A stretch of DNA of 64,000 bases, taken from NCBI GenBank assembly GCA_963924555.1, contig OZ004589.1:4960001-5024000 (forward strand), given 5' to 3'. The notes below the pieces were generated by a model. It was given only the letters and a program-made list of their open reading frames with translations, ran no database searches and had not been told where the DNA came from. The position numbers and the translations under genes are program-made. Positions 1-64,000 of this stretch are shown one piece after another; within the stretch, counting starts at the first letter, position 1; each line of letters begins with the position of its first letter. This DNA comes from Crambe crambe (Eukaryota; Porifera; Demospongiae; Poecilosclerida; Crambeidae).

Positions 1-107
1 ATGCTTGCATTCTTGGAATGTTTAATATCCTGGCCTTAGCTGACTCATAGTGGTTGATAGAAAAATCTCCCCCACCCCACCCCATTCTCTACCCCGAGTA
101 GACTCAC

Positions 108-889
108 CTCCCAATTTGACATCCATATTCCTATCCAGCATGATATTCTCACATTTGAGGTCACGGTGAGCAATTTCAATTTCATGGCAGTAAAATACAG
201 CATCACATACTTGTCTGAAGACATGCCTGCTCTCTGCCTCACTAAGAAACTGTCTGCTGTTGATGTAGTCTAGAAGATCGCCATTTGCAGCTAATTCCAT
301 GATATAGAAGCAGCTCTTTTCAGTCTCCACTATTTGGTGTGTGTGGAGAATGCAAGGGTGCCTAAGTTTGGAGAGAATAGAGACTTCTTGTGGGAAGGAG
401 GTAGAAAAATAGTCACCAGTTTCTTGCTGTTTGTCAATGTATTTAATGGCAACCTATAAGAATATTGAAATAGAAGGTTGGTATACATAGCTAGCTATAG
501 CGAAATACATAGTAATGTAGCCAGCTATGTGCCACTATACCTATAGTTCTTCAATAAGAAAGCTTGCTATTTACTACACATTCAAGTGGTAGCCAACAGA
601 CTATGCCATCTTTGTATATTAGCTAATTTGATAAACCCTTTCTTTCTTGTGCACCTTCCTTTCTTTTAAGATCTCCAAAATACCTCTGTAAAGCTATAAT
701 TAGATGAAAACTTACTAGTTTTCTATCACAAGATGACCAGGCTGCCTTTACTTCACCATAACTCCCAGAACCTATGGTGTGTCCCACCATGCAACCAAGA
801 GCCTCAGGGCCTGGTACAAGAGAGGAAGTCGTAGTAAGATGAAATCCAACATCTTCAAACTTGGAAAGCACTGTTGAAGCAATGGCCAT
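108..889 (-). CDS. TSSK-like serine/threonine protein kinase, N-terminal exons (partial)
   Basis: Two exons are visible: 716-889, starting with ATG at 889, and 108-453. The gene continues beyond the left edge. Together they give the N-lobe and the start of the C-lobe of a protein kinase. They contain a glycine-rich loop (IGSGSYGEVKAA), the VAIK lysine at the start of exon 2, the hinge region MELAANGDLLDYI and the catalytic loop HRDLKCEN. The second exon ends in VKLG, just before the expected DFG, at a good GTGAGT donor. The HRDLKCEN loop with the LxHPxI pattern (SKLRHPCIL) and the LAANGDLLDYI hinge resemble the testis-specific serine kinase (TSSK) branch of the CAMK group. Other CAMK or MARK-like kinases remain possible because the activation loop is not in the window. 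About 28 residues precede the kinase fold, which is short, as in TSSKs. Confidence 0.85.
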
Positions 890-1644
890 TGCTAGCTGTA
901 AATGAATAACTGAATATCTGATATTTTGGAAAGGTTTATATACAAAATTGATATACGTAGGTTGTATGGCAAATAATCACAATACAACCTGCTATTGTTT
1001 GACATCACATACAACACTTTGTAGAAAGCTATATACGTGGCTTGTGATAATAGCTATCATCAGCAAAGGAAACATTCTTTTCTCAGAAACACTTGTGCTA
1101 CCTGTAACTTCAAACAATAATATTTACTAGCTAGCTATTGTAGTTGCTGATATGCACACATTGACAGTGTGCCATGGTTAAGAATTTGGACCAATAGGAT
1201 TGCTGCATTTGAGTCTGTCAATTATCAATCTCCTGGAGATAAATGCTGAGACTGTTGATTTACGAGGTAAATGTTGGTGCAATAGAATAAAGCTAAGTAG
1301 CTTGGTATATATATATCTGCTGCCATGGTACAAGTCAGTCAGTTATCAACCTTCCATGGTTTATATGCAATTTTAGTAGCTCATGCTTGTGGTCACTGCA
1401 TGGTCTTGTTCAGAACTCTCCTCGCTCGGAGACAGTCTCTACCCCCACTTTGGGGGGGGGGGGGGGGGGGGGACATGTTGCATACAATTGAATTATTATA
1501 ATTATAATTATAATTATAAAAAACAGAGAGAAATAAATAATCATTATGATCAAAAACTCTATTCAAGTATTAGCTACAGCTAGTTGGTATCTTATTCCTT
1601 ACTGAAGTCAACTATAGCTTCCTAAAGGAACAATAAATATAATG
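890..1644. other. Intergenic region with simple repeats
   Basis: This is the space between the kinase start and the end of the Mpv17-like gene. It holds a run of 21 G at 1452-1472 and a short ATT/AATT-type tract near 1490-1520. The rest is AT-rich with many AGCTA words. I see no convincing coding exon; the short open frames here lack splice context and family likeness. It probably contains the kinase promoter next to 890. Confidence 0.6.
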
Positions 1645-2680
1645 TTAGCTTATTGTCAAGTGTTTAGATGTACTCACATTGTGTTTGAGGCTGGAGATCA
1701 GTACAGACCATGCCATGCTTGTAGAGTTGAGGAAGACAAGACGAAGAGTAAGTGGCATATAGGCAAAATTGACGAATTGGACAACACAAAAAAATGAGAC
1801 GTCAAACTGCAGCGAAGTAAAATAGCAAAGTTTAAGATAGCTATAGATTTTCAAACTACATAATTTTGGAACAAAAATGAGTATTTTCTTAGTCTAAAGC
1901 TTAGACTGTCACATACAAATTGCTAGCTATAATAATATTATCGTTATTAATAGTAACTATCATTAACACAATACCAAAAGTGTAACCAAGAACTTCTGTT
2001 TCATTTCTGCATATGACTCCTTCCATGTTTTCCCTTCAAGCTTACCTATGCCTGAAAAATAAAGATAAAATTAGCCACTATAGCCATATAACTAGCTACT
2101 TAGCATGCTTCATCAACCTGGCTACATGATTGCATGCAATTCTGAAGGTGAATGTTTTCAGAAGGTAGCTAAATGTTATTGACCAGTTTTGTTTCACACC
2201 ATGCACTCTGCATCATAGGCCTATAGCTAGCTAGCTACCTAGATAGAATCCAGCAACGTAAAGAGGTCCTGAAATGGCTGCATCTATAACGACCTTTGCC
2301 AAGACGTGGCTTGATGTTGTCTTGGGAAAGAGCTTGTCCAGCAGGATGTACCAGTAGTGGAAAGGTACAGCAGTGACCATTCCCATGACACCCATGCGAC
2401 CAGTCCGACTCCAGTCATTGGATTGACTTTTTTCAATGGCTTTCTGAGTTATTGTATCACCACAGTAATCTATAGCTCCAGCAAACAAAACATTTGTGAG
2501 AAGAAAGTACTTGCTCAAGGTTTTAACATTACGGAGACGTGCTCGAGAAACTGAGAGTAAGATTCTCAGACGATTCGACGAAGATGACAAGCGGTTCTTT
2601 ATATCATATGAAAGGATATTCCTTGTCTGTATAAGTGAGACTGGCACCACGACTATTCTGAGTTTTAGCCTGTTAAACAT
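1645..2680 (-). CDS. Mpv17/PMP22 family membrane protein (MPV17L2-like)
   Basis: Three exons: 2239-2680 (ATG at 2680), 1975-2051 and about 1678-1806. The last either reads on to a stop at 1645 or splices at a GTGAGT donor at 1677. The N-terminus is basic and serine-rich, like a mitochondrial presequence. The body carries family hallmarks: DYCGDTITQ, DWSRTGRMGVMG, a PFHYWYILLD segment, and after two introns KLEGKTWKES and VQFVNFAYMPLTLRL. Mpv17-family proteins are four-helix inner mitochondrial or peroxisomal membrane proteins. MPV17L2 is linked to mitochondrial ribosome assembly, so a mitochondrial role is the best inference. The join of exons 2 and 3 gives a segment slightly shorter than usual before the QFVNF motif, so a small exon or another donor may be missed. 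Which human paralogue is closest cannot be settled by eye. Confidence 0.85.
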
Positions 2681-3572
2681 AGCTAGTAGCTAGTGTCTCT
2701 ATAACTTTTATTGACTGATTAAAGCACATACATAACATACAGTTCATTATGACCTTTGCTATATTCAGTGCATGTATAGAGTTGTCTTCCTTCACATCCC
2801 TACAAGGAACCAGTCAATCTATTGTAGGTGATGACACCATTTTTATTAAGTTACCCAAACATAACAGTTTCCATCTGCTCATTTATTAGCTATAATAGCA
2901 AGTGTGTAGGTGATGGATATGGGGAGTGACAGTAAAGGATTACAGAAATTTAGACATCAATTGTTAGAGATATACGTACCAACCAAGATAATTGGTCATG
3001 TCAATTTCCTGTGTAGCATTATATGGATTTGTTAATACCCTTTGAATGGTAAAGTGATAACCAGAAGAAATCATGTGATGCGATACATGGCTGATTTATG
3101 ATGTCTTGTTAGCACGAAGTTATAGCTGATTATAGTTATGATGCAAACCATGCATATACAGTACTTCCGAGTTTACCATAGTAATAAAAGTGTTTAGGCT
3201 GGAATTTGTGTAGTAATTATACGTAGTTAAGAAACCATACTAAACATATTTTTTATGAAATACATTAATGGTTAATGACAACGTATTAGAAATCATTTTG
3301 GGTATAGAATGGGTGTGGCTAGCTATAGGAAGAGATTAACTTATATTATTAACACTCTCTAATAGACTATAATTATGATTAGTTTAATTCTATAAGTATA
3401 TAGCTGCTAGAAGTTGAAAACGTCCTATAACAAAAGTGCATGGACTCTTTAACTGTAAGTGGGAAAAATTAATATAAAAATTATATAATTATGTAGCACA
3501 AAGTAAGCTAATGTGTATCATAAAAGCAGTATCATTGTTTCATGCAAAGCTAACTCACTGATTCCAGAAGTA
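2681..3572. other. Intergenic region, no gene seen
   Basis: About 890 bases of AT-rich sequence lie between the start of the Mpv17-like gene and the end of serine-rich gene A. No exon with family similarity or good splice sites was found. It should include the promoter of the Mpv17-like gene near 2681 and the 3' end of gene A. Confidence 0.5.
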
Positions 3573-6506
3573 TTAGTAAGATATTATGTGGAGTGTGGGG
3601 ATTGAGAAATGCATAAAGGAGGACCTCAATGCAGCACAGAATCTCTTGAATCGCTTATTTCCTTTCTTCCTTTTCTTATCACCTGCAACTTCCTGCAATA
3701 CAGTACACACTAACATGCATGGTATGCCACTAATAAGCACAAAAACAAATAAAATGCAAATCATTAGGCTTCTCTTCAAGCTATTGATCTATAGCTAGTC
3801 CCATAATTATTAGTAGGTTTGTTACATAGATATCATAAAGTAGATCTAAATAAAGCCCAAGCTAAAAAAATTACTTGTGATGGCTACTGTTACATCAGTC
3901 TGATGTTGATTTACTGAGAGCTCCACATGCATGAATATATGGGCTTATGGCATGATGATTATCAGATAGGGTAGTGCTTGAATATCCTATAGCTAAATCC
4001 ACCCAATGACTATGATGCCTCTGCTACTAGCTACTTAGTGAGGTTTCTCTATACTCACATTATAGATTTGGATGGGACTTGAAGGCATAATTGGTTCACA
4101 AAAATGTGATTCAGCAGCCTGAGGGAGCTTAGTGATATCAGTGGCTGGTTCATTATTTGAAGAAGGGAAGATGTGAGTCTTGTTGATAGATGGTTCCTTG
4201 ATGAAAATGGGGGATGTGATTGGTATCTGTTGTGAGGTGGGATGGACCAAATTAATGTTTTTTGAATTGCTGGTACCAACTGGCAGGTGAATAGTGCTTC
4301 TCTCTCTTAAAATAGTCGAAGTCAGGACAGCTTTATTGAGCCAACTTGACCTCTTGTTTTGACTGCACTCCAGTGGTGTCCCAGAAAGAAAGGCTAAAAT
4401 GTGACCATCACAGGATGTCAAAATGCTTTGCATCAGGGGCAAGTCTTCTGAAAACAGCTCCTATGTGTGTGTGTATGTGTGTGTGTGTGTGTGTGTATGG
4501 GGGGGATATGATTTGATTAATGACTAAAAAGTAGTCTGAGTGATGTACATGTAGCTTAGCTGCCCTTAGCTACTGCTTACCTCTGCACTGAGAGGTCGAA
4601 ACACATTGGAAAGAATGTTGACTTGAGGTGATGGAAATTGTTGAGATTTTTGTGGCTCTTTCGAGAATAGGGTGCTTGGTGGAGTCAACTTGAGTGATTC
4701 CATGGGAAAGGAGCAATTTGAACAGAATGAAGAATAACCTGAACTACTGCAGCTGGTTCTACTTTTCAAACAGCAAATTTGTCGCTTTTTGTTGAGATCA
4801 GTGAGGCTGTTACTAGCTTTCATCGAAGCCACAGTATCGTCGTTCAAAGATTTATGTTGTAATATAGTGAAAGAATTCATATCTTTGGTGTCTGTGATTC
4901 TAGCTTTGTCAGGAGGTGAACACACAGCTGACATTCTTACACCTGTTGAATCTTTACCTGTAAAAAAATTAATAACTATTAGCTACATAGTAACCATGAG
5001 CTGATCTTGTTACGTAGGTGGATGGCATTATAATATTATTAATGTTATTTCTTACTTTCATGTGATGAAATTGTAGCATCTTCATCTTCATTTGAGGACA
5101 AAAAAGGTGCCTTCAATACTGATGTCAAATCATCAGGCAAGTTCCCTTCTTCATCATCACTTAGGGATGAGTAATAAGAGAGCTCTGATACACATGTCAA
5201 ACTACTCCATAGAGAGAGCTTTGATAAGGATGTCATACTGCTGCATAAAGAGAGCTCTGATACTGATGTCAAACTACATCCAAGGGAGAGCATTGATGCT
5301 GATGTCATTGATTGAGATAAGTCAGAAGGATCTTCATCATCACATGAAAAGAGCTCAGGCACAGATTTATAACTAGGGAGCTTCCATAGAGAGGTTGAAT
5401 TAGGAGGATCCTCCTCTTCATTAGAAGAGTGTTTTGATACAGAAATACTCTCTAGAGAGAGCTTTGTCGAATTGCTTGTGTTAAGAGAATACTCCTTCTT
5501 AGGGGATATATAAGAAAGGTCTGATATGGGTGTTAAACTACACCCCAAGCCGGAGACCTTTGATATTGATGTTGAACTACTCCCTAAACAAGAGAGCTTT
5601 GATAAGAATGTTGAATTACATACACTTTCCAGTATGAATCAGCAGGAACACAAACCTTGCTTTGGTCAATAGTTTTGGTCTTGTCAGTGTCCTGGACAGC
5701 ATTGACATCATGATCATGATGATAATCATGTCTATTATCTTCCATTGCCTGAATCAAAGAAATTGAGATTCACTACATGATGATCATGCTGTAAGACACA
5801 GAGTGGTGGTTGTAGCTATACAAATTGAATCTCTTATAAAGAAATCTTGGCCATACATTAAGAGTAAATAAAATTAACTAGCTATAATTATAGTGAGTGG
5901 CATTAATTTTTGTAGGGGCATAGCTACAGCTGTCTACTTGGCCCATACACATTTTTTTGGCCCCAAACACGCAAAATACGTAAGTTGTCTAGTTGTGTTT
6001 ACCTCATTGTCATTCAGCCACTTCATAATTTTGGTACTGTACTCGGAGTTCTATAATAAAGAAGTAGCTAGTATTACATAGCTGCTACAGATGAGGTTGG
6101 AAGTATGCAAGACAATTAACACAATAGCTAATAGCTATGCCCTATACGGCCGCTAATACCAGAGAATTTGCTTCTAATAGTGATTCCAATTTTTCAATAG
6201 TTGCATTTCCATCCAATAAACAACTCTCAAAGCTTTTGGGCAGAGAGGAGCATTGTGACTGAAACTGGAATCTTTTACCATCTTTAGATTGAAATTTCTC
6301 TTTGATCGCTTCAATAATCAAATGATGGATAAATTCTTTCTTACTATAATAGACCTATTAATAAGAATATAGACTGGCTGAATAGAAAGCTTAGCTACTT
6401 ATTTAGTTTTTACCATCGCAGCTTGAGCTTTGTGTCTGATTTTTCTGACAGTAGCTCTCCTAACCTCTCTCCCTTTGATGAATTCTGTAGCTTCTTTTGA
6501 TAACAT
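3573..6506 (-). CDS. Serine-rich cluster gene A (unrecognised family), with an apparent frameshift
   Basis: Seven exons with clean GT-AG borders: 6414-6506, 6160-6354, 6003-6050, 5056-5748, 4581-4957, 4059-4460 and 3573-3692. The ATG at 6506 was chosen because the frame is closed upstream. Exon 1 encodes a basic segment with FIKGREVRRATVRKIR. Exon 2 is acidic and amphipathic (LIIEAIKEKFQSKDGK). Exon 3 is a 16-residue piece ending KWLNDNE. Exon 4 carries repeated SL-S-SELSL units and runs of acidic residues. Exon 5 has SRTSCSSSGYSSFCSNCS. The last exon is polybasic (DKKRKKGNKRFKRFC), followed by MHFSIPTLHIISY. Compared with gene D, one base is missing near 5640 in exon 4, so the frame of exons 1-3 does not run into the SELS repeats. 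This may be a true break, a sequence error or an allele. I do not recognise the family. The exon lengths 195 and 48 match gene D exactly. Confidence 0.7.
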
Positions 6507-6718
6507 TTTCTCGAGATCTGATGAAACAGACAATGCTTATATCGATAGGAAAAGCAGTTTTTTTATGAAAGAAATGATGAAAGGATTATTGATGTAGTTA
6601 TACGCGACGCGTATAGCGCCTGCGCATGTGTATACTGCCTGTACTGTACGTGCGCGCGCATGTATGAGATGCAACATTCAAAAAATTGTCGATTCAAGCT
6701 ACGTAGCTACCAATCATC
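6507..6718. promoter_or_regulatory. Shared divergent promoter of genes A and B
   Basis: The starts of gene A (6506, minus) and gene B (6719, plus) lie head to head with only 212 bases between them. The gap is rich in CG dinucleotides, unlike its surroundings. It includes TGCGCATG at 6621-6628 just after GCGCC (on the other strand CATGCGCAGGCGC, one step from the NRF-1 consensus) and a TGCGCGCGCAT palindrome around 6651-6662. Divergent transcription from one core promoter is inferred from layout only. Confidence 0.5.
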
Positions 6719-8568
6719 ATGCCTTTTCTTCAAAAAGTTCTATCCCGAGATACTGTGGAATTTATTAAAGAGCGAGAGACTAGAAGGACTAGAGTTAGAG
6801 AAATTATGGCTGAGAGAGGCTTGCCAATGACTTTTGAGGTATTATGAGGTGTTGGAAGCAAGATTCGATTGGTCAGGCCCAAAATTGAAATGTAATCCCA
6901 CAGACCACTGAAGCTCTACAACTTGTTTTTGATTGATAGCTACTTAACCTTGTTTTTCCCAAAATATTGGTCAGGCCTAGCCTGGGCCTGACTGGCCTGA
7001 ACGTTCCACCGCCTATGTATAATAATATAGCCAGGCCAAAGGAATAGATGATGTGATCTATCTATAAAAGTTGCCTATTTTTTGTTTTATGTGATAGAGT
7101 CCTGGGTACACTGCTACCAAAATTGTTCAGTGGTACGAGGTAAGGATGATGGACACTATGATTAACTATGTTTATGTTTTATTTATTTTGTTTTTTACTT
7201 CAGGCTGTTCAAGATAATCAGAGTGATTCTGATGATTCTAATGTTTTGTATGACACGTCGTCAGGAAGAGCATGTAGTTTGACATCTGCACATGTATCAA
7301 ATGTCAGTCCCATGAATTTGGAGACAACCAAGTTTTCTTCTTTTCCTCTATCATGCATTGAAGAAGATACTGAGAATCCGCTGAAGTATAGTTTCAGTCT
7401 CCCTGAGCTCAGCGAAAAACAAGAAATCCCCCATTTGAAAAGTAGTGCCAGCTGCAGTTCTGGTCATTCTTCATCCCACTCAAATTGCACGGAGTTGACT
7501 CCTCCAAGCATTCACCTCTCAGCTGAGCAAAAGAAATTATATTCAAATCCATCATCTCAAAATAAGGAATATTTTCCATTACCTCAAGTCAGCCAACTGG
7601 GAGTCGACCTTTTCTCAGATCCAATACCAGAATTTTATAGAAGTGATTCAAGTGACTCCATGATGTCTTCACCCCACATTATCATACAGGTCAGTATAAT
7701 AATTATAGATACTCTATTTTCATTGGCCAGCTTATAAAAGGTTTATTTTTTAGAGTGGTTCAAATCTTATGTTTTGTGGACACATGATCACTGTAGTTTT
7801 CTATGTGAGAGAGCCATGCAGTCCCTCACATAGGTCTATGATTGAATTTTCTATAGTAGAGATGTACAATTTACAGGAAGCTGTTGTAACTTCATATTCT
7901 TGTGAGCCAGTGGCCTCAAACTCAGAGCATGCCAATCCTGCTCCTCTCTCTCTTGAAAACATACCTTTATCTGATAACTGTCCAGACCCGATACCTATTG
8001 TGGAGGAGATTAAAGTTTCACAGGCTGAACCACAAAACAATGTGAGTGGAATAGCTACTAGCCTCGGCCCCAGGCACTCTTTTGCAACCTGTCTAAAAGA
8101 GAGCCTGGTATCAGTTGTACGTGTTAGCCTCGGAATTCCAAGGCTTCTGTATATTCCTCGTACACTCTCCGTAAATGGACGTTTATTCATGAAAAAATAA
8201 TCTGAGCACCAAACAATAAAACCAGCCTAAAGACTGTCACAGTCTTGTTGAGCATAAGTACTGTAGTAGCAAATGGTATGGAAAAACTGGACAAAAAACA
8301 ATAAAGAAAAGGAGAAAGGAATCTTACTCAGTAAACTTTCAGGTTATTGCCTGTATACAGCCTGGGGACAAGGCTACTATATTATAGCTACCTGTTGGTA
8401 GCTACCCTAGGGTAACACCAATAAAATTATGCAAAAAGTAAAGATAATAATTTTCACCATTAATTATTATTATCACAGGAGGTTGTAGGAGATAAGAAGA
8501 AAGCAAAGAAGGGAAATCGATTCAAGAGATTCTGTTTTGCATCAAGAACCTACACCTGTTGCATATGA
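6719..8568 (+). CDS. Serine-rich cluster gene B (unrecognised family)
   Basis: Five exons: 6719-6838, 7098-7139, 7204-7689, 7877-8041 and 8479-8568, all with GT-AG borders and all in phase 0. The start gives MPFLQKVLSRDTVEFIKERE, followed by TRRTRVREIMAERG, clearly related to the N-termini of genes A and D. The 195-base second exon of A and D is absent. The short second exon (SPGYTATKIVQWYE) matches exon 3 of A and D. The third exon is acidic and serine-rich, has FSLPELSEKQ followed by SSASCSSGHSSSHSNC, and carries the family motif. The last exon is polybasic, DKKKAKKGNRFKRFC, and ends soon after at TYTCCI with no membrane segment. The product would be about 300 residues, mostly disordered. 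Function is unknown. Gene C looks like a decayed copy of this member, not of A or D. Confidence 0.65.
8059..8135. mobile_element. Short relic of a GC-rich inverted-repeat element
   Basis: A stretch beginning TAGCCTCGGCCCCAGG, containing GAGAGCCTGGTATC and ending TAGCCTCGG lies in the last intron of gene B. The same words occur in the termini of the element at 23161-23693. It is likely a shrunken non-autonomous copy of the same family. Confidence 0.4.
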
Positions 8569-9198
8569 TACTAGCTAGCTATCAATGATAAGTACTTATT
8601 TTCCCACTAACAGTTACTAGCTACTTTCTCCCTTAGCTTGCTTCATCATGCATTCATTAATTAACCTTACAGCTATTTAACAAGTCGTCGGTTAGTGACA
8701 GATTCTATAAACTTGGGTTTCCACGCGTGCATGTGGAATGAAGGGGTTGGTAGTAGTGCAGGGGCCACTCCCCCCACATGGCTCAGTGTGGAGACCTGCT
8801 AGGTCTATCCACAACACAACATATATGAATACAGCTAGGTGTGCAGCCCACATACATACAGCATAATACTAATAATTGCACACCCACATAAGCTAGCATC
8901 TATGTATACTTGCGGCACAGAAAGACATGACATGCACGTGCATATGATGTGATGTGACATGCGTATAGGGTTTTTTGCATGATGAATTCAGAACTGGTAA
9001 CCCAAACTGGTAGAGCCCAACTTCCATTGTCATCCAGTGTGATTTTATGTTCTTCCTTCTACAACAAGCCAGCTAATGTAGTAATAGGCAATGTTGCCAA
9101 GATCACGCAATACCCTGCAATAATTATCGCGATTGTAATTTTTGTCTCATTAGCGCTTTATTATCATTATGCATGTAACTGAAAAAGGTTTATCCCAA
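8569..9198. other. Spacer between gene B and relic C
   Basis: There is no supported gene. An open stretch at 8979-9182 ends in a hydrophobic run (IIIAIVIFVSLALYYHYAC), but it has no splice partners or relatives that I recognise. The region 8880-8970 is rich in CATGCA/TGCATG words. Confidence 0.4.
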
Positions 9199-10085
9199 GA
9201 ATTTATCAATCAGTGAGAGGCTAGAAGGGCAAAAAGTTAGTCTAAGAGAGGCTTGCCACAGTTGCCAGTAGCTTTTGAGGTGAATTTCTCTGTACGTATA
9301 GCTAAGACTTACGTAAAGCTTGCCTGCTTTGATGTGATGTGATTAATGTGCAAGTTTGTTGATCTTTTTTGTGCTACTACTGAAATTATTCCTTGGATGA
9401 GATATTAAATTTAGGCCTAGATAAACTATTAGCTAGGCTATTTTTGAAATCAAGATCTCCAGACTGAGGAAGGGAATCAGAGTGATCAAAGTGATTCTGA
9501 TGATTCTGATGACACATCTTTGGGAAGAGCTTATGGCTTGATATCCACACAATGCCATGCATCTAGTAAATGCTGGTGACACAGATTCGGATTTTTCATA
9601 TTTAACAGAATGAGGACCTTTCATCTCCTCAAGTCAACCAACAGGGAGATTATCTTCTCTCTGATGTGCCAAGCAAACTAGAATATGAATCAAATTATTC
9701 GTCCTACATTATTGTACAGGTACGTAAGTGAAGAGGTACATATAATAATTATTATGTAGAGAGATACAACTCACACAGGAAGCTGTACACTAGTGAGATC
9801 AAGCTTCAGTCCTGCTCACCTCTCTCCTGAATTTCTGACGCTTGTCCTGATCGAATACCTGCTGACCTGTGGAGAAGTTTGAAGTTTCACAGGCTGAACC
9901 TGTGAGTTGAATTATGATCATAATGTAGCTAAAATAGTTAGCCACTATAATCTTGTGAGGACACATACTATTAATATAGACTATTATCACAGGAGGTTGT
10001 AGGAGATATGAAGAAGAACTTGAGAAAAGGAGAAGTCGATTCAAGAGATTCTGTTTTGCATTGAGAGTCTATACTGCTTATACTA
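9199..10085 (+). pseudogene. Serine-rich cluster relic C, decayed copy of gene B
   Basis: Four blocks follow the exon order of gene B. About 9199-9281 matches the GREARRA-type N-terminal exon but has an in-frame stop early on. About 9453-9719 matches the large acidic serine exon, keeping the DSDDSDD-coding stretch and an ACAG|GTACGT donor, but its SLPDL/SGYSS part is gone. About 9780-9903 matches the fourth exon. 9993-10085 matches the polybasic last exon (GAGGTTGTAGGAGAT start, FKRFCF-coding end), now with frame damage. No open frame joins the blocks and no start codon is in place. The likeness to B in intron positions shows a duplication of the whole gene followed by decay. Confidence 0.75.
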
Positions 10086-10986
10086 ACTAGTTAACCAACT
10101 GTCCTTCATTAATTGTTATTAATTTTGTTTATTATTATTATTTTTGGTAGTAATGTGACTATTATAGCTACGTAACAGCATGTGTAGGCAAAGTTCACAG
10201 ACCAGGATAAAGGGTGAATGATGACAAAAGTGTGTAATTTTAAAAATAAATGATCATCTGGATGAATGTAGTTAGAGCCAAACTAAGATGCTTGATGCTT
10301 ATGTGTAATAATTAATTTTGGGTACCATCTTTGCAACTTAATTCAGGAGGTTATTGCTTGTATGACCATTACTTTGATTCTGTGGAATATCTTTCTGTTA
10401 GCTATTATTATACAGAGGCTCTATAATGTTGATGTGAGGGGAAAATTATGGAGATTGATGGGAAATTGATATACATTACAGTGATGCTATTAATTTTGTA
10501 GGGTAACTGAAGGGTAATGTCATGAGCTTTTTTGTGGGCAGGAGTGTGGAGCAAGGGTCAATATTTTTATTCCTCTTGGTGATGAAACGTTTGAGTAGGT
10601 TTATCAGTGAATGCTGATGGTTTTCTTCACGTTGATGTTCTTCATACACTGGCCTCTACTCTAGTCTTGACAGCTCAAGTAAAATAGCTATGTGGTGAAG
10701 AATGACAATTTCCTGACGTTAAATCCACATAAATGTGAGATCATCGTGTTGACAAAGCTATGCATGTGTCTCGTGAAGTCACCTGCCATAATGAGGGAAA
10801 GTGCTGAGTGCTGGTGGTCTGGGGGGTCTTTGTGCTTCTCGTGTGATCTCGTGCATGCTCCTCGCTGGGCTTTGAACTTTGATACCCATGGTAACGAATT
10901 CTAATCATAATTATGCGCGCGCATTTGGCTGACGCGACGCGCATAACCGCAATATTAATTTTGTCTCATAGAAAACTTCTTTTGCC
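10086..10986. other. Spacer upstream of gene D
   Basis: No gene is seen. Near 10501-10525 there is GGGTAACTGAAGGGTAA, which recalls the termini of the TTAA-flanked element at 18933-19513. Next to gene D the sequence becomes CG-rich, with an ATGCGCGCGCAT palindrome around 10912-10923 and GACGCGACGCGCAT just after it. This is the probable core promoter region of gene D. Confidence 0.45.
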
Positions 10987-13371
10987 ATGTCTGTTTCATC
11001 CAACCTCGAGAAAATTTTATCAAAACAAACTATAGAATTTATCAAAGGACGAGAGGCTAGAAGGGCTACAGTCAGAAAAATTCGAAGCAAAGCACAAGCT
11101 GCAATTGTAAAGCTAACCTATATTAGCTACTCATTCTTTATTAATGTTAACACCTCTATTTTTAGGTCAATAAGAAAGAATTAGTTCAAGAGTTGATCAT
11201 TGAAGCAATCAATAAGAAGTTTCAATCCGAAGATGGAGAAATCCAATTTCAGCAGTCTCTTTCACAATATTTCTCACTGCCTAACAGCTTTGAGAACTGT
11301 TTATTGGATGGGAATGTAACTACTGAAAAAATGAAATCAATTTTAGAAGAAAATTCTCAGGTACTAGCAGCTAGCCAGCTAGTTTAATTATAGGGTGTTA
11401 TATTTGCTGTTTGATTCCAATAGGTTCTTTACCTACATTACGTATACGTAAATATAGATACATAATGCTAGCTAACTATTATTTTACTCTGATTTCATTT
11501 CTTTTATAGAATCCTGAATATGCCATCAAAATTATGCAGTGGTTGAATAACTATAAGGTAAAAACTGACTCTTATAATATTATTTGGGCAGGGCTGCATG
11601 CATGATTGATGTGTAGTTAAGACTTCCCAGTAGATATAGCTACATGTAACTATCATTAGAGGACAAAATGTATGCATCATGTGACTATTTTTAATACAGG
11701 ATCCTCGAGCTCATGCTGTGTCTGATACAGACAAGACTGAAAGTAATAACCAAAGCAATGTTAATGATGTTCCTGCTCACTTGTCTGTGGAAAATGCATG
11801 TAATTCGACATCAATGGTCTATGGTTTGAAGAATAGTTTGACATCCATATCTGACCAATCCCCTAAAGAGGAGACTCCTACTGACTTATATCTAGGGGGC
11901 AATTCAACATCTCTATCAGAGCTCCCTCTTGGGAGTAGTTTTAATTCTGTACTCGAGCTTTCTTTTCTATTCCCAAGTGATGATAACTATGAAGATCCTG
12001 CTAGTGTATCTCCAACAAGAAGCAATTTGACATCAGCATCAATACTGTCCATGGGGAGCAGTTTGACATCCATATCAGAGCTCTCTCACCTACCACCTAA
12101 GGAAGAAAATCCCGCTGATCTATTCCCAGGGAGCAATTCAACATCTCTATCAGAGCTCCCTCTTGGGAGTCGTTTTAATTCTGTACTTGAGCTCTCTTTT
12201 CTATTCCCAAGTGATGAAGATCCTGCTAGTGTATCTCCAACAAGAAGCAATTTGATATCAGCATCAATACTCTCCCTGGGGAGCAGTTTGACATCCATAT
12301 CAGAGCTCTCTCACCTACCACCTAAGGAAGAAAATCCTGCTGATTCATGCCCAGGGAGCAATTCTGTACCTGAGCTCTCTTTTCTCCCAAGTAATGATAA
12401 CTATGAAGATCCTGCTGACTTATTATCTCCAAGGAGCAATTTGACATCAGCATCAATACTCTCCTTGGGGAGCAGTTTGACATCTGTATCAGAGTTCTAT
12501 TTCTGGAACAGTTCAACATCTTTATCAGAGCTCTCTTATTGCTCATTCCAAAAAGAGGAGAAGCTTGCCAACTCACTTCCAGGGAGCGATTTTGTATCGG
12601 TATTGAATCTCTCTTTTTCACCTTCATGGGATGGTCAAACTACAATTTCTCAGCAACCATCATCACATGAAAGTAAGAATTATTAAGAATTAAAATCCTG
12701 CACTTATATATACGTATACCTTAGCTGCATCTCATCAGCTAGTTCATTAAAATCAGCTCTTATAATTCAATGATTCACAATAATTAATATGCAGTTAGAG
12801 GATCATTGGGTGATGTCAGAATGCCAGTCATGTATTCCCCTCCTGATGAAGATCAAATCATGCTGAATGAGTACACCAAAGAGGAAAAAGATACGAATCT
12901 GGCTCAGATGAAGGTTACTAGTTCCAGCCTCCCTGACCTAAGTGAAAAACAACTTCTTCATTTGGAAAGTAGTGCCAGTTGCCGCAGTTCAGGCTATTCT
13001 TCATTACACTCCTTTCCCATGGAATCACTCAAGTCGACTCCACCAAGCACCCACAAATCATCTTCCTCGGAGGCACAATGTCATATCGACCCTTCAGTGG
13101 AGCCTTCTAATGATGAATTGATTTCACTGGCTGACCCCCGAAATGAAGAAAATCACATCCCAATTATTACTGTGAGTATAATATTCTACATACATGTATA
13201 GCTACGGAAGCTATGTAGGGGTTGTCTTCAAAGCCAAGCTTGAAACATCTTTTTTTACTGCTCACTCAGGATGCTGTAGGAGACGAAAAGAAACGGAAAA
13301 AGAAAAGAAATCGACTCAAGAGATTCTGTGCAGCATTGAAGTCCGTCTTTCGTGGATGCATTTTTCGATAA
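10987..13371 (+). CDS. Serine-rich cluster gene D (unrecognised family, best preserved member)
   Basis: Six exons: 10987-11106, 11166-11360, 11510-11557, 11700-12672, 12795-13171 and 13270-13371. All phases join cleanly to about 604 residues. The N-terminus (EFIKGREARRATVRKIR) is basic and helical-looking. The second exon has ELIIEAINKKFQSEDGE and the third PEYAIKIMQWLNNYK. The 973-base fourth exon is built from serine-rich repeats of the type SLTSISELSHLPPKEENPAD, including two nearly identical units about 232 bases apart. Exon 5 has SSSLPDLSEKQ then SSASCRSSGYSSLHS. The last exon is DEKKRKKKRNRLKRFCAALK and stops at FRGCIFR. A strong hydrophobic segment follows directly but in another frame. 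Gene A matches across a five-base difference there, so this member probably lost its tail by a recent insertion. The function is unknown; the protein looks disordered with a basic tail. Confidence 0.75.
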
Positions 13372-13672
13372 TTACTCTGATTCTAATTATACTGACATTA
13401 ATTATTATCATTTTTGTTCTTGCTAAACAAACTGCTTTTTCAATTAGCTATATAATAATATTCCCTTTTCTTATTAACATGAAGTGCTAACACAAATTTG
13501 AGTAGCATTGATGTATGACGGCACTACTATCAATGGAGACCATATAATTTGTTTGTTTAGCTACATGTATAATATCCTATGTAGCTACTAGCAAACTCGA
13601 TAACCTTGATAATGAATGACATTATACATAGAGTAGCTCGCTATACTTGCTATGAGGTGATAATGACCATAG

Positions 13673-15387
13673 TTAAGTTTCAGGTTTTCCACAAGTAAAG
13701 AATTTCATGAAATATGAAAGGCTCTTTGCTCTCCTTTTCTTTCTTTTGTCTTTGATTCCCTCCTTCTCTCTCTCCTTCCATTCAACAAACAAACAAAAAT
13801 AACAAAGTAACAACTCACAACAATCAGCTACGTAGATAGTGTTGGCTATTATGTATACCTTCTGTCTTCTTTCACTTCTCAATTTTTCTATAATTTTCTT
13901 CTCCTCTTCCCCACACTGAAAAGAATAACAAGAAGATTATTAGCTATCTATAGTAAAAACTCTTCAGCAATAGAAATATGGATGCCTGATAGCTACAGTA
14001 CCTATAATAGGAAAAGTCAACAAAATTAGCTAACAAACAAACCAAAACTCACATCAGATTGTGTTTTGAGGTCACTAGTTCTCCTTCTTCTTTCTTTCAT
14101 CTTTTCACTTCTTTCTATCATTGTCTCCACATGGTTAACCTCCCGAACCTTAAAAACCATTTGAACCATTCCAAAATAATTAATGATCATTGAGATTGTG
14201 GATCACTTACTCCATCACTTGAATCAATCCCTGCACTCTTTATTGGGGGATCTTTGCATACTTGAAGTGTTGCCTCTTCATTTTGCAGTGAGGATGTTTT
14301 CTCCTTCTTTTTTAAAGGTAGGGGTCTTGGATGAGTAGGATTTCCGAATTTTTTCTTTGGAATGAAGATCACGGAAGAGCTTTCAGAACTTCTGGCAGGG
14401 CTCATAGAGTCTCTGAGTTTAGGACTTCCAAGATCTGGCATACTTATACTAGAACCACATTTGATGACACGATTATCAGGTCTTCTTTGATTCCTGACGT
14501 CCACATCTGTACTAGAGATTTCAGCAAGCATGATTGATTCTGATTTCACGATATTAAAACCTTGGGAGTTTTCTTTCGTTAGCCAAGAAGTTGCAGTACT
14601 GCTCTCTTCCTCCAACCCCAAAGTATTATTAAACTCAGGACTTTCATCAAGGTCAATGTCCTGTTGCTTTTTAGGGAGAAGATTCATAGATACCACTTTA
14701 GAGTCTGTTATATCTTTGGGGACTCCATCTGTATGTTTCTTGGAATTTCTAATTCTGGAATTTTCAGAATTTGTACTGTCAACTACTAGAATTTCTTCTG
14801 GTTTTTGTTTTCCAGATACTAAGTGTTTGTGACCTTTCTCTTTTTCATTTTGTGTCAATGGATCAAAGCATTGATTCTCATTTAAGGAATCCTCATGACT
14901 GAGGACATTCGATATCTCTGGTGCAAAGAAAGAAAAATTATTAGAATGATGAATTCCTTGCATGTAGCTAGCTAGCTTCATACTAAGCACCTTTATTATG
15001 ATTCATATGAAATTCTATAGAAAGGGGAGAACATACTCTACTAGAGAGCGCTTTGGGCAAAGGACCTGTCCCCGTTGAATCAGAAGTGATTGTATCCTCA
15101 TCACTAAACTCTGATCCACTCTGTGAAGCAGCAGAGTCCTTAAGGAAGAAATCTCTTGTATTGCCTCTCAATACCTAATTTTATAAAACCAGAGTCACTT
15201 TATAAGAAAACATGGCATTATAGCTATAGCTAACTATGGCGGCCAGAATATATATTACCTTCTTAGAACCCAGAGATTCGGCAACATGTTCCAAGCCTCT
15301 ATCGATGAGGATTTTTCTGACCCTTGCTCTTCGAATTTCTCTTTCCTTTCTAAATGTTGCAAGTTGTTGAGGTGAAGGTATCATCAT
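13673..15387 (-). CDS. Serine-rich cluster gene E (unrecognised family)
   Basis: Six exons: 15259-15387 (ATG at 15387), 14991-15174, 14211-14917, 14053-14148, 13859-13915 and 13673-13774. Phases join to about 424 residues. The start has FRKEREIRRARVRKILIDRG, the same basic N-terminal theme as A, B and D. Exon 3 is 707 bases and carries CGSSISMPDLGSPKLRD, a version of the SLPDL motif, followed by ARSSESSSV. Exons 4 and 5 encode a charged, probably coiled-coil stretch (ETMIERSEKMKERRRR; KKIIEKLRSERRQK). The last exon is polybasic (KDKRKKRRAKS), followed by FMKFFTCGKPET. The 3' acceptor of exon 6 (GGAAG|GAG) is weak and could shift by a few bases. No enzyme fold or membrane span is visible, and the function is unknown. 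Confidence 0.7.
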
Positions 15388-15613
15388 AAGATTAGCTACT
15401 ACTCATCTTGATCGCAGGATCAAGATTTTCAAAAATAAGTTTCTCTAGCTAGCTAGCGTTGAAAATGATTATTACGCGCGATATGACGTACGCATGCGCT
15501 GAATTTTTGAAAGAATAATAATACACAGATACAGGTAGCTAGCTAACAGTTATTATTATAGTTATTGTTATAAGTTAAGTTTTGATAATGGGCATAGCCC
15601 ATATGGCTGCTTT

Positions 15614-17706
15614 TCAGTGAGATCTGGAATGGCCCACTCCACATGTGAGGAACTTCCATAAAGAAGACAGCTTTTTCTTGAATGCTTGCCTTTTCTTCTT
15701 TCTCCCCTTTCTCTTCTCCTTTATCTCCTCTTCTTCATGGACACTCATGACCTCCTGGTAGAGTTAAAAGACAGTCTGATGAAATACAGCTTATTAAGTA
15801 GCTAGTTAGCATGGAACTCACATCATGAGTATCAGCAACTTCAGTTGAGTTATTGGCCAATAAAGCAATCTCCACAGTGTCATCTTTCTGCAACCAATAA
15901 AAGTTACCTTTGAAATTTAAAATAACATAGAAAATGAATGTGTACTAACCTCTGTGCAGTTATTTGGACTTTGATTGGGTCCTGAGCTACCCCCATTTTC
16001 GATCTCATTACTCAGAAGTGTAATGGTGGCACACTTGTTGGAAGAAACTCTGGCCCGGCCTTCCTCAATTAGAAACTTTAGCAGTTCTTTCTCAGAGCAG
16101 TTGGAATGGAAAGAAGAGTAGCCTGAACTAGTAAAGCTGGCAGAAATTTTCAGCTTGGGATTCAATTTTCTTCTGAGATCAGGAAGGCTGATGGAACTGC
16201 CTTTGATCAATTGAGACTTAGATTTCCCAAATGAATTGTTCTTTGAGGAGTAAGCTTCAGTTATAAACTCATCAATTGGAGATGGTGAATCTTCTATCAA
16301 AGTGCCTGATTCCACAGCCAAAGGGTCTGAATCTGCATCTGAACTTGAGATCAAAGCATTTGAATTTGCGTTACTCAAAGCATCTGAATTGGAGTTAACT
16401 GAATCTGTGGGTAAAGGACTTGAATCTGCAACTGGAGGATCTGAATCTTCACTCAAAACCTTCTCATCAGGATGTTCAGAAGTTGGAGGCAGTGTGTGTG
16501 ATGTATCCAGCTTAGTAAGATGCTGCCACTCATTAGCAAAGAGTTCACCTCTGATAGCAAGAATCTTAGCTTCACCAGGAAAGATTTTATCAGCACATGC
16601 AGGAGGTAAGTCATCTATTTGCATTTCTATGGATGCACATTCAGAAGATTTTGTACCTGAAACAAACACAATAATTTCATAGCAATATTATAGCTGGTGA
16701 CAAGTACGTAAGGAGCAATAGCTATACATACATACGTCATACGTAGCTAGCAACAAAGACTCTTACTTTCACTTGATCGAAGAGAATCGATTGAACAATC
16801 AACAACTGTAGAACTGGTGGCATTTCCAGAATAACAGGGTGACAAAGATTCAGAAACAGTTGTGGAACAGAGCTCGGATTCAGTAGAAGAGGAAGTTGAA
16901 CTTGAATTGATGTTTAATTCAGCCTCACTGCCTCGCTTGGTAACCAAAGAAACTGTGCTTGAGATGCTGCTACCAGAGTCAGACTTGCTATCATTGCTCT
17001 GAATGTTGATAATAATCACAATGATATTATTGGCTATTAACTGCAATGGAACCTCTAAATAATGGATACGCTGACTTGGGACCTGGCAGCCTTTTGTCCG
17101 TTGCAAGCTAATCTTCTGAGGTCAAAGTGTAAGATAGTGGCTGCTTTGAGTGTCCTTTATTGGAGGTTCCACTGTAAATCTTATTCAAATTACCGTATAT
17201 TTTTTCTGAAACCAACAGCCATGAGAACTTAGTTGAGGATTCTGTGGGTTAATAAATAAATAAATAAAATAAATAAAAACAAACAAACAAACAAACAAAC
17301 AAACAAACAAACAAAAAAACAACAACTAGCAAGCCTATGACAATTTGAATAACTCTAATAGGTATACCTTATTAGTCTTCCATGTGGGTTCCAGTCTTAT
17401 ATCACTGCTGTAATTCTTTGGAGCATGTCGTTGACTTCCACTCTCAGTTGAAGTCTCTTCATCTGGACACTCTCCATCATTAGACTTCTTCATCTTCTGG
17501 AGTATTTCGAAGATCCGATCTTTTTTCTTCAAGTAGTCTTCTCGGCTATAGTCGAACTATAAAACATAGCTATAGTTTATTAAACTGCCTATACAAGCAC
17601 ATCAGAACCACAATACCTTAACAGATGTTGCGTCCAGTTCTCCGCTTCCAGTGCGGATTTCTTGAACGCTATTATTTTCGCTTTCCTTAATATCTGAAGC
17701 CAGCAT
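15614..17706 (-). CDS. Serine-rich cluster gene F (unrecognised family)
   Basis: Six exons: 17617-17706 (ATG at 17706), 17368-17556, 16767-16998, 15950-16656, 15822-15887 and 15614-15754. Phases join to about 474 residues. The N-terminus differs from its neighbours (MLASDIKESENNS), but exon 2 has a charged helix-like piece (YLKKKDRIFEILQKMKKSN). Exon 3 is almost all Ser/Thr and ends in phase 1 at AGTGAAA|GTAAG, the same junction as in A and D. Exon 4 is 707 bases, the same length as exon 3 of gene E, and has runs of S/D/N/A, then GSSISLPDLRRK and FTSSGYSSFHSNCSEKE, the clearest family motif. The last exon is polybasic (EKRKGRKKKRQAFKKK), followed by SLWKFLTCG. E and F end alike (F-TCG), so they form one subgroup. 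Function is not known. Confidence 0.7.
17253..17324. repeat. AAAT/AAAC microsatellite
   Basis: This is a run of AAAT units followed by AAAC units. It sits in the second intron of serine-rich gene F. Confidence 0.9.
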
Positions 17707-18084
17707 TTTTAGTTAGCTTTGATCGATGATAACAACAAAGGTAATGCGTACGTATCCTTAAAACAAAGATTACTTTGATCGACTATGTACTGACAAAGCG
17801 TATAACGCGGTAATGCGCGCGCATAATGTAGTTTTCGTTACCATAGCTATTATAGCGCGCGCGTTGACCATGTGGAAGCACTCCTGTCCTAATAATGAAT
17901 TTAATCTGCCACCTCCTGACCTGAAGTATTTTTTTTTGTATGGTAGTCATACTTTAGACATGAAGTACCGCCAAATAGACAAGAGCTTGACAAAAATGTT
18001 GCAGGTGTGTAGCTAGCTCTGTAAAAGAAGCTAAAATGAAACTTGTAATATTTTGCCAATGAGATGACCAGTAAACAATTATGT
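17707..18084. other. Spacer between gene F and the DNAI4 3' end, with CG-rich start region
   Basis: This holds the upstream region of gene F, including TGCGCGCGCA around 17815-17824 and GCGCGCGC around 17855-17862. It also holds the 3' flank of DNAI4. No further gene is seen. Confidence 0.5.
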
Positions 18085-21000
18085 TCAGTTTTGTTCTCCT
18101 TTTGTCATTGAACTCACAGCTGCCATCAAAGCTCCTTCCTATATATAGCAATATAAATGATATTAGCTATAGGTAACATTATAACTGCATGGGAAATCAA
18201 GTGATTGTTTTCTGGGTATGATGAAGTGATTCTATACTGAGTGGATGCTGAATATGCATGTGGGATACAGTTACCAGATTATCAGGGTGAGCCTAGATAA
18301 ATTCATGATAAAATTGCATGTTATAGGTAGCTACATGATGGAGTAATTTGCATGGCCTGTATTATACCTGATTTGCAGGTGAAGGAGGTATATTATTCAA
18401 TAAATACACAGAAACTTCACCATCAGTGTCCCCTACAAGCACCACCTAGAGAAATGCCAAGCATGACTATTATGGAATTTAGTTGGCAGTTTGTTCTTGA
18501 TCATCAAACTTTTAACCTAACCTCCTAATTATATTTCTGCCTATGGGCTTTTTCATAATAGCTCACCTTACTATTTTGTGCAAATCTTATGCAGGTCTGA
18601 GTAGCACTAGACAGAGGTCTATGTACAATCATAGGATCCAAACTATATGCACATTGATAAAAATCAAAAATGGAACATGATTTTTTTTTTTTGATACCTG
18701 TTCAGTTCAAGATCCCAGATTTCAACACGTCCCTCACTGACACAGCCAAATATAGTAGAGCTGAATGGTGACCAGCACACATCGTTGATACATTTCTGAA
18801 AGATTATAATTATCTCTGAGGCCATTGAATAGAACTAGTAATTTTTATTGGGGGACATTGACATCATTGATAATGGATACAAGCAGCTCAAGGTCTTGAG
18901 GATGTGGGTAACGGGTGAGGGAAAACACTTGCTTAAAGGGTAACTGGAGTGGAAAAGTATATCAACTGCAGTAGAAGTTGGCCATTTCATTCGTATTCTG
19001 TTTGGGGCGGGGCTTACTTGTGATGTAATAATAGGTACCAAAGTTTGTACAAACAAAATTCTAGGGTGTATGTTAATGGTTATAACAAAATTTAAAGTCC
19101 ATGCCTCTGATATCCAAAGAATTACTTCACTGCATACAAGATGATGCCAGCTCACACATGCTCCAGTAAGCCATCTGAGAATTCTAACCCCCTACCTACA
19201 GCACGATAAGCTGGCCATTAGCTCTGAAAGCATTTTGAAACTTCTAAATTTGGTATAATTTTTAGCTTACTCTAAGATTAACTTGTGCAAACTTTGCACT
19301 GAACCATGTATGAAATACAGGGACCAACTTTTGTAAAATTTTCAATGAGGTCGTATAATGAGTTCCTTCAATGACATCACAAGTGAGCCCCACCCAAACA
19401 GGATGTAACTGTTACGTATTTTCTCAGTGAGACTTGAACTAATGCTTCTCATATTTTCTTCCCAGTAATGTAGGCATACCAAAATGATTTTTTTCATTTC
19501 AGTTACCCTTTAAAGTTGAAAAGTCCCCAGATTTCCTTCCTGGGTATTAAACAAACCTGGGCAACAGAAAATGATTGAAGAGGTGTGGTTTTATCTTGAC
19601 TCCAAAGCTTAACAGTCCAGTCTGCACTACAACTCAGGAAGTAATCAGTCACAAACGGAGACCATGAAACACGATAAACTGGACCCTGCATGATGACATC
19701 TATAATCTAACAGGCCCAAACAACTCAAAATGGAGAAATTTACAGTATGTCCAGTGTAAGTTTCAAGTACTTGTTCATTATATGAGCAAGAGCACTTGTG
19801 AATGAATCCTTCCTCTGAGCAGGCTAAATAGCTGTGCAACGAGAAAAGGAATGAGATTTGAATCAGACTGAACAGGTAGCATTCTTTCAAGGAAGAATAT
19901 ATAATTAAGAATATGAAATCTAATGCTTTTAGCTACCCACAGAACAGTCATAAGTAGACATGGGATAGTCTTTTTCTTACTTACTCCACCCCCAAGGAGA
20001 ATCTTCCTCTATTTAACTGCCACACTGCTTGGTTCAAAGGACTTACAGTACTGTCATATTCATTCATGATTGCTGCTTACATATTGGGGTCTTTTGGCCA
20101 GAAATCAAAACCCATTCCTGGAGCATGCTGTGATATATAAGCCTCTCCACCTCCCCCTCCAGTACCAGCTGTTTTTGCAGCAACCTGCTTGGCTGCAGCA
20201 CGATGATTTGCTGGTTTAGTAGATTTCTTCTTCATCTGAGCGTGAGGTTTGACTGTTGTCATCCGCTTCAAGTTCATGAGTTGAGAACTCTCAAAACCTT
20301 TATGGATTGACCACTGAAGGATGTGTCCATCAATTGATATAGAGATCAATTGTTCAGATTTGCTTTCTCCCCCTAATGAGTGCTCTTTGGTGACCCAGCT
20401 AATTTGCCAGACGGGCCCAGTGTGCTTATGGAGAGCATCACTATAATTAAACCATTAATAACATTAGGTTATTTGTACTGCAGTTATAACATTATGTGTG
20501 CACAGGATTTATATCTAACATACCTGCTATCCAGGACTGATTCTTGTGAAGGAGAACGAGCATTATAGAGAGAAATAGTACCATTAAACAGACCGGCCTG
20601 AAGAGGAAATACAGTGAATTACATCATGTGAATCTATGTAAACTTACAGCAAGCAGATTCGGGTGATTATGAGAAAAACTAAGAGATGTTATCCCTGATG
20701 GAGCATGAAAGACCCTCTCTGGAAACTGTTTAAATAGAAGTAATGACTACCAGCCAGTATTCATGATATAATGTCATACCTCAGGGTTCTTTAAAGACCA
20801 ACAGCAGATCAATCCTATAGTGTCCTCTTCAGCTATGAAAGCACCATAACCAACAGCGACAATATCCTACAATGGCCAATATTATAATTAGCCTACTGTA
20901 ACATTCTGTACATAAGCTAACTAGGGTGCAATGTTTCATTTTCAGTAGATCAAATTAGGGGTACTGGGTATATATGGATTTTCTAATATCACACACACAA

Positions 21001-24000
21001 AAGTTCAATATAACATTTTTTTGAAAATATGGGTTATGAATGTCAGACCAATCACAAAAATATTAGATCAAAAGGCCTAATGTCGATAAAGTCACCATTT
21101 TTTCTCTGACTTTTTGTCCTGATAACTCATCCTGGTAGGACATTAAAGCTAATTATGGTGATAGACCTGGTTGGATGTGTTCCATGCCATGCATGTGACT
21201 TTCCGTTTCTTGGTGAGAGGGGAAGAATAGGACCAAAGCTTGTCCAGGTGAGGGGTCATAAGAGTGTAGGACTCACGATCAGTTGGGAGGGAGTAAGGGT
21301 CTAGATATTGCAAATTCAGTGAGTGCAGTACATTAGTATGCAACTAATGGCGTACCTTGCATGGGGGTTATATTTCTATAGAGGGCCTGCTTCGTCTGAT
21401 ATATATTTTGAGTAACCACTCTTTCAATAGTCCGGAAAGAATCTTTAAGACTGTCCAACTAAAAAGAAAGAAATCTTTGGTCAAAAAAATTAACCATAAA
21501 TTAAATGAATTTTGGGGCGGGGGAGAAAAGTATAAAAGTATAAAAGTAGGGCAAGCACTTGAAAGTATCTTAAGAAATACCTTTAGAATGGGGTGATTAT
21601 TGGGAACTGTGGGATCTAATTCTGGTTTTCCTTCAGCTTTGTTCTTGCTCTTTGCTTCAGGAGGTGGGGCTACTTCTGTAGATTGAATCATACTCACCAC
21701 GAAAGTACTTTCCCCTGTGATGAAAATTCATAAGAATAAAGATCCTTGCACTAGATCATATAGATCACAATCCAACTATTATTGTATTAAAGACAGAAAC
21801 CAAGTCTATGTATACCTGGTAATCGAGTACCCCCTGACTCTTGTGGACCTGGAAGTACAGTTGTAGGTCTTGATGATGTTTGCACTGTACTGCTACTGTT
21901 CAGGCGACTAGCTGCCCGACTGCTTAGTTCTTCAAACGTATCTTGCTCATCTTTTGCTGCATGTAACAGAATAATTATTACTGAACTTTACAGCTCTACT
22001 TGTCTAATTAATCTTTAGGTGGATCCACGATACATGTACGTATATGGTAGCTAACAGGGTGAAATGATTGACTTACAATCTGCATTTTGTTTCCTTGACT
22101 CTTCATATGTATCATACATGTCCCATGTAGTCACAATTATACCAGCATCCTATGCACGTATGTACATGAGGCGAATAATATGGAGACTCTCAAACTTGCT
22201 TTTCAAGCTCACTGACCTGCTTGAGGATGGAATCTGTCTGCATTTGCTTGAATTTACGTGCATCGTTGATGGTCTGTACAACTCTATCAGAGTAGCGATC
22301 ATTACCCATATGGTTCTTCACAAACTACATATGACAGGACAATAATTATATCATTAAGATTTAGGTCACTACGACCCTAATAGAGTAGTGGCTGGTGGCC
22401 ACAGTCGTGATTGTAATGAGATGGACCCCATTTATTATTAGTCCAAAGCTGCTCTGCTACCCACCTCTTCATACTTCTCATTACTCTTCTTCACATTTCC
22501 TGCCTCATCCGAGTCCATTGCCACACAAGTTCCTGGAATATCCAACATCCAGATGGTTTCTGTCTCAGATAAAACTATCTCAATCTAAAAACAAAACAAA
22601 ACAAAACAAAAAAATCTCCCAGATTCCAGCTCTGGTCATTTTCCGACCATTTTTTCCATCAAATTTAAGTACATTATAATATATGTCTGATCAAATTAAC
22701 ATTTCTAGCTCTATAGGTATATGCCATGTGCACCACCATGCCTGTTGGAATAGTTTCCTGCATCCTGTTTTATACCTATTGCATTAATGCATTTGCATGA
22801 GCCATCACCAATGTCTAGTCTGGTGTAGCCGACCCTCTAGCATACACAACTTGTGCAGCCGCAACGATAGTTGCAGGACCAATCAGATCACTTTACATCC
22901 AATCACACATGCAAGCTGTGCATGTAGATCCATGCACAGCAGCCAAGGCAAGGACAGAAGAGAGACTAGAGTTGCTCACTGAATGGTGATTGTGCACTAA
23001 TTACACGCCAAATGTGACCTTGTAAATTTGTGGAGTTTGTCAGGTTTAAAAAAATGATGTAATGTGCACAACATTCCTGCTGCACAAGTCATCTGTGCTA
23101 GTAAGTTCAGACCCTTTCCTCCCAGAGAGAAATGTCAGCTACGCCAGACTACCCATTCACATAGCCTCAAACCCAGGGTCTAAATTATGCAGGGGAGGGA
23201 AAGAGAGCCTGGTATCCAGCGTTTGCGCATGCGCCAACAATAATTCACACTTTTCGCATTCATTACACAAAATGATGATGATGACGAATGCACGGTTCAA
23301 CAAATAAGCAGCTGATGTAAGCATAAACAACAATGATGTTCTGACAATTAGCAAGGCCTAGCTTTTGGTCAAAGAGAAAAGGAAGAACCTGAAAGCAGAT
23401 ACTCTTGCCAAAGCTGGATGGGAAGAAGATAAAGGCATCTTATCCACTGTACATGGCAGCAATGGCTTGCTGCTGCTCGTTAAAGTAGAGTTCTTAGAAA
23501 ACGAACTAGAAGATGTAGAAACTGCCATTCTTTCACAGGGCTGAAAATATGCCTACTCAGCATTATTGCATCATCTGTCACGGAAGAATACTGGGAGTTT
23601 ACAATTCAGGGAAATTTTAGCGCATGCGCAAACGCTGGGTACCAGGCTCTCTTTCCTTCCCCCACATAATTTAGAGCCTGGGTACGAGGCTACCAATTGA
23701 CATACTATTACCTCTTTTTCTAAGTCTTCCTCAGTAATTTCCTTTCGTCCATCTGGAGACTTTGTAGGAGCTGCTATAAGCAGAAAAAACAAGAGGGACT
23801 ATAAAATCTTGAGCATGAAGGGGACCCTATACCATAAAAATTAAAATTTTAAAACGTCCATATCTTCATTATACTACCCCCTATAAGCGTGATTTAGGTC
23901 TCAAAAGAGAGCTCTCTTGTAGAGCTTTCCAATGGTGTACTTAGTTATGACTTTACACCCCCCATATATGGAAGACCTGACATGACCTCAGAAATTATCT

Positions 24001-25546
24001 TTTAAATTACCACATACTTAGGAGGCCTTTGATACTCCTATCATAGCTTCTATGGGCCTAGCTGCTTTGAATGAACGAAGGGATTTCAAGGGGGGTATGG
24101 TTCCAAAGAAAAAAAGGTAAATGTGAAAAAAGATACTCGTTTCGACATCTCCCTTCATATGTTTGGAACCATACCCCCCCCCTTGAAATCCCTTCGTTCA
24201 TTCAAAGCAGCTAGGCCCATAGAAGCTATGATAGGAGTATCAAAGGCCTCCTAAGTAAGTGGTAATTTAAAAGAATTTTTTTAATTTCTGAGGTCATGTC
24301 AGGTCTTCCATATATGGGGGGTGTAAAGTTGTAACTAAGTACACCATTGGAAAGCTCTACAAGAGAGCTCTCTTTTGAGACCTAAATCAAGCTTATAGGG
24401 GGTAGTATAATGAAGATATGGACGTTTTAAAATTTTAATTTTTATGGTATAGGGTCCCCTTTTAATGCAATATTACCCAAATGTGCCATATCAATCGGTT
24501 CTTGCTTTGGTGCACTTCGTAATTCATCTGTCATGGAAGCAGAGAAGCTAGCAGTTCCTTCTGTCATACTGCTACTAAATATAGACCTAAAGTGTACATA
24601 ATAACACAATGACAACCTATATCACTTGATTGAGAAAAAGATACATACAATGTATATGGCTCATTAGTAGAGGTAGGACCCAAATTTTAAGGGGTAGGAC
24701 TAGGATTCAGAAATTTCCCTTCATAAAATGGCACCCCTGTTATACCTGGGGTCATTAAGTAGCTACTATATTGATATACCGAGAGAATGGCTGATTGATC
24801 ACAGTTCCACCAGGTTGAGTCCCATAGATAGAGCTTTGGAAAGCAGTTGATCCATTGGGCTACACAGATTGCATCATGAACTATCTTTAATCAAACCAAT
24901 TGAACTCACAGTTATACCATCACTTTTGGAGAAGAAATTAACCTGGGTCTTCCTAAAAAATTAAAACAGAAAAAATACCACGTATACTAGAACTAGACAA
25001 AGTGATCTTGATCTTTACCTTGAGGTTAAAGTACTATGATCAGATTGTAATAAAGTCAGGGGAGTTACATCAACTCCATCTTCATCAAGTATCTAATGAA
25101 TACAGCAATATACTGACTATGATGTGTCAAAGCATACTCTTGTGTGTAATATCAGCAGGCTCAAATCACCCCCAAAATTCCACTCATCATTTTATTAATG
25201 TACCAGCTAGTTTATGGAGATAGCTACACTGTGTGCTTACAAATTAGTGCCCTATTACTGACCTGTGCACCAAGAGGTTTGAATCTCATGCTGTCAGAAA
25301 CAAGATTCTTCTTGCTGGAGCTGAACAGGCTGGTTCTTGAACCAATAAAGCTCCGAGACCCTCGGGAGGTGGAAGAGAGAGGATTTATACTGCTCCCACT
25401 AGTTCTACTCTTATTGGTACTTCTGCTTGAGTTACGTGGAGGGTTATTGCTATGTATGAATAAAACCACCTTATTGTCATGTACATATTAAAGCACAAGG
25501 AATCACTTGTATTACGTCTAAGTAAGTCATACCTTCTAAAGTTCAT
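18085..25546 (-). CDS. DNAI4: Axonemal dynein intermediate chain DNAI4 (WDR78)
   Basis: About 22 exons run from ATG at 25546 to TGA at 18085. The protein starts with a Ser/Arg-rich disordered tail, then ILDEDGVDVTPLTLLQ, typical of WDR78. Then come LSETETIWMLDIPGT (about 22463-22585), TTWDMYDTYEE, and the WD40 domain: KRKVTCMAWNTSNQ, VAVGYGAF, GLICCWSLKNPE, GLFNGTISLYNAR, HTGPVWQISWV, SISIDGHILQWS. A lysine-rich loop follows, then ACSEEGFIHKCSCSYNEQ, YFLSCSADWTVKLW, GRVEIWDLELN and VGDTDGEVSVYLLNNIPPSP. The last exons are 18368-18445 and 18085-18138. DNAI4 is an intermediate chain of inner-arm dynein f/I1-type complexes in motile cilia. Its introns carry at least four inverted-repeat elements (18933-19513, 22815-23153, 23161-23693, 23819-24460), which account for much of its length. 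An X-box-like site lies about 40 bases upstream of the ATG. Confidence 0.92.
18933..19513. mobile_element. TTAA-flanked MITE in a DNAI4 intron
   Basis: The element begins TTAAAGGGTAACTG and ends with the inverted form CAGTTACCCTTTAA, about 580 bases in all. Deeper inside, GGGGCGGGGCTTACTTGTGATG near 19007 pairs with CATCACAAGTGAGCCCCACC near 19375, so the terminal arms are long and imperfect. TTAA at both ends fits piggyBac-style target choice. No transposase frame is inside, so it is non-autonomous. Confidence 0.75.
22815..23153. mobile_element. Short inverted-repeat element (MITE-like) in a DNAI4 intron
   Basis: TCTAGTCTGGTGTAGCCGAC at the left is matched in inverse by GTCAGCTACGCCAGACTA at the right. 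TTGTGCAGCCGCAAC and GCTGCACAAGT fall inside the arms. No coding capacity is seen. Confidence 0.55.
23161..23693. mobile_element. GC-rich terminal-inverted-repeat element in a DNAI4 intron
   Basis: The left arm, from TAGCCTCAAACCCAGG through GAGAGCCTGGTATCCAGCG to TGCGCATGCGC, pairs with a right arm running GCGCATGCGCAAACGCTGGG to GTACGAGGCTA. Each arm is about 75 bases. The middle, about 370 bases, shows no transposase. Shorter relatives occur at 8059-8135 and perhaps 46137-46190. Confidence 0.75.
23819..24460. mobile_element. Large foldback element (two arms of about 290 bases)
   Basis: From AGGGGACCCTATACCAT at the left, the sequence of 23819-24107 reappears in inverse at 24162-24460, ending ATGGTATAGGGTCCCCT. 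Only a handful of differences and a loop of about 54 bases separate the arms. The arms make a nearly perfect hairpin of about 290 base pairs inside the DNAI4 pre-mRNA. There is no coding capacity, and the high arm identity points to a young or gene-converted insertion. Confidence 0.85.
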
Positions 25547-25585
25547 TGTGCCCTCTTGATCCTCTTGAGTGCCCGCCGGTACTTT

Positions 25586-25599
25586 ATTGCTAAGCAACC
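25586..25599 (-). promoter_or_regulatory. X-box-like (RFX) site upstream of DNAI4
   Basis: On the minus strand the sequence is GGTTGCTTAGCAAT, an imperfect inverted repeat close to the RFX consensus GTNRCC-N(0-3)-RGYAAC. It lies about 40 bases before the DNAI4 ATG. RFX factors drive motile-cilium genes in animals, so the position is meaningful. Short motifs do occur by chance. Confidence 0.45.
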
Positions 25600-25714
25600 A
25601 TCTAAGCCGCACCTACCTACAGCTACACGTGCTATATAGCGCGTGTGCGTACGTACGTACGTACGTGCGCGTGCGAGCTAGCTCAACCGCGCGCGCAAGA
25701 AGGCCTGTATCGTG

Positions 25715-25727
25715 TACGCATGCGCAT
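25715..25727. promoter_or_regulatory. NRF-1-like CG palindrome between DNAI4 and the orphan receptor gene
   Basis: TACGCATGCGCAT sits within the 417-base gap between two divergent starts (25546 minus, 25964 plus). Very CG-rich DNA lies next to it (GTGCGTACGTACG... and CCGCGCGCGC). NRF-1 binds YGCGCAYGCGCR. The assignment is by motif only. Confidence 0.4.
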
Positions 25728-25963
25728 AGCAACTCGAGGTCATAATATTATGGTCACGTGGATCCACACAATGATTGTTGATTCAGCTATGTTATAATTT
25801 TTGTATACACTACTATATCCTCCTAATGGGAAGTAATAATAATGACTAGCTATATAAAGTATTAAAATTTGTATTCACACCAATAGCCTTATAATGCTAG
25901 CTGATCACAGTAGTAGCTAGACTACGTACATTATTATATGATTTTATAGTGATGGTTTTATGT

Positions 25964-28363
25964 ATGAAGCAACTGCAAGCCATTCTTTTCATTGCCAGTA
26001 AGTCACTTAACATTAGATATTTCAGTTTGCAGAGAGCTACTAATTTTACTGAGCCAGCCATTGTGACTGTCGATAAGCAACAAGCCATACTAACTATTTT
26101 ATCCTCTTGTTGCAGTATCATGTAGTATGCCAGTTAGATGTGGAGATATGAAACAGCAGCAATGCTCAATTGGTTCCCAGCCTATATATAATCCACACAG
26201 CTCTCGAAGTGCCAGTTTTAAGGTGAACAGTGGCAATATTGTGCTGAATATGGCCACTCCTTCAAATAGTACTTGTACCATTAACACTTGGAATTTCTGT
26301 TATATTATCACTGACAATAATTATTCCTTAAGTACTGATGATACTGGTACCAAAGTTGGTGTTTGGAGACAGCGAAATGGCTCATTTTATAGCTTAAATG
26401 AAAGCATTACTGAACTACCTGTAAGCAATATCTATTTCCAATTTGATTTTGTTTGTCAAAGAATCAGTCTCCCGAAGTCCTTTGAAGTTGAAGAAAATGA
26501 CATCATTGGTGTGCTTATTGGAACTTCATCAGCTGCACTCAGTGTAATAGGGAATGGATATAATGAATCATTATGTATGAGTACCAGTGTACTACAAGAC
26601 ACGCTGACTGTAAACATGTCTGAATTGAATTGTACCCAAGGTTATGGAATGTACATTGAAGGTAAACTATAACTAGCTACGTTGTTATTATGGAGATAGC
26701 ATGTGGGGTTTTCTTAAATTAATTTCTATCATGTGTTCTATAATGGTTGGACTAAATTTCAGTCCTGAATATCTAGCAGTAAATCTTGAGTTGTAGAGAA
26801 CTAAAGTGTGAAGAAAATTTAGTGGCCAAAAAAATTAACTACATACATATGTACTGTCACATATATTTTACTAATACAGGTCTCTCTCATAATATGTCAT
26901 CCTCACTGACAACTTCCACAGCTTCCTCCATAAGTATGTACATTAATTGTTATCCTTATTCATACCTATCAAAACAATGTGTACTCTCCGTGACACAGGT
27001 CCTTATATAAGTTACAAAGCAGCTACATAATAAGGCAGGATAAATAAATATGGCATAGCTAATAATATCATGTAGCTCATAATAAATAATAAGTAAACGA
27101 ATGACCTATTGAACTGAAAGTAGCTGACGAATAATAATCATAATTATTATTCTATTATTATATAGGTGTAACTATCACTGAGAGATTTGCAGTAATATTT
27201 GTGATAAGCATTCTAACTCTGTTGGTAATTGCATTCACTTTTATTCTTATTGGATTAATTTGCAAACTCAAAAAACAGCAGTACAAGAGGTATGAATGGA
27301 ATTTCTAATAGTGTGGGCCAATAATGATAATGCTAACTTTCTTTTCAGGAGAGGCAATCCTCAATCTCCAAACTTGCAGTCCCCAAACTTGCATCTACAA
27401 GGTAAAATAAGTAGTCGTGCACACATGTGTAGAGAGGAGGGGGGGGGGGGGGGGGGGGGGAGGGGGGGGGGAGGGGGTGGGCTGAGGTTATGTAGCTAAC
27501 TCAAGCCCCCAGCTTATAAGCTTTGACATCAGAGCCAGTCTATTGGCTTGAAAGACTACAAGCTTATATAGCACGACTTGTCCATGGCATCAGCTTTCCA
27601 TGATTATAGCCCTTATCTCTTTCTAACAGATGTGACAGTGGTTGGAGACCATCATCCAACAGCCAGCTCAAATACAAGTACAGATGGAACTACAGCCATT
27701 TGTAACTCAAGAATGAAAGGAAATACAGGGTATGATATTTTAGACTTTGAGATGTTAGCTCCCCCTCAATCTCCTTCATCTCAAGTTGAACCCAAGATCC
27801 CCATGAAATTCAAGTGGAAAAAATCATACTCGGAGATCGATTTACAAAAGGCTCTCAGTCGCGAGGCAAAGAGCCGAATTCAAGAGAAGCGCTTGCGAAG
27901 TCCTACACTATCATCTCTTCCTAATGTGTTGTCAGAATCTGGTGCAGATAATATGATGACATTGTATGAAACCCTAAACACACCACCTCAGCCCTATCTC
28001 TATTTCAGTCCAAGATACGACACTATTTCAGATTCCCAGGAAGTCAAACACAACAGCAGTAGCAGTACTAGTGAAACACTCGATAGAGAGCAAGATTATA
28101 AAACAGAACTGACTTCGAGTACGGGTTCACTCAATGACAAATCTTTTTATGTCAACATCAAAAGTAAACTTGTGAGATTATCAAGTGATCCAGCAATTTC
28201 TTCTTCAGGGAAGAAGACGGATTCCCATGGAAGACCTTTTGGTGATGACTGCAAGCAGAGAGTGAAACCTCCTGTTCCTCTCCCCAGACGAACATCACAT
28301 GATGTTGCTGCTGTCACTCCAAATCATCCCATGATGTCATTAAAAGTTAATAAGATTACATAA
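25964..28363 (+). CDS. Orphan single-pass membrane receptor-like protein
   Basis: Six exons: 25964-25997, 26116-26661, 26880-26933, 27166-27289, 27349-27401 and 27630-28363. All introns are phase 1 except the fourth (phase 2), and all have GT-AG borders. The start MKQLQAILFIAISC is a signal peptide split by the first intron. The ectodomain of about 190 residues has around eight cysteines and many N-glycosylation sites (NST, NGS, NES, NMS, NCT). A Ser/Thr stalk follows, then one membrane span (FAVIFVISILTLLVIAF...) and a basic stop (KLKKQQYKR). The cytoplasmic tail of about 260 residues has a proline-rich SH3-type motif (KPPVPLPRR), a polybasic patch (MKFKWKKSYSE) and several tyrosines in acidic settings (YDILDF, YETLN). 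I recognise no named domain in the ectodomain. A signalling receptor or adhesion role is only inferred. Confidence 0.75.
27437..27480. repeat. Poly-G tract
   Basis: About 40 bases of G with a few A lie within an intron of the orphan receptor gene. Confidence 0.9.
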
Positions 28364-28783
28364 GTAGAAGAAAATGCACCAGCTGCTTCTACTGTACTTT
28401 GTGATAATATGTAGCTAAGTATTATTAATTAATTTTTGTATGGTGTTTTTGAACTCTGGCTAATAGTACATTATGCATTATGAAACTTCATCATAGTTAA
28501 AATATTTAATGTTATGTGTGTAGTGAGTTTTGTTAGACATGGAGCACTGGTTAAAAAAATTATCTATTAACCTACTTACAATGCTTAGGGTAATCCCAGC
28601 TGGAGGCATCTCTTTATTATGAAGGTATTTTTCCGTGAGTCATAACATGCATACAGTACTAAGCTAGCAAGTATAGTCATATCATGATGATTCACTTTTA
28701 AGGTAAGTGCACACAATCATGTTGCAGACAGTACAATGCAGCTGGACCAAGTTTGCTCTAGGCATGTAGCTAGTTATACTAAC
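28364..28783. other. Convergent 3' spacer
   Basis: This is the space between the 3' ends of the orphan receptor gene (plus) and the sulfotransferase gene (minus). It is AT-rich and no gene is seen. Confidence 0.5.
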
Positions 28784-29905
28784 CTAATCACTGCTGAAAG
28801 TATATCTCTCAAACATTGCATACTTCCTCATTCTTTGTTCCACTTCTTTTCTTAGTCTCAGTGGCCACACTACCAACTCTCTGGTACGAGATACAGACTT
28901 GAAAATCTTTCCTGCACACAACTCTAAGTATTCTTCTGAACAATCCAAGTCCAGAAACTTACAGATGCCAGAAATAGTCACCACTGGGTCACTCACTAGA
29001 TCACAATTATGAACTTCCAATACAGGATTATCCTTAAATATCTTCAATTGTCCCATAATAGCATCGAGTATATGAAATATTCTTTCTATCATTTCCTCAA
29101 GCCTTGCAGAGTCGTTGAATTTCCATGAAGGAGCTTTTTCGTTGATTTTAGATTCTCTAAGCCTTGGTATGTTTGTTTTGTTAAAAGCATACAAAACATG
29201 AGTGGAAATGAGGTCAAATGGATTTCGTACTGCATGAATCAGAGAAATAGGAACGGTCAGTTTCCTCTTCAGTCTCTCATACTTTAAGACAAAATTTGGT
29301 CTGTTTCGCAAGAATTCCTTAGTTGTTGAACCGCCACTTTTATCACCAATAATTTGCAAATACTTATCATATCTTCCTTGCCACAAACCATCAATTTTCA
29401 AAGTATACCCTTTCTGGTTTGAATTCCGTATAGCCATAGCATCTTTATAGCTCTTCTTGTAGAGCATATTGAATAAATTAGTAGTCCAGTTCAGTGATTT
29501 GGCAGCTGTATCAAAACTTCTCCAGTGCCTGAAGATGTGGAATTCATGAGAAATAATGACATGAGGATGGGCATCTATTATACTACCTAAGATGCTATGC
29601 CCAGTTTTCCCGTAACCAACGAAGAACACAAACTTTTTTATGCCTTTCACAACTTGAAGGCTCAGTGGTTGGAAAGTACTATACTTGTGCTTTAGTTCTG
29701 GAGTTTCTTGAGGGTGTCTAAGAATAGTGTCCTCCAAGTGGCTTTGCAGATCAGTATAGGGAGGTTGTTCATGAGGGTGGTGCACAGTATTTTCGTGATG
29801 GGAGCTTCTTTCAGTGATAAGTGAAGAAATGTATTTTCTGTAAGTGAAGAGTACAACAGTTAAAAATGCAATAACAAGGATGGCGACTGGAAGCGCCCTT
29901 CTCAT
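28784..29905 (-). CDS. Type II membrane sulfotransferase (Golgi-type), intronless
   Basis: A single open frame of 373 residues starts at ATG 29905. A short cytoplasmic MRRA is followed by a membrane anchor (LPVAILVIAFLTVVLFTY) and a histidine/proline-rich stem. The catalytic domain has FFVGYGKTGHSILGSIID, the 5'-phosphosulfate-binding loop for PAPS, then the conserved HPHVIISHEFH, and later LIHAVRNPFDLISTHVL, the 3'-phosphate-binding region with its Arg and Ser/Thr. This layout is that of Golgi carbohydrate or tyrosylprotein sulfotransferases, which move sulfate from PAPS to glycans or proteins in the secretory path. The acceptor cannot be told from sequence. Being intronless amid intron-rich neighbours suggests an origin by retroposition, or a family that is often intronless. 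Sponges have abundant sulfated polysaccharides, which fits. Confidence 0.85.
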   Translation of the reverse strand: MRRALPVAILVIAFLTVVLFTYRKYISSLITERSSHHENTVHHPHEQPPYTDLQSHLEDTILRHPQETPELKHKYSTFQPLSLQVVKGIKKFVFFVGYGKTGHSILGSIIDAHPHVIISHEFHIFRHWRSFDTAAKSLNWTTNLFNMLYKKSYKDAMAIRNSNQKGYTLKIDGLWQGRYDKYLQIIGDKSGGSTTKEFLRNRPNFVLKYERLKRKLTVPISLIHAVRNPFDLISTHVLYAFNKTNIPRLRESKINEKAPSWKFNDSARLEEMIERIFHILDAIMGQLKIFKDNPVLEVHNCDLVSDPVVTISGICKFLDLDCSEEYLELCAGKIFKSVSRTRELVVWPLRLRKEVEQRMRKYAMFERYTFSSD

Positions 29906-30342
29906 GATGATGAATGGAGTACAGGAGCTCTGTATAGCCGAGTGGCGTAGCAGTGGCTAGTAGCAAGTAGCACTCAGCGTATAAATTAAATTAAAGGCTG
30001 TAGCTAGCTAGATAGTTTCTTCCTGCATGTCGACCCTTTCCCTTTTCTTAGGTAGCCATGACTAATGTGGTTTTACAACTGTGGTTTGGCACGAGATCAA
30101 CACTTCCTTTTTTGATAGAGATCAACCACAAAGCAGGGAAAGAGTGCCTTGATAGGGTAAAATTCGATTGAAAGCAAGTACCTATATAGAGGAAGCTTGT
30201 TGTTGTAGTCATGTGATCACAGCTTGGAATCAAAGATACAGGGGCATGACATCATGGTTTGATTAAGTACTTAACTATTTCTAGAAACAACTGGTAAGTT
30301 ATGACACAACAGTTTCTGGCTAGCTATATGTAACAAAGACTA
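29906..30342. other. Spacer between sulfotransferase and collagen genes
   Basis: This contains the upstream region of the sulfotransferase gene and the 3' flank of the collagen gene. No exon is seen. Confidence 0.5.
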
Positions 30343-31497
30343 TTATGGTATAATGCCACCATTACATGATCTACAGAAGCCAGGAATTCCAATAGGGCCA
30401 GGGGGACCAGAGCTACCCTTTGCCCCTTTCTGTCCTCTTGATCCAGTTGAGCCAGCTGACCCACGAGCCCCTTTTTGCCCCTTAGCTCCAGGTGATCCAG
30501 TTTGGCCTGCAACACCTTGAATCCCTCGAAGACCTGCAATTCCAGGATCTCCCTTTGCTCCCGTGTTCCCCCGAGGTCCTTGGGGCCCAGTGAGACCAGT
30601 TGGTCCCCTAATCCCCATCTCTCCCTTTGGCCCAATGGATCCTGGCGCTCCTGCTGGTCCAGGTGCTCCAATGGTTCCAGAGTCTCCTTTCTCTCCTTGT
30701 GGTCCAACAGGTCCAGCCACTCCTGGCAAGCCTATTATTCAGTTTGTGACTGATAGCTATAGCTATGTAGTCCTAGCTAGCTATGTCACGTAGCTAGCTT
30801 GCTGGGAAAATATATACTAAGGATGTTAGCTGATAGCTAAGTCCCTCTTCTTCCTGTAGCTATAGCTATACAGTAATTATTCAGTGTATAAAGTATCAGA
30901 ATAATATAATAAGTTTTAACATGTATAACTAGGTGATCAAGACATGCACACCCTATAGCTAACTAGTAGGCTAGCCCAATGGGACACCTGACTTTTCTCA
31001 GCCCACTGTTCCATTTCCCCGCATTTTAAACTATAACTCTTCACCATGGTTGTCCTACCTGGTGGTCCTTGACTAGCTCCAGTCATGTTGATTCTACTGA
31101 CCAGCTCGTTGATGTCTGACTGTGCAGTGAACATTGCTCCAACATTCTCCATCAACTGCTTGACTTGAAGTTGAGTACTGTTCAAATCATCAGCCAACTT
31201 TGACAATGTTATCAGTTGTAAACCACCATTCATGTTCGGTATCATCTGATCTTCCAGTCTAAGTGATGGGGCGTTCCTTTGATTGGCTATAGCAAAAATT
31301 GCCAAGGCAAGACCGCACACAGTCAATAACATGTTGACACATACTCCTACCACTAACACTGTTGTGAGTTTACTGCAGCTCCTCTGTGATTTAGCAGTCT
31401 TAGCAAGAGCTGTGGCGTTGGTAGTTGACGAGTCACGCTTGACATAGTCATAGCATGTATTAGTAGTCATTTCATAAGCACCATCATTTCGTTTCAT
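30343..31497 (-). CDS. Transmembrane collagen-like protein
   Basis: Two exons: 31059-31497 (ATG at 31497) and 30343-30731, joined in phase 1 inside a Gly codon, as is usual for collagen exons. The N-terminal cytoplasmic part of about 45 residues is followed by one membrane span (LTTVLVVGVCVNMLLTVCGL). A stem of about 75 residues comes next, with a heptad-like stretch (LADDLNSTQLQVKQLMENVG) that could nucleate a trimer. About 40 uninterrupted Gly-X-Y triplets follow, rich in PKG, AKG and GEKG, ending in FCRSCNGGIIP. The two C-terminal cysteines could link chains. This is the type II topology of membrane collagens (types XIII, XVII, XXIII, XXV and gliomedin-like). There is no C1q or olfactomedin domain after the triplets, so it is short, about 275 residues. 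A role in cell-matrix contact is inferred. Confidence 0.85.
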
Positions 31498-32266
31498 GGT
31501 CCACAAGTATAGCACTCAATTCAGTCTCACTTTATCTAGTAGCAATACTTTAACAGAGGTCTATTTTCAGGAGGGCAGGGGAAAATTTTTATAAGTCCTG
31601 GTACACTGCAGCTCTTCAAGTGCATGCAGCTATAATTTTGTGTGAATGTGGTTGTAATACAGACAGTTGCATGTACCCAATGTCAGTTTATGGTAAAAAG
31701 TTTATGATAATAAGAGCTAATGACTGCTAGCTGTAGCTACACAGGAAGTGTAGTCATGAATCAACCATCTTTGGTAATGTGGGCTACAGCTAAACTACTA
31801 CCCCCCTGGGCCCCCTCCTCCACAACTCCCATAGTATAATGCAGCTGCTTTATGTAGTTGCGATAACAATCAATAATAAGAAACAAACCTATAATTATTC
31901 ATTTATGTTAAAATGCTCTGAGTCTAGTTGAAATAATAAACCAGAAATATAAAAAGAAACCTTCAATTCTTAATTACTGCATGGCTAGCTATGTGGTCAT
32001 TACAGGGTACTTAATATTCTTGATTTAACATCTGGATTCAACTTGCTCAGGCCACTAACCTGTGTAATAACAAAGATACGTATATAGCTATCTATAGCTA
32101 GGAAGCTATTAGCTAGCTATCTCAGCAAAACTGCAGCAGGGGTACAATAATAATTATTATGCTGTGCGACTAAATATCATATCATGAGGGCCATAAAAAT
32201 AACATGATCATCTGACCATGAGCCTGACCAAATCTCTTAGTATCATACATAGCTACATTCTACACA
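31498..32266. other. Spacer between collagen and glucosidase genes
   Basis: About 770 bases of AT-rich sequence with many AGCTA words and no exon seen. It includes the collagen promoter side near 31500 and the glucosidase 3' end. Confidence 0.5.
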
Positions 32267-35200
32267 CTACGGGATCCATTTATTAATATTGAGTCTGACT
32301 ATAATAGGTTTTACATGTACCTCCTTAATACCAGCCAGGAAATAGTTTGAGAACTTCATCATCAAATCGGCAATAGACGAAGGATCATAAGTTATCATCT
32401 GAGGAATCTCATTAGCATAGAGCAAAGAAGGATACTGATCTTGAAACACAGTATTCACACCCCACTGGTCATCCAACAGCTTCTTCATACTCTGTAATCT
32501 GCTAGTCTTTTGGGAAAAGCCAGACACTTGATACGGGTCAAATTTTTTGTACCCAGAGAAATCTACAGTGATATCAAAAGGTGCATCCACTGGTTGCTTA
32601 CTGACGATATTGATAATGAGAGAGAGGGACCTGCACACATGGAGAAAGAAAGAGTAGCAGCTTATTAGCTATAATTAAGGTAAACCCTTAAATAATTATA
32701 CTTTATAGCTAATTATTCAGGTCACATTTTGGGATCCCTCTGTCACCTCCTTAGTGAACACTATGGTCCCAAAAGTGTCCAGATTAATTGTAGAGGTGAT
32801 CATCTCATTTACAGCTCTATAGCTGCCTTTGGAACCAGCAGAATATTATAAGGTTTTCAGATTTGTAGCAACTAGCTACAGGTCTTACTGTCCATCGTAA
32901 GTCCAGCAGTCAGTAGTGTATGAAGTAAGACCTTCTCTAAGAGGAACCTGAGGCAGTTCCACGTCGATATTGGATATTTTTACACTGCTTGCTATGATAG
33001 AAAATATAAGTTACAATCTCTATAATGGGAGATATATAGCTACATAATATATGTAGCTATATAACTTTTGACTGGTATGGAATAGGGTCTTATAAAAACC
33101 CAAATTTTGCAAGATGAATTGAGAAAGTTTAAAATCACAAAATTGCTCTAAGGCTGAGTGAAAATAGACTATACAGCTACATAGACCAGAGGGGTAAGGT
33201 ACTGCATATATCTCAGTTAAAATAAAAACAGCTAATAATCCATGATAGCATGTGCCCCTTAATAATATAAACCCACGTACCTGGGGAGAAATTTGGTATT
33301 CTAATTTGGTAAGATCGTTCCGATGGCTGTCCCTTAAATTTCCCCTTAGCGGAGCCAATGGTCAGAGTAAAGAGTCTACAGAGTGAAACATAACACGATA
33401 ACAATAATCATAGCATGTATAGGCTCTTTAACTACGTAGCTATGTATGATAACAAATTTTCATGCTACAGTGGAATCTCCGAATCATGCATAGAACGCAG
33501 CCTTTTGTCCTTAAAAGTAGCTATAGTAGTAAGAAGTTATCCCATTTTGTATAGAGTGTATACGACGGTATTCTTAGATTATCATTTGTTGAGAGGTTTT
33601 CCTCTTTTGGAGTGTCTGGATCCTTTATTTGTACAATTTTTATAACCTCATTCACATTATTTGAGTACGTACTGGCCTGGTTCCCAATAGATGAACAGAA
33701 CTGACACTCACCCTGCATTGAAGTCTAGTTTATAATTGAAAGTTGTGGTAGTGTATTGATCACTCAAGTACTCGGTGGAATGACCGTCATCTTCATAAAG
33801 ACTACCTTGTCCACTGAAATGAAAACAGTGAGAGGGAGGAAGGGGGAAAATATTGAAATTCAAAATTTTTGTTGTTATGAATACAAGCAAAGATTGCATC
33901 CTATGTTGGACAGTGACAGTCTGGGGAAGTCAGTGTTAATTAAATCATGCAGGATAGGCATGTTACCTATGAGTGTCTCGCTATGACACACTTTGCATCA
34001 TCAACAAGTAAATGCCACTTCCCCTATTTTCCATGGCAACAGTGTACATAAGCAGATATCACTTGAATGGGTGCATTAACTTCCCCTATAAGTCACACTA
34101 AAGTTACAACTTCCAAATCTCCACAGCAAAAAAAAAAGAAGTGTTAACAACTTATTTAATAACATGGACTTACATGCTCATGTTTCCAGTGAATATCATT
34201 AGCTGTAAGCTATCAGGAATATTCTGTGTTGTTCCAAGTGATGCTAAAAGACACACATAAAAAATGTAATTATTGACATGCAGATCGACATTTTTTGTGT
34301 CCTGTGCTTATGTGGATTGCACAGTCTACAAAAATTAATCATGGCAAAGTCACGAATCCTATAACTGTATCATTTTAGTAGCTATGTATAGTGCCAATAA
34401 ATACAGTCAATTAGGTTTCCCTACATGGACTGTTAATTACCATAGTCATCTCCCCTCAAAGGTATGATCGAACCACACTTGATGAAAATAGGAATCTCAG
34501 AGAGAGTAAATGTTATATTAACAAGAGTTCTCTCTCCCTGCACTATTTCTCCACTAGTCCATGACACAAAACATCCCTGAAGAGAACAGGAAGAAGAAGT
34601 AAAGGAATGTATTCAATACCGAAAAATCACTACGTATGCCTAAAGAATTAATCTATGAGAATATCACATGCAACAATAGTGACTGCCAGTAAATTAAAAT
34701 CACCCTATGTAGCAACCTAAATTCTGAACCATGCACACCAACTCAGGAGGACTCAAGCCAGCAAGCCAAACCAGTCACTAGGGCTGTAAAACAGCTATTC
34801 TATTGCTGCATAAGATATTTTATCACCAGAGCCTGGTGTGCACTGTTTAGAATCTTTTGATAGTACATTGCCTATTTCCCGTACCTCTGGGATCCAGATA
34901 TCCTTAGTCACCAGCATAGTGACATTATCCATTGCTTGTGTGACTGGTGCAACCATAATACTATCTCCCAAGAAATACTAATTCATAAGAACCAAAATAA
35001 ATACACGAATATCTCTTGTACTATAATTATAGCTAGCAGCTGTGAGCACAATGTGTAGAATCAGATATGCTACATAGCTTCGATGAGTTTGTTCCAAACT
35101 TCTGTCATGCGTTCTATAAGGCTAGACTATCTCTACACCAAATTTCCAGACAGTATATATCTAGTCATGAGTTATGGTGAGCCTATTGTTTCAAAAATGA

Positions 35201-38200
35201 ATGTATCAAAATAGCTATTTCATTTCTACTCGGTGGGATTAGCAAATTTCCTTGCTTTTGTATTTACTATGAAATCCACAAATTACACTACTCATCCACT
35301 TGTGTAGATTATGCATACAATGAGTCAGACCTGGTTAGAGTAAAGATAGGCAGAGGAAGCCTCTGGAAATTTGTAATACAGTGGTCTTAAGATTCCCAAT
35401 CCTATAAAAATATGATCATAATCATTATATGCAGTTATAACACAATGCATTAATGAATCACCTTCATCATGAGCATACTTGGCATTGCTGTATGTATAAG
35501 GCACTAGGGAAGACCTCAGCAGAATTGCTTCTCTCATGATTCTGTAGTTTTCCTACAATATTAGTTAGCTATGTAAAATTAATGTACTCGCTATAGAAAT
35601 GCAAATCATTGTGGGGCAAATGATAGCTGTAAATGATGTATTAATTATTCACTAGTACAAGCTATCAATGGCTATAAGACTAACAGTTTAGCAATTCCTT
35701 TATCCATTATTCACTAGTACAGGTTCCAATGGCTGCAAGATTAACAGTGATAGCTCTTAATTTCTTATCTAATAATCACTAGTACTAGGGTATGTTCGTG
35801 TAACATATTCAATCGGCGAGCGAAGCAGTTGGTGAAAGTCATTTGTACTTTGACTTATTGGACTAAGCCTAAGATATTGCAGTGGTTGTGGCAGCTGCAT
35901 ACACAGGAGGCTGTATAATGCTTACCACAATCACTTAGAAAGCCATGCGCCTACAATCCACTTAGTGCCTCTATGACAAAATACTGTAGAAAGCAATAAG
36001 CCCTAGCTATTTGTTCTAAGTACAATGGGCACGTTTCATTTGTGGGGTCAAAGGTCAAACGAACGTGCGCATGCGTATTATTAACTATGCCCGCTAGCTA
36101 TTGACGTACGTATACATATATATATATATATATCTCGAGCTCCCGTTGACATGACCAGAGAGTGGCTCGCTTCGCTCGCCAATAAGCTATACCAATGACT
36201 ATATATAACAGTTTAGCAATTCAAAGCAAATGATAGCTGTATATGATGTATGATTCACTAATACAAGCTACCAATGGCTGTCTGACTAACAGTACTTAAG
36301 TAATTCCTTTATCTAATTCACTAGTACAGGGCTGCAACAACAGTTCCTTGTGTAATTCGTTAGTGTGACTCACTAGCTGCTACATAATACAGTAGCTACT
36401 TATACGACAGTATAAACTTACAGGGGGGAAAACCCATATCCTTCTGTCATTATTGGCATTCTTAGTGCAGTGTGTTCGGAAGATAGGGGATAAGGCGCCC
36501 CACTGCACCCAGCGAGTGTACAGTTCTGGGGAGGGTTGGACCAAGTGACCTCCTATATCATGACTCCAGTAACTAAAGCCAACATTAGTAGCAGTGGTGG
36601 TAAAGTGAACTTGAAAGTTCAATGAATCCCACGTCTACAAAAGAGGGTGATATTCCATGATGAATATACAATCAAGTACCAATACACAGCTAATCACATG
36701 TAGATTATCATTTTAATTATTGAAGGTGACAAGACAAAGGGAGCTAGGGTAAGCATCTACATAGCTAATTATGTGTCAATGCACAATTATTATTAAGTAT
36801 AACTCACTGGGTATACATCTCCTGAAAATCCAGTCTGGTAGCGATGGTTTCCAAGACCACCCCAGCGATGGAGAAGGAAAGGACGAACCTACGTATAATG
36901 ATATTGGAGATTGCAGAATAGTTTCTAAAAGCTCCCTATGATAATATTATCAGGATGCTCCTTAACTTAACTTCATTACATGATGCTAAACCTGTAATTC
37001 TTGTTGTGCAAGTCACTGGTTTTATTGTCATCCTGTGGTTATAGCTATTGTTCATCCTGTTGAGCAATGATCAAGCTAGACTCTCAAGCATCTGGAGAGG
37101 CAGACAGCCTCACTACAAACCTACCTATGTATGTGATGAAACATCAACTACAAGCTTAACTTTCTCTACTTCATGCATTAAAATTTGCTCTGCTATCATC
37201 TGTAATTCCCTAACTGTGTTATTCCAGTGTTCGGGGTCTGTGAAGAAGACATAGTTAAGGAGAATAGTGGGATTGGCTAGAGGTATCTTAACAAATCCTT
37301 CTCCTTGCTGCCAATCCAGCCACCAAAAATCGATCCCTTCGTTTTCTCTGCTCCTCAACACTATGTCCAGCCAGTTGGTTACAAACTAGAACATCATCAC
37401 AAAGTCCATTATAATAATAATACCATAATATGAATTAAATATTTGGTGAAGTTAGTATGAACCATAAAATTCTCTGTACTGATTGTACCACTCAGATAAC
37501 AAGTATATTGGTACCAAATTGAAGCATATAATTATGAATGGTGTCAAGATCTAATTTGGTTCCAAAATTATGACTTCAACATTTGCCAAATCCAATCACA
37601 TTTATTCCATGACAAATTCCCAGTATAGTTCAATCTTATCACTGAAGTTACGTAGTTTAGATTCTCACCTTTTTATCAGAGAGTACGAAAGGAACATATT
37701 TCTTGCTCTGCATCAGATAGAGATAAACATGCATTAAAGTGGCTAAGTATAATCTAACCACTCACAGTTGGATCAATTCCCATTACCCGTGCCATTTCAG
37801 TGTACTTGTCTTCCCATGGCTGAATACCTAACACATATAAATATAAAACAAACAAATAAACAAACAAAAAATAAATAAAGGGAGGGACACCAGAGAAGAT
37901 TGAAGGTATCCCTCTTTCATCTGAGCAAGTTAGCTATCAAAAACCGCATAGCAATGCCCCTCCCCCCAATTTAGGTGATATGATGGCATTTGCTTGTATT
38001 TGCCTCGATCCTTCTTCCTTCCTTACACCTATTGAGAACTCATCTCTATTATTTTTCACCTAGAAGGTGTGTCCGCATGCTTCTCCTCTACTGTCATCCT
38101 CATATAAATCATATACGTATGAATCTGCTTACATCATAAATCTCCTCCTTTGTAGTAAATCAAATCACTAATATGTACCTGATGCAGGATGTAGGTTAAG

Positions 38201-41200
38201 AGTGTTCTTCAAACCTTTGAACTTGCACCTGTGAAGCCACATGACAGACAGACAGGGCACAAAGAGGAATGTCTAGTTTTAGGGGGATTATTAGAGAGAT
38301 GAGATTGTCTTACCAGTCAAGGAATTTCTTAGGGTTAGGGAAAAGGTGATCATCCCAAGTGAACCCGGTCCATCCGATACTTTGTCCAGCCTGATAGAGG
38401 AGAGAAAATAAATGTTAATTATGTGGAGAGGTACTTCAAATTGTAGCAAAATCAATCTCTGAGCACCTTAGAGTGTACCTAAAGTGTACCTGCTAAGCCA
38501 GCATGATTTATGGTCTTCATTTTATGAACCATCCCAGTTACTGGGAAGAATGATTTAAGATCACTGAGTATAAACATAATTATCTACACCATCAGTGGAC
38601 ACCATCCAATTGTGGGTGCCAGAGTGAAATAAGGTAATTCAAGTAAGGTAAGAAATGACAGAATTAAACATAGACACTACAATGCAGCCTGTCTCCATGT
38701 TATGGACACCACGCATCCAAGTTGGGAGACAGTATGAAAACATTCAAGAGAATATGAGGTAAGAGACCACAGAAAATTAATGACGCAGCCTGGGTGTCAG
38801 AGGTAAATAAGGTAATTCAAGTATGAGGTGATTAAGAAATGACATAGACACTACAATGCAGTCTGTCTCCAAGTTATGGATACCATGCATCCAGTTTTTG
38901 GGAGACAGTATGAAGATTAATGAAAATATAAGGAAGAGACAACAGAAAATTAGTGACACAGAATGTAGGGTATGCTGTCTTGTTCAACACTAAATTAGCA
39001 CGAATAACTTATACAAAAATGATTAATTATTACCACTAGAAAATTTTTTGAGTGCCATAATTGCAATGGTGGAGCTATAGTCCAATCATATAGCTCTGTA
39101 GCAAGATATGCAGTGCTATGAAACACTCAACATTTCTTGAAATGTCATGGAGTTGGAATCAGAGGCCAAAATAATATGTATACCCTGTAGAGTGGTGCTA
39201 CGTATGTACGATTCCTTAAGGACCCTTTCTATATTATTGTACATGTGCATGTGTCAGGATTTTTTTGTACCAACGTCAGTACTGTGAGCTGTACTGGTTT
39301 TGAAAGCTTTACTATCACATTCGGAGCTGAGTGCCTTTTTTTGCTGATTTCTCCAGTGGCATCAAATTTGGAGACAATTTTCTGGACAGTAGAGGTGTCT
39401 ACACACAAATTTGCTGCTATTTTTCAAGCTTCAACCCCTGTACCTTGTGTAAATTTTCATGATATGCCGACTTCCTGTAAGGTTCATAAGAGCCATTACA
39501 GAGCAAAATTTGTATCTATGGGTTTTCTGTGCATGTGCACACGCATGTTGGTTTACGAATTGATGACTCATTTTTTGCAAGATTGAGTAAAACCACTGTA
39601 CCACTCTCTCTATGTAGGGATGACGTGGATGGCTGCGCATGCCGTGCATACAAAAGTGAAATTCTAGTTCCCTCACTTAGACTTAACAAAAGCTACTGTG
39701 AATGATTATCCAGCCTACTAGAGCCTACTACAATGTGCAGACCAAGTTTCAGGACCAGGGAGCTTACCGTTTCAGAAATACGGCAAGCAGGTAAGTCGCT
39801 GGATTCTTCTTCTTCTTTTAGACAACCATATCTCTTGAATCACTCAAGCTAAATCTTTTGTACTCATTAATCCTCGAAACTGGAAAGAGTCGATGCAAAA
39901 CGAAGCACAGTACTAGACAAGCCATTTTTGATAATATGCGAAATTATAATAAAATTATATATTACTCAGCTAGCTAACTATTATAGCTCTAGCTCGTGCT
40001 AGATCATAGACTACTCTATCAACTCGGGGATTTTCCAATACATCTACAATTAGACTCTATTTCAGATTAATCTGCTCCAAGTATAGTTCAACACTTCAAG
40101 CCTTGACTCGCTAATAAATAATCATTGGGCTGCAGCTATTGGAGAACTATACATCTCTGTCCCTGCATACACATACAAGAATGAACTCTTGCATTATGCA
40201 TACGTACATACATAAAAAAAAGACCAGAAACAAGTAAGGGAAAAACATTTCCGAAAAAATGTAGGGATGACCATTGCTCGAAAAAGAGAGTAGGGATGAA
40301 GGATGAAGGGATCAATCTTTGTTTTGCATATCCAGCCAACAATCCCTATATATACGTTGGGTAGCTTCAGATTATAGTGCAGTAATGTACGTATATGTAG
40401 GGATTGTTGGAGAACAAAGATCGATCCTATTTCCACCTTCATCCCTACCCTTGTTTCCTTACTTTTTCGAGCAATGGTCATCCCTACATTTTTTTCATTT
40501 CATGGAAATGTTTCTTCCCTTATATAATCAGTAGTCAGATATTTGAAGTTAATTCACAATTCTAGGTTCCCCAGGAAGTCAAGGGCAGAAAGGACCACCC
40601 GGAAGCCAAGGATTCACAGGACCAAGAGGGGATCAGGGACAAAAAGGGGACCGTGGAGATACTGGTGCTAGGGGACAGCAAGGACTGACGGGACAGAGAG
40701 GAGAACGGGGATCTCAAGGACCTGCTGGACCACCAGGACAGAAGGGAGCCACTGGATCAAGAGGTACATGACGTATGTATGTACATCACAAAATCTATAA
40801 TACCACAGTTAGCCTTTGCTTTGTTACCCTTCAACAAAAGTTGATCATTATTGGTACCAAATTGAAGCATAATAGTGGATCTCAGAATGGCTAAAGAGAT
40901 TTTTCTTTTGAGAATTATAGGCTTTCATGGTCTTAATTAAAACTATTAACATTATTATATCTGATTGAATGGTTCAAACGTTTTGTCATGTGTTCTATCT
41001 ACCAATTTCAGTTCCAAAATTGTGAGATGGAAAATTAGAATGTGCTTATTGTACCTACGTACTTAGGACTGTCACAAATGTAGCTATTTTATGATGAATA
41101 GGTGCAAATGGAAGTCCGGGAGGCACAGGACCCGTAGGATCTCAAGGAGTAGCAGGTCCCCCTGGACCAGTCGGACAGAAAGGATCACAAGGAGAACGAG

Positions 41201-44200
41201 GTTTCAATAGGAACGCTGGTTCCAATGGAACTCCGGGTAGACCCTTTACCCATTAATAATGATTTCCTGTGTACATTATGTCATTCATTACTTATCAAAA
41301 TTATGACTTTATTCTAACTGACCCTCAGTGTACATTTGTGTGAGAAGGTTACAAAGATAAGCGTATCCACCACTATCATAAGCCTATCACTCACTTGATC
41401 TTTCACCCCGGCCGCTGATTGGCTGTAGAAGGTGATGTGCCAGTCCATGTCAGTCACAAGAACATCAAGAGGAATCCTTCTCTCTTCATACTCTCTGACT
41501 ATTTCCTACACAAGAATAAAAAGTTTCACATTGCTGCTAATATGGGCAGTATGATAACCCTACTTAATTGCAATTTCCTACTTATTTCATATTGTGCTTT
41601 GAATGGTGAAACCTGCTTACTGTGACCTGACCACCTATGGGCCAAGAGCAAGTAGCCTTGATAAAGAGGTTATCTCTTTGGGGAGGTTGAAATAGCTGGA
41701 ACAGGTACAGTTGGGGACATGGTTAGAGTGGTCTCTTTGGGGAGGCTAAAATAGAATGGGAGTGAGGTCTTGAGCTATATATGTACATACGTGTCACTGC
41801 TTTATTGTTCATGTACGTACCATTTCCCCCATGTCGTCATAGGCCCAGTAACGTGAGTAGAAAATACCAAACGCATAGCGAGGTGGAATGGGGATTTTCC
41901 CTGATACCTATACATAAATCACATTATGACAAAGTTACATACATACATACGTACTTACCATTGTGAATTCCTTCAAGGCCAGCTTGTAATCTTTAAAAAA
42001 AGGTAGAAATTATAACTTAGTTGCACAATTTAGGGAATGGTCTAGTGATGTAGATATTTCATCAGAAGGAAAAAAAAAAAAAAAAAACTCTACTTATAAA
42101 TTATTGTGGTCCAGGGCCAAATTTTAATTTCTTCCTGCAAGTAGTTTCATAACCATAAGAGATAGGTGTGGCCAGTTTTTCCAAACATGTGAGCATATAA
42201 TTTTAGAGACATTACGTACTTACTATGTCCATGACCAAAGAAATAAAGATCTCTGTAACTAGACACACTGTAGAAACACTTTTGAGACAAGTTTGCAGCT
42301 CCACTGTCATAACAACACCCCTATAATTAATAATTACGTATATTATTGTTAAAATGAAAGTGGGCACTATTTAAAAACAAAAATAATAAACTCTTAATGA
42401 AGGGGAGACTTACAGATCCCACACAATCAAATTCACTGATGCCCATAGATCCACACAGTTGTCTCTACAAGATAAATCAAAAGACAATCATCAAGAAAAG
42501 GTAAAGGGTCAAGGTGTTCAATATAAACATGCATAATGATTAAATATATTATGTGGATTGAAGCACTGTTAATATAGTTGGGCCGTTCAAGATAAAAGCC
42601 TGTGTCCCTATATTGACAGCACTGCCAATCAAGTCTTGTCAAATTAGTATTGATAGTGAGTTCAGTTTGATGGAAAATTGAATGGCCATTGGGGCAAACT
42701 TTTCTACCTATCACACAGATCCCTTCATGTGTCCTACATGTGTCCTACATGTGTCCTACATGTATCCAGCATGTGGCCTACATGTATCCTGCATGTATCC
42801 TACATGTATCTTGGATGTGTCCTACATATGTGCGTAAAGTTTAAGATATCTCACATCATCGAGTGAAACAGAATTGCAATCAGCTGCAGAAGCAGGAGGG
42901 AACGTTGTATTAAGCACCCACGGCCAGTCCGAGTTATCGAAGCGAGGACGGTTAGTATCATCAACAACAACATACCCATTCCTTGACACTAAACTACGTA
43001 GGAAGAAAAAAAAAACATTGACATTACTTAATGGAATTTCACTATCTTTTATAGTTCATGTAGTTACTGAAAATAAACAGCATTCAGGGTGCTCATATCG
43101 AATGTCCACTGTAATGCTGATATGATCATCTCTCTAGAGGTATATGATTCCACTGTATTTGCTATCACACAATTTTTTTTGAGTGTTCAAAAGTGCCCTA
43201 CGTATAGACTTGGAGCATTCATATGAAATAATGAATCATGATTTCTACTAATCTGAGTAGTTTGGGACCAAAGCTCATTTGGATTGGTGAAAGACTCAGA
43301 TTAGTAAATGATACAGTTTGAATGGAGTATGTGCTTTCTAGTTTCCATTTATGGGTCTACTGTGTATTGGTTTTTGATAGGTTGGAAAATAACCTTGACC
43401 AGTGATAATAAACTAGGTAGAACACAAATTTATGGATGGAGAGGTCTAAATAACATACACCTTAGTATACTTTAGTATACCAGAACACACACCCTTAGTA
43501 TACTAGAACACACGCCTTAGTTTACTAGAATACATACATTAGTATACAAAACACACACCTTAAACACATACCTTGTATACAAATTTCTATGCTATCAAAG
43601 GGTGTGCAGCTGCTTGGGTATAACATATGAGATACAGAGGTTTTCTGGTTGGTTGACACAAATTTGCCGACAGTACAGAATTAAATTCGTGCTCGCTAAA
43701 ATTAAGACCATTGCATTTGTATGACAGTATATTTTGCTCGCTTGAATTTATCTTGCACATGCGCAAATTCTACTGGTCAACCAACCTGAAAACCTTTGTA
43801 CACAGTCAATTCTAACTGACAGAGAGTGTAGGAATCTACTTACTCACCCCAGCTGACAATGTAAATCATTTCTTGCTTGCTTGTAACAGTCCAGATCCAC
43901 AGCTCCTGACTGACCATCTAGAGTCTAAAATTATACCATATCAAACCATAGTCATATTTACATATTATTGTTGTTATTGTTTTTGTGTTGCTGTTGTTGA
44001 GCTATTGTTGTCATTATTAAAGTGAGTGGGGGTGTATGTGGAAGGGAAGTACATTACCTAGACAACTTTAGGGTGCAAGCTTCACTAACACTAAGCTTGT
44101 ATGTATAATAATTATGCTAGCCAGAAATAGAATTTATCAATCCCAAAATGTAGTGATCCTACACATCTGAGCATGCTCTGTATAATGCTATTCAGCAAAA

Positions 44201-45226
44201 AATTGGTAGACTGGCATACACAAACTCAATTGCTATAGCAACAGAATAGACTAAAACTTATATAATTTTTTTTCGTTAAATATTTTTTCGGTCATAAATA
44301 AGCTGTAATTATTAACATGAAAATTACAAACACAAGGAAAAAAATTTTTTTAAGGACTCTATAATTATCATGACATTGTATCTACATACATAATTATAAG
44401 AGAGCGTGATAGCACTCTTTATGTAGAGATGACCTATGACCCCTCCTATGACTAATACAAAAATCTTCATCCACTAAACCCTCATGATTAATTAAATTAA
44501 ATTCCTTTGAATTACTTATACCATAATACCACAAATAGATGTTTTTTCAGTATGCCTTGATACCTTCTGATAATAATAAGGTTTCATAGGAAAGTTATCA
44601 AGGCTTAAAGCATTGGTATGATCTCCTTGACAGAGAATTGACCTAATTGATGTTCTATGTCTTGGGTGAACACTAAGAATTATACCCGGATGGTCCCCAT
44701 GAGATTTCCATTGAGAGAGTTCAGTTTTGCAGGAATAGGTGACCAAGTGGCAGTTTGTCCAGCAACAGTGACACTCACTCTCAAGTTATCATGTTTAAAG
44801 GTATAGTTTGAAGGCAAGTATCGAATCTAAATAATATATAATAATTAAAATAATACATGCTGGAATAGCTGTTTTGATACCATAGCCTATTAGCTGAAAC
44901 TATATTGCAATGATAATCTAGTCAGTTCTAACAATAATTTTAAAAAAGGGAAAATCGCTCACAGTGACGGCTGAAGTAGCAATGACTTCCCAATCCCCAT
45001 CTTTTGTGTGTGTGAACTTGATAGCTGGAAGGTTCCTATTCAAAAAGGCAAAGGTAGCAGCATCATTACTTCCTCCCCACTCCATCCGGATGAGGTGATC
45101 AGTGAGGAGACTGAATCTAGCCTTGCTTATAGTCACCACAGAGTCAGGATTTGGTTTCGGATTGTAAGCATCTTGGGATGAAGTTAGCCCTCCCAATGCA
45201 AGTAACAATAATAGATAATAGCTCAT
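32267..45226 (-). CDS. Secreted trefoil-domain glycoside hydrolase family 31 (alpha-glucosidase type)
   Basis: About 26 exons run from ATG 45226 to a stop at 32267. Exon 1 (44963-45226) opens with a signal peptide (MSYYLLLLLALGGLTSS) and the GH31 N-terminal beta domain. Near 42220-42470 two exons encode a P-type trefoil module (RQLCGSMGISEFDCVGS, then GCCYDSG and KCFYS). The barrel follows: KIPIPPRYAFGIFYSRYWAY (about 41830-41905), LDVLVTDMDWH, GWTGFTWDDHLFPNP, then FWWLDWQQGEG (37300s), whose Asp sits where GH31 enzymes have the nucleophile. Next come RPFLLHRWGGLGNHRYQTGF, GFSYWSHDIGGH, WVQWGALSPIFRTH, SLVPYTYSNAKYAHDEG and FLGDSIMVAPV. The C-terminal beta domains include GQGSLYEDDGH. Maltase-glucoamylase pairs trefoil with GH31, but the WLDWQQG and YWSHDIGG motifs belong to another GH31 branch, so the substrate is uncertain. 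The 3 kb intron after LVTDMDWH holds reverse-strand collagen exons and tandem repeats. Confidence 0.88.
35811..36186. mobile_element. Small terminal-inverted-repeat insertion nested in an older repeat
   Basis: AATCGGCGAGCGAAGC at the left and GCTTCGCTCGCCAAT at the right are inverted copies about 370 bases apart. The flanks (35620-35790 and 36200-36370) resemble each other, with AATGATAGCTGTA...GATGTA, CAATGGCTG and TTCACTAGTACAGG in both. So this piece probably inserted into, or between, an older duplicated repeat. It lies in a GH31 intron and also holds CGTGCGCATGCGTA and an AT microsatellite. Confidence 0.55.
38613..38966. repeat. Two-copy tandem repeat, unit about 178 bases
   Basis: GGTGCCAGAGTGAAATAAGG near 38616 recurs as GGTGTCAGAGGTAAATAAGG near 38793. 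The following words (GACACTACAATGCAG, CTGTCTCCA, GGGAGACAGTATGAA, ACAGAAAATTA) appear in both units in the same order. The repeat lies in a GH31 intron. Confidence 0.8.
40566..41236 (+). pseudogene. Orphan collagen-triplet exons inside a GH31 intron (opposite strand)
   Basis: Two intact exon-like blocks, 40566-40763 (198 bases) and 41102-41236 (135 bases), have AG before and GT after and phase-1 ends. They encode Gly-X-Y triplets (GQKGPPGSQGFTGPRG; VAGPPGPVGQKGSQGERG). The second block has an interruption (FNRNAGSNGT). Both lengths are multiples of nine or three, as in collagen exons. I find no signal peptide, membrane span or C-terminal domain around them on the plus strand. They are either a nested gene with distant ends that I missed or a fragment of a collagen gene copied into the intron. 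The collagen gene at 30343-31497 runs the other way. Confidence 0.6.
42720..42830. repeat. Minisatellite, unit TCCTACATGTG
   Basis: About nine variable copies of an 11-base unit (TCCTACATGTG/TATCCTGCATG) lie in a GH31 intron. Confidence 0.85.
43440..43590. repeat. Irregular tandem repeat CTTAGTATAC-AGAACACAC
   Basis: Several degenerate copies of TTAGTATACTAGAACACAC lie in a GH31 intron. Related GTATAC-rich sequence is seen again near 63830-63930. Confidence 0.6.
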
Positions 45227-45350
45227 CTTCTACACTAACTTTAGCCGACCCTTTACCACATAGGAAATATGGTAAATGATCGCCTACACCATTTACCGCG
45301 TATACCCCGGCCGGCCGGGCGTATAGCTAGCCACGCCCATTTGAGATATA

Positions 45351-45364
45351 GTTACCATGACGAC
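45351..45364 (+). promoter_or_regulatory. X-box-like (RFX) site upstream of CFAP276
   Basis: GTTACCATGACGAC is close to the RFX X-box (GTNRCC-N2-RGYAAC, with RGYAAC seen as GACGAC). It lies about 70 bases before the CFAP276 ATG, in the 208-base gap shared with the divergent GH31 gene. The ciliary nature of the target supports it. Confidence 0.5.
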
Positions 45365-45434
45365 TAAGCTTTGATGCTGGTGCCTAAACTAACCTGCCCC
45401 TCCTAATAGCTACATAGCAAACTTCAAGTGAATT

Positions 45435-45926
45435 ATGAGTCAAAGAAATCCTTTCGGATATCCAAGACTTGAGAACGACGATGATTTCGTGAAGGACGAG
45501 CCTTCCAATACCAAGGAACCCCTACGTTTAAGTTCAGGGGAACGCAGCCCCTGGGAGAGATTGAATAGTACCAAGACTCTATCTAGTAACAGACACGAAG
45601 TCTATCACTATGACTCTGAAGCACCAAACGACAGTTTGGATTTCTCCCTGAAGACTGAGTATGACCACCACAAGGGATACATGTGCACCAAAGCAGATGC
45701 CATTTTACAGCCAGAAAGTGCTAGTACAGATCATGGGAGAGTGCTGAAGAATCGGCCCATGGTGTCTGTGCCAGTGACACTGGAAACAAAAGAGTTGGTG
45801 AACTATGAGAGTCCATCAAGGACAACCATCCATTCTTCCAAAGGTCTTGCTATCGAGAGCCATCATATGGAGGCCACTAACAGAGGCTACTCACGAAAAA
45901 GTGATGGAGGATTTTATTCAACATAA
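45435..45926 (+). CDS. CFAP276: CFAP276 (C1orf194) ciliary microtubule inner protein
   Basis: A single-exon frame of 163 residues starts at ATG 45435. It lines up with vertebrate C1orf194/CFAP276 along its length: NPFGYPRLENDDDF near the start, SPWERLNSTKTLSSNRHEVY and DSLDFSLKTEYDHH in the middle, and the closing TNRGYSRKSDGGFYST. The vertebrate protein is about 169 residues, so this one is full length. CFAP276 binds inside the A-tubule or B-tubule lumen of axonemal doublets. Together with DNAI4 in this window it points to motile cilia, which in sponges means choanocytes, larval epithelium and sperm. It is divergent from the GH31 gene with only 208 bases between the starts, and carries an X-box-like site at 45351-45364. 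Confidence 0.93.
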   Translation: MSQRNPFGYPRLENDDDFVKDEPSNTKEPLRLSSGERSPWERLNSTKTLSSNRHEVYHYDSEAPNDSLDFSLKTEYDHHKGYMCTKADAILQPESASTDHGRVLKNRPMVSVPVTLETKELVNYESPSRTTIHSSKGLAIESHHMEATNRGYSRKSDGGFYST

Positions 45927-47111
45927 TACATTTTTTTAGCTAGCTATAGATGCTGGAGTTCAAGGTGTCATAAATATTGATTAAAAATATATTATAGCTT
46001 GGGAGGGGGGGGGGGGAAGCAGTACACCTCAGATGTGTCACCCACCCCTCTGTTCTGTGCATACTAGGCTAGTTGTTATCACTTCATCTCACATTAACAT
46101 TGCACTAATGCAAGGTTTGACCTATAGGCTCATTCAGAGTTGTTCCCAGGCCTATTTTTTTTTGTGGACCTGGGAATGAGGCTAGGTTTAACCTATTGAT
46201 CTCAGCTCCTTCATAGATACTGTAGTTTATAGTATCTATGGCTCTTTCATGTATCAGGCTGATCTTATAATACTCTCACCAAGACAAAAAAAGGATAGGC
46301 TACACCAGACCAGGTAGAGACAAGCTCAACTTCTAATTTCTCCTCTCTAGAAAGTGAATCGCAGTATATGGAACTCCGTATTCTAAAGCTTCCTGTCAAT
46401 TTTATATTGCAGCATGCATTTCTGGGGACACTGTACTGGTGGGCTCACTAATTAGTGCTTCAAGTGTCATTGAGTATAGACCATTGACTATACAATTCTT
46501 CTTCTTCTTCTTCTTCTTCTTCTTCTTCTTCTTCAAGGGCTAGCACCATACCAAATAAACACCTTGTAGAAGAAACTAACCAAGAAGTCTAATGGAATAT
46601 TTGATAAAGGTCGTCACATAAATTGTATAACTTTGGTAAGGGATCATCACATACATAAATCACACACAAATAATGGTGTCTACTCACAATAGTGTATAAA
46701 TCCAGTCTCTGTATAGTTCCACTGGCAAAAAAACTAGTTTTTCCCACTCTAAACAGACCAAAAGTGTAAAAAATTTTAAATTTTATAAATGTATCACTTT
46801 AATTGAAAGGATTAGGTCATTAATTTTGGTTTGTAACTTTTGTGGATACTTTCTGTATTGTTTGATGGGGAGTGATTGTTGTAGTGATTGTTGTACAAGT
46901 ATATATGTGGGGTGGTCTGACTGACTTGTTTGTCTGTTTTTTTGTTTGTTTGTTTTAATTGTGTATTAAAATAAACTACCGGTAACTGCGCATGCGTATC
47001 TAGCAGGAAGTTCACAGTCTATCCCCGCCCTTTGCCCCACAAGTATTAATTTGATGCCTGTACTCCATTGATACGCACCACGACAGTCACAGTCACACTA
47101 GTAGATCGGAA
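45927..47111. other. Intergenic region before the GABA-B-like receptor
   Basis: This holds a poly-G run near 46003-46017, a possible relic of the 23161-type element at 46137-46190 (CCCAGGCC...GGACCTGGGAATGAGGCTAGG) and a CTT microsatellite at 46498-46534. An NRF-1-like TGCGCATGCG lies at 46987-46996, about 120 bases upstream of the receptor ATG. No gene is seen. Confidence 0.55.
46498..46534. repeat. CTT microsatellite
   Basis: About twelve CTT units in a row. Confidence 0.95.
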
Positions 47112-50100
47112 ATGCAGTACCCGCTAGCCAGTATCCTGCAGTCACTCCTATTGATACCTATAGTGCAGTGTTCTGCTCTATCCTATGATCCAGATGACTA
47201 TCTTGAGGTGTACCCAGATCCCAGGAACTCTGAGGTACTCCAAGGGAGGACCCCTCTCTACTTTGCTCTCATCCAGAGTCTGGGTGGACCAGGCAGTCAG
47301 TTGGATGGATCTGGCACCTTAGCTGGAGTGAAGGTGGCTCTGGACAGGATCAACAATGACAGCAGTTTGCTCCCAGGATACACTCTCCACTACACATTTG
47401 CAAATTCTAAGGTAGCTCATAAGTTGATGATAGCTAGTAGACAACTTGCTAGTTAACTACAATAGGTCATAGCAAGCAATAATCAGTGAAATGAATTAAT
47501 ATTGTAGTGCAACAGAACTATAAGCTTGAATGCACTGCACTCTCAACTTCTCCATGAACCCAAAAAATTGGCTGTAATTGGATCAGGATGCTCTGTGGCT
47601 ACTGAACCCACAGCTGAAGTATCCCACTACTACAACATCACACAGGTTAGAGAAATAAAAATAATGCGGGGCACTAATGTACGGAGTCCTGCATATTTAA
47701 TTAAATACAAAATCTGGCAGTGTCTAATGTTTTGTCTTTTGGGGGGAGGAAGGTATTTGAAGTTGGGGGGGGGGGCAAAAGAATTTCTCCCTGGCCATGC
47801 CCTCACTATTTTGACTGCACCCACTAATATAGTGACTGATGACACTGAGTGAACATCCTAAATGTGTGATTGTGTAGCTATAATGTTTGAAAGGGGGGGG
47901 GCAATTACCCCTTTGCCCCCCCCCCCCCCCCCCCCCCCCCCCGAGTAGCTCATACATTAGCTAATTAGCTATTTCTTGGCTCTGTACATGCTCAGCTACG
48001 GGCTCATATAACATCCCCTGAGTAATCATTTCTGAGTAATACCCTTCCCGTTTGTCACCATTCTTATTAATGTGCACCATGTATTATTATCATAATCTGA
48101 TAAGCAACCAGATACAGGAGAGGTACTGAGATGGCATGGGAAGGTATGTCCCCCCTCCCATGCAGAATTTGAAGCAAAACTCTAATATCTAAGTCCCCAA
48201 GGAAGTATCCATTTCAGTGAAGTGGCTGAGCCTGCTATCCCTCACTACTGCATTGCAAGATCAGGAACTACACCTACGTACATAGCTAGTAGATAGACAA
48301 GCCATTTCATTCATAATACTGTTGAAAAAAGTCCCCAAGAAAGAATATGGATCATACTTCTTGTTTGGTATCAGGAACTAAGATGTTTTTGCAACAGGAT
48401 ATGTTACAGAACAAAAAAACAAAACTAATAAATATAGAAATGGAATCAATGTCATTGTTAGATTGTTTGGGGGGGGGGGGGGGGGGGGGGGGGAGAGAGA
48501 GAGAGAGAGAGAGATCAATAACCAGTTTCTTTTATCTTAATTCTTCATTCCTTAGATATCCTGTTTGTCTTCCTCTGGCATATTGAGAAACAGAGTCCGA
48601 TTTCCTAGCTACTTCCAACTACTTGCTACAATGGAGAAGGTAGCCATTGGGTACTATGGAGTCATCAGAGAGTATCATTGGAGAAGGATAGCTCTCATAG
48701 TACAGGATGAAAACTTGTGGACAGCGGTGTGATTCTTAATAAATTTGTACACATGTGGCTTTTAATATAAGACTTATTATTCATAGACCATGAATCGACT
48801 CAAGACTTTGCTGGATCAGAACAATGTAGAATACACTGAGAAATTATTCAATACTAGTGCTGGTATCGAAGGCCTGGGACCAAACCCATTTGTAAGTTTT
48901 GATGGAACTATACAGTACGATAGGGTACAATCATGTCATGGGTAATTATAACTACCAGCTAGACAAGCTATTATGGTATTTTCTTCAAAATAATTCCTTG
49001 ACTTTTAGGATAAAAAATCAAGGATTTACCTGCTCTCTATGTTTTCAATAACAGCACTACCATTTCTATGTGAGGTACAGTGTACATTTAGAAGTACTAT
49101 TTGAGTGAAAGTATTCTTCTTATAAACATTTTATTTGCTATAGCTAGCTAGTTTTCATAACAATGAAAAGAATAAGGCATTATAAATTTGGTAGGGGACA
49201 TTACATGCATGTTAGCTAGCTTGCTATTTATGTCTCCATGCATTTTGTATAATTATTTAAAAAAATAATTTTTTGATGGAAGAAATGAAGCTATAGCTAG
49301 TCACTTTATTGGCACACATGCAGGCTTACCACAGAGGAATCCGCTATCCCAAGCACATAGTGATGACACTAGGTCGTTTCAGGAGATTTTGGTGGAGGCA
49401 AGAGGTTCCAGGTCTCACTTGCACAGCTGACCAGAGAGAGAGTGTGTTATTCTCCTCCCTGGGTTTCTCAGAAAGCTATTTTCTTGATGAAGAGAAAGAT
49501 GCCAATGTCACTGCTACATCTGGAATAGTAAGCTTATAAGACAAAAAATGTCCAGCAGGTGAATAATCAAGTTTCTTTCATAATAGACTGGTGCAGAGTT
49601 TTTTGCCGAAGAAAGGAGGTATATTGGGCAGCCTCCATTGAACATCACTTATTTCCAGTATTCACAGTACTGCCATGATGCCACTTGGACACTGGCATAT
49701 GCCCTCAATAAAACACTCAACAGTAAGTGATCTCTCACTTAGCTAATTATTGCTTCTACTGCTTTTCCTAATAGGTCTCAATGATAGTGCAGTCAATGAA
49801 GAATTAGCTCGCAGTTTCAATGTCACTCCACCATTCAAACTGGAGAAATTCACCTACAGCAATCACAAGTTGATGGATGTAATGTTCCAACACCTGAGTA
49901 ATACTTCCTTTAATGGAATAACAGTAAGTTTTTTTAACAAGCCTGATCTGGTTTTGGATAGTCCATACTCTCTGTGAGTGGAAATTAACCTTCGACTCAT
50001 CATCATTAAATTTTATGTTAGGCTTATTATTGTCACTATGCATGCAGGGTCCAGTGAGTTTTGGTGACCAAGGGGTAAGAAACCTTAATAATATCATCAT

Positions 50101-53100
50101 TTTTCAGTTCAGAAGGAGAATAAATGGTAAGTTTATTTTGCCTGATGATAACAAAGCTTATTGTCAGAATTTAAATATATTTTTAATGATTTTGTAATAA
50201 TTGATCATAGTCACTGATGGAAGCGGTTACCTTGACTTGGTGGAGATAGGGGAGGTCAATGAAAGTTTTCACTTCAGTTATGTAGCAGGGGAGAGTTTAA
50301 ATACAGTGTGGCAAGGTACATTATAAGTGCCTAGATAGCTACATTTTACTATTATTATGGAAGGCAGGCAAGGAACACTAACTGAATAGACCAAAACAAG
50401 AACAAAGATGATTTCATTTTTGGCATTTAAATAAACATAGCTAGCTATCTAATAAGCTTGGGAGTGTGTATACGTGTGTGAGTAACAATATAAACAGAGA
50501 AGTAAAATTGAAGTTGTCCCTACATCAAAGTGCTACCTACATCTGCTTGTTATCATTCCAGTCTTTTTCATTCTAATCTTCATTAAACTCATAACAGCTT
50601 GATATAGGGAAGCATGGTTAAGCATCATGCCTCCACAATGTTTTGGCACATCGAGAGTAGTCATCCTACACATCTGTTTACATTTTTGTCACTTGTTCGC
50701 ATTTAGCTATAGTCTTGCATTTGTATCTTTAAGTAACTCTTTATTGTGATGTTCAGATATGTAGCTAACTATAGCTATAGCAGAACAATCTACAGGAAGT
50801 TATTAATTATCAGAGAGTGCGGTAGCACTCTCTATGTAGGGTTAGTACGGAATGAGCATGGATGATTCGTTCATCATCAGATTCATCTTCTTGCCAGGCT
50901 GTAACTCCATGATCCTTTCACATAAGACAATCAAATTCATATCAACTTGTGCAGTTATAATCACACGATGTGTTTTTACCATCGTTATCCACACAGCTTT
51001 CCTCCAAAATAATCAGTCATATTCATTACAAACGATACTGTCAGCCATTTTGAAATTAATGACGTCATTTATCACGCGCGAGCATCTGTCATGATCACAT
51101 GCATGTACGCGTGTGCCAACCAGTACCTAGCTAGCTAGCTAGCTAGCCTCTCTTGAGTTGAGAAAAGGTCATATAAAAAATAAACAAACAAGTGAAAGGA
51201 AAAAAAATATGCTAAATAAAAAGGCCATGTAGGGTAGCTAAGTCTGTACTTTTACCTATAGCAGTTTCTGTGAACTAACATCAAAATTATGGCTGCCTTC
51301 AATGATAATCCCTACATCACTGCCTAAACCAAGCAGAACTTTTACACTGACACGAACAATTAAAGCAGCTTGTGGGAGGCAGTGATGTAAGGATTATTAT
51401 TGAAGGCAGCATAATTTTGATGTTAGTTCATAGAAACTGCTATAGGTAAAAGTACAGACTTACCCTACATGGCCTTCTTATTTAGCATAAATTTTTTTCC
51501 AGCTATAATGGCGATTCAATTTTTCAAACTCTTTTTTTTTTCATCAAAAATTCATTTCTACTCTGACACTTTATTCCTATAATAAGCCACACCCACTAAT
51601 ACATTTTCCTGGTCCTATATAATACCCCCATATTTCACAGTGTGCATGCTGATCGTGTGTTGAAACTTGTCAAATGACCATTTGGTGGGGGATATATCCA
51701 TCACTTGTGTAGCTACACTTGAATGTCCAGTCACAGTGGTAGCTATGGCTTATAATAAATTACTCTGTGAGATATGGCTGAGATGTTTCACTCACCTCAG
51801 CTTGTGAAAATATTTCCCTGCTGACTTGTGTAATAAGTCTTATGTACATGTATAATTATTATTACTTCAGGAGGAATAATTCCTTATGATGGTGTGCCAA
51901 GGGAGGAGATAGTGACAGTGCATCCAGCCCTTCCTGCTGTCTACATAACTATGAGTTGTGCTGGCATTGTGTTTGCAATAGCATGTCTCATTTTCAACTT
52001 TGTGTATCGCAATGCAAAGTAAGTAAGTAAGGTTACGGTATACGTACTGTTGGAGATTCCTCTACCAACGATCCTGTACAACCACAAGGGAATAAGGATA
52101 GTTATAGCCTAAGACTCAAAAATAGAAAAACTATCAAATCATGAAGCACACGAAAGATTGCCAAATAAGGTAGCATGATGTAGGTAGCACAAAATATTGC
52201 CAACTAAGGTCCTCGCAGGTAGCATGGTCACGCTATGTGATTATGTATGATGGAAGTGATAAGTAAGTGGTGATTGAGTGTCCATAAGGTTCTTGAAGGT
52301 CCTCTGTAGTCAGGGGCCTCCGGGTCGACCATGGGAAGTCCTAAGTCCCAGATATACATTTGACTTGGTGGGTAATTGCACTGACTATGAGATGCTACTG
52401 CAACTGAGGGCAAAAATCAAACTGTATTTCATGCTTATTCTTATTACATGAACCAGTGAGCAGAGCCGGTGAGAGCTATGGCACTTTTTAGCTGTTCGAT
52501 CACTTGATCTAAGCGATCAAAACTCAGGTATAATGTTTATCTGGTCGAAATCTCTTTGTCTGGCCCTGCACCTTGGTTTGTACAATTGGAGTAAACACAA
52601 AAGACAGTCAACACTTATTATTGATGTCAAAATTGATCGAATTATAGATACTTTAGAGGTTGAGTTTCTCTATAATGCTAGAGTGTCTCTTTTGGCCTCA
52701 GTTGAAATTGCTAGTCAGTATAAAAGTGTAGTTTTTGACGGTGGCATCTCAAAGTTATTACTTATGAAATATTTATGACAGATGAGGAGTGTTTGTTTTA
52801 TAATTTAGCTTTGGCATTACTGGTAAGCTATGCAATTAAATATTATTTAGCTATGCAATTAAATATATTAATATTTAATTGCATAGCTGGCTAAATAAAT
52901 TTTCTACATGAAAATTTATTTTACTATTGCTATTGCTACATTGTAAATAATTATTATAGGTTGATCAAGATAGCAAGCACTAAGCTGAACTACCTGATAG
53001 GAATAGGAGCTATCATCCTCTATCTGAACATCATCTTCTTTGTAATTCCCACCACTTCTCCTGATGTGGTGAATGGTTTCTGCAACCTGACCTCATGGCT

Positions 53101-53867
53101 GACAGCCATAGGCTACTCCCTCTGCTATGGCACCATCCTAGCCAAGATGGCAAGGGTCTACTACATATTCAGTAATCCATCCACCAAAAAGAAGGTTATA
53201 TAAATTATTTAATAAATGAAATCCTCTATGTAACCAATTTCTTTAATGATTGATGGTTGTTTGTTTGTTTTTTGATTTGCGAACTAGAAAAGCTACATTC
53301 TAGCTAAATCGTTATCAGTAGAATAAACAGTTATTAATATTACAATTATCATCTTTATAGAATATGAAGGACAAGTTTCTAATGCTTGGTGTGGCAGTCT
53401 TGGTGGCCATAGACCTGATCATCCTGGTTGTATATACTCTTGTAGAAGGCATTCGAGGAAACTTGGTTGCAAAGAAAGTCACACATAGACAGATGCCTAC
53501 AACAGTTGAAGGGGTAAGCATGAAGGAACTGCATGGAGGAATGATATGAATAGCATAGGTGCCAACTTTTTCAGACTGGTTTTGGGGACACGCAGGCCAC
53601 ATCCCAACCACACCCACTAGCCACACCCATTTATGCAAAAGATTGTCATCATTACAAAATAGCTACTTACTACTAGTTAGTAGTCTTGTGAGCCAGCTCG
53701 CGAGACTAACCAGTTAGCTTTGGAGCAGGGATGGAGAAACCCCCCACTTTTAACTAAATTTAATACAATTTACCATGCATTGCTATGCTCTCTAGTTTCG
53801 GTTGCAAATTTTCCTGGGAGAGTACCTGTACATCCTTTTAGGTTAGCCTTGGTTTGTTTGTCTTCAG

Positions 53868-53898
<31 letters not shown>

Positions 53899-56884
53899 AT
53901 TATTAATCAGCTGTCTCCATCCCTGTGGAGGTAGCTAGTACATCAGTACTGCATGTATACATCACTCAGTGCATTATCTGTACAAAACAGATAATGTACT
54001 GAATATCTGTACAGTACAGATAATGTACTGAATGGTGTATACAGTACATACAGTACTGTACATGGCCGGAGGCACTGCTACGGCTGGTACGGCCATGGCC
54101 GTACCACCATTCAGAGTGTTTTATTCTGTGTTTACATGTGTGTGTATGCAATTTGAATAATAACAATGACTTATAAGTTAGTACATGGCATTGCCTAGAT
54201 CAAACCCGATTGAATAACATTAAATTTTACTGGAGGGATCCCCCCCCCCCCCCCCCCCCCCCCCCAGATGGTAGCTATGTAAGGCCATACCACTACAAAT
54301 GAGCTGGCTCCGCTCTGCTGTACATGTTAATCATGTACAGTATCCACCTATGAACCATGAAACCACAATGTGCTCAGTCAGGACCTTGGCCTTTGGGGAC
54401 AAATCAGTACCCTTTGGGGACTTGGGGACAAAACTGCCAGTTTGGGAACAGTTGGCACCTATGGAATAGCTACCTACTCTGGACACTGCAGAATTAATTA
54501 ATGGTCGAAGTTCGTCCACTCTGATTCTTTAACTAAAAGACTATAATCGATATAATTATTTATCATAGCTTGTATTTCTTTTCAGGAACTTGGAATCATC
54601 ACTAATAATTTCATATATATTTGTGATTCCACTGCCCGTGATATCTTTCTCGGCATCCTTTATGGGTATAAGATGGTGCTTCAAATCATTGCACTTGTTC
54701 TTGCTTTTGCTACCCGCAAGGTGAAGGTCAAAGGTCTTGATGATGCTAAGTTCATAGTGGTCACTGTCTACGTGACCAGTATTGTGCTGGCTGTGACGAT
54801 TTTGGCCACTTACTCACTGAAGGAAGTCATTAATGGATTTGCTGCTCTGTTCTGCACTGGGTTTCTGATTGGCACTACTGTCATCCTTGGCTTAGTCTTT
54901 GTGCCACTGGTAAGTGTATATGTCAGCTAAGCCCCCATAGTTATAACCATTATGCTAGCCTTGTATGAAAACATCAGTGAAGTTTGGTTAGGTGGGAGGA
55001 GAGAGGGTGTGTGGAGCGGGGAAGGAAAAGAAAATTTTTTCTGGAAACAAGTTATTATCAGTAGTGGCTATGCATTCAATGGATCAGTTAGCTAGCTGTT
55101 GATTACTGAAATAACCTAGCAGTTTTTTTTAACCAGCTAGCTATACATCTAATTGTCATTTTGATAATAATTAGATCCCCTAATCTTTAATGTAGCTACT
55201 GTAGCTATGTAAGAACACAATCTGAAGAATCTGTATAAGTAGCTATTAGAGCACAAAAATCGTAATAACTATAGCTACATTCAAATTACCCAACAGATTT
55301 ATTAGCCATGCAGCTATAAAAATTAATTATTATAGCTACTATTTTGACATAATAATAATTATGTATGCTAATCATAATTATTATTAATGATCCCAAAATC
55401 ATTACGATAATCCCAAAAATTATGATTCTAGTAATAACAGCTAGCTATGCTGTCACTATCAGTTTCAAAGGATTGACGTGATTTTTGTTTTTGTTTTTTT
55501 GCTGTTATTTCAACAGTACGTACACTGCAGATTATCATCTTGATAGTTAACTAAAACATTCATTGACAAAATCTGAATTCACTGGACTGGACTACTGGAC
55601 TGGACTACTGGACTGGACTACTGGACTGGACTGCTGGACTGACCCTTCACCTTAAATTTGACCACAAAAATACATTATTGCCACTTAAAAAATACTGGAA
55701 GTGAAGTAAAAGCAGTATAATTACTGGTAGCTACACTAGTAATTTGTAAATGCTAGTCTCGTACATGCTACAGACCCTGGCACATGAGAAACTATAGAAG
55801 TCTAGTGTAGCTACCAGTAATTACTATAGTCACCACTTCCTTCCTGGGAGGGAGGGAAGTGGAATGGAGGGGAGGGTAGAGCTCGACTTAAAATTGCCAA
55901 CTAGTAGCAAATTTATTTATTTTATGATGAGCACCTATGGCATTACCATAAAATTGCACAAGACAACGAGTGTGGTTCAGAGGTATGCAGGATGATATGC
56001 ACTTCTAGTGGTACTAGTGTAGCTGCCAGTAATTACTGCTATTAATTCAGTTTCAGTTATAGGTCAACTTTAAGTGGCAGTAATGTCACAAAAATGTAGC
56101 CATTTTTGTGGTCAAGTTTAAGGTGAAAGGTCAGTCCAGTAGTCCAGTCCAGTGAATTTAGATACCCTACATATATAGTCAACCCTTTACTCACAGCGTT
56201 TGATGTATTTGCATCATCAGCATGTAAGGGAAGGGTCTGCATGGTGCTGTCCTGGAAATATCCAGGACCTATAGCAGAGAGGTGCTATGTAGCTAGCATA
56301 AAAGAACCTTGTAAGTCAGCTCATAAGGAGCACCATGCATTAAGTTGGACATTATGAGTTAATGCCCATAAATTTCCTCATTACTCTATACAGATGGTGG
56401 GCTTGTATAAGGATCCGAAAGGGGATAGCATCTTTGAGAGGAGCAGTGTTGCAGCTAGCTATAACCATCATTCCACAGGCATCACCAGAGAGGAAGGCTC
56501 GAGTAACAATAGTAGTGAAGTCCCAGGACTGCGAAAGAGAATAAAAGAATTGGAAGATGAAGTCAAAGTATGGGTGCAGTCATGTATAGATAGCTATAGT
56601 GGACTGCTTAATGATAATTTGGACTAGGAATTTTGTTAGTTCCGTGTATAGAGAGATTGTAAGGGTTGTTTTTGTTTCTGCATGTCCATGTGTGTGTGTA
56701 CATTATGTTTTTGCCATGCATGCAGGAACTCAAGACTATTCGAGGGAAACTGGAGGAGACCTCAGTGAACTCAGAACCTGTCCTGCTATCTGTGCTACAA
56801 ACCCCCCATGGGACTATGTGTGACACTACAGAGGAACAGGCGAATGCAGGGAATAATACAGTCCACAAGAAGATGGAAGAGTGA
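47112..56884 (+). CDS. GABA-B-type class C G-protein-coupled receptor, copy 1 (complete)
   Basis: Sixteen exons join without a break to 881 residues. They are 47112-47411, 47508-47645, 48556-48726, 48787-48891, 49009-49074, 49324-49527, 49587-49722, 49775-49923, 50048-50126, 50211-50315, 51871-52018, 52960-53194, 53361-53513, 54586-54909, 56394-56567 and 56726-56884. A signal peptide (MQYPLASILQSLLLIPIVQC) leads into a Venus-flytrap domain (KVALDRINNDSSLLPGY; AVIGSGCSVATEPTAEV; RFPSYFQLLATM; WRRIALIVQDE). The seven-span domain starts at PALPAVYITMSCAGIVFAIA. There is no cysteine-rich linker, which separates GABA-B from mGlu and taste receptors. TM3 ends in LAKMARVYYIF. The tail has a predicted coiled coil (VPGLRKRIKELEDEVKELK), as used for GABA-B1/B2 pairing. 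The ligand is unknown; sponge family members need not bind GABA. A near twin follows downstream. Confidence 0.92.
47916..47942. repeat. Poly-C tract
   Basis: A run of about 27 C lies in an intron of receptor copy 1, preceded by shorter G runs at 47762-47774 and 47893-47901. Confidence 0.9.
48469..48514. repeat. Poly-G tract followed by GA microsatellite
   Basis: About 25 G and then about ten GA units, in an intron of receptor copy 1. Confidence 0.9.
51200..51500. mobile_element. Foldback element in the longest intron of receptor copy 1
   Basis: The left arm (51200-51327) contains AGGCCATGTAGGGTAGCTAA and AACATCAAAATTATGGCTGC. Both recur in inverse in the right arm (51377-51500), which ends in a T-run. 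The loop is about 50 bases and there is no coding capacity. Confidence 0.8.
53549..54470. mobile_element. Terminal-inverted-repeat element of about 920 bases in an intron of receptor copy 1
   Basis: AATAGCATAGGTGCCAACTT at the left matches the inverse of AGTTGGCACCTATGGAATAG-type sequence at the right end. TCAGACTGG and CCAGTTTGGGAAC lie further in. The inside holds poly-C runs at 53868-53898 and 54240-54265 and a palindromic cluster of GTACAGTACAGATAATGTAC words at 53980-54060. No transposase is seen. Confidence 0.7.
55575..56159. mobile_element. Long inverted-repeat element with terminal CTGGACTGGA minisatellite
   Basis: GAATTCACTGGACTGGACTA starts the left end and its inverse, ending in CCAGTCCAGTGAATT, closes the right. 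CACCTTAAATTTGACCACAA near 55649 pairs with TTGTGGTCAAGTTTAAGGTG near 56106. The left end has four to five CTGGACTGGACTA-type tandem units; the right has fewer. An inner motif (TAGTGTAGCTACCAGTAATTA) occurs in both orientations. Confidence 0.75.
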
Positions 56885-57020
56885 TGCCTACAGCTATTGT
56901 GATTATTGAACCGTTTTAAATAGCTATAGCCAGAGTGTATTCGTTTCATAACTATTTCATCATGTAGCTAGTTGCCTCTCAAGTAGCTATATATAGCTAT
57001 AATGAACACCTTTTACTATT

Positions 57021-57023
57021 GGA

Positions 57024-57070
<47 letters not shown>
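57021..57070. repeat. GA microsatellite
   Basis: About 25 GA units, just after the end of receptor copy 1. Confidence 0.95.
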
Positions 57071-57073
<3 letters not shown>

Positions 57074-57284
57074 TCATGTTGAATTTGCATGGTCGTGCAC
57101 ATTATGGATTACCTTTTGAAGTCTCCTTTTATGCTTTGCTTTCCTTTATAGCTATTAGCTTTAAAATCGTATTAATGATGCCGGGCTACTTGTGAGACAG
57201 ATCAGCTATAATAGCTAATTAATTCCTGTAGCTAGTATAGAGTTATGTAAGCTATAGCTATCTCTAATTAGAAGCCTTCAGAAG

Positions 57285-57590
57285 TCATGTTCAGTGAACA
57301 ATAATGCTCCAACATCTTCTAACTTGAAGTTGAGTATACAAAAAAAATTATGTTAACCAACAAGAGTAGTCCTGTTCAAGTTATTGGCCAATTTTGCCAA
57401 TAACCATGCACTCGATCATGTCTAGTCTTCCAGGTTAAACCCCAGCCCAGCTGCACCTACATACTCTTAGGCCTGGTATAAAACTACTTTATATTTTTAA
57501 TGCCCCACTGCATGCATTCTAGCTACCTTCAATCCAATTACTGATCTGCTGACGAATACACAAATCACTACCACTACCACCTTACCAATT
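57285..57590 (-). pseudogene. Relic of the transmembrane collagen gene (stem and membrane-span region)
   Basis: Near 57287-57445, words from exon 1 of the collagen gene recur in the same orientation and order: AATGCTCCAACATCTTCT, AACTTGAAGTTGAGTA, TGTTCAAGTTATTGGCCAATTTT, ATCATGTCTAGTCTTCCAGG. Weaker likeness goes on to about 57590 (ACCACTACCACC, facing the membrane-span coding part). A gap of about 40 bases splits it and frames are lost. It is a degraded copy of the gene at 30343-31497, about 26 kb away. Confidence 0.65.
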
Positions 57591-57611
57591 AGCTAATCTG
57601 TAGTGTAGCTA

Positions 57612-57720
57612 ACAGAACTGTAGTCACTGCACTCACTACTTCTCCACAAACTCAAAAATTGGCTGTAATTGGATCAGGATGTTATGTGGCTACTGTATCT
57701 CACTACTACCACAGGTTAGA
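57612..57720 (+). pseudogene. Relic of GABA-B-like receptor exon 2
   Basis: ACTGCACTCACTACTTCTCC, then AAAATTGGCTGTAATTGGAT and CATCTCACTACTACC-type words match exon 2 of the two complete receptors, with a deletion inside and a preserved CACAG|GTTAG donor. Neither exon 1 nor exon 3 is found beside it. It is a leftover of a third receptor copy. Confidence 0.75.
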
Positions 57721-57965
57721 TCACATGCTAATGTACAGTAGCTAATGCTTAAATTTAAAAATGCTAAAAAATCTGAGGAGAGACTTTATAGCTCCCAAAG
57801 CCAAAAATACTGTTGATTATATCATGCCTGAATGTTCCCATGCAGTCAGTACCAAAAACAAGTGAGCACAAAAAATAGGGCCCTAAATCTAGCTGGCTTG
57901 TAGCTATAGCTAATGTACTGCAGCAATAATCATAATATGAAATGTTTAACCTACATCCACCTTCT

Positions 57966-58667
57966 AGGAGCTGTAAATGTAGGGGGGGGGGAAGCTTCCC
58001 CCCTGCACCTTGAGTATGGTGTGATCATGAAACGTTGCATCACTGGAAGAGAGGTACATGGCACCACCATTCAATTTAGCACGGTAACCGATGTTCCCAA
58101 GCATTGCTCCACCATTTGGGCTGGTGAAAGCAAAAACAAACCCTATGGTGATTTTATGAGTTTCATTTTTAGACTAAAAACATGATTGTTGGGTATTGTA
58201 GAATCTATCTTGTAATTATGGTAAAGTTTCATTCTATATTTTAGGGGGGAAAGGAGATAATGTGCATAGTAGTGATAATGAGAAAAGTGGGTTTGAAATC
58301 AGAGTATGTGGTTATGACCAATGTTTGCCTATTTCAACCACTAAACAGCTGACAGCTGACATATCTTTCTTGAGATGAAGGTACAAATGGCCTGATTTCT
58401 GTAGAGATACTCAGTTCGATCTGAAGAGAGTCCTGCAGGGGGGGAGGAGTGGAGGCAAGCGGTCACCAGTTAAGTTTTGAAGTCTGACTCCACGCTTCAC
58501 TAATTTGACACTAAAGAGTTAGGAGTACCATTAGAGACACTCACATCAAGAATACTGCTTCTAATATCAGCTTCCTCTTCTGCTGAAGAAAAATACTCCT
58601 CTTCATCACCATCTTTATCTGAAGGCAGTGTTTCAGTTGAAAAGTTAGGATCACCATAAAATCCCAT
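57966..58667 (-). CDS. Possible small unrecognised gene
   Basis: An ATG at 58667 starts an acidic segment (MGFYGDPNFSTETLP; DGDEEEYFSSAEEEADIRSS) that ends at a good GTGAGT donor near 58544. Further left on the same strand lies a frame that looks conserved in composition (FVFAFTSPNGGAMLGNIGY; LNGGAMYLSSSDATFHDHT), about 57990-58160, preceded by TTTTTAG. It runs through a C-run to a stop near 57966. A middle exon (KSGHLYLHLKK, about 58340-58412) is possible. I cannot prove these belong together, and I do not know the domain. A decayed gene is equally likely. Confidence 0.35.
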
Positions 58668-58744
58668 TGTCCATTGATATGATATCTTGTATATCAAGTT
58701 CAAGATAAGTAATATCAGCTACAGCACTTGTAGTAGCAGCCATG

Positions 58745-59462
58745 CTTGCAGATATATAGATAGCTAGCTAGCAGCTAGCTGTTTTCAAAAAAATATGACT
58801 ACCCTTTCAGTAGATCACGTGATGCGCGATAGCAGGCGCTGGGATCGCGCTGCTTATAGCTAGCAGGTTTTTTACTAGCTCTAAAAAACCAAGCCGGCAA
58901 GGGAGTGAATTCCCGCAAGTATACCAGTGTGAAGTTGGTACTATTGAAATCGTGTGTGCCATTTATGGCATAGCTATAGGGTTCCAAAGTTAGACATAGG
59001 GCATGATGTGTTGTTGTCAGGGGTGTAGCTAATGAGCATTTTCATCTTGTATATGAGTCATTTCATAACTTAAAGCAGGTGGTGAAAATCATGATCATGA
59101 GATAGAAACATGTCGTGTTTCATTTTCCACTTTGTCAGTTATTTTAAGGAAACCTAATGGCAGTATTAATGGTAAAGTAGAACTATATGAATTATGAATT
59201 CTTTAGTTTACATTACATAAGTGTGGTCCCGTAAATATAAACTTTGAGGGCAGTTGATTAACTTTTGTTCAAAGCTGCTATCCTTACAACAAACTCACTA
59301 TAATATAGTACCATTTCATCCAGAACATGATGCAGGAAGCTCAGTTTCCTAAGAACTCTACTCTGCACTGACTGCATGTGTAGATACTGATATTTAATCT
59401 GCACAGAGCTTGCAGGCTCGCAAGACCTTGGATGACCACAAAATATTTATAGCTATAAAAAA
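58745..59462. other. Upstream region of receptor copy 2
   Basis: No exon is seen. Unlike copy 1, which has a CG palindrome at 46987, I find no clear CG-rich core here; the last 100 bases are AT-rich with CTATAAAAAA directly before the ATG. So the duplication seems not to have carried the copy 1 promoter. Confidence 0.45.
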
Positions 59463-61839
59463 ATGCAGTACCTTCTAGCCAGTATTTTGCAGTCACTCCT
59501 ACTAATATCTGTAGTGCAGTGTTCTGCTTTATCCTATGATCCAGATGACTATCTTGAGGTGTACCCAGATCCCAGGGACTCTGAGGTACTCCAGGGGAGA
59601 ACTCCTCTCTACTTCGCTCTCATCCAGAGTCTGGGGGGACCAGACAGTCAGGTGGATGGATCTGGCACCTTAGCTGGAGTGAAGGTGGCTCTGGACAGGA
59701 TCAACAATGACAGCAGTTTGCTCCCAGGATACACTCTCCACTACACATTTGCAAACTCTAAGGTATGATGATAACTATACCTTCAATAGGTCATATGAGT
59801 TAATCTGTAGTGTAAAAGGAATGTAAGCTTGAATGCACTGCACTCTCAACTTTTCCATGAACCCAAAAAATTGGCTGTAATTGGATCAGGATGTTCTGTG
59901 GCTACTGAACCCACAGCTGAAGTATCTCACTACTACAACATCACACAGGTTAGAGGTAGTACGTAGCTATTCTGTGGGGGCTCTCATGTACAGTCATGAA
60001 ACCACCTCTTTCACACGATCTTAAAATGGGTTTTGACAGTTAAAGAGTTTCATTCTCATTCTGCATTCCTCTCATCATCAGTATCTTCACTTGGCTACCT
60101 GTCTGGTTGCTGATTAACTTAGCTATGTATGATAATAATATAGGATGTTTAGCCTAAAATGGCAAGTCACTGCCTAATTTTGTGCCTATGTGTAAAAATA
60201 GAAATAATCATAATTTTTGCAGCCAAAGTAGCCATGGAAACCAGCTTAGGGGTTAAGTGATCGGTCATGGTGTTCATACGTAGCTATAAAATTATATCTG
60301 CCAAATTTTTTTTTCAAAAAACCCTCAAAATTATCTTCAAAGACTGACTTTTAAGGCACTATTACAGCAGCAGAAACATAATTCACTCCGTATCTATAGC
60401 TACTACGGTATGCATAATTATTTATGCATGGGGCAATGTTTTCAGTCTTTTGAGTAAGCTGAAAAGTCTTGCACTATCAGATCTCTAGAAAAAGGAAAAT
60501 TAAAGACTAATCCTCAGGCATTATAAGTAGTCAGATATTAAAAGTATTATGGGTAGTGTGTAGATTCAAATAATTTTATTGAGCCCTAGTAAATTATAGA
60601 CAAGCCACCTTATTATTACTGTAAAAAAAGGTCCCCAAGAAAGAATACTTCGATCTGCAGAGCTAAGATGTTCTTGCAATAAACAAACAAACAAATAAAC
60701 AAACAAACAAATAAACAAACAAACAAATAAGTTTGCTGCTGGTATACTCTAGACCTGCCATCATGCATGCACTGCTTCCTGATAAGCATTCTAGAATACA
60801 ATTCTGCTAGGTGGTACGATGTCATAATTAATCAGTGAATGGGTAGGAGAAGAGATGAATAGCGATTTCAGAACTCTTCTTTGTCCTTAGATATCCTGTG
60901 TATCTTCCTCTGGCTTGTTGGGAAACAGATACCGATTTCCTAGCTACTTCCAATTACTTGCAAAATTGGAGAATTTAGCCATTGGGTACTATGGAGTCAT
61001 CAGACAGTATCGTTGGAGAAGGATAGCTCTCATTGTACAGGATGAAAACGTTTGGACAGCGGTATGATTATAACTAAACAGAGTTCTATTCTAGAAATTT
61101 TAATTACTGTTACAGTCAGTGCAGACAAATTTTTCCCTAAGACAAGGAAATTATTTCAATTCAAGTTATAAATATTTCCAATTTACTATCAATCAAATGA
61201 TTAGGACCCTCAATAATCATATAGGCAGCAGCTAAGTACATATATGTTTATTGAGCATGGACATAATTATGCTGAGAAAAAAAAAATTTTTTTTGGGGGG
61301 GGGGGGGGGAGGGGGGTGGAGCTCCCATCCTCCTTCAGTAGACAGAATCCTCCATGTCAGTATAATTATAATTATTGTCCCACTGATAGAATAGCTCTCC
61401 TAAAGCACTCTATATTTAATAATGCTAATGACCAAGGCACTGTGAAAACTATAATAATTAATAATATGAATTTGACTCTTTTAAGTTATTCATATAGGCC
61501 ATGAATCCACTCAAGACTTTGCTGGATGAGAACAATGTAGAATACACTGAGAAATTATTCAATACTAGTGCTGGTATCAAAGGCCTGGGACCAAACCCAT
61601 TTGTAAGTTTTGATGGAAATAGAGAGTACCAGCTAGCCAAGCTTTAATAATATATCCTTCATAACACTGCCTTGACTTTTAGGATGAAAACTCAAGGATT
61701 TACCTGCTCTCTATGTATTCAATACCTGCACTACCATTTCTTTGTGAGGTATGTCTGATTATTATGATTATTATTGTTTTCATAATCATTAAGTATCCCA
61801 TTATACAATTCTTCAATTCTTAACCAAATTTCAATTTTT

Positions 61840-61894
<55 letters not shown>

Positions 61895-63706
61895 CCATCC
61901 CATAGAGTGGGTGATTAGCTCTCTGTAGGTATTTAGTACTACAGTGCGTGGGCGATATATCAAAGACACCACCTGTAGTATAAACACTGTAACCACACAG
62001 CAAGAAGTTAGAAGACATCAAGATCTAGTCAGTTGAGCTTGTATCCATGGATACTACTAAGAGAGATCCCACCCCCTAGTGTAAACATAGTACAAGCCAG
62101 ATAAACCACAGGTTAGCACTTCTACAGGATACCTCTGGCAGGTTATTTATAGATACCTTGGCTCCACCTCGGCGTCTATGTAATAACCACCTTGTGTATA
62201 TTCTAAAAGCCTGGTGAGATGTTAAGCTTGTGATTTCATCTAGGACGTTGTTCCAAAGGGAGATGGTAGGAGCCATGATGGTAGTTCGTTCTCATTTGGG
62301 GGAGAAATATTGTAAGAATTGATATAGCAAATAATCAAGACATCAAGTGAACATGAATAGACTTTAGTGCCTATTAAATTCTGTAGAAATCACTTTCTTT
62401 CCTTATTCAGGCTTACCACAGAGGTATCCACTATCCCAAATACATAGTGATGACACTAGGTCGTTTTAGGAGATTTTGGTGGAGGCAAGAAGTTGAAGGT
62501 CTCACTTGCACAGCTGACCAGAGAGAGAGTGTGTTACCCTCCTCCCTGGCTTTCTCAGAAAGCTACTTTCTTGATGAAGAGAAAGATGCCAATGTCACTA
62601 CTACATCTGGAATGGTAAGTGTGGAAGAACTTTCACTTTAACCACTTAGTATGTATGTCTGGAGTATAGACCTAGATAAGATACCATAGGAGGTGGAAGG
62701 TGGGAGCTGGAGGGGCTATGGTGGGGGCTGAGCCCCCAATAATGATTGATTATGACTTTAATTTATTTATGCCTAATTGTCAACATAAATAAAGTCACAA
62801 AAATAACCACAAGCAGTAACTGACCACAGACCACAAGAATCAGCACATATGTACGTACTCAGATATTCTACATGTAACTGCATGTCCTTCATAGTGATGT
62901 TCTTCCATAATAGACTGGTGCAGAATTTTTTGCTGAAGAAAGGAGGCACATCGGGCAGCCTCCATTGAACATCACTTATCTCCAGTATTCACAGTACTGC
63001 CATAACGCCACTTGGACACTGGTATATGCTCTCAATAAGACACTCAACAGTACGTAGATGATATCGAATGCTTAATATTGACAGTGTCCAGGCTACAATT
63101 TTTATTTTGCTTCTATACTGCTAGCTAATTATTTCCTAATAGGTCTTAATGACAGTGCAGTCAATGAAGAATTAGCTTGTGGTTTCAATGTCACTCCACC
63201 ATTCAGACTGAAGAAGTTCACCTACAGCAACCATAAGTTGATGGATGTAATGTTCCAACATCTTAGTAATACTTCCTTTAATGGAATAACAGTGAGTTAG
63301 CTATATATGAGTGAAACTGTGGCTCTGATTAGATACGCTTAGTTTATATTATGAGCTGTTGATATTCGATATTCTGTGAGCTTCCTGCATGTACACATTG
63401 TATGTATAACTATGGCTTGATCCGTATGTATGTTCTTGGACAGTCCAGGTTTCTTAACCATGCCAGGTGGCAGGTTGGTCTGTTTGTGTGACCATACCTC
63501 CTTTGTTGGCCTCCTGGAGTTTGACTTCTATGAAAAGCTAAACTTCTCACCATTAAGTAGCTATTAGGTTCATAATTCGTAGAGTGAGGTACGTAGGATT
63601 GGGTTGTCATCATCACTATGCATGCAGGGTCCAGTGAGTTTTGGGGACCAAGGGATCAGAAAGCTTAATAACATCACTATTTTTCAGTTTCGAAAGAGAA
63701 CAAATG
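59463..63706 (+). CDS. GABA-B-type class C G-protein-coupled receptor, copy 2 (partial, runs off the right edge)
   Basis: Nine exons are in the window: 59463-59762, 59811-59948, 60891-61061, 61498-61602, 61683-61748, 62411-62614, 62914-63049, 63143-63291 and 63628-63706. Every one has exactly the same length and phase as its partner in copy 1. They give the signal peptide (MQYLLASILQSLLLISVVQC) and most of the Venus-flytrap domain. The seven-span part lies beyond the window. Protein identity with copy 1 is very high by eye. Differences fall partly in the exon 3 region (CVSSSGLLGNRYRFPSYF; KLENLAIGYYG; IRQYRWRR), which faces the ligand cleft in family structures. Introns have diverged and carry different insertions, for example AAAC repeats at 60679-60729 and a CAA repeat at 61841-61893. 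Stretches of intron 2 (GTCCCCAAGAAAGAATA) are still shared. Confidence 0.9.
60679..60730. repeat. AAAC/AAAT microsatellite
   Basis: A run of AAAC and AAAT units in intron 2 of receptor copy 2. Confidence 0.9.
61841..61893. repeat. CAA microsatellite
   Basis: About seventeen CAA units in an intron of receptor copy 2. Confidence 0.95.
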
Positions 63707-64000
63707 GTGAGTCTATATATATTTTTTTGCCTGCATGATAATAACAAAGCTTGTCAGAATTATTTTAGCTAAGGCAGTTCCAAATAAATCCTTTCTTATA
63801 GGCAGGCAGGATAAAATAAAAAAATTACCTCAGTATACTATGCATCATGGTCATGTGTTCTAGTACACAGAAACAGCAGTATACTTGGGATCTAGTATGC
63901 AAAGATAAACAGCAGTATACTGAGGATATACAAGTTTAAAATTTATTTCAAAATAGGGCAGGGAAATCTGTTAAATAAGTAATTTATTTTGAACTGCCTA

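Follow-up and report, generated by a model that had tools for sequence, protein, structure and literature searches.

A duplicated serine-rich protein family in the sponge Crambe crambe with patchy coding constraint and a conserved SSGYSS motif

Among the closest described systems are the beta-TrCP substrates with SSG-type degrons, DEPTOR, PER2 and RASSF3. In the available text of the respective sources, the degron of DEPTOR is SSGYFS (PMC5237168), that of PER2 is SSGYGS (PMC11223080), and SSGYSS is the site closest to the beta-TrCP consensus in RASSF3, which was recovered by ligase trapping (PMC4474599). The same part of the latter source reports that beta-TrCP knock-down did not stabilise RASSF3 and that a cullin inhibitor did so in part or not at all. 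Here, we describe a gene family of Crambe crambe, many of whose products contain the same SSGYxS core inside a serine-rich stretch, as SSGYSS, the very site listed for RASSF3 in that text. Unlike these three proteins, members of the family have no DEP, PDZ, PAS or RA match, and no SARAH match, in a Pfam scan of ten exon frames and four spliced proteins or parts. Moreover, the canonical beta-TrCP degron starts with D, whereas the motif of the family starts with S.

The window, meaning the whole 64,000-nucleotide stretch of DNA analysed, is C12:4,960,001-5,024,000 of a 143-Mb assembly, which was searched. An earlier, sequence-only reading had placed a group of related genes, A to F, within positions 3573-17706, and spliced models bear this out. 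The features, in window coordinates, are as follows.

3573..6533, minus strand: gene A, D-type; exons 6533-6414, 6354-6160, 6050-6003, 5748-5056, 4957-4581
4460-4059 and about 3692-3573, minus strand: further exons of gene A (the first a possible exon, the second the basic last exon)
5176-5308: repeats in A related to the serine-rich repeats of D
4728..4745, minus strand: SSGYSS in A
6719..8568, plus strand: gene B, B-type, intact, 5 exons, 300 aa; 6719-6838, 7098-7139, 7204-7689, 7877-8041, 8479-8568
7456..7473, plus strand: SSGHSS in B
9187..10080, plus strand: relic C, B-type; stop in first exon, decayed basic tail
10987..13371, plus strand: gene D, D-type, intact, 6 exons, 604 aa; 10987-11106, 11166-11360, 11510-11557, 11700-12672, 12795-13171, 13270-13371
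11850..12536, plus strand: serine-rich imperfect direct repeats in D exon 4, four overlapping families of 66 to 151 bases
12986..13003, plus strand: SSGYSS in D
13673..15387, minus strand: gene E, E-type, intact, 6 exons, 408 aa; 15387-15259, 15174-15037, 14915-14211, 14148-14053, 13915-13859, 13774-13673
15614..17706, minus strand: gene F, F-type, intact, 6 exons, 474 aa; 17706-17617, 17556-17368, 16998-16767, 16656-15950, 15887-15822, 15754-15614
16112..16129, minus strand: SSGYSS in F

Genes B, D, E and F are intact spliced frames, and all 19 of their introns (59-437 bases) are of the GT-AG type. As noted earlier from sequence, A and D have exons of 195 and 48 bases in common; their first exons, of 120 bases, are also equal in length. 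A basic N-terminal segment is indeed present in A, B, D and E, in the form RE-RR--VR-I, and a basic C-terminal exon is found in A, B, D, E and F, with a decayed remnant in C. Other parts of the earlier description need revision. The architecture was said to be fixed, which is too strong because SGYSS is missing from E and the RE-RR--VR-I segment from F; the 195-base exon, for its part, was seen only in A and D. The SLPDL...SGYSS motif, said to run through the whole family, is present in A, B (as SSGHSS), D and F. E carries SMPDL, but an SSGYSS-type motif was sought there and is absent though the gene is intact; in C, the SLPDL-SGYSS portion was looked for and not found. Nor is function of every copy supported. 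C is a relic, as proposed, with stops. Gene A has TTG at the position of D's ATG start and a one-base deletion near 5632 that shifts the frame of exon 4, and is therefore probably a recent pseudogene.

The view that the family is unnamed holds up. No Pfam family scored over its cut-off in the ten exon frames, the four spliced proteins or parts, or the C-terminal tails, and nothing relevant to the family was found among the literature matches listed. A PDB search with the tail gave no match, and one with the N-terminus gave weak matches to LOV domains (best E 0.35; E 0.018 with a five-sequence profile). We take this NPH1/LOV2 match, which spans 27 profile positions, to be due to chance. AlphaFold modelled D exon 2 with A exon 2 as four helices, at a confidence too weak (mean pLDDT 61.6, pTM 0.35) for the model to be used in a fold search. 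Elsewhere in the window, a protein kinase exon lies at 22-453 on the minus strand (Pkinase, E 1.2e-27) and a sulfotransferase-like open frame of 390 aa at 28784-29956, also on the minus strand (Sulfotransfer_3, E 6.8e-08). A WD40-like frame at 19503-19706 on the same strand scores below threshold (18.9 versus 27 bits) and may belong to a longer gene immediately past F.

The cluster was described as having six members. The family is larger, since another 12 or so loci are located at C12:4.378-4.447 Mb, roughly 520 kb from the window on the same chromosome. These were found with D DNA and five protein queries (D N-terminus, D C-terminus, F residues 94-474, E and B2). The same four types are represented in this second cluster, by at least four B-type, four D-type (two of them fragments), two E-type and two F-type loci, which brings the family to at least about 18 loci, window included, besides extra fragments such as B-type tails. 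None of the five protein queries gave a match outside both clusters better than E 2.15. The D DNA query also found small matches on C16 and C6; that on C16 is a fragment of the D serine repeats (94.7% over 57 bases, at 4225-4357 of the C16 extract) with no recognised gene. Window positions 9606-17868 are collinear, in order and orientation, with C12:4,432,882-4,437,422, and an inverted copy of the block lies at about 4,415,700-4,420,800. The B, D, E and F types were thus copied together as one block, which was then inverted. A transposon origin of the copies was considered and rejected, since the copies have introns in common and form two clusters on one chromosome. Full frames in the second cluster are those of B2l and B2r (294 aa, identical to each other), F2 (447 aa; exon 3-4 boundaries shifted) and D2r (302 aa; one donor is weak and the N-terminus shorter). 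D2l has lost the donor used by D2r, and the left F copy is frameshifted. It could be that the identical inverted copies are partly an assembly artefact. A near-perfect palindrome of 2.1 kb (96.5%) is seen at C12:4413531-4415657, and its halves recur near C12:4430948-4432066, where the inverted arms end. This palindrome may have driven the inverted duplication.

Within these proteins, the SLPDL-SSGYSS module stands out. The pattern (D/S/T)SGxxS occurs in A, B, D and F and in ten places of the distal cluster, while, when each of the nine modelled proteins is shuffled 2000 times, SSG.SS arises in just 5 to 61 of the shuffles. The module was aligned for 11 copies, with E and two SSGYSS-bearing D-type fragments left out, giving 29 six-codon windows with enough data. 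SSGYSS is the lowest of the 29 (pN 0.014, pS 0.468, pN/pS 0.03), the windows overlapping it are next (0.16-0.24), and a second minimum, of 0.23, falls on SLPDL, with the caveats that the copies are related, so that pairwise sums count shared events repeatedly, and that the motif was noticed before being tested. Inner support in the module tree is weak. Only one replacement is seen within SSGYSS, Y to H in B, whereas five of the six codons vary silently; none of the 11 copies has a replacement in SSG or in the later serines. SSGYSS fits the beta-TrCP phosphodegron pattern, although phosphorylation does not follow from conservation. The genome also encodes a beta-TrCP D-domain exon, on C15 (PF12125, 72.3 bits versus a cut-off of 25; this concerns the D-domain part only). 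A TPPS stretch that follows SGYSS in the A, B and D types presumably resembles Fbw7 sites.

Our tentative interpretation, possible rather than probable, is that these are disordered, short-lived adaptors that combine a conserved N-terminus with a beta-TrCP-type degron and with a basic tail at the membrane or at nucleic acid. The N-terminal segment would bind a partner, and kinases would phosphorylate the serine cluster around SSG(Y/H)SS. The phosphorylated motif may then be bound by beta-TrCP and the protein destroyed, such that its level would follow the signal. The basic, cysteine-bearing tail may anchor the protein at a membrane or nucleic acid, and the fast-changing serine-rich linkers may serve as spacers between functional parts. 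Several observations count against the degron: intact E lacks the motif, the first residue is S instead of the canonical D, and RASSF3, with SSGYSS, was trapped yet, in the available text of PMC4474599, not stabilised by beta-TrCP knock-down.

As for the tail, the last 40 residues contain 10-16 K+R and 1-4 Cys in nine models. This polybasic, cysteine-bearing C-terminus behind a long serine-rich region recalls, we assume, disordered membrane proteins with basic, acylated tails. The likeness is incomplete: acylation and membrane binding are hypothetical for the family, and an amphipathic tail helix is inconsistent across members. In an 18-residue window D (10 of 1000 shuffles) and A (30) are the only members with a clear helix of this kind; it is marginal in D2r (52) and not seen in F (100), E (289), B2 (426) or B (836); in an 11-residue window no member falls below 85 of 1000 shuffles. 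The last exon of the A, B and D types has a ratio of 0.56. Around NRLKRFC (RFKRFC/RLKRFC codons) of this exon, silent sites are nearly invariant too, so conservation there need not be at the level of protein; gene conversion or a DNA-level signal is perhaps responsible. It is also conceivable, if unlikely, that these are basic nuclear proteins, in which the K/R tail and the RE-RR--VR-I helix would be used for import into the nucleus and for contact with nucleic acid, with a regulatory role for the serine-rich part. Tails such as KKRKKKRNRLKRF, which we take to resemble nuclear signals, and the weak helical prediction for D exon 2 speak for this; yet no DNA- or RNA-binding Pfam family exceeded its cut-off in the scanned pieces, and the tail cysteines are left unaccounted for.

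Conservation of the motif could alternatively reflect its tyrosine. YSSF and YSSL conform to YxxPhi, a sorting or SH2-binding pattern, and 10 of the 11 aligned copies have YSS(F/L), in what would then be a membrane-held adaptor, to which a basic cysteine tail would be suited. We regard this as quite improbable. B has lost both Y and the following F/L but keeps SSG.SS, for which reason we favour a degron over a tyrosine sorting signal, and the absence of any replacement at SSG and the later serines in the 11 copies points the same way.

A further question is whether the array is simply decaying, that is, whether most copies of formerly functional genes have lost their role and are drifting. Several distal copies are broken, as are A and C, and whole-gene dN/dS is high. 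By NG86 with a codon bootstrap, it is 0.61 (0.41-0.88) for F/F2, with F2 exon 1 left out; 0.67 (0.49-0.95) for D/D2r, in which the first 40 aligned codons are doubtful; and 0.69 (0.50-0.95) for B/B2r. Estimates without intervals reach 0.84 for F/F2 and 0.83 for B/B2r by YN00, which yields no value for D/D2r, and are 0.69, 0.71 and 0.79 by maximum likelihood for the three pairs (F2 without exons 1 and 6 in both methods). For D/D2l the values are 0.63 to 0.73, and for the distal pair D2r/D2l 0.89-1.57, likewise without intervals. Against decay, full frames persist in 8 of about 18 loci, the NG86 intervals exclude 1 in all three pairs, and indel length is divisible by three in 31 of 33 cases in exons, compared with 11 of 30 in introns. 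By pair, the in-frame counts for exons versus introns are 16/16 versus 8/16 (F/F2), 4/4 versus 1/3 (B/B2r, exons 1-2), 5/7 versus 1/7 (D/D2r, exon 4 in part) and 6/6 versus 1/4 (D2r/D2l), among copies chosen for keeping frame, with A and the left frameshifted F copy left out. General decay is thus a poor candidate, and selection on the family, as first suggested, is borne out by the frame-keeping indels and dN/dS below 1.

This constraint is patchy, given that whole-gene ratios are high and that of the first three exons of A/D is 0.23 (0.12-0.39; 118 codons): the N-terminus and short motifs are under strong constraint, the serine-rich linkers under weak constraint. Within exon 1 (A, B, D, B2, E), windows over FIKGREARRATVRKI have pN/pS of 0.13-0.33, compared with 0.53 for the whole exon. 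These results support an undescribed family with coding constraint.

Finally, a distant relationship of the F type to vertebrate RDD1 (C1orf115; treated in PMC7006212, of which part was available) is highly improbable and no more than a weak lead: the acidic-then-basic layout of F-type tails is similar, and PF15828 matches the C-terminal 68 aa of F (E 0.0024, 18.5 bits) and F2 (E 0.0092, 16.6 bits) and none of ten shuffles, but both scores are under the cut-off of 27, the F stretch was picked after a weak whole-protein match (E 0.07), five of ten shuffles match some other family (best E 0.022), and the tails of B, B2, D, D2r and E have no PF15828 match, which confines the likeness to the F type.

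Taken as a whole, we interpret the family as mostly disordered regulatory proteins multiplied by tandem and segmental duplication. More speculatively, it could be a lineage-restricted, copy-number-expanded family in which a beta-TrCP-type switch evolved apart from the vertebrate substrates, between an N-terminal effector segment and a basic membrane tail, producing paralogous degradable signalling adaptors outside named families; we consider this doubtful at present. Lineage-restricted disordered proteins are common but seldom linked to a mechanism that can be tested. In the present family, the pattern of sequence change draws attention to short motifs, and the strongest one agrees with an established ubiquitin-ligase signal. 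If the interpretation is true, a beta-TrCP switch would have been wired to an orphan family in a possibly early-branching animal.
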